A DNA stretch of 35,766 nucleotides from Candidatus Atribacteria bacterium (GTDB lineage: Bacteria > Atribacterota > Phoenicimicrobiia > Phoenicimicrobiales > Stramentimicrobiaceae): NCBI GenBank assembly GCA_029556475.1, contig JAKQEP010000137.1, positions 1 through 35,766 on the forward strand. The letters are read 5' to 3'. Position 1 is the first letter of the stretch. Each line of letters opens with the position of its first letter. Below are positions 1-35,766 of this stretch, piece after piece. The translations under genes and the position numbers were made by a program. The notes under the pieces are model-generated. The model saw only the letters and a program-made list of their open reading frames with translations. It was not told where the DNA came from and did no database searches.

Positions 1-1085
1 TTATCACCGGGCATTGCCATCTCTACTCCTTCTGGAAGATATACGGTACCTGTTACGTCGGTAGTTCTGAAATAGAACTGGGGACGATAGCCGCTGAAGA
101 TAGAGGTATGTCTTCCTCCTTCTTCTTTGGTCAGGATGACAACTTCTGCTTTAAATTTGGTGTGAGGGGTAATACTACCTGGGGCAGCTATGACCTGACC
201 ACGTCTGACCTCTTTTTTATCTACGCCACGAAGAAGTATACCAACATTATCACCAGCTTCAGCCTGATCCAGCAGTTTGCGGAACATCTCCACACCAGTT
301 GCTACTGTCTTTTTCGGTTTATCACTCAATCCCACAATCTCTACCTGGTCACCGACTTTGACTATCCCGCGCTCCACTCGACCGGTAGCTACTGTTCCTC
401 TGCCGGTGATACTGAAGACATCCTCTACAGAGAGGAGGAAGGGTTTATCTACATCACGCATCGGTGTAGGAATATAGCTATCAACAGCATCTAATAGTTC
501 TTGAATAGGTTTGAAAGCTGGATCATCAGGATTACCCGGGTCAGCTTCCATAGCCTTAAGGGCAGAACCTCTTATGACCGGTATATCATCACCGGGAAAC
601 TCATATTCATTGAGTAATTCCCGCACTTCCATTTCTACCAGGTCAATTAACTCAGGATCATCTACCATGTCAACTTTGTTTAAAAAGACTACGATATAGG
701 GCACTCCTACCTGACGAGATAAGAGAATGTGTTCCCGGGTCTGAGGCATAGGACCATCAGCAGCCGAGACTACCAGAATTGCACCATCCATCTGAGCTGC
801 ACCGGTAATCATATTTTTGACATAGTCAGCATGACCGGGACAATCAATATGGGCATAATGTCTATTTTCCGTCTCATATTCCGCATGGAATACTGAGATA
901 GTAATTCCCCTGTCTCTCTCCTCTGGAGCACGGTCGATTTCCTCAAAGGCGGTAGCTTTAGCAAGTTTCTTACCGGATAAATATTTGGTAATTGCTGAGG
1001 TAAGAGTTGTTTTACCATGATCAACATGACCAATAGTCCCAATATTAACATGCGGCTTGGAGCGGACAAACTTTTCTTTAGCCAT
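1..1085 (-). CDS. tuf: Elongation factor Tu, 3'-truncated by window edge
   Basis: EF-Tu is the GTPase that delivers aminoacyl-tRNA to the ribosome. The reading frame opens at ATG 1085-1083, with AAGGAGG a short distance upstream. 361 codons are present before the window ends, so roughly the last 35-40 residues are missing. Visible motifs are the P-loop GHVDHGKT (about residues 19-26), the switch-I region around [20 protein letters not shown] and NKVD. These are followed by the start of the beta-barrel domains ([13 protein letters not shown]). The usual 'THVEYE' stretch after switch I reads VFHAEYE here. Three tRNA genes lie directly upstream on the same strand with no visible terminator between, so tuf is probably cotranscribed with them. 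Identification is certain from the sequence; the cotranscription is inferred. Confidence 0.98.
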
Positions 1086-1199
1086 TTTGTTTTTTCCTCC
1101 TTAAAAGGTTGCTTATACTAATTTCTATTGCAAATAAAGTAAAAATTTCTTAATCTCTATGTTATTTAAAAATACCTATTAAAATTGTTAATCAAATAC

Positions 1200-1276
1200 T
1201 GGAGCCCACGACCGGAGTTGAACCGGTGACCTCATCCTTACCAAGGATGCGCTCTAACCAACTGAGCTACGCGGGC
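1200..1276 (-). tRNA. tRNA-Thr(GGU)
   Basis: A complete cloverleaf can be folded on the minus strand. The 7-bp acceptor stem is GCCCGCG with CGUGGGC, containing one G-U pair. The anticodon loop is UUGGUAA, giving anticodon GGU, and the T-arm carries GGUUCAACUCC. The CCA end is encoded (1200-1202), with discriminator U at 1203. It is the last tRNA before tuf. Confidence 0.97.
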
Positions 1277-1279
1277 GAA

Positions 1280-1366
1280 TGGTGGGGAGGGAAGGATTCG
1301 AACCTTCGAAGGCGTTCAGCCAACGGATCTACAGTCCGCTCCATTTGGCCACTTTGGTACCTCCCC
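1280..1366 (-). tRNA. tRNA-Tyr(GUA)
   Basis: This is a class II tRNA with a long variable arm on the minus strand. The acceptor GGGGAGG pairs with CCUCCCC, and the anticodon loop CUGUAGA gives anticodon GUA. Discriminator A (1283) and CCA (1280-1282) are encoded. Only 3 nt separate it from the downstream tRNA-Thr(GGU), so no tRNA-Gly fits between them. Confidence 0.97.
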
Positions 1367-1384
1367 GAAAATTCTTTTCATCTT

Positions 1385-1460
1385 TGGAGCCGATGATCCG
1401 ATTCGAACGGATGACCTGCTGATTACAAATCAGCTGCTCTACCAGCTGAGCTACACCGGC
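1385..1460 (-). tRNA. tRNA-Thr(UGU)
   Basis: This tRNA on the minus strand has acceptor GCCGGUG, anticodon stem GCUGA/UCAGC and loop UUUGUAA, giving anticodon UGU. Discriminator U (1388) and CCA (1385-1387) are encoded. It is the first gene of the tRNA-tuf unit, a few bases downstream of a strong promoter. Confidence 0.97.
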
Positions 1461-1470
1461 AACATAAAAC

Positions 1471-1499
1471 ATTATAGTTATTATTGTAACTCAAGTCAA
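1471..1499 (-). promoter_or_regulatory. Promoter of the tRNA-tuf unit
   Basis: Minus strand -35 TTGACT (1499-1494) and -10 TATAAT (1476-1471) are separated by 17 bp. This places the start site about 4-6 nt before the first tRNA. The promoter fits in the 41 bp between the sigH stop and tRNA-Thr(UGU), so the stable-RNA unit appears to have its own vegetative promoter. Confidence 0.85.
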
Positions 1500-1501
1500 T
1501 T

Positions 1502-2134
1502 TTATTTGGCAATAAACTCTAATTTTCTTTTAATTCTTTGTATGGTATTATCCACACATTTACTATTTTTTTTAATTTCTAAAGCAATATCATGGTATGT
1601 ATTACCGTCTAAGTATGCCTTTAGCACTATTTTTTCCAAATTAGATAGGATATTTTTTAATTTAATCTTTAACTCTCGAAATCTTTCTTTACTCAACAAT
1701 ATGCTCATAGGGTCATTTATTTTTAGATCATCAATTATGTCCAGCAGCGTACGATCAAAACCTTCTACTGGTTCAATAGGCTGATTTAAAGAAATACAAT
1801 TACCGGGTGGCTTACGCTTAATTCTGGAAGATTTTTTTATAGCGGTAATGATTTGTCTGATAATACAAATTTCCGCAAATATTCTAAAAGAAGCAGATTT
1901 CGAATTATCATAATTGCGCACTGCTTTATATAAGCCAATCATACCTTCTTGAATAATGTCTTCTGTATCAGCACCTATTAAAAAGTATGTCCTTGCCTTT
2001 ATTTTAACCAATCTCTTATAACGATCAATAAGGCAATTCTCGGCTAAAACATTTCCATTATTAGCCAGTGTCACAAGTGATGCATCATCAAATTTTTGAT
2101 AAAGTGTAAAAGGTTTTTCCTTAAAAAGTACCAA
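1502..2134 (-). CDS. sigH: SigH/Spo0H-type RNA polymerase sigma factor
   Basis: This 210-residue sigma-70-family factor resembles Bacillus SigH along its length. Region 2 holds the signature ADTEDIIQEGMIGLYKAV, followed by a segment matching AELCITRQIITAIK of SigH (here AEICIIRQIITAIK). Region 4 (about residues 160-207) has LSNLEKIVLKAYLDGNTYHDIA and IQRIKRKLE. The start is TTG 2134-2132, supported by AGGTGA 7 nt upstream; no nearby ATG fits. In Bacillus, sigH lies downstream of the cysS block and just before rpmG-secE-nusG. Here it follows cysS and precedes the tRNA-tuf unit. In Bacillus the factor controls transition-phase and sporulation genes. Nothing in the window shows its regulon here, and a role outside sporulation is possible. 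Confidence 0.93.
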   Translation of the reverse strand: MVLFKEKPFTLYQKFDDASLVTLANNGNVLAENCLIDRYKRLVKIKARTYFLIGADTEDIIQEGMIGLYKAVRNYDNSKSASFRIFAEICIIRQIITAIKKSSRIKRKPPGNCISLNQPIEPVEGFDRTLLDIIDDLKINDPMSILLSKERFRELKIKLKNILSNLEKIVLKAYLDGNTYHDIALEIKKNSKCVDNTIQRIKRKLEFIAK

Positions 2135-2280
2135 TTTAAATTCACCTGCTCAATACAATTTCACTGTTGATTTTTATAAAATATTTTTTAAAATTGGTTT
2201 AACTTAAGCATTAAAATATTTGAATAAAAAGTTTAATTTTTAAGCTGATTTTGGTTATAAAAATAATCAATAATTTTGTA

Positions 2281-2310
2281 ATTATAGGCTGATAATTTTA
2301 ATATAGTCAA
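2281..2310 (-). promoter_or_regulatory. Probable promoter of sigH
   Basis: Minus strand -35 TTGACT (2310-2305) and -10 TATAAT (2286-2281) are separated by 18 bp. The -35 box contains the TGA stop of cysS (2309-2307), so the promoter begins inside the upstream gene. It would give sigH a leader of about 140 nt. The box match is seen directly; its activity is inferred. Confidence 0.7.
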
Positions 2311-3734
2311 GACTTTTTCCATCGTGCTCCATCGGCTGTATCTTCAATAATTACCCCCACTCCTAACAACTTTTCTCTGATCTTATCAGCGGTTTCCCAA
2401 TCTTTATACTTTCTAGCTCTTTCTCGCGCTGCAATTAAATGTCCTATTTCTGTTTCTGGTAACATCGTTTGCCGGGACAATTGTGAAGAAAATTTTAAGC
2501 CTAAAATATTTGTTCCAAATTCTTCATAGAATTGAATAACTTTATTTATTATTTCCAAATTTTTATTCTTGGTCTTATTTAAATATATATTTGTTTCTTT
2601 TGCCAGTAAAAATAAGGTGCTCAAAGCAATTGGAGTATTAAAATCATCATCCATTGCCTCAATAAATGCATCCTTCATTCTGTCAACGGTTTCAGTTAAT
2701 TTTTTACTATCCTCATCTATTTTTTTATGAATTTGTTTACTTTGAGAGAAAAAATTTAGATTGAATATTAGATTATTCAGTGTTTCTATGCTATTTTTTG
2801 ATTGTTCTATCTGTTCAATAGAATAATTCAAAGGGCTCCTATAATGGGCTGATAGTAAAAAATGCCTAATAGTCGAACCATCATATTTTTGAGACAATTC
2901 TCTTATGGTAAGAATATTTCCAATAGATTTTGACATTTTTTTATTATCTATTTTCAAATAGCCATTGTGTAACCAATATCGGGCAAATATTTTCCCACTA
3001 ACTGCTTCACTTTGTGCAATTTCATTCTCATGATGAGGGAATATTAAATCCTCCCCACCGGCATGTATATCAAAAGTATCGCCGAGATATTTGGAAGACA
3101 TCACTGAGCACTCTATATGCCAACCTGGACGCCCAAAACTCCAGGGGCTACTCCATTCAGGCTCACCTTCTTTGGATTTCTTCCAGAGAACAAAATCATA
3201 TGGATTTTTCTTTCTTTCATCTACTTCTATTCTTGCCCCAGCTTTAATTTCATCAATACTCTGTTTAGACAACTTCCCATAATCCTTAAACTTGCTAACA
3301 TCATAATAGACATCTCCATCAACAACATAGGCATAGCCTTTCTCTTGTAATCTCAAGATGAATTTAATAATGTCAGTAATATGTTCAGTTGCTCGGGGAT
3401 AGAAATCAGCTCTTCCAATATTTAAAAAATCTGCATCATAGAAATACTCTGCAATAAACCTTTCAGCTATCTTATCATATGAACTTCCCAACTCTTTTGC
3501 TTTGTTAATAACTTTATCGTCAATATCAGTAAAGTTAGACACATATGTAACTTTATATTTTTTATATTGCAGATATTTTCTTAATACTTCAAATACTAAA
3601 AATGGTCTGGCATTACCAATGTGGAAGAAGTTATAAACAGTGGGGCCACATACATACATGCCAACCTGTTTTCCATTAAGTGGAATGAATTCTTCTTTTT
3701 TTCTGGTTAGAGTATTGTATAACTTCAAACTCAA
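2307..3734 (-). CDS. cysS: Cysteinyl-tRNA synthetase
   Basis: This 475-residue class I synthetase charges tRNA-Cys. The HIGH-type motif HIGN is at residues 38-41 and KMSKS at 266-270. The zinc ligands expected for the family are visible: C29 in CGPTVY, C209 in GWHIECS, then H234 and E238 in FPHHENE. The length is normal for the family and the C-terminus is intact. The start is TTG (3734-3732), with GAGAGG about 8 nt upstream; the third codon is also TTG, leaving slight ambiguity. It sits 50 bp after yacL on the same strand and is probably cotranscribed with it, as neighbouring genes of the Bacillus cysS block are. No T-box leader is seen, and the gap is too short for one. Confidence 0.97.
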   Translation of the reverse strand: MSLKLYNTLTRKKEEFIPLNGKQVGMYVCGPTVYNFFHIGNARPFLVFEVLRKYLQYKKYKVTYVSNFTDIDDKVINKAKELGSSYDKIAERFIAEYFYDADFLNIGRADFYPRATEHITDIIKFILRLQEKGYAYVVDGDVYYDVSKFKDYGKLSKQSIDEIKAGARIEVDERKKNPYDFVLWKKSKEGEPEWSSPWSFGRPGWHIECSVMSSKYLGDTFDIHAGGEDLIFPHHENEIAQSEAVSGKIFARYWLHNGYLKIDNKKMSKSIGNILTIRELSQKYDGSTIRHFLLSAHYRSPLNYSIEQIEQSKNSIETLNNLIFNLNFFSQSKQIHKKIDEDSKKLTETVDRMKDAFIEAMDDDFNTPIALSTLFLLAKETNIYLNKTKNKNLEIINKVIQFYEEFGTNILGLKFSSQLSRQTMLPETEIGHLIAARERARKYKDWETADKIREKLLGVGVIIEDTADGARWKKS

Positions 3735-3784
3735 TGCTTTTTCCTCTCTTTTTATTACTTTGATTTTAAACTACACCTATTTTT

Positions 3785-4909
3785 TTAATTAGACCGTGTC
3801 TTCTTTTGATGGGTTGTTTCCTGATTCTTCTTATTGATTCTTTCCCTAATCCGACCAAATATCATTCTGCCCGCTGGTGTTTGCAAAATACTTGTTACCG
3901 CTACCTTAACCTTTTCGCCAATATTGTCCATCCCATTCTCAACTACAATCATTGTTCCGTCATCCAGGTAAGCGACACCTTGTCCAGATTCTTTTCCTTC
4001 CTTAATAATTTGTGTTACTAATTCTTCTCCTGGTAATATAATTGATTTTAAGGCATTTGCTAAATCGTTTATATTTAAAACCGTAACATTTTCCAATTGG
4101 GCTAATTTGTTTAGATTGTAATCATTGGTCAATATTTTGGCATCTATCTCTTTTGCTAATTTTATTAACTTGGTATCAACTGTTTTCAGCTCAGGATAGT
4201 CACGACTGATAATTTTTATTTTATTGCTGTGTAATTTATTTATCTTATTTAATACATCTAAACCCCGCCTGCCTCTATTTCTTTTTAAAGGTTCTGAAGA
4301 ATCCGCTATGGCTTGCAATTCATTTAAAACAAAACGAGGAATAATCAATACACCTTCCAAAAAATCTGTTTGAGAAATATCGGCTATTCTACCATCAATA
4401 ATGACACTGGTATCCAATATCTTCAATTGATAATGAGGGCTTTTTTCTCTTTTTTTAAATCTTTCAATATTCTTTTTATAAAAATTGACACTTTCTGTTC
4501 TTTTACTTAAACCAAGAGTAATTCCTAATAAACCTAAAGTGACATTTAATATAATTGGTAAATAATTACCAATAAAGGGGATAAAGGATAATGAATACGC
4601 TAATAAATTTGCTATTATCAATCCAACAATTAGACCTATTACTCCAGAAAGTATGTTTTGAGCAGGTATTCTTTGAAAATAGGTTATAATTTTCTTTCCT
4701 AAATAACATAATTTCTGATAACTGAGAATAAATAGAATAAATCCAAAAAAACTTCCAATAATGAATGATATGATGGGGATTAACCATCTATAATCTACAA
4801 ATAGAGAAAAGTTGTTTAACATTTTGGTGCCAGGAATGAGTTCATAACCAGATATCCCCCCTGCTAAAACAAAGACAGAACAAATAATTTTTTTGGTTAA
4901 ACCTGACAA
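3785..4909 (-). CDS. yacL: YacL-type membrane protein with PIN and TRAM domains
   Basis: The protein has an N-terminal block of four predicted membrane segments, a PIN nuclease-fold domain and a C-terminal TRAM domain. On the longer-frame numbering (start 4924) the segments lie at about residues 11-30, 47-70, 92-113 and 116-137. PIN is at about 168-292, with acidic residues in [17 protein letters not shown] and LTNDYN. TRAM is at about 300-360, including [16 protein letters not shown]. This is the standard YacL architecture beside radA; substrate and role are not established. The open frame reaches TTG 4924, but the GGAGG at 4922-4918 lies inside it and is correctly spaced for TTG 4909-4907. 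I therefore take 4909 as the start (374 residues). It has its own promoter (5032-5060). Confidence 0.93.
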
Positions 4910-4917
4910 AATATTAA

Positions 4918-4922
4918 CCTCC
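4918..4922 (-). promoter_or_regulatory. Shine-Dalgarno that decides the yacL start
   Basis: GGAGG on the minus strand is followed 7 nt later by TTG (4909-4907), the sixth codon of the longest frame. The upstream TTG at 4924 has no ribosome binding site, so the shorter start is favoured. Confidence 0.7.
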
Positions 4923-5031
4923 AATATTCTTTTTTAGTATATAGAATTTCCTAATATTACACCGCTTTTTTAACACACCTCCTGTTAAAATAATTTTTTT
5001 TTGAAGTATTTATAAGCATTGTATTTATTGA

Positions 5032-5060
5032 ATTATATCATCTGTCAATTTTAGTGTAAA
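5032..5060 (-). promoter_or_regulatory. Extended -10 promoter for yacL-cysS
   Basis: Minus strand -35 TTTACA (5060-5055), 17-bp spacer and TATAAT (5037-5032), with TG one base upstream of the -10 (extended -10). The start site would be near 5025, giving a leader of about 115 nt before yacL. It separates yacL-cysS from the upstream radA transcript, although read-through cannot be excluded. Confidence 0.75.
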
Positions 5061-5092
5061 GCAAACAAATGAAGTGTACCCTTGTTTATTTT

Positions 5093-6451
5093 TTATTCTT
5101 TAAGTATTGTTAATATATCTCCTATATTGCCCAATGTTTTTATCTCTAGATGTTCAAATTTTTTGGAAAACTGTTTACCATTCTCGAGTGGTATAATACA
5201 TTTTTTAAACCCGATATTTTTAGCCTCTCTGAGCCGCCTTTCACATAGACTTACTGTTCGTACCTCTCCGGTTAAACCTAATTCACCAAAGACAACGGTA
5301 TCCAATGGTATAGCCAAACTCTTTATACTACTTAAGATTGCTACAGCAATTCCCAAATCAATTGCTGGTTCACTTATCTTTATACCACCTGCAGAGTTGA
5401 TATATATATCTTTATTTTGTAATTGAATTTTTAATTTATTCTCCAATACTGCAATGATTAAAGAGACTCTGTTATAATCAACGCCTGTGGTAAGCCTACG
5501 AGGGAAATTCAAATAAGAAGAGCTGGTTAATGCTTCAATTTCTACGGCCAATGGCCTGCTGCCTTCAAAAGTAATAGTGGTAACTGTGCCTGGAATTGGC
5601 TCAGATCGTGAAGACAATAGAATTTTTGAAGGATTGGCGACTTCTTTTAAACCAACACTTTCCATTTGAAAAATTCCCAACTCATTGGTAGTACCAAATC
5701 TATTTTTTATACTTCGAAGAAGCCTGTAGGCCTGAAACCTTTCGCCTTCAAGATATAAAACAGTATCAACAATATGCTCAAGTATTTTTGGTCCGGCTAT
5801 TCCTCCATCTTTTGTTACGTGTCCTATTATGATCATGGCAATATCATCTTTTTTAGCTATTTCCATCAATCTGGAAGTGCAACTCTTTACTTGTGTTATA
5901 CTTCCTGGAGCAGAGGGGGTATTTGAATCATTAACAATCTGTATGGAATCAATAATCGCAATTTTTGGTTTTATCTCTTTCAACTGTGCAATTATTTTTT
6001 CCAGACCATTTTCCGATAATAGGTAGATGTGTTCAGAATTAACAGATAATCTGTCAGCTCTGAGAGAAATCTGTCTTATTGATTCTTCCGCTGAAATATA
6101 AAGGATTTTACCTATTTTATCTACTAATTGTTGCGCAATTTGTAATGCTAAAGTTGATTTCCCAATCCCTGGCTCACCCCCAATAAGAATCAGTGAACCA
6201 GGTACAATGCCTCCCCCTAAAACACGGTCAAATTCTACGATGCCAGTCTGGTACCGTAGCTCATTAATATTAAATTTTAACTTACTGATAGGTTTAGCAA
6301 GCTCGTCTTTTTGAATCTTCGCAGATATTTTATTTGAAATATCTTGTGACAAAAGAGAATTCCATGCACCGCAATTTGGACAACGACCAAACCATTGAGA
6401 TGTTTCAAAATTACACTTCTGGCAAAGATAATATTTAGTACTGTTTTTCAT
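5093..6451 (-). CDS. radA: DNA repair protein RadA (Sms)
   Basis: RadA is a RecA-like ATPase that promotes branch migration in recombinational repair. This 452-residue protein has the full family layout. A four-cysteine zinc finger lies at C10, C13, C24 and C27. Walker A GEPGIGKST is at about 92-100. The RadA-specific KNRFG motif is at 249-253, and a C-terminal Lon-protease-like domain follows from about residue 290. The start is ATG 6451-6449. The only purine-rich site, AAGGAG, lies about 20 nt upstream, farther than usual, so expression may partly depend on coupling. It lies 45 bp after clpC in the same direction, matching the clpC-radA order of Bacillus. Confidence 0.97.
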   Translation of the reverse strand: MKNSTKYYLCQKCNFETSQWFGRCPNCGAWNSLLSQDISNKISAKIQKDELAKPISKLKFNINELRYQTGIVEFDRVLGGGIVPGSLILIGGEPGIGKSTLALQIAQQLVDKIGKILYISAEESIRQISLRADRLSVNSEHIYLLSENGLEKIIAQLKEIKPKIAIIDSIQIVNDSNTPSAPGSITQVKSCTSRLMEIAKKDDIAMIIIGHVTKDGGIAGPKILEHIVDTVLYLEGERFQAYRLLRSIKNRFGTTNELGIFQMESVGLKEVANPSKILLSSRSEPIPGTVTTITFEGSRPLAVEIEALTSSSYLNFPRRLTTGVDYNRVSLIIAVLENKLKIQLQNKDIYINSAGGIKISEPAIDLGIAVAILSSIKSLAIPLDTVVFGELGLTGEVRTVSLCERRLREAKNIGFKKCIIPLENGKQFSKKFEHLEIKTLGNIGDILTILKE

Positions 6452-6496
6452 AATAAAAAGAAAGATTCTGCTCCTTTCAACAATAAATAGATAGTA

Positions 6497-8986
6497 CTAA
6501 CATTCAATCTCATCATTGTCATTATACTGTTCTTCATTTTTTTGCTTGTTCTTTAATTCTTTTTTTTCAAAAACAATGCTCTCTTTCTTTGCTCCAATTG
6601 AAATATGTTCTCCTTCTTTCAACTCACCAGAGAGAATTTTTTCAGAAATAGGATTCTCTATCAATCTTTCAATGGTTCTTCTTAAAGGTCTGGCGCCAAA
6701 GTTGGGATCATATCCTTCTTTCGCTAAAATATCCTTGGCGCTGTTACTGACAGAAAAGAATATTTTTTGTTCTGCCAACAACTCTCTTACTTCATTAAGC
6801 AATAAATCTGCAATCTGCCTTATTTCATTTTTAGTAAGGCTCTTAAAGACAATTATCTCATCAATTCTGTTCAGAAATTCTGGTCTGAATGTTTTATTTA
6901 ACTCTCCCATTACTCTATCTTTAATATCCTTATAAGACATTTGTTCCGGTTCCTGTGAACTTCTAAATCCCAAAGAAGTACCTTTTTTAATTAAGGTAGC
7001 CCCTACATTAGAAGTCATAATAATAACAGTGTTTTTAAAATCTACTACTCTGCCTTGAGCATCAGTCAATCTGCCATCCTCAAATATCTGTAATAGTATG
7101 TTAAAAACATCTGGGTGTGCCTTTTCTATCTCATCAAGCAATACTACAGAATAAGGTCTTCTTCGTACCTTCTCGGTCAATTGACCACCTTCTTCGTATC
7201 CAACATAACCAGGAGGAGCCCCAACCAATCTAGAAACAGCGAATTTTTCCATATATTCAGACATATCTAAACTGATCATGGCATTCTCATCACCAAATAG
7301 AAACTCAGCTAAACTTCTTGCTAATTCAGTTTTGCCTACACCTGTTGGACCCAAGAAAACAAAAGAACCAATAGGCCTTTTGGGATCCTTCATTCCGGCT
7401 CTAGCTCTACGAACAGCCCTTGATATTGCTTTTATAGCTTCATCCTGTCCGATAATCCGTTTATGTAAATCATCTTCCATCCTGATCAGTTTTTTTGCTT
7501 CCTCCTCTTTCAGAGAATATACCGGTACTCCACTCCAACTGGAAACTACCTCAGCCACATCTTCTACGGTAACTTCTATTTTATCCTTTGTTTTTCCAAT
7601 TTCCCACTCTTTTTTAATCTCATTATACTTCTCTTCATACTTTCTTTCCTTATCTCTTAATTTAGCAGCTTTTTCAAATTGTTGTAACTTTACAGCAGTC
7701 TCCTTTTCTTTTCTTATTTTTAACAACTCTTCTTCAACGTCTTTTACATCTGGCGGGAAAACGGTGTTTTTCAATTTTACCCGAGAAGATGCTTCATCAA
7801 TAACGTCTATTGCTTTATCCGGTAAAAACCGACCGGAAACGTATCTTGCTGCCAATTTCACGGCTGATACTAAAGCCTCATCAGTAATAGTTAATTTGTG
7901 ATGAGCTTCATACCTATCTCTTAATCCTCTGAGTATTTGAATGGCTTCATCAATGGTAGGTTCGGGAACATTGATAGGCTGAAAACGCCTTTCAAGTGCT
8001 TTATCTTTTTCAATATATTTTCTGTATTCATCTGTGGTTGTTGCTCCAATGGTCTGTATTTCGCCCCGGGCCAAAGCAGGTTTTAATATATTAGACGCAT
8101 CTATAGCGCCTTCTGCCGCTCCAGCACCCACAAGCGTATGAAATTCATCGATAAAAAGAATTATGTCATTCGAATTTTCCACCTCTTTAACTATTTTTTT
8201 GAGCCGTTTTTCGAACTCACCCCTGTATTTGGTACCAGCGACAATTAAAGCAAGGTCAAGTGAGATTATTCTCTTATTTTTTAAAATTTCTGGAACATCA
8301 TTAGCGGCAATTTTTTGCGCCAACCCCTCTACAATAGCTGTTTTTCCAACACCAGCCTCACCAATTAAACAGGGATTATTTTTCTTTCTCCTGCTTAATA
8401 TTTGAATTACTCTTTGGATTTCACAATTTCTCCCAACCACAGGGTCTAACTTTTCCTCTCTGGCTAATTCCGTTAAATCTCTTCCGAATTCATCCAATGT
8501 TGGAACTTTGCTTTCTTTTCTAATAACACCACCAGGGGCATCAGGACTATCACTTTCCATTAAAAGGCTTAGTATCCTGGAATAAATACCTTCTAAATCT
8601 AATCCCATTTGAGTTAAAATTCGGGTTGCAACACCGCTACCTTCTTTGATTAGCCCTAAGAGTAAATGTTCGGTACCAATATAGTTTTGACCCAATCTAC
8701 TGGCTTCTTGAGATGCTAACTCTAATACTTTTTTAGCCCTTGGAGTAAAGGTAATCTCACTTACTTCCTGATATTCTCCTCTTCCTACTATTTTCTCAAT
8801 CTCTTCTACAATTCTTTCCGGTTCGACACCCAGTTCACGTAAGATTTTGCTGGCAATCCCATCGTTTTCTTTAACCAAACCAACTAAAATATGCTCAGTC
8901 CCAATATAATTATGATTAAGATTCACAGCTTCCTCCTGTGCTATCATAATCACTTTTCTAACTTTTTCAGTATATCGTTTAAACAT
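6497..8986 (-). CDS. clpC: ATP-dependent Clp protease ATPase subunit ClpC
   Basis: This 829-residue Hsp100 unfoldase of the ClpC type feeds substrates to ClpP. Two N-terminal Clp repeats (about 1-145) contain [10 protein letters not shown] and [13 protein letters not shown]-1 carries Walker A GEAGVGKT (209-216) and a Walker B FIDEFH. The UVR-bearing middle domain is near 436-450. AAA-2 carries GPTGVGKT (546-553), [14 protein letters not shown] and LLDEIEKAH. An LGF [12 protein letters not shown] 672-674 is the expected ClpP-docking loop. The start is ATG 8986 with AAGGA upstream. It follows mcsA-mcsB; in Bacillus, McsA/McsB mark substrates with phosphoarginine for ClpC, and the linkage here suggests the same partnership. 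Confidence 0.98.
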
Positions 8987-9061
8987 TTGATATCCTTCCC
9001 AATTTTTTATTTAAAATTATTTTCTTAAATAATTTTCATTAAGAAAAGTATTTATCTCAAT

Positions 9062-10129
9062 TTAGTATAGCAATCCTTGAACTAATTTGGCTCTGGTCGA
9101 ATCCCGTTCATTTTCATCCATTATTTTACAATTCAGCAATTGAATATATGCTGATTGTATGATTAACATCAATCGGTTAATCGTATCATAGCCAATTTTA
9201 GTAAAAATGCCTAATCCAATCCCAAATCTAATTTTTGACAATAAGTCGATTGCTTCTATTGTAGAAATGATTCTGGCATTTATTAAAACTCCGTATGCCC
9301 GCATAACTTGATCTTCTACTCTCTGTCTGGAATACAATATTAACTCTTCTCGTGCTTTTTCTTCTTCCACAATCAATTGATTTATTACTACTTTTAATTT
9401 ATTAATTATTTCTTCCTCGCTTAAACCCAGTGTTACCTGATTGGAAATTTGAAACAAATTGCCTTGAAAACCTGTTCCTTCTCCGTAGAATCCTCTCACT
9501 GCATAACCCATCTTGGAAATTGATGACATTAAATCATTCAATTTATTAATAATAGATAATCCGGGCAGATGCAACATTACGGAAGCTCTCAAGCCAGTAC
9601 CAACATTGGTTGGACAACAGGTTAAAAAACCTTCCTTCTCATTAAAAGAGTATTCTATTTCATTCATAATTTGATTATCAAAGCAGTTAATAATTTCCCA
9701 AACTTTTTCTAATTGGAAACCAGCCATTAAACATTGTATTCTAAAATGATCCTCCTCATTGATCATAATGCTAATTGTTTCATCGGGTTTATAAATAAAG
9801 GCTCGATGGGGATATTTTGATTGGGCTAAAGAAAAACTGATTAATCGTTTTTCAGCTAAAAATTGCACCTCTATATCGGTCAAGTCATCAATTTTAATTA
9901 TTTTAAAATCGTTAAACAGCTTTTTCTTTTTTATCAGAATCTCACCTTTATTCAGTACCTGCTCTAACTGTCTCTCATTGGCCTTAGATGGAAAGGGAAT
10001 ACCCTCGATGTTTCGAGCTAAACGTATTCTGGTACTAACAACTATGTGATTTAAAGGACCATCCCCTTTAATCCATTGAGCACTAGAATCCCTTAATTCA
10101 CGTATTAGCAAGGCTTCTTTATTACTCAT
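9062..10129 (-). CDS. mcsB: Protein arginine kinase McsB
   Basis: McsB is a guanido-phosphotransferase-fold kinase that phosphorylates arginines on proteins, marking them for ClpC-ClpP. The 355 residues include STRIRLARN (32-40), NEEDHFRIQ (about 124-132), and CCPTNVGTGLRAS (171-183), which holds the family's conserved active-site cysteine. The C-terminal RDSTRA (342-347) matches the RDxxRA phosphoarginine-sensing motif that separates McsB from creatine and arginine kinases. The start ATG (10129-10127) overlaps the end of mcsA by 8 bp, indicating translational coupling. No loss of a key residue is seen, so an active kinase is expected. Confidence 0.97.
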   Translation of the reverse strand: MSNKEALLIRELRDSSAQWIKGDGPLNHIVVSTRIRLARNIEGIPFPSKANERQLEQVLNKGEILIKKKKLFNDFKIIKIDDLTDIEVQFLAEKRLISFSLAQSKYPHRAFIYKPDETISIMINEEDHFRIQCLMAGFQLEKVWEIINCFDNQIMNEIEYSFNEKEGFLTCCPTNVGTGLRASVMLHLPGLSIINKLNDLMSSISKMGYAVRGFYGEGTGFQGNLFQISNQVTLGLSEEEIINKLKVVINQLIVEEEKAREELILYSRQRVEDQVMRAYGVLINARIISTIEAIDLLSKIRFGIGLGIFTKIGYDTINRLMLIIQSAYIQLLNCKIMDENERDSTRAKLVQGLLY

Positions 10130-10664
10130 TATTCACCTTTTTTAATCTTTTTTCTTCTTTAATAATCATATCTCTCAATTCGGCAGCTTTTTCATATTCT
10201 TCTTTTCTAATTGACTCTTCCATCTCATCCTTAATCTCTTTTATCCTTTTCATCCTATTGCACTTTTCTTTGATATTGAGCGGAACTTTGCCGGTATGCT
10301 TTGAATGACCATGCAGATTATCCAAAAGAGGTTTTAACCGTTCTCTAAAATACTCATAACAATGCCTACAGCCCAGTTTCCCTGATTGTGTAAATTCCTG
10401 GTAATCCATTCCACAATCTGAACATTTCAATCTCTCGTTTAAACCAGTTATATTTTTACCTTGACCATACTTTCCAACTGGGTTTAACAAATTTTCTAAT
10501 ATCTCATTTATATTGTATTGAGAAAATGAAAAAGAAGAAACTGCACTTCCCAAAAGGTGGTGAGCACAATGGCTACAAACATACAATTCCTTTCTATTTG
10601 ACTCCATATCCTTTATTATTATTACAGTTGCCTCATTTTTTTTACATATTTGGCAAATCATCAT
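10122..10664 (-). CDS. mcsA: McsA, zinc-finger activator of McsB
   Basis: The protein has 180 residues with four CxxC pairs at 4-7, 30-33, 81-84 and 99-102, the arrangement of McsA. A C-terminal UVR motif lies at about 146-173 (EEYEKAAELRDMI). In Bacillus, McsA binds and activates McsB and is sensitive to metals and thiol stress. Two consecutive ATGs (10664 and 10661) can serve as the start, with AAGG just upstream. The gene overlaps mcsB by 8 bp and lies 62 bp after the CsoR-family gene. In Bacillus the preceding gene is ctsR, the arginine-phosphorylation-sensitive repressor; no ctsR is present here. Confidence 0.95.
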   Translation of the reverse strand: MMICQICKKNEATVIIIKDMESNRKELYVCSHCAHHLLGSAVSSFSFSQYNINEILENLLNPVGKYGQGKNITGLNERLKCSDCGMDYQEFTQSGKLGCRHCYEYFRERLKPLLDNLHGHSKHTGKVPLNIKEKCNRMKRIKEIKDEMEESIRKEEYEKAAELRDMIIKEEKRLKKVNNE

Positions 10665-10726
10665 TTTAACCTTATTATAAAGAATTTAATTTTTTTAGTT
10701 ACAATCTGCAGATAAATCTAGATAAC

Positions 10727-10999
10727 TTATCTAAGAAATTTAATAATAAGTTCAATTATTTCATCTAATGAATTCTGATATAAATAAATATTTTCAGAAG
10801 AGTTAAAACAGGAATACACTTTCTCCTCCAGTAATAATTTATTTATTCTATTTAAGGCAGATTTTACAGCAGAAACTTGGGTCAGAATATCTGCATAAGA
10901 TCGATTATCTGCAATCATAGTCTGAATTCCCCTAATCTGCCCTTCTATCTTCTTTAGACGGTGCAAAATCTTTATTTTATTTATTTCCTCAATTTCCAT
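10727..10999 (-). CDS. CsoR/RcnR-family transcriptional repressor lacking canonical copper ligands
   Basis: This 90-residue all-helical repressor of the CsoR/RcnR/FrmR (DUF156) family is recognised by HRLKKIEGQIRGIQTMI (about 13-29), SYADILTQVSAVKSALNRIN and the helical tail. Aligned by eye to Mycobacterium CsoR (ligands C36, H61, C65) with an offset of one, the positions are Y35, K60 and C64. Two of three copper ligands are therefore replaced and a single cysteine remains. This also does not match the two-cysteine CstR pattern. The gene heads the mcsA-mcsB-clpC run, where Bacillus has ctsR. A CsoR-like palindrome overlaps its promoter, indicating autoregulation. The inducer is unknown, and no copper ATPase or chaperone is nearby. 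Confidence 0.88.
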   Translation of the reverse strand: MEIEEINKIKILHRLKKIEGQIRGIQTMIADNRSYADILTQVSAVKSALNRINKLLLEEKVYSCFNSSENIYLYQNSLDEIIELIIKFLR

Positions 11000-11020
11000 T
11001 CATATTTCCTTGTATTTTGT

Positions 11021-11037
11021 ATACCCCCCTAGGGTAT
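11021..11037. promoter_or_regulatory. CsoR-type operator palindrome
   Basis: ATACCC-CCCTA-GGGTAT is an inverted repeat of 6-bp arms around a GC-rich centre, resembling known CsoR operators. It lies 22 bp before the CsoR-family start codon and covers the predicted transcription start of the promoter at 11042-11069. A bound repressor would block that start. The pattern is seen directly; binding is inferred. Confidence 0.8.
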
Positions 11038-11041
11038 TAAT

Positions 11042-11069
11042 ATTATAACTCTAAATAACATTTTGTCAA
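11042..11069 (-). promoter_or_regulatory. Promoter of the csoR-like/mcsA/mcsB/clpC transcript
   Basis: Minus strand TTGACA (11069-11064) and TATAAT (11047-11042) are both perfect consensus boxes, with a 16-bp spacer. It is the only strong promoter I see before mcsA, and it lies downstream of the pgk terminator, so it probably drives the repressor and the Clp genes together. Confidence 0.8.
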
Positions 11070-11103
11070 CAGTCTGATATGATTTACAAGACAAAATTGT
11101 GAC

Positions 11104-11131
11104 AAAAAAAGACAGACTGAAAGCCTGTCTT
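11104..11131 (-). terminator. Intrinsic terminator after pgk
   Basis: On the minus strand a 9-bp stem AAGACAGGC/GTCTGTCTT (one G-U pair) with a 5-nt loop runs straight into a tract of seven T residues. It lies about 60 bp past the pgk stop and ends the pgk transcript ahead of the CsoR promoter. Confidence 0.85.
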
Positions 11132-11193
11132 AAAAGAAGAAATAGATCTATGTTGTCAATTGTTATAATAGTTCCAAAAAAAACTGTTTCTTT

Positions 11194-12405
11194 TTATTTT
11201 CTTAGTATTTCAACTCCAGGGAGTTTCTTGCCTGCTACATATTCCATTGATGCTCCCCCACCTGTTGATAAATGTGAAAATTTATTATTAAGCCCAAGTT
11301 TATTAATGGCAGCAATGGAGTCTCCACCCCCAACAACAGAAAAAACCTTTCCATATAAACTGGCAATATGTCGGGCGATTTCATTGGTTCCTTTAGCAAA
11401 TTTATCCATCTCAAAAACACCTAAAGGACCATTCCAAAATATTTTTTTAGAACTGCTGATTATTTTTTTAAATAAACCTATAGTCTTAGAACCAATATCC
11501 ATACCAATCATATTATTATCAATTTCTTCTATGGATACATTAAAGCTGTCTGCATCTTCAGAAAATTCATAGGTTGCACGAACATCTTCTGGAATTACAA
11601 TTTCTTTGCCCATTATTTTTGCTTTCTTCAATAATTCTCTACAAAACTTGATTTGGCTTTCTTCGAAAATTGATTTGCCAATTTCCAATCCTTGTGCAGC
11701 AAAAAAGGTATAAGCCATACCACCACCTATTAATACTTTATCGCTAATTTCAGTTAATCTATCAAGTATTTCTATCTTGCTGCTTATTTTTGCTCCACCA
11801 ATAATAGATATAAAAGGTTTATCAGAATTGAATATTAATTTATCTAACGATCTAATTTCCTGTGCCATTAAAAACCCGGCATAGGAGGATAAATACGAGG
11901 TAATCCCAACTGTAGAGGCGTGTGCTCTGTGTGCTGCGCCGAAAGCATCATCGACATAGATATCTGCCAAAGAAGCCAATTGTTGGGAAAAAACAGGATC
12001 ATTATTTTCTTCTTCTTTATGGAAGCGTAAATTTTCCAATAAAACAATATCTCCTGGGACGAGCTTAGCAACCATTTTTGTAACATATTCCCCAATGCAA
12101 TCATCTAATTTAATTACTTTCCTGTGAATAATCTTTTCTAAACAAAGAGCCACTGGATCCATCCTCAATTTTTCTACAATCTTTCCTTTAGGCCTACCCA
12201 GGTGACTCATTAATATTACTATGCAATTATGTGATAATAAGTATTCTATCGTATCTAAAGCAGCTCTGACTCTGGTATCATCATTAACCTGTAAATCCTC
12301 ACTCAATGGTACATTAAAATCAACTCGTACCAACACTCTCTTTTCTTCTATTTCATCTTTCTTTAAATCTCCTAATAAGGATAAAGGTTTGCCTTTCTCT
12401 ATCAT
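11194..12405 (-). CDS. pgk: Phosphoglycerate kinase
   Basis: Phosphoglycerate kinase makes ATP from 1,3-bisphosphoglycerate in glycolysis. Visible motifs include RVDFNVPL near the N-terminus, SHLGRPKGK, GGAKISSKI, GGGMAYTF, the nucleotide-site loop WNGPLGVFE and the C-terminal VVGGGDSIAA...STGGGASMEY. The frame extends up to ATG 12420, but that codon has no ribosome binding site. GGAGAG (12416-12411) sits 5 nt before ATG 12405-12403, so I start there (403 residues). The gene is not with gap, tpiA or pgm as often seen. It is followed by an intrinsic terminator, so it ends its transcript. No convincing promoter is seen directly upstream. Confidence 0.97.
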   Translation of the reverse strand: MIEKGKPLSLLGDLKKDEIEEKRVLVRVDFNVPLSEDLQVNDDTRVRAALDTIEYLLSHNCIVILMSHLGRPKGKIVEKLRMDPVALCLEKIIHRKVIKLDDCIGEYVTKMVAKLVPGDIVLLENLRFHKEEENNDPVFSQQLASLADIYVDDAFGAAHRAHASTVGITSYLSSYAGFLMAQEIRSLDKLIFNSDKPFISIIGGAKISSKIEILDRLTEISDKVLIGGGMAYTFFAAQGLEIGKSIFEESQIKFCRELLKKAKIMGKEIVIPEDVRATYEFSEDADSFNVSIEEIDNNMIGMDIGSKTIGLFKKIISSSKKIFWNGPLGVFEMDKFAKGTNEIARHIASLYGKVFSVVGGGDSIAAINKLGLNNKFSHLSTGGGASMEYVAGKKLPGVEILRK

Positions 12406-12496
12406 ATTTACTCTCCACATTTCATTTACAAAATGATTAGTTGGTTAAATTATAGATAATCTGGAATGAATCTTTTTATGTTATTATTATCAATGT

Positions 12497-13180
12497 TTAT
12501 TTTTTTAGAGCAATTAGTATTATAATAATTATAAGAGAAGGTAATAAATTTGCTATTTTTATTTTTTTAATCTCTAATATATTCAGGGATAATCCAATAA
12601 TAAGTATACCACCCACTGCAGTCATTTCATTAATAATATCGGTTGTTATCCAGTTCTTTATTAAATATGCAATTTTAGTGATAGCTCCCTGGTATAAAAA
12701 AACAGGAATTGTAGAAAAAAGGACACCTATGCCTAAAGAGGCAGTAAATATTATTGAAGATATACCATCTAAAGCAGATTTAGCTATCAGTATATGGGGG
12801 TTTCCGCTGATACCTTCTTCAATCGCTCCCATCACAGCCATTGAACCTACACAATAAAGCAGACTAGCGGTGATAAAACCTTCAGTAAATTTTTCTTTTC
12901 CCTTAACATGTTTGAAAAGGGATTTGATTTTCTCTCCTATATTATCCAATCTCCTTTCTATATCTATAGTTGCTCCAATAATACCCCCTATTACCAGTGA
13001 CAGAATAATCATTAAAATATCATTGGCCTTAATGGCCATCTGAATACCTAAGATTAGAGAAATTAGCCCTATCCCTTGAGTAAGAATGTTACTAATACTA
13101 TTTGGGAAACGGCCTTTTAAAATTAACCCAAGGACACATCCAAAAATAATAGCTACACAATTCATAATGGTACCAATCAT
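12497..13180 (-). CDS. DUF554 family membrane protein
   Basis: This 227-residue hydrophobic protein has about six membrane segments. The N-terminal MIGTIMNCVAIIFGCVLG and the LVIGGIIGATIDIE segment are typical of the DUF554 (YdfK-like) family. The family is widespread and of unknown function; some annotate it as a possible transporter. A charged loop (about 74-98) follows the first membrane block. The start is ATG 13180 with GAGG close upstream. It follows the LiaI/LiaF-like gene by 23 bp and is probably cotranscribed with it. pgk begins 91 bp further on, so joint transcription with pgk is possible. Confidence 0.85.
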   Translation of the reverse strand: MIGTIMNCVAIIFGCVLGLILKGRFPNSISNILTQGIGLISLILGIQMAIKANDILMIILSLVIGGIIGATIDIERRLDNIGEKIKSLFKHVKGKEKFTEGFITASLLYCVGSMAVMGAIEEGISGNPHILIAKSALDGISSIIFTASLGIGVLFSTIPVFLYQGAITKIAYLIKNWITTDIINEMTAVGGILIIGLSLNILEIKKIKIANLLPSLIIIIILIALKK

Positions 13181-13203
13181 AAAGCCTCACAAGTTTCAGA
13201 AAA

Positions 13204-13602
13204 TTAAATAATTTCATCGTCCTGGGTTATTATTTTTTTCCCGCTCTTCAAAGCCGGACCCTTACTGGCAGCATAGGGTTCAGACTTATTTATCAAATGA
13301 TCAAAACCCAATGCTATAATGATTACAGGCCAAAATTTCCAAATTGAATCAGACCATTGGTATAACTCTAAATTTTTTAATAAAAAAACAATTCCAATTG
13401 CCAGTAGTATAATCGCAAAAAAAATTGATCTTTTCTGAAACAATTCTGTCAAACCCCAGAGAATAAATATGATAGGCCAAAAATGCCATACTTTTTCCCA
13501 TACTTCATTTCCGGTAATATTTTCTATCAAAAAAATGACTCCAACTGCCAGAATGACCAATCCAATTAACCATTGTCCTGAATTTTTCTTCATAATATTC
13601 AT
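13204..13602 (-). CDS. LiaI/LiaF-like small membrane protein with internal duplication
   Basis: The protein has 132 residues in two homologous halves. WLIGLVILAVGVIFLIEN...VWHFWPIIFILWGL is repeated as FFAIILLAIGIVFLLKN...IWKFWPVIIIALGF, giving four membrane segments. A short polar C-terminal tail ends in acidic residues. The pattern matches the LiaI-LiaF-like/DUF5668 membrane domain found in cell-envelope stress loci; no two-component system is near. The start is ATG 13602, with a strong AAGGAGG 10 nt upstream. A second ATG three codons later is too far from the site. The function is unknown. Confidence 0.8.
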   Translation of the reverse strand: MNIMKKNSGQWLIGLVILAVGVIFLIENITGNEVWEKVWHFWPIIFILWGLTELFQKRSIFFAIILLAIGIVFLLKNLELYQWSDSIWKFWPVIIIALGFDHLINKSEPYAASKGPALKSGKKIITQDDEII

Positions 13603-13675
13603 AAACAGTGAACCTCCTTATTCCATAATTTTTATTATAGAAATCCAAAAAACTTATTTAAAAATGATTATAGTA

Positions 13676-14029
13676 CTATTTCCAAGATGTTATTTTTTTT
13701 GCTTCTTGCCAGAGTTGCTCTAAGTGATAATAATTGCGTTTTTCTTCGGAAAATAAGTGAATTATAATATCTCCACAATCAATTAAAACCCATCCGGTAT
13801 ACTCATTCCCTTCATAATTCAAGTTTTTTTTAATGTTGTACTCCTTTGCTATCTTGATAATAGTATTGATAAGTGCTTTACAGTGCGTAGTAGATTGAGC
13901 AGTAGAAATAATAAAATAATCTGAGATAATTGATATTTTTTTTATATCCAGAATAATGGTATCCTTGGCCTTTTTTTCTTCTAATATCTTAGCAAACAAT
14001 ATCGCATTATTTCTGCTACTTTTTATCAA
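13676..14029 (-). CDS. rsfS: Ribosomal silencing factor RsfS (Iojap family)
   Basis: RsfS binds ribosomal protein L14 and blocks subunit joining during starvation. Family features are AKILEEKKAKDTIILD, ISDYFIISTAQSTTHCKAL, and the C-terminal GWVLIDCGDIIIHLFSEEKRNYYHLEQLW. The open frame begins at ATG 14050 without a ribosome binding site. GGGG lies 5 nt before TTG 14029-14027, and starting there gives 117 residues, close to the usual family length. I therefore prefer TTG; 14050 stays possible. It ends the nadD-yqeK-LCP-rsfS run, a gene order also common in Bacillota. Confidence 0.93.
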   Translation of the reverse strand: MIKSSRNNAILFAKILEEKKAKDTIILDIKKISIISDYFIISTAQSTTHCKALINTIIKIAKEYNIKKNLNYEGNEYTGWVLIDCGDIIIHLFSEEKRNYYHLEQLWQEAKKITSWK

Positions 14030-14101
14030 ACATACCCCTTTTCTCAACATACTTTTTAAATAAACAATTAAGAAGACTTTAAATAACAGATATAAACTAA
14101 C

Positions 14102-15262
14102 TTAGTATACCATATTTTTACCGACTATAACAGTCATATCTATCCCGTTATTTAGTTGTGATTTATGTATTATATCTATATCATTTAAAATTTTTGTTAA
14201 ATATTCTTCCAGTCTTTCTTCTTTTGAATAAATAATAAGAACCGTTTTTTGATAATCGAAGTGGTCGGCATTATCAATATTAACAACATTAAAACCCAAA
14301 TCTTTCATTTTATGGGCAACCTTGTGGGCTATTCCGGGGGCGCGATTGCCATTTAACACTTCAATATTCAATCCTCTGTACTTATTTTCTATTAAATTTT
14401 GAACATGTTTTTTTATATCCTGTTCATCAACTACTAAATAGCTTATCCCATTAATATATTGAGGGTCTCCTTGAATTGTTTCCACCCATATTTTTGATCT
14501 ATCGACATCTTTCATTAATTTTACCAAAGCAATTATTTCATTTGGATTTATATTTGTTTTGATATATTCTGTTAAACTATTGATAATAGATGGAATTTTA
14601 GCCATATTTTCAAAATTTAATACCTTATCTATTACTGCACTGATTAACTTCTGCTGTCTTTGAATTCTACCCAAATCTCCCATTGCATCAGATCGAAATC
14701 TTACATATTCCAGGGCTTTTTCTCCATTTAAAATTTGTTGTCCTTTTTCTAGATTAATCTTTAAAGAACCCGCCCGGTCAATATAATGCATGTCTTTTTC
14801 TACATAAATATTTACTCCATCCAAGCCATCAATAATATATCTAAAACTTTCAAAATCAACCACTCCATAATAATGTATGGTAATACCTATAAAATCTTGA
14901 ACAGTCTTCTCCAGCAAATCTATTCCACCATAAGCAAAAGCGTGGTTTATTTTGTCCATTCCTCTGCCTGGTATCTTTACCCTGATATCTCTTGGAATAG
15001 AAAACAATATAGAATCTTTAGTTTTAGGGTCTACACTAAGGATTAAAATAGTATCAGCTCTCCCTATAGCTTCAACACTATCAGTTCCCACTGCAAGTAT
15101 ATTTAATCTATCGTGAGCTAAAATATCAGAATGAAAAGGAAATATATTAAAAAAGTACAAGAAAACAAAACATATAATTAACAAAAAAAGGAAAGATAAA
15201 ACTTGAATTGTTCTTTTTCTACTTTTTTTCTTTACCTCAATATGTCTGGCTGCTCTGGCCAC
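14102..15262 (-). CDS. LytR-CpsA-Psr (LCP) family protein
   Basis: LCP enzymes transfer polyprenyl-linked glycopolymers onto peptidoglycan or other acceptors outside the membrane. The 386 residues comprise a basic cytoplasmic tail, one membrane anchor (about 19-39) and an LCP domain at about 50-240. The domain carries NILAVGTDS, GRADTILILSVDP, SIPRDIRVKIPG and EYVRFRSDAMGDLGRIQRQQ, including the conserved Asp and Arg residues. A C-terminal LytR_C domain (about 298-380, IEVLNGNRAPGIA) follows. The start is GTG 15262-15260 with AAAGGTG upstream, overlapping yqeK by 31 bp. The acceptor polymer here is unknown. Confidence 0.93.
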   Translation of the reverse strand: MARAARHIEVKKKSRKRTIQVLSFLFLLIICFVFLYFFNIFPFHSDILAHDRLNILAVGTDSVEAIGRADTILILSVDPKTKDSILFSIPRDIRVKIPGRGMDKINHAFAYGGIDLLEKTVQDFIGITIHYYGVVDFESFRYIIDGLDGVNIYVEKDMHYIDRAGSLKINLEKGQQILNGEKALEYVRFRSDAMGDLGRIQRQQKLISAVIDKVLNFENMAKIPSIINSLTEYIKTNINPNEIIALVKLMKDVDRSKIWVETIQGDPQYINGISYLVVDEQDIKKHVQNLIENKYRGLNIEVLNGNRAPGIAHKVAHKMKDLGFNVVNIDNADHFDYQKTVLIIYSKEERLEEYLTKILNDIDIIHKSQLNNGIDMTVIVGKNMVY

Positions 15263-15840
15263 TCTAAGAACACCTTTCTATTCATTATAATTTTATTTCT
15301 AGCTTTTAGGGTATGGGGATGGATAATTAAATCTTTTGAAATTAAATATTTCAGTTCCTGATTAAGTAGTCCCAACATAGTCAGATCAATGTCTTCCCAG
15401 ATCATTTTCTGTAATTTTTTTATTTTAGTTAAATTTCGATTAGGCTCAATTTTGTCAGCTATGTATACCACTTTCCCAATTAAGCTCAACTTACAAGAAG
15501 CAGTGCTATGATATCTGATTGCATCTAAAATCTCTAAATCATCAATTTGAAAAATATCTTTTGCCATTTCAGCGCCAACATACGAATGCCATATTTTTGG
15601 TATTTTTTGTTCTATTACACTGAGTTTAATATTATATTTTTTAATAAAATGGTATAAATCATCAATGGTATAGTCTTTGGCACAATCATGGATTAGTGCT
15701 GCAATTATGATTCTTTGAACTGGTAGATGATAAAATTCAGCAATTTCTTTAGCTAACTGACTAACCCTATAAGCATGTCGGTATCTTGTTTTCTTCATTA
15801 TTTTTTTTAACTTATTATCAATCTGCTCTAAATTCATCAT
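15232..15840 (-). CDS. yqeK: YqeK HD-domain hydrolase (probable Ap4A hydrolase)
   Basis: This 202-residue HD-superfamily protein has metal ligands at H22 (RHAYRV), H51-D52 (LIHDCAKD), H85 (IWHSYVGA) and in AIRYHSTAS (H111), the YqeK pattern. Family members hydrolyse diadenosine tetraphosphate symmetrically; this activity is inferred from homology. Its placement directly after nadD and before rsfS is the standard neighbourhood. Two consecutive ATGs (15840, 15837) are available and the ribosome binding site is weak. Its 3' end overlaps the LCP gene by 31 bp. Confidence 0.93.
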   Translation of the reverse strand: MMNLEQIDNKLKKIMKKTRYRHAYRVSQLAKEIAEFYHLPVQRIIIAALIHDCAKDYTIDDLYHFIKKYNIKLSVIEQKIPKIWHSYVGAEMAKDIFQIDDLEILDAIRYHSTASCKLSLIGKVVYIADKIEPNRNLTKIKKLQKMIWEDIDLTMLGLLNQELKYLISKDLIIHPHTLKARNKIIMNRKVFLEWPEQPDILR

Positions 15841-15890
15841 TATAAATTTAAATTAAACTCTTTACTCTCTGGAACGCCTATTTAATTATT

Positions 15891-16523
15891 TTATAAATAT
15901 AACCTATTTTCATAGATATAGTCTTTAACAACATCTAAAACAATATACTTTATACTTAAATTGTTTTTAACCCGAAATCTTATATCGGTTGAAGAAATAG
16001 CCAATGCCGGTATTTCCATTATATTTAAAACATTTTTAAAATTGTCATGCAGTTTATCCAAATCATATCCAGGCCTGGTAGCAGCTACAAACTGACATAG
16101 TTTTAACAATTCATCTTTTTTGTACCATGAATCAATTTCTAAAAAAGCATCTGCTCCCGTTATAAAAAAAATATCTGTTCGCCACCCATAAATTTTACGA
16201 AACTCTTTAATAGTATCTATGGTATAAGAAGGGCCAGGTCGATTTACTTCAATCTCAGATACCTCAAAAAATGGATTATCCTCGATAGCCCGATAGGTCA
16301 TTTCAAGGCGATGTTTAATATCAGTGACAAAATCATTTCTTTTATGTGAAGGTTGAAGACATGGGACAAAAATCACTTTGCTTAACTTTAATCTAATTCT
16401 TGCTTCTTCAGCAGTAAATAAATGTCCTATATGAATAGGGTCAAAAACACCGCCCATAATTCCAAATCTATCACTATTCTTATGGTTAGAATCTTTACTT
16501 AATTCTTTTGGAATTTTATTCAT
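15891..16523 (-). CDS. nadD: Nicotinate-nucleotide adenylyltransferase
   Basis: NadD converts nicotinate mononucleotide and ATP to deamido-NAD. This 210-residue protein has the nucleotidyltransferase motif GGVFDPIHIGH (24-34), FVPCLQPSHKR, and the ISSTDIR signature near the C-terminus. About 18 extra residues precede the usual start (IMGGVFDP), but the ATG at 16523 is the one with AAGGA upstream. It heads the nadD-yqeK-LCP-rsfS run, which in many Bacillota follows obg; here obg is 18 kb away. Confidence 0.96.
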   Translation of the reverse strand: MNKIPKELSKDSNHKNSDRFGIMGGVFDPIHIGHLFTAEEARIRLKLSKVIFVPCLQPSHKRNDFVTDIKHRLEMTYRAIEDNPFFEVSEIEVNRPGPSYTIDTIKEFRKIYGWRTDIFFITGADAFLEIDSWYKKDELLKLCQFVAATRPGYDLDKLHDNFKNVLNIMEIPALAISSTDIRFRVKNNLSIKYIVLDVVKDYIYENRLYL

Positions 16524-16575
16524 CTTAATGTTCCTTATTTATTTTAAAATAAGTTATATTCGATACTTTATATAA

Positions 16576-17529
16576 TTAATAATATGTTCTTTCCTCGCCA
16601 ACTATTTCTTTATTGACAACCCTAAAAGTTTTATCTTCTTTTTTATATATCCAGAGTTCAATTGATTCCTCAGAAGTTGTTTTTATAATTTCAATGGAAT
16701 CCGGGTAGCCAAAATCATCATATCCCGCGTTATGAAGCACATACTCATAGGGCATTGCTTTCTCCCTCTCGAGTTGGTTTAATAAGTCTTCTTTCCTCTC
16801 ATTTAAACCCAGAGATTGAAATATTCGCAACAATTCCTGATATGCATACCAATATTCTGAAGATTTTAAGAATGAAAAAGGATTATTTTTTTCTTCAAGG
16901 GCAATAACCTTTTCAAAACTACTAATTGCCAATGAGGTATATTGCCAGCTTATTTTTTTTGATAATGCTTGATAAATCTGAGCCATCCAATAATTGGCAC
17001 TAATTGCTTTGTTCTCTGTTTCATCAACTCTCCTAAAATATGGAATCACCGATAAGAGGGTGTAACTATTTATCCTGCTCTCATTTAAAAATGCATCTTC
17101 GTTAACTTCTAATATTCTCAATCCTTCTAAAAAATAATCACCGCTAACTCCGCTGGTTACTCTTGAAGTATCACGAAAACTATCATTTAAATATCGAAAA
17201 GCATAAGAATTTCTAGGATTAATCCTCAATACTTCTATCCATTCAGTAATAGCTTTATCAGGTTGACCAGTTTGCCTATATACTTTTCCTAACCAATAAT
17301 GCGCATTTTCAAAGTTTGAATCTAATTCAATAGCTTTTTTATAATATTCTTCAGCTTTCTGATAATTCTCTTGCGAAAAATACTGATACCCGTTCTGATA
17401 ATAAGTTTGGGCATCCTGAGAAAAACCATGCTCTAAAAACACAAACAATAAAAGAAAAGATATAATTCCTATTTCAATTATTTTGTTTATCATTTTATAT
17501 TTCTTAATAGATATATTATTTCCAATCAT
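16576..17529 (-). CDS. Exported or membrane-anchored TPR protein
   Basis: The 317 residues begin with a hydrophobic segment (about 17-35) that ends in EHGFSQ and looks like a signal peptide. At least two tetratricopeptide repeats follow (about 42-110: YYQNGYQYFSQENYQKAEEYYKKAI, AHYWLGKVYRQTGQPDKAITEW). A helical region comes next, then a C-terminal part (about 265-317) with mixed hydrophobic and charged residues. The start ATG 17529 has GGGAG 9 nt upstream; a later ATG (17493) would give a shorter signal peptide but lacks a site. It is probably a periplasmic scaffold. I do not recognise a specific family, and its neighbours (nadD, DUF1844) give no clear role. Confidence 0.75.
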   Translation of the reverse strand: MIGNNISIKKYKMINKIIEIGIISFLLLFVFLEHGFSQDAQTYYQNGYQYFSQENYQKAEEYYKKAIELDSNFENAHYWLGKVYRQTGQPDKAITEWIEVLRINPRNSYAFRYLNDSFRDTSRVTSGVSGDYFLEGLRILEVNEDAFLNESRINSYTLLSVIPYFRRVDETENKAISANYWMAQIYQALSKKISWQYTSLAISSFEKVIALEEKNNPFSFLKSSEYWYAYQELLRIFQSLGLNERKEDLLNQLEREKAMPYEYVLHNAGYDDFGYPDSIEIIKTTSEESIELWIYKKEDKTFRVVNKEIVGEERTYY

Positions 17530-17577
17530 TGTTTTTTTCTCCCAAAGAATTTATTCTTAATAAAACTATTTTTAAAC

Positions 17578-17952
17578 CTATTTTGTTTCATTCATTTTAT
17601 CAGATTGGGCATTTTTTTTACTCTCTTCATATTTTTCAACATAATTCATTTGTAAATTTGCTAACATATCTGTGATTTGCCTTTTGTCTTCTTTTTCGAG
17701 CTCATCTTTTATCTGATTTAACAGAAACTCTATAGTGTCAATTGAAATTTTAGCTTTTTTCAAATCTTGCTTTACTTCTTTTGTTTCAGGATTCATCATT
17801 AAACCCAGATATTCCCAGGCTTTACCATTCAAAATTCCAATAAACCAGATAATTAAAGTGGCAAATGGGAGCATATTGGGATAGAACTTTAGGTTATTAT
17901 CCTGTTCTTTATTAGTATCATTCTCAGAATTTTTATATTCATCATTACTCAT
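17578..17952 (-). CDS. DUF1844 family protein
   Basis: The protein has 124 residues. After a polar N-terminal tail (1-22), the segment PNMLPFATLIIWFIGILNG and then NPETKEVKQDLKKAKISIDTIEFLL match the DUF1844 pattern, which typically reads FATLI...NPET...DL..A...ID.L..L. The segment ends with LQMNYVEKYEE. The C-terminus is charged and helical. DUF1844 has no established function. The start is ATG 17952 with AAGGAGT upstream. It lies 38 bp after ispF and 48 bp before the TPR gene, all in one direction, so it may belong to the isp transcript. Confidence 0.8.
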   Translation of the reverse strand: MSNDEYKNSENDTNKEQDNNLKFYPNMLPFATLIIWFIGILNGKAWEYLGLMMNPETKEVKQDLKKAKISIDTIEFLLNQIKDELEKEDKRQITDMLANLQMNYVEKYEESKKNAQSDKMNETK

Positions 17953-17990
17953 CTTTAATACTCCTTATTCTTGCAATTTATTGAACAATT

Positions 17991-18464
17991 TCAACTCTCT
18001 TCTAATAGAGTGACACAAAATGAAGCAATACCTTCTCCCTTTCCGATAAAGCCGATACCTTCATTGGTAGTAGCCTTTATATTAATGCAATCTTCACTTA
18101 TTTTTAAAGCACTGGCGATATTCATAATCATATCAGGATAATAAGTTAACAATTTTGGTTTTTCCACAACAATTGTGATATCCAGGTTTTTTATTTTATA
18201 CTTTTTTTTCTCTAACAAGATACAGGTACGATTTAGTAAAACCATACTTGATATTCCTTTCCAACTGATTTCATCATTTGGAAAATGTACTCCTATGTCT
18301 CCTTGTCCGGAAGCTCCTAATAGAGCATCCATAATGGAATGAATAACTACATCAGCATCGGAATGTCCCTCTAATCCTCTGTCAGAATTCACTTTTACTC
18401 CTCCCAGGAATAAAGGTCTTCCTTTTTTTAAAGGGTGTATATCGTAACCAAATCCTATTCTCAT
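17991..18464 (-). CDS. ispF: 2-C-methyl-D-erythritol 2,4-cyclodiphosphate synthase
   Basis: IspF performs the fifth step of the MEP isoprenoid pathway, cyclising CDP-ME-2-phosphate with release of CMP. The 157 residues are full length. Metal ligands D8, H10 and H42 are visible in GYDIHPL and LEGHSDADVVIHSIMDALLGA. GDIGVHFPN and the C-terminal KATTNEGIGFIGKGEGIA are also present. The start is ATG 18464. It is the last of three contiguous MEP genes (ispD, ispE, ispF in transcription order). A 65-bp gap before it contains a short direct repeat TTGTCTG and a weak ribosome binding site. Confidence 0.97.
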   Translation of the reverse strand: MRIGFGYDIHPLKKGRPLFLGGVKVNSDRGLEGHSDADVVIHSIMDALLGASGQGDIGVHFPNDEISWKGISSMVLLNRTCILLEKKKYKIKNLDITIVVEKPKLLTYYPDMIMNIASALKISEDCINIKATTNEGIGFIGKGEGIASFCVTLLEES

Positions 18465-18529
18465 AATCTTCTCTTTTCTATACTATTGAAAAGATAATAA
18501 ATCATTGCAGACAAGACAGACAAGCATTC

Positions 18530-19417
18530 TTATAAAAAAATATTTTTCGCCTGTATTGTTCGAGTTTTATAAACAAAATGATATTCGTCTTTAATCTTAT
18601 TATAAGCTTGATTAATCTTCTCCTCTCTATTGAAAATACCATATACGGTTGAACCACTACCGGTAACCGTTACAGCAATAGAGCCAAGTTTTTTTAATTT
18701 ATTTTTAATCTGTTCAATAATTGAAAAATGTTCAGAGAGGACAGAATCAAAACTATTGTAGATAATTTGCGATAATTCAGTTAGTTTAATTGCCATATTC
18801 TTCTCTAAAAAATAGTTAATATCAATATCCTCTTTAATATTATTTTTAACCAATTTATCAAAAAGATGATAGGCCCATTTGGTAGAAACTTTAATTCCTG
18901 GATTAATAAGTATCATAGGAACTGAAGGAGAAATAGGCTTGAGAGGTAAAACTATTTCACCTCTTCCCCTAGCAAAGACAGTACCTCTAACCATAAAAAA
19001 AGGAATATCCATACCAAAATGACTACCAATATTGATAAGTTGATGTTTGTTCAACTTTAAACCAAAAAGTTTACTAATGCCTATCAGAATGGTGGCAATA
19101 TTTGATGAACCTCCACCCAAACCAGAAGCAATAGGTATCTTTTTATCGATGAAAATATTAATACCTTTATCAATATTTTCCATTAATATTTTAGCTGCTC
19201 TATGAATAATACTATTTTTATCAACTGGTATTTCCAGGTTATTGCTGGTAATATGAATCCCAAAGTTATCTGTCTCTTCAAGGTAGATTTCATCAAATAG
19301 ATTTATAGTTTGCATAATACTTTCAATACTATGGTAACCATCAGTAAACTTCTTTCCAATATTTAAATATAAATTTATTTTGGCATAACTTTTTAATTTT
19401 ATAGCATTTTTTGACAT
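18530..19417 (-). CDS. ispE: 4-diphosphocytidyl-2-C-methyl-D-erythritol kinase
   Basis: IspE is the GHMP-family kinase of the MEP pathway and phosphorylates CDP-ME. The 295 residues include the substrate lysine region SYAKINLYLNI (K13), the ATP-binding glycine motif PIASGLGGGSSN (95-106) and the catalytic aspartate in GMDIPFF (D137). The C-terminal TGSGSTVYGIF is also family-typical. The start ATG 19417 has no Shine-Dalgarno and begins 6 bp after the ispD stop, so translation probably depends on coupling to ispD. Confidence 0.96.
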   Translation of the reverse strand: MSKNAIKLKSYAKINLYLNIGKKFTDGYHSIESIMQTINLFDEIYLEETDNFGIHITSNNLEIPVDKNSIIHRAAKILMENIDKGINIFIDKKIPIASGLGGGSSNIATILIGISKLFGLKLNKHQLINIGSHFGMDIPFFMVRGTVFARGRGEIVLPLKPISPSVPMILINPGIKVSTKWAYHLFDKLVKNNIKEDIDINYFLEKNMAIKLTELSQIIYNSFDSVLSEHFSIIEQIKNKLKKLGSIAVTVTGSGSTVYGIFNREEKINQAYNKIKDEYHFVYKTRTIQAKNIFL

Positions 19418-19423
19418 TTAAAA

Positions 19424-20122
19424 TTAAAAATGACATTTTTTTATTAAAGCTTCTGCTAATAGCAGGTCAACCTTTGTAGTAATCTTAATATTCTCTTCAG
19501 AACCACGAACAATGGCAATTTTACCACCATAATATTCAAAAAGTGATGAATCATCAGTAAAAAGAATATTATCTTTCATCGCCTTTTTGTAACAATCTCT
19601 AATTTGCTTTAATTGAAAAGCCTGGGGAGTCTGAACAGTCCAAAACTTGTTTCGGTCAACTGTTCTTTCTACCATCATATTTGATAGAATTACCTTCTTA
19701 ACAGTCTCAACTATGGGAACAGCCGGAATTACTCCAACAAAATTACCAATCATACCTATGAGCTCAACAATCATCTCTTCCTTTAATAAAGGCCTGGCAC
19801 CATCATGAATTAAAACTATGCCCTCATCTTCCTTAATAGCCATTAACCCATTATAGACAGATTCCTGTCTGGTAGAACCTCCCCCAATAATGAACTTTAC
19901 TTTGCTATAATAATATTTATTAATCATTTCCTGTTCTATTTTTTTATGATCCTGAGGCCTGACTACCAGAATAATCTCATCAATTTTTTCTGATTCTTCA
20001 AATTTATCTAAAGTATAAGTGAGAAGCGGTCTCCCCAAAAGTGGTACTAACATCTTATTATTAGAATTGCAAAATCTTGCCCCATTTCCAGCTGCTGCAA
20101 TGATAGCAAAATATTTTTTCAA
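19424..20122 (-). CDS. ispD: 2-C-methyl-D-erythritol 4-phosphate cytidylyltransferase
   Basis: IspD transfers CMP to MEP. The 232 residues show the nucleotide loop AAAGNGARF. The usual PKQF part is replaced here by NKMLVPL, while the lysine is retained. IILVVRP, VLIHDGARPLL, WTVQTPQAF and the C-terminal GSEENIKITTKVDL are also present. The start is TTG 20122-20120, with GGAG 9 nt upstream that includes part of the stop region of the S55-peptidase gene. The two genes are only 6 bp apart. The NKML variation is minor and does not remove a known catalytic residue. Confidence 0.95.
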   Translation of the reverse strand: MKKYFAIIAAAGNGARFCNSNNKMLVPLLGRPLLTYTLDKFEESEKIDEIILVVRPQDHKKIEQEMINKYYYSKVKFIIGGGSTRQESVYNGLMAIKEDEGIVLIHDGARPLLKEEMIVELIGMIGNFVGVIPAVPIVETVKKVILSNMMVERTVDRNKFWTVQTPQAFQLKQIRDCYKKAMKDNILFTDDSSLFEYYGGKIAIVRGSEENIKITTKVDLLLAEALIKKCHF

Positions 20123-20128
20123 ATTTCT

Positions 20129-22006
20129 TTACTCCAACTCATCTATAGGATTTTTTTTAATATTAAAGAATACCTCCTGATATCCATCCATCACAAAATC
20201 CGTATCTATAATAGTTTTTAAGTTATTTTTGTTTTTATCCGATTCGCTTTTAACTGAATCATCAAATTCTTCATTATCATTAAGCAAAATAATTTCTGCA
20301 ATTATTTGATTATTTTTTTCCTGATAAATTAGGTATTTTTCAATTTCAGACCAACCATTTAGTAAGTAGTACTGATCGTTTCGGGGAATAGATTGTTCAT
20401 TAATTTCTTCTTTTGATGAACCTCCTTTGACCAATAACACTGCGTTACCCGGATTAATATCATCAGGTAGTTTAATTGAAATCTCTTTCTGTTCTGCAGC
20501 CTGTCTGAAAGGCAAAATTATGATTTGCGCTTCAATCTCATCTCCTGGAGAATAATCTTCATTATCCAACTTAACTTCTTTAATGTAAGCTCTATTATTT
20601 TGCTTTTTTATAGCAACTTCTATCACAATTTCATTTAAATCTATCTTTTCGTAAAAATTGTAATATAATAAATCGAATAAAGTATTTAAATCTTGAGTGA
20701 TTTCTAATGCAACATCATTTTCACTAAAAAATATATTATTATAATTTATAATTTCTCCGGTACCTGCATTTCTAAAACTGTATCTAATTGCCCCTGTTCC
20801 TTGCCCTATTCTATTTATTGCATTATCAACAGATTGTATCAAAAGTGCAGGTACAACGCTTTGCACAATATCTTTTTCCGACACTATTTTTACTCCAGAA
20901 CCTATATCAATATTTCGGTCTAAATCATTAACTCTTATTTTGCAGGAAACTATACTGGGAAATTTGTTTAATCTGGCTAATATTCCTGCATTTCTATCTT
21001 GAATGACCTCTCCCAATAAAAGATAAGGTGACCCTATTTTAAAAGGCATAACGATACTGGGAAAGCTGTGATATATATATACTGAAGTGAAAAGGTATGA
21101 AACGTCACCTCGATGCATAAAAGGATGCCCCAATGCTAATACATACTTATCTTGACAATAAGTGGCAGTTCCTATCCCTATAATGCTAATATCTCCGGTA
21201 GATAGCTGTACTCCAATAGCTGAACCAGGTAGAATATTTTTAGCATCTGTATTAATTTCTAATTCGGGTTTAATGTTTTCATATTCAAAAATATTTTCAA
21301 CTAAGGTAATGCCATGCTTGCTTAGAATCTCTTCAACATAATGGCCAGCTCGTCTGCTAGATGTACTAATCAATAGGGGAGATTGTAGGAGTTGAAAATT
21401 AAAAATTACCTTTTCATTATTTGAAAAGCAATAGTCTGCTTTGTCTGATAAATATTCTAAATTTGATAATTTTCTATGAAGACTTTCATCTATGAATAGG
21501 GACACAATATCAATATCATCATTAAATGAGCTACTGAAATTTGCTCTCTCATTTTCTTTCCCGGCATAATTAAAAAGATTAACCATTAAATCAATGGGTG
21601 TTATAAGGCATAAATTATGTTCACTCATTTCCCAGGCATGCGATATTGCTCCAGCTAATTTTCCATCAAAGTATACCGGACTTCCACTCATTCCAGCGGA
21701 AATCCCACCATTTTTCTCAATTCTGTCTCCGCTTAATCTTACTAATATAAAAGGATTGGCAATTCCTGAACCATGAACGATATCTATAACCTCAACCCCG
21801 AATTCTTCAATTCTTGTGCCGGAAAAAACTGTTTTTCCAATCCCCTTCATTCCTGGATGTAGATCATTAATTAGAATGAACTCTCCCTGGTTTCCAGCAA
21901 TTGCGTTTCCAGGATTATAAAAAAAATAAAATAATAATATTATTAAAATATAAAAAATTAGAATAAAGAACTTTTTATATAATTGGCTCATCTTAAACAA
22001 TAACAT
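20129..22006 (-). CDS. Envelope protein with SpoIVB-type (S55) peptidase domain
   Basis: The 625 residues have an N-terminal hydrophobic anchor or signal (about 12-31). An S55/SpoIVB peptidase-like domain follows, with DLHPGMKGIGKTVF, GISAGMSGSPVYFDGKLAGAISHA (about 101-124; nucleophile Ser in GMSGSP) and LALGHPFMHRGD further on, carrying a likely catalytic His. The rest (about 400-625) is beta-rich and unrecognised. SpoIVB signals across the forespore membrane in Bacillus; related long proteins occur in non-sporulating bacteria with unknown function. No PDZ domain is evident, unlike SpoIVB. It lies between mreB and ispD. The start ATG 22006 is preferred, but a second ATG at 21991 is possible and neither has a strong ribosome binding site. 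Confidence 0.8.
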   Translation of the reverse strand: MLLFKMSQLYKKFFILIFYILIILLFYFFYNPGNAIAGNQGEFILINDLHPGMKGIGKTVFSGTRIEEFGVEVIDIVHGSGIANPFILVRLSGDRIEKNGGISAGMSGSPVYFDGKLAGAISHAWEMSEHNLCLITPIDLMVNLFNYAGKENERANFSSSFNDDIDIVSLFIDESLHRKLSNLEYLSDKADYCFSNNEKVIFNFQLLQSPLLISTSSRRAGHYVEEILSKHGITLVENIFEYENIKPELEINTDAKNILPGSAIGVQLSTGDISIIGIGTATYCQDKYVLALGHPFMHRGDVSYLFTSVYIYHSFPSIVMPFKIGSPYLLLGEVIQDRNAGILARLNKFPSIVSCKIRVNDLDRNIDIGSGVKIVSEKDIVQSVVPALLIQSVDNAINRIGQGTGAIRYSFRNAGTGEIINYNNIFFSENDVALEITQDLNTLFDLLYYNFYEKIDLNEIVIEVAIKKQNNRAYIKEVKLDNEDYSPGDEIEAQIIILPFRQAAEQKEISIKLPDDINPGNAVLLVKGGSSKEEINEQSIPRNDQYYLLNGWSEIEKYLIYQEKNNQIIAEIILLNDNEEFDDSVKSESDKNKNNLKTIIDTDFVMDGYQEVFFNIKKNPIDELE

Positions 22007-22040
22007 AATAATATTCTTTTTAATTTTTAAAGTAAGCTGT

Positions 22041-23060
22041 CTATCGGTGGCTACTGGTGATCAACCCCTGTTTTAGTAAATGAATTTGATCCAATACCTT
22101 ACCAGCACCTAAAGCAACACAGGAAATTGGATTTTCAGCAACATAAGCAGGGATTTTATTTACTTTAGTTAATAAAACATCAAAATTTCTCAACAAAGAA
22201 CCTCCACCGGTCAGAACCATTCCTTTATCAGCTATATCTGCAGCTAATTCGGGTGGCGTTCTTTCTAAAACCATCCTGATGGCATCTAAAATTTCCTGTA
22301 GACTCTTTGTGATCGCCTCCAGCACCTCAGAAGAGCCCACTTCTATGGTTTTCGGTAATCCCGAAATAAGATCCCTCCCTCTTATTTCAGCAAACATTTC
22401 ATTTTCCGGCTCTATCGCGGTACCGATTTCTATTTTTAAATTTTCAGCGGATTTTTCTCCAATCATTAAATTATATTTATTCTTAATGTATTTGATTATT
22501 TCTTCATCAAAATTGTTACTGGCAATTCTTAATGATTCGCTTTCCACAATTCCTCCTAAAGAGATAACTGCAATATCTGTCGTGCCTCCGCCTACATCAA
22601 CTACCATATTTCCATAGGGTTCGGTTATGTCTAAACCAGCACCGATAGCCGCTGCTATAGACTCTTCTACCAGAAATGCTTTTTTAGCTCCAGCCTGTAT
22701 GGCTGCTTCGAGGGCTGCTCTTTTTTCTACTTCCGTACCCCCTGCCGGGACACATATGACCACTTGTGGACGAAATAAACGTGAATTAGAAGATACCTTT
22801 TTTATAAAATAAGTTAGCATTTTTTCAGTAACATCATAATCGGCTATAACCCCAGCTTTTAAAGGTTCTAAGGCAATAATATTACCGGGTGTTTTTCCAA
22901 GCATCTCTTTTGCTTCTTTGCCAACAGCAAATACTTTTCCAGTATCTTTATATATAGATACGACAGAAGGTTCTTGCAACACTATCCCTTTACCTTTTTG
23001 ATAGATTAATATACTGACTGTACCTAAATCAATTCCTAAACTTTTTTCCATTCCCAGCAT
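22041..23060 (-). CDS. mreB: Rod-shape-determining protein MreB
   Basis: MreB is an actin-like ATPase that organises lateral wall synthesis under the inner membrane. The 339 residues carry the phosphate loops GIDLGTVSILI and VVDVGGGTTDIAVISLGG, the LEPLKAGVIADYDVTE segment, and the adenosine motif VLTGGGSLLRNFD. GTVSILI replaces the more common GTANTLI, so this may be an Mbl/MreBH-like paralogue. The start is ATG 23060, preceded by GGGGAGG at about 11 nt; a second ATG follows three codons later. No mreC or mreD is adjacent. Its neighbours are murA and the S55-domain gene. Confidence 0.96.
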   Translation of the reverse strand: MLGMEKSLGIDLGTVSILIYQKGKGIVLQEPSVVSIYKDTGKVFAVGKEAKEMLGKTPGNIIALEPLKAGVIADYDVTEKMLTYFIKKVSSNSRLFRPQVVICVPAGGTEVEKRAALEAAIQAGAKKAFLVEESIAAAIGAGLDITEPYGNMVVDVGGGTTDIAVISLGGIVESESLRIASNNFDEEIIKYIKNKYNLMIGEKSAENLKIEIGTAIEPENEMFAEIRGRDLISGLPKTIEVGSSEVLEAITKSLQEILDAIRMVLERTPPELAADIADKGMVLTGGGSLLRNFDVLLTKVNKIPAYVAENPISCVALGAGKVLDQIHLLKQGLITSSHR

Positions 23061-23180
23061 ACGTGATACTACCTCCCCATAATCTCAATTGCTACTCAGT
23101 TGTTACTATAGAAGAAATATGAATCAAACTATTTATTATTTTACCATAAATAAAATATTTTTTGTTCTACTTTAATCACC

Positions 23181-24443
23181 CTATTCTCTTTTTATCTTAG
23201 CCCCCAAATTTTTTAATTTATCTTCAATCTTAACATAACCTCTGTCAATATGATATATTCTGCTAATTTCTGTAGTTCCCTCTGCTGCTAAACCTGCTAA
23301 AACTAAAGCGGCACCACCTCTCAAATCAGAAGCCATAACCGGAGCCGCACTCAGTTTTTTAACACCTTTAATAATACAGTTCCTGCCTTCAACTTTAATA
23401 TCTGCTCCCATTCTTCTCAAGTCACCAGCATGGGCAAAACGATTTTCAAAGACATTTTCAGTAATAATACTGGTGCCATTGGCAATAGTCATTAAAGCCA
23501 TAAATTGCGCTTGTAAATCAGTCGGAAACCCGGGAAAAGGCATTGTTTTTATGTCAACTGATTTTATATTTCCAGAATTTGAAATTATTGCACTATCATC
23601 ATCTTCAATATCTACTTTTATACCGGCTTCTTCTAATTTTACAATACAGGATTTTAAATAATATGGATTGATATGTTTAATTTCGACAGTTCCTCCAGTG
23701 ATTGCAGCTGCAACCATAAAAGTCCCTGCTTCAATCCTATCTGGTATAATGAGGTAATTAACTCCATTTAATTCTTTTACTCCTTTAATAGTAATAATAT
23801 CGGTTCCCAGACCACTTATTTTTGCTCCCATTTTATTCAAAAAAGTACCCAGTTCAACTACTTCAGGGTCTTTTGCCGCATTTTCAATCATAGTAATTCC
23901 TTCTGCTAAGGCAGCTGCCATCATAATGTTCTCGGTTGCTCCCAGACTAGGAAAATCAAAGTAAATATCATTACCAATTAATTTTTTAACCTCTGCTTGA
24001 ATATATCCCTTTTCAGTAATGATTTCTGCACCAAGTGCCCGAAATCCCTTTAAATGAAAATCCACTGGTCTGGCACCAATGGCACATCCGCCGGGAAGAG
24101 ATATTTTAGCTTTTTTAAGCCTGGCCAACAAAGGTCCCATTACCAGAAAAGAAGCTCTCATAGTTTTAACCAACTCATATGGTGCCTCATAATTATTAAA
24201 ATCATCAGGGTCTATACTAAGAGTATTACTATCTTTCCACACCACTTTTACTCCTAATGTCTTAATAACTTCAATCATACTGTAGACATCTTTCAACTGT
24301 GGTACATTCTTTAAAATACTTTTTTCGTTAGTTAGAAGACATGCAGCCATAATGGAAAGAGCAGAATTTTTTGCACCATCAATTATCACTGTACCCTGTA
24401 ATGGCACACCGCCGGTAATAAAAAACCTATCTGGATTTTGCAA
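23181..24443 (-). CDS. murA: UDP-N-acetylglucosamine 1-carboxyvinyltransferase
   Basis: MurA commits UDP-GlcNAc to peptidoglycan synthesis by transferring enolpyruvate. The 420 residues include the catalytic lysine region DGAKNSAL (K25, N26) and the active-site loop LPGGCAIGARP with C120. This cysteine is the fosfomycin target, so the enzyme should be of the sensitive type. FPGFPTDLQAQ and DLRGGAALVLA are also family-typical. The start is TTG 24443-24441, with GGTGA 6-7 nt upstream. It is 17 bp from mtnA and 120 bp before mreB. Confidence 0.97.
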   Translation of the reverse strand: MQNPDRFFITGGVPLQGTVIIDGAKNSALSIMAACLLTNEKSILKNVPQLKDVYSMIEVIKTLGVKVVWKDSNTLSIDPDDFNNYEAPYELVKTMRASFLVMGPLLARLKKAKISLPGGCAIGARPVDFHLKGFRALGAEIITEKGYIQAEVKKLIGNDIYFDFPSLGATENIMMAAALAEGITMIENAAKDPEVVELGTFLNKMGAKISGLGTDIITIKGVKELNGVNYLIIPDRIEAGTFMVAAAITGGTVEIKHINPYYLKSCIVKLEEAGIKVDIEDDDSAIISNSGNIKSVDIKTMPFPGFPTDLQAQFMALMTIANGTSIITENVFENRFAHAGDLRRMGADIKVEGRNCIIKGVKKLSAAPVMASDLRGGAALVLAGLAAEGTTEISRIYHIDRGYVKIEDKLKNLGAKIKRE

Positions 24444-24460
24444 TTTTTTTCACCAATCCT

Positions 24461-25510
24461 TTAATTATATATTTTAGTTAAAATAGTAGTTAGTGTTTTA
24501 TCATAAGGAGGTTCCAATATACCATATTCAGTAATTATAGCTGTTATATTTTCATTGGGAGTTATATCAAAAGCTGGATTATATACCTGAATATTGTCTG
24601 GTGCAATTTTCTTACCCATAATATGAGTGACTTCGAGGGAGTCTCTTTCTTCAATAGGGATATCTTTACCGCTTTTAATATTAAAATCAATAGTTGAGGT
24701 TGGAACAGCTACATAAAAAGGAATCTTATGAGTTTTTGCTAAGACTGAAATACTATAAGTCCCAATCTTATTTGCTATATCGCCATTGGCTGCTATTCTA
24801 TCGGCTCCCACAATAACTTTATTAATTCTTTTCTGATACATCAAGAATCCTGCCACTGAATCACATATAAGAGTAGCAGGAATACCATCGGACTTAAGTT
24901 CCCAAGCAGTTAATCTAGCTCCCTGTAAAACCGGACGCGTTTCATTTATATAGACCTCAATATTTTTTCTTTTTTTAAAAACTGCTCGAATAACACCCAA
25001 AGCAGTTCCATAAAAAACTGTAGCTAGTGAACCTGCATTGCAATGGGTTAAAATGCTGTCTCCATCATGAAAAAGTTTTAATCCATTTTTTCCAATAAGG
25101 TGATTAGTCTTTATATCCTGTTCTGCTAAATTTTCTGCTTTAAGCAATATTTTTTCTCTTAAGGTGTCTATTGAAGAATCATTTGAATAAGCAACTATAT
25201 TCCATATTTCTTCTAAAGCCCAAAACAAATTGACAGCAGTAGGTCTGGAATTAGACAATTCTATTTTAACTTTTCTTAACTTATTGATAAAGTCAGATTT
25301 GTTCTTTGTTTTGATATTATTAGCGGCAAGAGCCATACCATATGCAGCAGCTACACCGATGACAGGAGCACCTCTTACGGCCATACTTTTGATCGCCTTT
25401 ATTACTTCTTGAGGTGTGGAACAGGACAATATTTCATATTTATGTGGTAATTTTCTCTGATCAATTATTAGAACCTTATTATCCTTCCATTCAATACTTT
25501 TTGTAATCAT
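24461..25510 (-). CDS. mtnA: S-methyl-5-thioribose-1-phosphate isomerase
   Basis: MtnA converts methylthioribose-1-phosphate to methylthioribulose-1-phosphate in methionine salvage. Key features are VRGAPVIGVAAAYG, the catalytic cysteine in THCNAGSLAT, NETRPVLQGARLTAWEL and the catalytic aspartate in VGADRIAANGD, all intact. The open frame runs to TTG 25552, but family proteins start close to IEWKDNKV. I therefore use ATG 25510, giving 349 residues; the ribosome binding site is weak for both. The paralogous eIF-2B subunits are excluded by the full catalytic set. A phosphorylase gene two positions upstream could supply its substrate. Confidence 0.94.
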   Translation of the reverse strand: MITKSIEWKDNKVLIIDQRKLPHKYEILSCSTPQEVIKAIKSMAVRGAPVIGVAAAYGMALAANNIKTKNKSDFINKLRKVKIELSNSRPTAVNLFWALEEIWNIVAYSNDSSIDTLREKILLKAENLAEQDIKTNHLIGKNGLKLFHDGDSILTHCNAGSLATVFYGTALGVIRAVFKKRKNIEVYINETRPVLQGARLTAWELKSDGIPATLICDSVAGFLMYQKRINKVIVGADRIAANGDIANKIGTYSISVLAKTHKIPFYVAVPTSTIDFNIKSGKDIPIEERDSLEVTHIMGKKIAPDNIQVYNPAFDITPNENITAIITEYGILEPPYDKTLTTILTKIYN

Positions 25511-25560
25511 ATCAGTTATAATCCCATATTTTTGTATTGTGTTCAAAAACAATATTTTTA

Positions 25561-26019
25561 TTAAATAAAAAGACTAACGATACCCAAATTAGTCAAAGTA
25601 ACAATTATCCCGGCGCAGGCAACTCCAGCAACCATCATTGGAAAAGCATACCAAAAACGAATACCAAATAAGAATGCTGCAGCTGAACCAGCCCAGACTC
25701 CTGTTCCAGGAAGGGGAATAACAACAAAAAAAAACAGAAACAAAGCTCCATATTTTTCATACTTCTCTTCGTATTTACCAGTTCTCCTGAATAACCAGGA
25801 AAAAAACAGCTCAAATAAACGCCATCTTCTTAAATATTCAGAAAAGGGTTGAAAACATTTTAATAAAAAAAGCGCCGGAATAATATTTCCTATTACTGCA
25901 AAGAAATAAGTTGGTAATACCGGTAAATGGTAGCAGTTTAAACCAACAGGTATCGCTCCTCTTAATTCTGTTACCGGCAGTGCAGATAAAAAAGCAATTT
26001 TAATTAAATTATACAACAA
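25561..26019 (-). CDS. COG2426 small multidrug export-like membrane protein
   Basis: This 152-residue protein has about four membrane segments. The opening FLSALPVTELRGAIPVGLN and the later IPLPGTGVWAGSAAAFLFG are the hallmarks of the COG2426 / Sm_multidrug_ex (PF06695) family. The name comes from weak annotation and the substrate is unknown. A charged loop with KYEEKYEKYG separates the halves. The start is one of two tandem TTG codons (26019 or 26016), with AAGG upstream. It overlaps the phosphorylase gene by 11 bp, so the two are translationally coupled. Confidence 0.87.
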   Translation of the reverse strand: MLYNLIKIAFLSALPVTELRGAIPVGLNCYHLPVLPTYFFAVIGNIIPALFLLKCFQPFSEYLRRWRLFELFFSWLFRRTGKYEEKYEKYGALFLFFFVVIPLPGTGVWAGSAAAFLFGIRFWYAFPMMVAGVACAGIIVTLTNLGIVSLFI

Positions 26020-26836
26020 TATTTTTTATTACCTTTTTTACAATATGTGCCATTAATGGTTCAGATTGAGCTGCAGCATTTAATATTTCTTGAAAATGGA
26101 CTTTTTCTACCACACCATCAATTGCTAAATCAGTTATGCAGGAAATGCCCAGCACTCGCATTCCCATATGATTGGCCACAATTACTTCAGGAATCGTAGA
26201 CATTCCTACGGCATCTGCTCCTATTTTAATGAGCATTCTATATTCAGCCGGCGTCTCCAGCATTGGTCCTGTTAACCCGACATAAATACCTTTGTGTAAT
26301 TTAATACCTTCTTCAAGTGCGATTTTTTCTGTTAAAGAAATTAACTTCTTATCATATGCCTCGGACATATCAGGAAAACGAGGTCCTATTTTTTCATCAT
26401 TTGGTCCAATCAGGGGATTATCTCCCATAAGATTAATATGGTCGTAAATAAGCATTAAATCTCCCCTATGGAAAGAACGATTCATACCTCCAGCAGCATT
26501 GGATATAATGATTACATTTGTTCCCAACTCTTTCATTACTCTGACTGGGAAGGTAATCTCCTGCATTGTATATCCTTCATAATAGTGAAATCTTCCTTGC
26601 ATAGCAACTATCCATTTGCCTTCCAATTTACCCATTACCAGGTTGCCACTATGTCCATAAACTGTAGAAATAGGAAAATTTTTAATCTTTTCGTATGGAA
26701 TCACCACACTTTCATCAATGCCCTCTGCCAACCTTCCCAATCCAGTCCCAAGTATAATGGCAATATTGGGTTCAATAAGGGTATATTCTCTTATGGATTT
26801 GATACTTTCTTTAATATTTTTTATAATTTCTCTCAT
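26009..26836 (-). CDS. punA: Trimeric purine nucleoside phosphorylase, possibly acting on MTA
   Basis: This 275-residue member of the PNP/MTAP family splits purine nucleosides with phosphate. Seen are LGTGLGRL (29-36), GHSGNLV (61-67), QGRFHYYEGY, NAAGG (113-117), LTGPMLETPAEYR with E194, GMSTIPEV and SCITDLAIDG. The position of human PNP N243, usually Asn in bacterial PunA (SC.SN/TN), is D236 here; Asp is the MTAP state and favours 6-aminopurines. T31 (GTGLG) is also MTAP-like, but E194 is PNP-like. With mtnA nearby, methylthioadenosine phosphorolysis is plausible. The start is ATG 26836 with AGGAGGGGG upstream. Family is certain; substrate is inferred. Confidence 0.9.
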   Translation of the reverse strand: MREIIKNIKESIKSIREYTLIEPNIAIILGTGLGRLAEGIDESVVIPYEKIKNFPISTVYGHSGNLVMGKLEGKWIVAMQGRFHYYEGYTMQEITFPVRVMKELGTNVIIISNAAGGMNRSFHRGDLMLIYDHINLMGDNPLIGPNDEKIGPRFPDMSEAYDKKLISLTEKIALEEGIKLHKGIYVGLTGPMLETPAEYRMLIKIGADAVGMSTIPEVIVANHMGMRVLGISCITDLAIDGVVEKVHFQEILNAAAQSEPLMAHIVKKVIKNIVV

Positions 26837-26890
26837 TGATCCCCCTCCTATTAATATTGTACTTAAATTGTTATTAACACGTTACTATTG

Positions 26891-27826
26891 TTATACTCTT
26901 GGAAAGGCTTTAAAGTATTCTTCCTTTATCCATTTTCTGCTGACATGGGTATATATTTGAGTGGTAGAAATATCTGAGTGTCCCAACATCTCTTGCACTG
27001 ACCTTAAATCTGCGCCGTTTTCAATTAAATGAGTAGCAAGAGTATGTCTTAAAGTATGCGGTGTTACCTTCTTTTTAATTCCACATTTGTGGGCATAATT
27101 CTTTATTAGATAAAAAATTGCCTGACGGGTAATTGGCTGTCCATGATTATTTAAAAAAAATCGATTAGAGTCTTCTTTTTTTATCAATTTTGGTCTGACA
27201 AATTGGAGATAATCCGATAATACAACGTGAGCTCTATCGCTAAAGGGTACCCATCTTTCCTTATTTCCTTTACCTATACATTTTAATAACTGATGGTCCA
27301 TGTTGATATCATTTCTGTTTAAACTTATCAATTCAGTTACTCTCATTCCCGTGGCATAAAAAAGTTCAATAATTGCTCTATCTCTTTTTCCCAGCAAACC
27401 AACAAAATTTTTTTCTGCTAAGAGCCTGTCTAATTCTTTTAGATTTAATATTTCAGGTAATTTCTTTTTCAATTTTGGAAATTCAATAAATCTGGTTAAA
27501 TCATTTTGAGTATAACCCTCAATAAATAAAAACCGATAAAACATTTTTATGGCTACTAAGTTCCGAAAAATAGAATTAATAGCTAAATCCATCTGACCTA
27601 AATAATAATAATATTGTGATATTGTTTCACGGTCTACATCCTGTAAAGACAGTTGTTTTTTGTTAACAATGAATTCATAGTATTTCTGTAAATCATAGCG
27701 ATAAGAAATAATGGTATTGGATGATAATCCCCTCTCTAAAGTTATATACTCTAAAAAATACTCTATTAAACCTTTTTCCTGTTCATCTTTTTCATTATCA
27801 GTAATTTTAATATTCATAAAAATCAT
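26891..27826 (-). CDS. xerD: Tyrosine recombinase XerC/XerD
   Basis: This 311-residue site-specific recombinase probably resolves chromosome dimers at dif. The N-terminal SAM-like domain contains ERGLSSNTIISYRYDL. The catalytic set is complete: R162 (ATGMR), K186 (GKGNKER), H257 and R260 (HTLRHT), H283 (LGHSD) and Y292 (IYTHV). Length and motif spacing fit chromosomal Xer proteins rather than phage integrases, and no attachment site or mobile-element genes are adjacent. XerD is slightly favoured over XerC by the N-terminal sequence. The start ATG 27826 has no clear ribosome binding site; ATG 27817 is an alternative. Confidence 0.93.
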   Translation of the reverse strand: MIFMNIKITDNEKDEQEKGLIEYFLEYITLERGLSSNTIISYRYDLQKYYEFIVNKKQLSLQDVDRETISQYYYYLGQMDLAINSIFRNLVAIKMFYRFLFIEGYTQNDLTRFIEFPKLKKKLPEILNLKELDRLLAEKNFVGLLGKRDRAIIELFYATGMRVTELISLNRNDINMDHQLLKCIGKGNKERWVPFSDRAHVVLSDYLQFVRPKLIKKEDSNRFFLNNHGQPITRQAIFYLIKNYAHKCGIKKKVTPHTLRHTLATHLIENGADLRSVQEMLGHSDISTTQIYTHVSRKWIKEEYFKAFPRV

Positions 27827-27843
27827 TATATATAAAATTATGA

Positions 27844-29328
27844 TTAAAAAATTATTTCAGTATCAGGGTGCACTACCTGTATCCATACATTTCCAGGCTG
27901 TATAGCCAGTCTATTACCCTCTTTATTATAAAAATATGTTTTAGTTTCTAATGCTTCTTTAGACCAGGTAATCTCTTCGGACCTACCATTAAAAATGATT
28001 AACCCGGTTCCTTTACCTATAAAATCTATCGCCAGCCTACCTTCAGTATCAAGTATCTTTTTGTCACTATGCTGAATAATGATATTCTTAACCTGTATCT
28101 GTTTACCCGTTTCAGCATCTATATGGGGACTCCCATTTACTGAACGAACATATCTTTGAATTTCAGGTATATACTTATAACTAACAGTATAATTAACATT
28201 ATACTTAATATCTATCTTATTTATTTCTTTCCCGGTAAGTACTTCGTTTACATCAGTTTCAAATTGGTAATCACCTTTATTAACCATTTCAATATACCCC
28301 AGTCTCTTCGCCTCTTCCCTCAGCCTCTCCGTTGAGGTATAAAGGTTATGCGGAGGTTTTCGATCCGATGTTCTCCAAAAAGGTTGGAAATGAACCAATT
28401 CATTAATATCATCAATTCTTTCTTCTTTAATAAATATTGCTGCATCAGGACTTTCTCCAGCATGCACATATATGGCGTTATGCTCTAATGTTTTAGTAAT
28501 GAAATAGGGTCTGGCACTACGAACAGGACCGACTTTATCAGCATCCTGTGAGGCAAAAATACCTAAAAAACGGGTGATCCCGCCTTCTGCAAGTACTTCA
28601 TATACAACATTTGCTTTTTCTAATCCACTTTGAGGTCGTGAATCTTTGGCATTATCTATCATTATAGCCAGGGGCCTCTTGCCAAAAGGAGATTCTTTTT
28701 CTACCGCCCTGGGCATATTACTTAATTCACCAGGAGTTACCACTGTCCCATAGGTAGATTCAACTCGTTCTCTTCCTTCCAGGCCTAACTTTGCTTGAAT
28801 TTCAAATTCGCCTCTTTCTAATACTTCCCCTTCAATTTCTCTTCTACTGGAAATACTTGGGCTTAATTCTCGAGCCGCTACTTGCATATCACTTCTAATT
28901 GATACTTCCTCTTTAACTGGTGCCATTTCTATTTTGGCAGGAATATCAATTTCTGGCATTTTTACTTCCACCCTGGGACCACTTTCAATTTGAACTTCCT
29001 TCTTTTCTATTTTCGGTTGAGTCTCAATTTCCTGAGTTTTTGCAGGTTCAGGTAATACAGGTTCTACTCTCGGTCTAACACTTACTTCTGCAATTGGTTC
29101 CTCTCTGGTAATCTCAGGTTTAACAGTAGTTGGTTTTTGAATTGAAGGTAATTCTACCAGAGTGACCATTATCATCTCTTCAATTTCTGGAATATTTAAA
29201 AAATCAAAAGAGATTAAGTTATTAAAAGCCAGAATGAATAAGATATTTAATATTATTGAAATTAAAAATGACCGCCCTAAAAAACTTTTTGAACCTTGTT
29301 TTCTTCTTTTTGCTCTGTATCCTACCAT
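27844..29328 (-). CDS. TonB-like anchor fused to a DUF3048 domain
   Basis: The 494 residues form three parts. A basic tail leads to one membrane segment (about 19-38) and a TonB-like MIMVTLVELPS. A Pro/Glu/Lys/Val-rich linker (about 60-200) resembles TonB or TolA spacers. The C-terminal module (about 205-490) begins GKRPLAIMIDNAKDSRPQSGLEKANVVYE and contains GPVRSARPYF, the DUF3048 (YerB-like) signature. There is no TonB C-terminal domain. In the membrane segment, SIILN (24-28) stands where TonB has SxxxH, with Asn for His. The gene follows exbB-exbD by 40 bp, exactly where tonB is expected. DUF3048 has no known biochemical role. I infer that it is energised by ExbBD. The start is ATG 29328 with AAGGAAAA upstream. 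Confidence 0.88.
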   Translation of the reverse strand: MVGYRAKRRKQGSKSFLGRSFLISIILNILFILAFNNLISFDFLNIPEIEEMIMVTLVELPSIQKPTTVKPEITREEPIAEVSVRPRVEPVLPEPAKTQEIETQPKIEKKEVQIESGPRVEVKMPEIDIPAKIEMAPVKEEVSIRSDMQVAARELSPSISSRREIEGEVLERGEFEIQAKLGLEGRERVESTYGTVVTPGELSNMPRAVEKESPFGKRPLAIMIDNAKDSRPQSGLEKANVVYEVLAEGGITRFLGIFASQDADKVGPVRSARPYFITKTLEHNAIYVHAGESPDAAIFIKEERIDDINELVHFQPFWRTSDRKPPHNLYTSTERLREEAKRLGYIEMVNKGDYQFETDVNEVLTGKEINKIDIKYNVNYTVSYKYIPEIQRYVRSVNGSPHIDAETGKQIQVKNIIIQHSDKKILDTEGRLAIDFIGKGTGLIIFNGRSEEITWSKEALETKTYFYNKEGNRLAIQPGNVWIQVVHPDTEIIF

Positions 29329-29368
29329 TATTTTCCTTACTCACTTCAATTTATTAATTTATATCTCT

Positions 29369-29782
29369 TTAGAACCCTTCTTCTCTCGGTTTAGTAGCTA
29401 TGGCAATCCTTTCAATTCCACTTTTTTTGATCAGATCCATAACTCTAACTACTTTACCATGAGTAACATTTTGGTCGGCTTCTAAAACAACTAAAGGATT
29501 TGGACTATCTTTAGTCTCTTCTCTCAACTTTTCAATTAAATAATTGGGGTCAACCAAACGGTTGTTAAGATACAATACATTATTCTCCGTAATAGTAACC
29601 ACTACATTTCTTTTTTCGCTTACAGCAGCAAAATCTCCAGTGGGTAGGTCAACCTTGACCCCACTTTCAACATTTATAAAAGTAGTAGTAAGCATAAAGA
29701 AAATTAGCAATTGAAATACTACGTCTATTAAGGGAGTTAGGTCAAATTTAAGAGTTTTACTGTTGGGGTGATAAAATTTCAT
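29369..29782 (-). CDS. exbD: ExbD/TolR-family proton-channel subunit
   Basis: The 137 residues have a short cytoplasmic start, one membrane helix with the essential aspartate (D20 in LTPLIDVVFQLLIFFML), and a periplasmic domain ending in GKVVRVMDLIKKSGIERIAIAT, typical of ExbD/TolR. It pairs with ExbB to couple proton flow to movement of a TonB- or TolA-like partner. The start is ATG 29782, overlapping exbB by 26 bp, so the two are coupled. Whether it acts as ExbD or TolR cannot be told from sequence alone, since the downstream partner is neither a normal TonB nor TolA. Confidence 0.94.
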   Translation of the reverse strand: MKFYHPNSKTLKFDLTPLIDVVFQLLIFFMLTTTFINVESGVKVDLPTGDFAAVSEKRNVVVTITENNVLYLNNRLVDPNYLIEKLREETKDSPNPLVVLEADQNVTHGKVVRVMDLIKKSGIERIAIATKPREEGF

Positions 29783-30413
29783 CTATCTTTATATCCTCCT
29801 CATTAATTCCTCTTTTAACAGACAATAATTCTAAAATCTCAACACTAGTTGCTTCCATTTCTTTTATCTGTCTTTCCACCCTGTTTACAAGATAATTATA
29901 AGCAACTATAGTAGGAATGGCCACGGAAAGACCAAAAGCGGTAGTCAATAGAGCCTCTGAAATCGCTCCAGCCAGGGCCTCTGGATTTCCCACTCCAATT
30001 GCTGAGATTACCTGAAATCCTTTTATCATACCAAAAACGGTACCCAATAGCCCTAATAAGGGAGCGATATTCCCCACAGTAGCCAGTATTGGTAAATTTT
30101 TCTCTAAAATCGCTACTTCTTGATTAGCAGAATCTTCTATTGCTTCTTTAATTTCTTCCCGAGAACTGCCATACTTTAAAAGTGCGGCCAATATTATTTG
30201 TGATATGGGAGAATAATTCTTACGACAGGCAGTAATAGCAAAATTAATATTTCCCTTTCTAATCAAATCACTGATACGGTTGCCAAATTTTCGAGTAGAT
30301 GTTTTGATACTCTTAAGGAAAAACATTCTTTCAAAAAAAATAGCAATAGCAAGCAAGGAACAGAAAAATATGGGGTACATTAAAATACCGCCTTTATAAA
30401 ATAATTCAAACAT
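29757..30413 (-). CDS. exbB: MotA/TolQ/ExbB-family proton-channel subunit
   Basis: The 218 residues have three membrane segments (about 8-27, 108-130, 152-176). The diagnostic segment LATVGNIAPLLGLLGTVFGMIKGF is followed by AGAISEALLTTAFGLSVAIP. It forms the pentameric channel around ExbD. The start is ATG 30413 with a GGAGGAGG ribosome site upstream. The 130-bp region before it holds a possible extended -10 promoter. The gene opens the exbB-exbD-TonB-like/DUF3048 unit. The upstream TPR gene lies in the same direction, so read-through from it is possible. Confidence 0.95.
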   Translation of the reverse strand: MFELFYKGGILMYPIFFCSLLAIAIFFERMFFLKSIKTSTRKFGNRISDLIRKGNINFAITACRKNYSPISQIILAALLKYGSSREEIKEAIEDSANQEVAILEKNLPILATVGNIAPLLGLLGTVFGMIKGFQVISAIGVGNPEALAGAISEALLTTAFGLSVAIPTIVAYNYLVNRVERQIKEMEATSVEILELLSVKRGINEEDIKIDEILSPQQ

Positions 30414-30453
30414 TAATCAGTTGCCTCCTCCAATGTTATAAAATATCTTTATC

Positions 30454-30462
30454 TTTATATCA
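30454..30462 (-). promoter_or_regulatory. Possible extended -10 element before exbB
   Basis: TGA-TATAAA on the minus strand has the TGn extension but no recognisable -35 at the right spacing (TTGAGT lies 20 bp away). It would start a transcript about 35 nt before exbB. This is a weak call based on one box. Confidence 0.3.
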
Positions 30463-30543
30463 CATCATTAATTATCAATACTCAATCACATCAATACAAT
30501 ACTTTTTCTAATAGCATAAATAATTTTTATTCCAACCTGTTAC

Positions 30544-33500
30544 CTATTGACCCAATAGTTTCCTGATACTATATGCATAGCTTGACTCTGGACATTCCTG
30601 TAATATTTTTTCATATTTTTCCTTAGCCTGACTCTCATATCCCAATTCTTCTTGACAAATTGCAGTAATATACAGGATATCACAGACAAAGGTACCAGAA
30701 GAAAACTTATTCAGATATCTATCGCCTGTCTGTAAAGCTTTCTCATATTCTCCTTTTTTAAAGTAACTCAGACAAAGTCCATATAAAGATCCTGCTAAAT
30801 ATTGACTTTCTGGTGAATGATCAATTAATTTCTCAAAATTTAAAATACTATCAATCCACTTTTCTTCTTCTAAATTTATTTGAGCTAAGATATAAATGGC
30901 TTCTTCATAAAAACTACTCGCAGCAAAAGATTGCAAGAAATATTGTAATTTATCTTTTGCCTCACTATTTTTTTTCGCTAAAAAAAATATTTTTCCAATT
31001 AAAAAATTACTTTCTTCCACAAACTGACTCTCAGGATAAACTGAGATAAGTTTCTCAAATGATTCTATAGCCCTGGCATACTCGCCAAGATTTAAATAAC
31101 TCCAGCATATACTGTATTGTACATGGGGGGCTAAAGAATGGTAATGGTAATCTTTTAAAAATTCTTGATAATGCTGAATTGCATCTAGGTATTTTTCCTG
31201 TTTATAGAAAGTTTCTCCCAACATATATAAGGTTCTTATGGCAATTTCATCGCCGCCAGAACGGTCAATACGATAAAAATGGTCTTTCGCCTGAGAATAA
31301 TCCGCCAAACGATAGAAACTAAGTCCCATCCAATAATTAATTTCTTGTCTCATTTTCTCGGTTATAGACATATTTTCTATTTCCTGAAAAATATTAACTG
31401 CTTCCTGGTATTCACCTTTTTCGTATATTTTTTTAGCCAGTGCAAAATAACCATCCCTAACTAATGGATCATCCGGATATTTGTTAGATAATTCCTTATA
31501 AATATTAATCAAATCTTCTTCATCGTTTATTTTATTTGCCGCATCTACTTTAAGCTCTAAAGCTTCTTTGCTATCTAAGTTTTCTAATACTATCAATACA
31601 TCCTTATAACGACCAATATTATAGTAGCTTTTAGCCAGCTCTAAAGGTATTATGCCGGCTAATTCATTATCAGGAAACTGATTCATTACTTTTTCATAAT
31701 ATTTTATTGCTTCTTGTTCTGCACCTTTTTTTGAATAGGCTAAACCTAAATCAAATAACGCTTTTTCCAGTATATTACTATCTTTTGTTTTTTCAATCAA
31801 AACACTATTAATATCGATTACTCTATCATATTCTTTTTGTTCCAGAAGAATTCTTGCTAAAAGATAAAGTGATTTATCTTCAATCTGATTTTCTTTTTTT
31901 GCTAACTCTTCTAAATATTTTCTTGCTTCTTGATAATTATTTTCTCTGAATAACACAAAACTATAATAATAAATAGTTTCATCAATTAATTCAAAATCGG
32001 GGTTTGCATTAATAATATCTAAAAAATATAATTTAGCTCTATCATAAATTCCTTCCCAGAAATAAGATTGCCCTAAAAAAAATTTAATTTCGTATTGATC
32101 AAATTGCAAGGGATCTGCTGTAACTAAACTTTCATAAAGTTTAATAGTCTGGGAGTATTTTTTTTGTTTAAAATACACCATCCCCAACTTATATATTCCT
32201 TCTTGGTAAAGAGGGCTTCTGGGATAATTCTTAATCAATAATTCCAGGGCATTTTCTGCTTCTGAATAATTTCCTAACAGATAGGCACACCAACCATTTC
32301 CCAACAAAGCATTTTCATAATATTCGCTATCCACATAATTATTTACAATATATTGAAAATGCTGATTAGCTTCTTTATAACTTCCTAATTGATAAAAAGC
32401 TTCTGCTATAAGAAATCTTGCCTCTAAAAAATCTGGGCTATCTTCCAGAACTTCTTTTAATTTTTCCAATGCCATTTCATAATCACCCAGAGAATAAAAA
32501 TTGTAAGCTAATTGATAATATTCCTTTTCCCAGTCAATATCATGGAGTTGACCGCCACCAATTTTTTCTCTTTCTGCAAGATATTCATTCATCTGATTTA
32601 AATGGAAATAAGTTCGCATTAAATAAATCCTGGTCTTTTCGTAATTTGGATTTTTTTGAGCAGATTCTTTGAATTTAACCAATGCTTTTTCATACTCGCC
32701 AGAAATATAATGCTGATAACCTTCATTAAAAATCCAAACTGCTTCCCTACCAAATTCTTTTTCTTCTCTTGCTTTATTGAGGTAAATCCTGGCATTGTTA
32801 TCAAAGGAGTCTAATCGAACAGCCTCTTCAAAATGCTCAATAGAATTCTGTATATCTCCCACATGGTAATAACTTAATCCTAAAAAATAATGGGCTTCTT
32901 TAAAATCTTTGCTCAGGTTTATTGCCTGTGTCAACAACCTGATGGAATCAAAATATTTCTTGGAGCTATAGGCATTATATCCCGTGACATATAATTCATA
33001 AGCCTCCTTACCGTATATTTTAGCTTGCTGGTATTGTCTAAAAACCCATTCAATTTCTTTATTTTCCGGCTTTATTTTTTCTATTTGTTCAGCTTGTTCT
33101 AAAGCTTTGGAAACCTGTCCGGTGTCATAATAAGCCTGCATTAAAAGTACTCTGGCTTTAATATTATCTGGTTGATAAAAAATTGATTCTTCCAGATTGA
33201 CAATAGTGGAGGTAATATCTTCCTGAGTATATTTAGAATAGGCAAACCGGTATAAAGCATCTGACAGTCTGTGATAACTTACTTTAATATCACTATTGTT
33301 CCTGACAGATTCTATATACTTTTCCAGACTGGCTATTTCCCGATAAGTCCACTGAGTCCTTTCATATATCTGGGATAATAGATAATAAGCTTCAGCAAAA
33401 TATGGGTCTTCTGCTACAGCCTTTTCGCCATAATCGATTGCTTTTGCCCAGAGCGGTTTACTAGGAAAATCTACTCCTTGATATTCTACAATAGCACGTT

Positions 33501-34164
33501 TATTAAATTCTAAGGATTGATAATAATTCTGCAAAGCTAATAGTGAGGATGAAATATTTTTTTTAAGAATAGCGGATATCTCCTCATCTATAAACACATT
33601 GGCTTCCTCTAAAATGGTCAGGGCAATATTTTCTTTTAAATAGAGCAGATCTTCTGGTTTTACAGTTATTTCACGAAATTCAAACAGCTGATCATAATGA
33701 GCCTGATACATAATTAAATTGCATTTCAGGAATCCTTTCTGTTCTAAAGAAAAGTATCCGGAAAATATCAAATCAACATTTAATAAATCATTCAAAGATC
33801 TGAATAAATTCAAATCTTTCATCTCTTCCAAGGGTTTATTAGATTCAAAATCATCTAATTCTTCCATCTCTTCTAATGATATATATTTTATTTTTTCTGA
33901 TTGTAAGAAAGTTTGACTTAACATATCAGGGAATCCCCTTTCTAGCCATCGCCAATTATCTCTCCCGGTTAGATTGCTAAAATAATATACAGCAAATTTT
34001 TGTTCATCAGAAGCAATAGAGAAGGAATTGTAAACAGTGCAGAATAAAGTTAAAATTAAAATTATATGTAATAGACGGAATATTGTTATCCTTGTCAATA
34101 TATTTTTATGGAAATTTAATAATCTCCCCCTTTTTTTTATAAAAATCATCTTTTTCTTCACCAT
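30544..34164 (-). CDS. Giant exported TPR-repeat protein
   Basis: The 1206 residues begin with a basic tail and a hydrophobic signal or anchor (about 28-50). A small domain of about 130 residues follows, opening KFAVYYFSNLTGRDNWRWLERGFPDML. This resembles the CsgG/TolB-N-like fold seen as 'AV.PF.N..G......L..GL...L'. The rest (about 220-1200) is almost entirely tetratricopeptide repeats, more than twenty by eye. Several have YbgF/BamD-like spacing such as YYENALLGNGWCAYLLGNYSEAENAL. Such proteins scaffold envelope complexes. It precedes exbB-exbD and the TonB-like/DUF3048 gene, suggesting a shared machine. The start ATG 34164 lacks a good ribosome site and later starts are possible. The function is unknown. 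Confidence 0.82.
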   Translation of the reverse strand: MVKKKMIFIKKRGRLLNFHKNILTRITIFRLLHIILILTLFCTVYNSFSIASDEQKFAVYYFSNLTGRDNWRWLERGFPDMLSQTFLQSEKIKYISLEEMEELDDFESNKPLEEMKDLNLFRSLNDLLNVDLIFSGYFSLEQKGFLKCNLIMYQAHYDQLFEFREITVKPEDLLYLKENIALTILEEANVFIDEEISAILKKNISSSLLALQNYYQSLEFNKRAIVEYQGVDFPSKPLWAKAIDYGEKAVAEDPYFAEAYYLLSQIYERTQWTYREIASLEKYIESVRNNSDIKVSYHRLSDALYRFAYSKYTQEDITSTIVNLEESIFYQPDNIKARVLLMQAYYDTGQVSKALEQAEQIEKIKPENKEIEWVFRQYQQAKIYGKEAYELYVTGYNAYSSKKYFDSIRLLTQAINLSKDFKEAHYFLGLSYYHVGDIQNSIEHFEEAVRLDSFDNNARIYLNKAREEKEFGREAVWIFNEGYQHYISGEYEKALVKFKESAQKNPNYEKTRIYLMRTYFHLNQMNEYLAEREKIGGGQLHDIDWEKEYYQLAYNFYSLGDYEMALEKLKEVLEDSPDFLEARFLIAEAFYQLGSYKEANQHFQYIVNNYVDSEYYENALLGNGWCAYLLGNYSEAENALELLIKNYPRSPLYQEGIYKLGMVYFKQKKYSQTIKLYESLVTADPLQFDQYEIKFFLGQSYFWEGIYDRAKLYFLDIINANPDFELIDETIYYYSFVLFRENNYQEARKYLEELAKKENQIEDKSLYLLARILLEQKEYDRVIDINSVLIEKTKDSNILEKALFDLGLAYSKKGAEQEAIKYYEKVMNQFPDNELAGIIPLELAKSYYNIGRYKDVLIVLENLDSKEALELKVDAANKINDEEDLINIYKELSNKYPDDPLVRDGYFALAKKIYEKGEYQEAVNIFQEIENMSITEKMRQEINYWMGLSFYRLADYSQAKDHFYRIDRSGGDEIAIRTLYMLGETFYKQEKYLDAIQHYQEFLKDYHYHSLAPHVQYSICWSYLNLGEYARAIESFEKLISVYPESQFVEESNFLIGKIFFLAKKNSEAKDKLQYFLQSFAASSFYEEAIYILAQINLEEEKWIDSILNFEKLIDHSPESQYLAGSLYGLCLSYFKKGEYEKALQTGDRYLNKFSSGTFVCDILYITAICQEELGYESQAKEKYEKILQECPESSYAYSIRKLLGQ

Positions 34165-34202
34165 TTTAATTAAAATATTGAGAACTTATTTCTTATTCTC
34201 AT

Positions 34203-34242
34203 CCTATTAAAAATAATAGGTTAAATAGCAGATAAATTTAAC
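34203..34242. repeat. Two adjoining inverted repeats in the leader of the TPR gene
   Basis: A perfect 7-bp stem CCTATTA/TAATAGG with a 4-nt loop (34203-34220) abuts a second 7-bp inverted repeat GTTAAAT/ATTTAAC (34220-34242). Both lie 39-78 nt before the TPR start codon. Neither is followed by a T tract on either strand, so they are not intrinsic terminators. Confidence 0.5.
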
Positions 34243-34287
34243 ACCTTTAACAGCATTTTTTCACTCTGCTTTACATAATATCATATC

Positions 34288-35568
34288 TTATCTTAAAAAA
34301 AAATAAAATTCTTTATTATCAATTCTTACAATATCACCCTCTTGAATCCCTTTCTTCCTAAGTGCTTTTTCCACTCCTGATGATTTTATTTTTTCCTGAA
34401 AATATTTTAAAGCTTGAGGATTATCTAAATCGAATTGTCGAACTAATCTAACCACTCTTTCTCCCTCTATTACAAATTTTTTTCCTTCTTTTCTAATGAT
34501 AAAAGGTGGTTCATATTGGTAGCGAGTTATCTTGTCCCCTGAGGGTAAAACAGAAGATATCTCATTTCTTTCCGCAAGTTTAATGGTTTGGAATATCTGA
34601 AAAATTAACTCTGGCAAACCTTCCCCTGTGATTGCAGATACACTAATTATATTTTTGCCTTCTTTTAAAAATGCTTTTTCAATCTTTTCAATTTTTTCCT
34701 TTACTTCTGGCAAGTCACATTTATTAACTACTAATAACTCTTTTTTCCCCTGCAATGAAGAGGAAAAATGATTCAATTCATTCCTTATAGCGAGATAGTC
34801 AGTCATTATATTGTTTACAGATAACCTTACTCCATCAATAACATGAACAATAACTTTCGTTCTTTCAATATGTTTTAAAAAACGAATTCCTAAACCCGCC
34901 CCCCTGCTAGCCCCTTCAATGAGTCCCGGGGTATCAGAAAGGATGAATTGGTTTCCCTCATTAACAGATACAACTCCTAAATGCGGTTCAAGAGTAGTAA
35001 AAGGATAATCTGCAATTTTGGGTTTAGCAGCAGACATTTTAGATAAAAGTGTCGATTTACCAACATTGGGAAAGCCTATTAAAGCTGCATCTGCTACTAA
35101 TTTCAAATTAAGTTTAATAGTTTTTTCTTCCCCGGGCTCTCCTCTTTGTGCAAACTTGGGTGAACGACGGATTGAATTTTTAAAACGATAGTTACCCTTT
35201 CCTCCTAGCCCACCACAAGCAATACATATTCTCTCCTCAGATTGAGATAAATCAGCAATAATGTTGCCATCTCCAACGTCTTCAAGTATTGTTCCGACCG
35301 GAACTTTTAAGAACAAATCATTACCATTCTTACCATTTTTTTTATGACTACTTCCGTTTTCTCCATTTTCTGCTTTGCGATGAGGTTTCCGGTAGTATTC
35401 AATTAAGGTCTTGATTTGGGAGTCAGCTTGAATATATATATTTCCACCCTTCCCACCATCTCCACCGTCAGGACCTCCTTTGGGCACAAATCGTTCTCTT
35501 CGAAAACTGACGCAACCATTACCACCTTTCCCAGCTTTAACATTAATAATAACTTCATCAATAAACAT
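34288..35568 (-). CDS. obg: GTPase Obg (ObgE/CgtA)
   Basis: Obg is an essential ribosome-associated GTPase linked to 50S assembly and stress. The 426 residues have all three domains. The glycine-rich Obg fold (1-158) contains GGPDGGDGGKGGN. The G domain has GFPNVGKSTLLS, DTPGLIEGAS and NKCDLPE. The C-terminal OCT domain follows (about 345-426). The start is ATG 35568 with AAAAGG upstream. In many bacteria obg follows rplU-rpmA. Here the 3' end of a group II intron lies 58 bp upstream, and no promoter is visible in between, so transcription must come from within or beyond the intron. Confidence 0.97.
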   Translation of the reverse strand: MFIDEVIINVKAGKGGNGCVSFRRERFVPKGGPDGGDGGKGGNIYIQADSQIKTLIEYYRKPHRKAENGENGSSHKKNGKNGNDLFLKVPVGTILEDVGDGNIIADLSQSEERICIACGGLGGKGNYRFKNSIRRSPKFAQRGEPGEEKTIKLNLKLVADAALIGFPNVGKSTLLSKMSAAKPKIADYPFTTLEPHLGVVSVNEGNQFILSDTPGLIEGASRGAGLGIRFLKHIERTKVIVHVIDGVRLSVNNIMTDYLAIRNELNHFSSSLQGKKELLVVNKCDLPEVKEKIEKIEKAFLKEGKNIISVSAITGEGLPELIFQIFQTIKLAERNEISSVLPSGDKITRYQYEPPFIIRKEGKKFVIEGERVVRLVRQFDLDNPQALKYFQEKIKSSGVEKALRKKGIQEGDIVRIDNKEFYFFLR

Positions 35569-35626
35569 TTATTTGCCTTTTTCAGATTATTTTTTTATTA
35601 TTACCTATTTTTGGTGTGATGTGACT

Positions 35627-35766
35627 AATCGAGTAGGGGGAAATCTCTTCCCCCTCTCACACCACCGTACGTGCCGTTCGGCATACGGCGGTTCAATTCA
35701 AATAATAGTCAAGACAACTAACAAGTCCTCTCATTGTGAAGATTCCTTTTGATATTTTGTGTAGAC
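35627..35766 (-). mobile_element. 3' end of a group II intron (class C-like), continues past window edge
   Basis: On the minus strand, 35692-35661 folds into a domain V hairpin. ACCGCCGTA pairs with the 3' strand TACGGTGGT (one G-U pair), and a two-base bulge (C, G) follows on the 3' side. TGCC then pairs with GGCA around the loop GAAC. After it, 35656-35631 forms a domain VI stem (GAGAGGGGGAA with TTTCCCCCTACTC) leaving a bulged A at 35634, the expected branch point. The end CTACTCGATT is typical of bacterial class C introns, placing the 3' splice site near 35627. The reverse transcriptase gene would lie to the right, outside the window. Class C introns usually insert after intrinsic terminators; the 5' exon is not visible, so that cannot be tested. 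Confidence 0.78.

Follow-up and report, generated by a model that had tools for sequence, protein, structure and literature searches.

The textbook regulator of the arginine-kinase and ClpC genes is CtsR. The Bacillus operon reads ctsR-mcsA-mcsB-clpC-radA, and CtsR is itself marked by McsB or removed by ClpC. The CsoR/RcnR family contains the CsoR Cu(I) sensor as well as FrmR, its formaldehyde member, and CstR, its persulfide member. Literature searches, with most subscription journals outside their scope, found no published record of a csoR-mcsA-mcsB-clpC linkage.

We analysed a stretch of 35,766 nucleotides (hereafter the window; contig JAKQEP010000137.1) from a Candidatus Atribacteria MAG of 2.03 Mb that is 84% complete. 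The locus has the same mcsA-mcsB-clpC-radA order, with a repressor gene and operator first, as the ctsR operon of Bacillus and of the sister Atribacterota families, but the window's order has a CsoR-family repressor and a TAC-N9-GTA site with a G-tract instead of the GTCAAA-type repeat. Its repressor is of the same family by sequence as the CsoR Cu(I) sensor (structures 4m1p, 7mq1, 2hh7) and has a type-2 operator at its promoter; here, however, it stands before proteostasis genes and not a copper exporter, and the metal triad is incomplete in 14 of the order's 18 members.

Organisation of the locus

The features of interest are all on the minus strand of the window. After pgk and a hairpin that has a T run come a sigma-70-type promoter, a 17-bp palindrome and a csoR-like gene, followed by mcsA, mcsB, clpC and radA:

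11109..11131, minus strand: terminator-like hairpin in the pgk/csoR gap, upstream of the csoR promoter
11042..11069, minus strand: P1, promoter of csoR, TTGACA-16-TATAAT, 12/12 consensus match
11021..11037, minus strand: predicted CsoR-type operator ATACCCTAGGGGGGTAT, TAC-N9-GTA, type 2, covering the expected start site (motif scan)
10727..10999, minus strand: CsoR/RcnR (DUF156) regulator, 90 aa (PF02583, 84.4 bits, cut-off 22.8)
10122..10664, minus strand: mcsA, activator of protein-arginine kinase (NF053706, 139 bits, below the cut-off of 210)
9062..10129, minus strand: mcsB, protein-arginine kinase (NF002194, 411 bits, above the cut-off of 385)
6497..8986, minus strand: clpC (domains Clp_N, AAA_2, UVR, ClpB_D2-small)
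5093..6451, minus strand: radA, the last gene common to both operon types (TIGR00416, 570 bits)

It is thus confirmed that a csoR-like gene heads mcsA-mcsB-clpC-radA in the window. An earlier note, made from the sequence alone, had put such a gene in the slot that ctsR holds in Bacillus, behind a perfect -35/-10 promoter and with an operator over the start site. Its coordinates were correct and all three features are borne out, the operator in its position, with binding as a prediction. The protein-arginine kinase, its activator and ClpC share one gene cluster, in which McsA, under its NCBIfam cut-off, has all four Cys-x-x-Cys motifs and aligns to 8wtb_B across 178 residues, McsB matches 8wtb_A with an E value of 1.9e-85, and clpC is 61-63% identical to the clpC of sister-family operons.

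P1 is the sole 12/12 promoter match within 6400-11250. The operator begins 4 bp past its -10, and the palindrome is the single such site in the window at three mismatches or fewer, with 0.06 expected by chance; according to PMC3902906, 5'-TACX9GTA-3' with G-tracts is the type-2 CsoR operator. The hairpin at 11109..11131 is weak evidence alone, as two terminator-like sites were seen in the region and 2.4 were expected from shuffles.

Distribution in the order and conservation of the operator

Our sample of the order comprised 24 genomes: the window's own and others of the same genus, family and order. A PF02583 match was found in 18 of them, and all 18 genes lie directly before mcsA-mcsB, so that the linkage described in the earlier note holds in every csoR-bearing genome of the order and spans two of its families. 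Of the 17 loci read downstream, 16 continue with clpC and radA (the window, L310-L318, L320, L322 and L031-L034, the last four from Atribacterota relatives carrying the same operon); in the seventeenth, L321 (G017), the contig stops within mcsB. Six genomes have no csoR: four of these also have no mcsB (G005, G009, G012 and G023, 63-90% complete), and in G014 the contig stops just beyond mcsA. In a weakly resolved tree from 106 columns, the order's csoR sequences group as a single clade (support 97). Between the window and G003, csoR has a dN of 0.064 and a dS of 1.18, a dN/dS of about 0.05, which shows that the gene is under purifying selection.

In the sixth genome without an intact csoR, at locus L176 (G007:C47:30500-39000), numerous frame changes at about 2300-4000 disrupt csoR, mcsA and the first part of mcsB, and pgk, clpC and radA are open. 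This is either joint decay of the operon head or a poor stretch of assembly, and we count it against our preferred explanation.

All 18 csoR heads have a promoter scoring 11 or 12 of 12 at the position of P1 and, at that promoter, the type-2 motif TACX9GTA within the operator consensus ATACCC-N5-GGGTAT (G001 starts with C). The spacing from -10 to operator is 4 bp in 17 heads and 1 bp in G004. In the window's family the middle of the operator is TAGGG (TGGGG in G006), and the whole operator is identical in five of seven members and one base off in the remaining two; in the order's other family the middle has the reverse orientation, e.g. CCATA.

The exact pattern TACCC-N5-GGGTA occurs at 43 sites in 21 of the 24 genomes. 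Of these sites 18 belong to csoR heads, and the 25 that lie away from csoR do not exceed the 27 matches of a control pattern in the same 24 genomes. We inspected five of the 25, namely two from G000 and single sites from G009, G016 and G001, and none lies at a promoter; named by eye, they fall in deacetylase-like, pyrG-like and ftsA-like frames, in an RNase P RNA lookalike and in a gap between convergent frames. Since the extra sites are about as common as the control and the five inspected are not promoter-located, the promoter of csoR itself is the one predicted target that recurs. A copper regulon was rejected on the same two grounds.

CtsR in the sister families and outside the phylum

CtsR (PF05848) was found over cut-off in none of the order's 24 genomes, the window's 84% complete MAG included, so that the ctsR gene which the earlier note took to be displaced was not found elsewhere in the genome; it was over cut-off in 24 of 26 genomes from the rest of the phylum. 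As a control, the model matched L. lactis and these 24 sister genomes, and missed B. subtilis. All eight sister operons read as far as radA (L333-L339, L184) are ctsR-mcsA-mcsB-clpC-radA, and 10 of 10 sister loci have a CtsR-box-like repeat (at most three mismatches) around the start of ctsR. The same loose scan in the order gave hits before or at csoR in 2 of 18 loci and between csoR and mcsA in 4 of 18, in positions that differ from one another. CtsR-type and CsoR-type heads therefore differ in gene and operator together within one phylum. The clade-wide swap is real: in the place of CtsR, all csoR-bearing genomes of the window's order have a CsoR-family gene and an operator of its own.

CtsR boxes were also sought elsewhere, as the earlier note had suggested. 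The exact pattern RGTCAAA-N3-RGTCAAA, built like the loose scan on the CtsR box, has 7 sites in the order's 24 genomes and 15 in the 26 others; a ClpC homologue lies at none of these 22 loci in the 50 genomes. The exact pattern separates the order poorly from the rest, and it was dropped as a group marker; the loose scan around the start of ctsR does tell the two apart.

Outside the phylum, 103 mcsB loci (L185-L287), drawn from 124 genomes with a kinase match, had CsoR in 0 of 103 and CtsR in 4 of 103 within the stretch opened, where a distant CtsR may have been missed because the model used there was built on Atribacterota sequences. The gene before mcsA is often an aminotransferase of class IV or a LolD-like ABC ATPase (by eye, one of each checked with Pfam); such loci have mcsA-mcsB with no regulator gene at the head, and the arginine kinase is widespread there without an adjacent CtsR. 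At L190 (G178:C1:210866-215662) no mcsA was seen, and an Rrf2-family gene (PF02082, 35 bits over the first 60 residues) precedes mcsB, perhaps another regulator at an operon head.

HrcA is present in 21 of the order's 24 genomes, but its control of the operon was rejected, as a search of the 18 genomes for a site like CIRCE, at four mismatches or fewer, gave no hit at P1 or between csoR and mcsA. The phylum has two unlike kinds of McsB, scoring 204-242 bits against PF00217 in the window's order and about 85-130 in the ctsR-bearing families, and a quick tree put the order's mcsB apart from that of other Atribacterota. A separate origin of mcsB is nevertheless not claimed: in a 50-row set the best tree that keeps the two together had an advantage of 15 log units (p-AU 0.79). 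The simplest story, to judge by the gene order that both operon types share, is that the regulator was replaced once at the head of a retained operon.

A second promoter before mcsA

We consider it probable, at about two chances in three, that the CsoR-like protein is a dedicated, autoregulated repressor that has replaced CtsR and would control the operon in whole or in part. This explanation rests on the linkage, the conserved operator, the absence of CtsR, the single csoR clade, purifying selection and the decay of the metal site. The alternative that survives best is that csoR is an autoregulated single gene, a promoter in the gap drives mcsA-mcsB-clpC, and the linkage is without regulatory consequence for clpC. 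Ten of the 18 genomes do have a perfect TTGACA-18-TATAAT before mcsA with no operator there. They comprise two of the seven genomes in the window's family and eight of the eleven in the other, and in each case at most 1 of 200 shuffles equalled the score. In these ten, control of clpC by the CsoR-like protein would therefore be at most partial. This second promoter is the strongest result against the earlier note's interpretation, in which the csoR promoter serves the kinase and unfoldase genes, but the window is exempt: its 62-bp csoR-mcsA gap has no good promoter, the best scoring 9/12, a value reached by 35 of 200 shuffles.

Such a promoter is likewise missing from the seven other genomes, in two of which the gap (29 nt in G008, 22 nt in G002) is too short, so that transcription of mcsA there must start at the csoR promoter or within csoR itself. 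The gap has no terminator-like site in 17 of 18 genomes and a weak one in the other, the linkage has been kept across two families, and no other target promoter was found for the operator. On this balance the single-gene alternative appears unlikely, at roughly one chance in five, and it is probable, as judged from these motifs, that the CsoR-like protein controls clpC in the window and its close kin.

The sensor site of the CsoR-like protein

Where the copper sensor has the triad Cys36-His61-Cys65, the window's protein, aligned to 4m1p, has Tyr35, Lys60 and Cys64 at the corresponding positions. Among the order's 18 proteins, Cys35 is present in 17, His60 in 10, Cys64 in 10 and the full triad in 4; a comparison set of 88 further homologues, selected for similarity or kinship, has the full triad in 75 and Cys35 in 85. 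All seven members of the window's family have Lys at position 60. Cys35 (Cys36 of CsoR) is conserved across all DUF156 proteins according to PMC5016687, and its absence from the window's protein is counted against our preferred explanation; codon 35 is TAT in the window and TGT in G003, and since these differ by one base Tyr35 may be a consensus error. As it reads, the window's protein is a DUF156 member by profile, but its predicted site is not that of a Cys35 sensor. The alignment shows that the putative metal-binding site of the order's repressor has been largely lost.

The earlier note had proposed induction by a chemical or metal signal. The metal half fares badly, since the triad is full in 4 of 18 only and the window's protein has no Cys35, so that a copper signal, and a metal signal for the operon generally, would be unlikely. 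A chemical signal through Cys35 is possible in 17 of the 18 members, although in the window's protein it could not act by that residue. As in FrmR and CstR, Cys35 could permit thiol chemistry in these 17; a second Cys, at 64, is found in 10 of 18, and the Met-Pro start of FrmR is matched, by eye, by G006 alone.

One might also speculate, as a rather improbable alternative, that a ligand sensor has turned into a reporter of protein damage, its metal and thiol site having decayed and its release now coming about through marking by McsB or removal by ClpC. On that view the change would be complete in the window's member, which has no Cys35 but is still under purifying selection.

An ordinary copper-sensing CsoR, with the protein-quality genes as part of a copper response, is very unlikely. 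A CsoR-type operator, the full Cys-His-Cys in 4 of 18 members and a copper-type ATPase over cut-off in the window's genome would fit it, but the window's family has Lys60 throughout (7 of 7), Cys64 is gone in 8 of 18 and Cys35 is absent in the window; moreover, the three exact operator sites of that genome lie on contigs C105, C142 and C150, and the ATPase lies on C14, which has none. Equally improbable is a decaying head, with the window's CsoR a constitutive or dying repressor, as Tyr35 in the window and the broken head in G007 might suggest, against which stand the dN/dS of about 0.05 and the near-identity of the operator within the window's family.

A model for control of the operon and its significance

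In the explanation we prefer, the CsoR-like protein would bind the operator over the csoR start and block P1, thereby repressing its own gene and also, as transcripts would read through, those of the kinase and unfoldase. When it no longer binds the operator, expression of the operon would rise. In relatives with the second promoter, a CsoR-governed P1 would only add to a basal level. The releasing signal may perhaps be thiol chemistry at Cys35, kept in 17 of 18 members.

An entire order thus retains the operon, but with a repressor and a DNA site of an unrelated family. Whether heat acts on the operon at all in these bacteria becomes testable, as does the nature of the signal detected by a CsoR-family protein that has lost its metal site. 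With ctsR and csoR families in one phylum, the Atribacterota offer a natural pair for studying the replacement of a regulator.

Follow-up and report, generated by a model that had tools for sequence, protein, structure and literature searches.

The 35,766-nt stretch of DNA analyzed here (the window) comes from a 2.03-Mb Atribacterota metagenome-assembled genome (MAG) that is 84% complete. On its minus strand, the order of transcription is obgE, a gene for a 1206-residue tetratricopeptide repeat (TPR) protein, exbB, exbD, a gene for a fusion protein, xerD and a purine nucleoside phosphorylase gene (Table 1). The first-pass annotation had read the TPR gene, exbB, exbD and the fusion gene as one block, and all four ORFs are present on the minus strand where it placed them. 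The exbB and exbD genes overlap by 26 nt, and gaps of 40 nt and 17 nt separate exbD from the fusion gene and the fusion gene from xerD, respectively; because of this close spacing, exbB, exbD and the fusion gene are likely co-transcribed. The spacer between the TPR gene and exbB is 130 nt. Promoter-like sites occur at background level (37 found, 37.1 expected).

The fusion protein, a candidate force transducer, consists of a basic cytoplasmic tail, one transmembrane (TM) helix, a disordered linker, and the domains DUF3048 and DUF3048_C.

Table 1. Features of the four-gene block and of related loci. Residue numbers refer to the encoded protein; positions without a locus designation are those of the window.
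Feature	Position	Strand	Evidence or remark
obgE	34288-35568	(-)	precedes the TPR gene in transcription order
TPR protein gene, 1206 aa	30544-34164	(-)	ORF call; Pfam, many TPRs
TolB_N-like domain of TPR protein, about residues 57-187	33604-33996	(-)	family profile and structure model
exbB, 218 aa	29757-30413	(-)	Pfam MotA_ExbB, 5.7e-36
exbD, 137 aa	29369-29782	(-)	Pfam ExbD, 2.8e-32
Fusion gene, 494 aa	27844-29328	(-)	ORF call, Pfam, structure model
TM helix of fusion, residues 19-38	29215-29274	(-)	alignment of 40 fusions and model
Strand-like segment MIMVTLVEL, residues 52-60	29149-29175	(-)	conserved in fusion alignment
Pro/Glu/Lys-rich periplasmic linker, residues 40-208	28705-29211	(-)	model, pLDDT mostly <50
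DUF3048 (PF11258), residues 212-345	28294-28695	(-)	Pfam, 3.9e-48; superfamily polar residues intact
DUF3048_C (PF17479), residues 372-483	27880-28215	(-)	Pfam, 6.9e-30; 2PSB structural match
Duplicated exbB-exbD pair, family f4	L069 1660-2807 and 6408-7555; L074 2397-3469 and 7089-8161
Tandem arrays in exbD-fusion gap, family f2	L055 7312-7348; L049 11072-11115
lgt-like gene, families f3-f6	L060 11145-11909; L053 10714-11466
Canonical Ton cluster, window's genome	L095 1819-9224 (G000:C106)
Stand-alone DUF3048 paralogue	L096 6729-7269 (G000:C153); L110 5217-6149; L111 6244-7263; L112 5883-6815
Secreted DUF3048 gene, another phylum	L109 5546-7402

Conservation of the block and distribution of DUF3048

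Of 50 Atribacterota genomes from seven families, about 43 contain a full-length fusion; most of the 50 are incomplete MAGs, and those without a fusion are mostly incomplete. Neighbors were counted on the contigs on either side of the fusion gene. The next upstream gene is exbD at all 34 loci whose contig extends to it, and the order TPR-exbB-exbD-fusion is found at all 29 loci with contigs reaching further. At the remaining six loci, the contig ends before the next gene, in two cases inside an exbD fragment; in one of the six (L055), 478 nt of non-coding DNA precede the contig end, and gaps in its relatives from the same family reach 465 nt. The proposal of the first-pass annotation that such fusions neighbor exbBD is thus supported, and the contrary outcome that it had named, fusions occurring mostly without exbBD, was not found. 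The gene preceding the TPR gene varies, being obgE in families f1 and f2 and pstB in the contigs read from families f3-f6, so that the four genes stay together through an altered neighborhood. The operon is single-copy and core in Atribacterota, and its recurrence in seven families indicates that the block is not a chance arrangement.

Several local variants were also observed. Two genera of family f4 carry two copies of the exbB-exbD pair, one on each side of the TPR gene. The copies are 100% identical within a genome, which could be due to concerted evolution or to an assembly effect; in several further genomes from one of the two genera, contigs stop at or near the upstream side of the fusion gene, as a true repeat would cause. 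In family f2, the exbD-fusion gap is mostly enlarged to 200-465 bp and contains 8- and 16-bp tandem arrays. In families f3-f6, pst phosphate-transport genes lie ahead of the TPR gene, and several contigs carry an lgt-like gene (assigned by reading its sequence) between the fusion gene and xerD.

Outside Atribacterota, DUF3048 itself was found in 5 of 192 genomes and, in one further phylum, in 30 of 40; those of the proteins that were read are secreted, are lipoproteins or have a simple anchor. Profiles of ExbB and ExbD were run against about 30 of these loci, over flanks of 1.5-7 kb, and gave no match; one of the loci (L153) yielded no call at all. A wide occurrence of the fusion in other lineages was rejected, since among 382 genomes sampled around another phylum, those that match from the anchor through the rest of the protein all belong to Atribacterota. 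The outside-phylum samples, which overlap and are a non-exhaustive selection of several hundred genomes, contain no full-length fusion outside Atribacterota. One other phylum has secreted DUF3048 proteins of 440-740 residues (L109 and L134-L158); the gene at L109 is flanked by corC/DUF502-like genes on one side and by era on the other, which resembles the surroundings of a stand-alone paralogue in Atribacterota (see below).

Motor, anchor and the separate Ton system

ExbB and ExbD both match their family profiles and carry the residues expected of a proton motor: the pore threonines of ExbB (T125 and T157/T158), together with S19 on helix 1, and the equivalent of the proton-carrying aspartate of ExbD (D20) are conserved. 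Their highest scores are against the tolQ and tolR models.

Among 40 aligned fusions, S24 of the TM helix is present in all and N28 in 39, the sole exception being a histidine in the deepest family (f7). These residues occupy the Ser-x3-His position of the SHLS motif of TonB and TolA, so that Ser-x3-Asn/His is kept, with the leucine and second serine out of place. Within this motif, which docks TonB and TolA on ExbB and TolQ, conservation is highest at Ser-x3-His (PMC12215075). Ser-x3-His is present in all 10 TonB_C proteins of Atribacterota, which served as a positive control. Asparagine is reported to substitute fully for His20 of TonB. The fusion and TonB anchors align in the Ser-x3-His register with P values of 0.00024 (motif-trimmed ends) and 0.0022 (untrimmed), against 0.04-0.43 for control alignments of the fusion anchor with other N-terminal segments of the operon. 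In absolute terms, the two profiles resemble each other weakly (HHalign probability 13-44%), and the alignment is supportive of a TonB-like anchor, not conclusive. The Ser-x3-Asn/His signature is in line with the TonB-like anchor proposed at first pass. Shortly after the TM helix, the conserved strand-like segment MIMVTLVEL, with invariant E59 and P61, sits where TonB and TolA have their motor box (defined in PMC12204202); in the model it is a low-confidence coil with no strand predicted. The linker of about 170 residues is mostly disordered.

The window's genome also has a canonical Ton cluster on another contig (C106), with BtuF/C/D-like genes, a 629-residue TonB-dependent transporter (TBDT), a TonB with Ser-x3-His, exbB and exbD. 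A separate tonB that uses the operon's ExbBD had been named at first pass as grounds against the proposal. This possibility was rejected, as the tonB on C106 has its own exbB, exbD and TBDT, and it is absent from most fusion-bearing genomes. TonB_C was detected in 10 and the TBDT plug in 13 of the 50 Atribacterota genomes, compared to the nearly universal fusion. The single-contig genomes G005 and G025 each contain one exbD, located within the fusion operon, and neither TonB_C nor a TBDT plug.

These data bear on two alternative explanations. If the fusion were a plain membrane-anchored YerB that adjoins exbBD by accident, with ExbBD serving another transducer, it would resemble the protein at L106, a membrane-anchored DUF3048 without exbBD, and the true TonB of the window's genome would be at hand as a client. 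The unbroken adjacency to exbD (34 of 34), the conserved Ser-x3-Asn/His, the exbBD of the Ton cluster's own, and the two genomes with a single exbD and no TonB_C strongly disfavor this explanation, which we regard as very unlikely. The other, a TonB variant for nutrient uptake via outer-membrane transporters, would account for the ExbBD pair and the TonB-like anchor; however, the fusion has no TonB_C, and TBDT plugs are confined to about a quarter of the genomes that were searched, a distribution that makes such a role highly improbable. The proposed coupling of the fusion to the ExbB-ExbD motor is, in our assessment, well supported.

The DUF3048 tip and the TPR protein

As the first-pass annotation had claimed, the C-terminus of the fusion is DUF3048 in place of TonB_C or TolA_III: Pfam and the model both show complete DUF3048 and DUF3048_C domains. 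A TonB_C or TolA_III C-terminal domain was looked for and is absent, and the fusion is therefore not classed as a TonB or TolA; neither is the operon assigned to Tol-Pal. The fusion profile matches Bacillus subtilis YerB (PDB code 2PSB) at 3e-67, and the modelled tip superposes on the same structure with a TM-score of 0.85 by target length, the structurally matched residues being 36% identical. The structure search with the modelled tip matched nothing except 2PSB, and a von Willebrand A (vWA) fold was not found. Eleven polar residues (R218, N226, Q233, E244, E248, R253, R270, S271, R273, H289 and R319) are kept in the fusion and are identical in nine compared DUF3048 proteins (YerB, five from other phyla and three stand-alone Atribacterota paralogues), which indicates that the DUF3048 site is not decayed in the fusion.

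Identity of these residues across such different proteins may also suggest that the tip is an enzyme acting on peptidoglycan or a wall polymer, which the motor merely positions or gates. On the other hand, the closest fold is only YerB and a catalytic triad was not recognized, so that an enzymatic tip seems rather unlikely. We know of no catalytic activity of DUF3048, and no function is given where the literature mentions 'DUF3048'. YerB-type proteins are lipoproteins in monoderms; therefore a ligand that both monoderms and diderms possess, for example peptidoglycan or another polymer of the wall, is likelier, and the target of the tip is more likely the cell wall than an outer-membrane receptor.

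An additional DUF3048 gene, which stands alone close to corC/recO/glyQ-like genes, occurs in families f1 and f2 and has lost the PHN motif. In the window's genome, this paralogue (on contig C153) is reduced to two fragments.

The TPR protein is predicted to be secreted, with a type I signal peptide and no lipobox seen. Its repeats are CpoB-like, scoring 209 bits against tol_pal_ybgF. A Pfam search with the N-terminus of the window's protein by itself gave no match; the N-terminal domain could be assigned only with the help of a family alignment and a structure model. TolB_N is the best non-TPR Pfam family (E 0.0083 in 2 of 15 members), and the model (pLDDT 89) has only TolB among its top 14 PDB matches (E 1e-5 to 1.5e-4), followed by matches that include GNA1162, FlgT, LpoB and CsgG. 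The likeness to TolB is structural only (TM about 0.5, about 12% identity); HHalign against Escherichia coli TolB alone was weak (P 0.018) with the correct register, and a PDB search using the domain profile gave mainly TPR matches.

Omp85 is present in 48 of the 50 genomes, which supports an outer membrane and thus a diderm envelope. Three membrane-like layers have been described in Atribacter laminatus, with an assignment that is not certain (PMC7736352). The OmpA domain occurs in 27 of the 50 genomes, many times in ORFs of about 240 residues (the size of MotB), and is absent from the window's genome at its 84% completeness and from the single-contig G005.

The operon might accordingly be read as a counterpart of Tol-Pal, which, in a lineage that lacks Pal, takes over from TolA, TolB, CpoB and Pal, and whose motor would move the DUF3048 tip against the TolB_N-TPR protein and so control outer-membrane attachment in division. 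The best scores of ExbB and ExbD, the CpoB-like repeats, the TolB_N-like domain, the presence of Omp85 together with the two genomes devoid of OmpA domains, and the single-copy, core nature of the operon are all consistent with such a role. However, there is no TolA C-terminal domain, TolB propeller or Pal in the operon, and the TolB_N fold is common to LpoB, FlgT, GNA1162 and CsgG; we consider a Tol-Pal counterpart plausible but improbable.

Comparison with known force transducers

Among described systems, the nearest are the predicted transducers with a vWA tip, whose genes adjoin TPR-tolQ-tolR (Williams-Jones et al. 2025, PMC12204202). The vWA transducers have a TM helix with an SHLS-type motif, which the Ser-x3-Asn/His of the fusion resembles; like the fusion, they have a disordered linker and a non-TonB globular tip and lie next to ExbBD/TolQR homologues and a TPR gene. 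Their tip is a vWA fold, whereas that of the Atribacterota protein is DUF3048. They were reported in Proteobacteria, PVC, Bacteroidetes and Rhodothermaota, and the PVC loci contain two tolR genes instead of one; 'DUF' is absent from the main text of that report (PMC12204202). The TonB-ExbB-ExbD system is alike in its motor proteins, anchor topology and Pro-rich linker, but the fusion operon is without TonB_C or a receptor, and the anchor histidine is replaced by asparagine in 39 of 40 fusions. With Tol-Pal (TolQRA, TolB, Pal and CpoB), the operon shares its conservation as a unit, the motor, a transducer, the TolB_N-like domain and the CpoB-like TPRs; in contrast to Tol-Pal, it is without TolA domain III, the TolB propeller and Pal, and its TolB_N-like and TPR parts are joined in one protein. 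YerB shares the whole globular tip and the polar site, but is a stand-alone Bacillales lipoprotein without a motor. The operon thus probably encodes a Tol-like system driven by the proton motive force (PMF), without the C-terminal domain of TolA or TonB, the TolB propeller or Pal.

We consider it probable that the four genes specify a dedicated force transducer, powered by the PMF and similar to TonB-ExbBD and TolQRA, with a YerB tip. ExbB and ExbD would form a proton motor in the cytoplasmic membrane, on which the Ser-x3-Asn helix would dock the fusion. The linker could extend the fusion into the periplasm, where the tip would be pulled or repositioned by proton flow, and the secreted TPR protein, with its TolB_N-like domain followed by CpoB/BamD-like TPRs, may act as a periplasmic partner or scaffold. 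The tip would most likely grip or process a cell-wall component rather than an outer-membrane receptor, given that lipoproteins of monoderms also retain the DUF3048 site. If so, the system would have a role in envelope constriction, in tethering or in remodelling of the wall.

PMF-driven transducers are known with TonB and TolA tips and, by prediction, with vWA tips; a YerB tip would be a further kind, and its phylum-wide occurrence indicates that a different type of tip has been added to the motor-plus-anchor module. Non-Gracilicute diderms lack Tol-Pal (PMC12204202); this operon is a concrete candidate for energizing their outer membrane in division. More tentatively, the system could represent a third class of periplasmic force transducer that was already present in the ancestor of Atribacterota, in which an ExbBD-driven DUF3048 tip and a TolB_N-TPR partner do the work of Tol-Pal in diderms without Pal, and which would give a first functional handle on the widespread DUF3048 family as a domain that binds or processes the wall. 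The link to a motor adds interest to the search for a ligand of DUF3048, which also occurs in Firmicutes and several further phyla, and the four-gene set suggests an undescribed way of powering cell-wall work.
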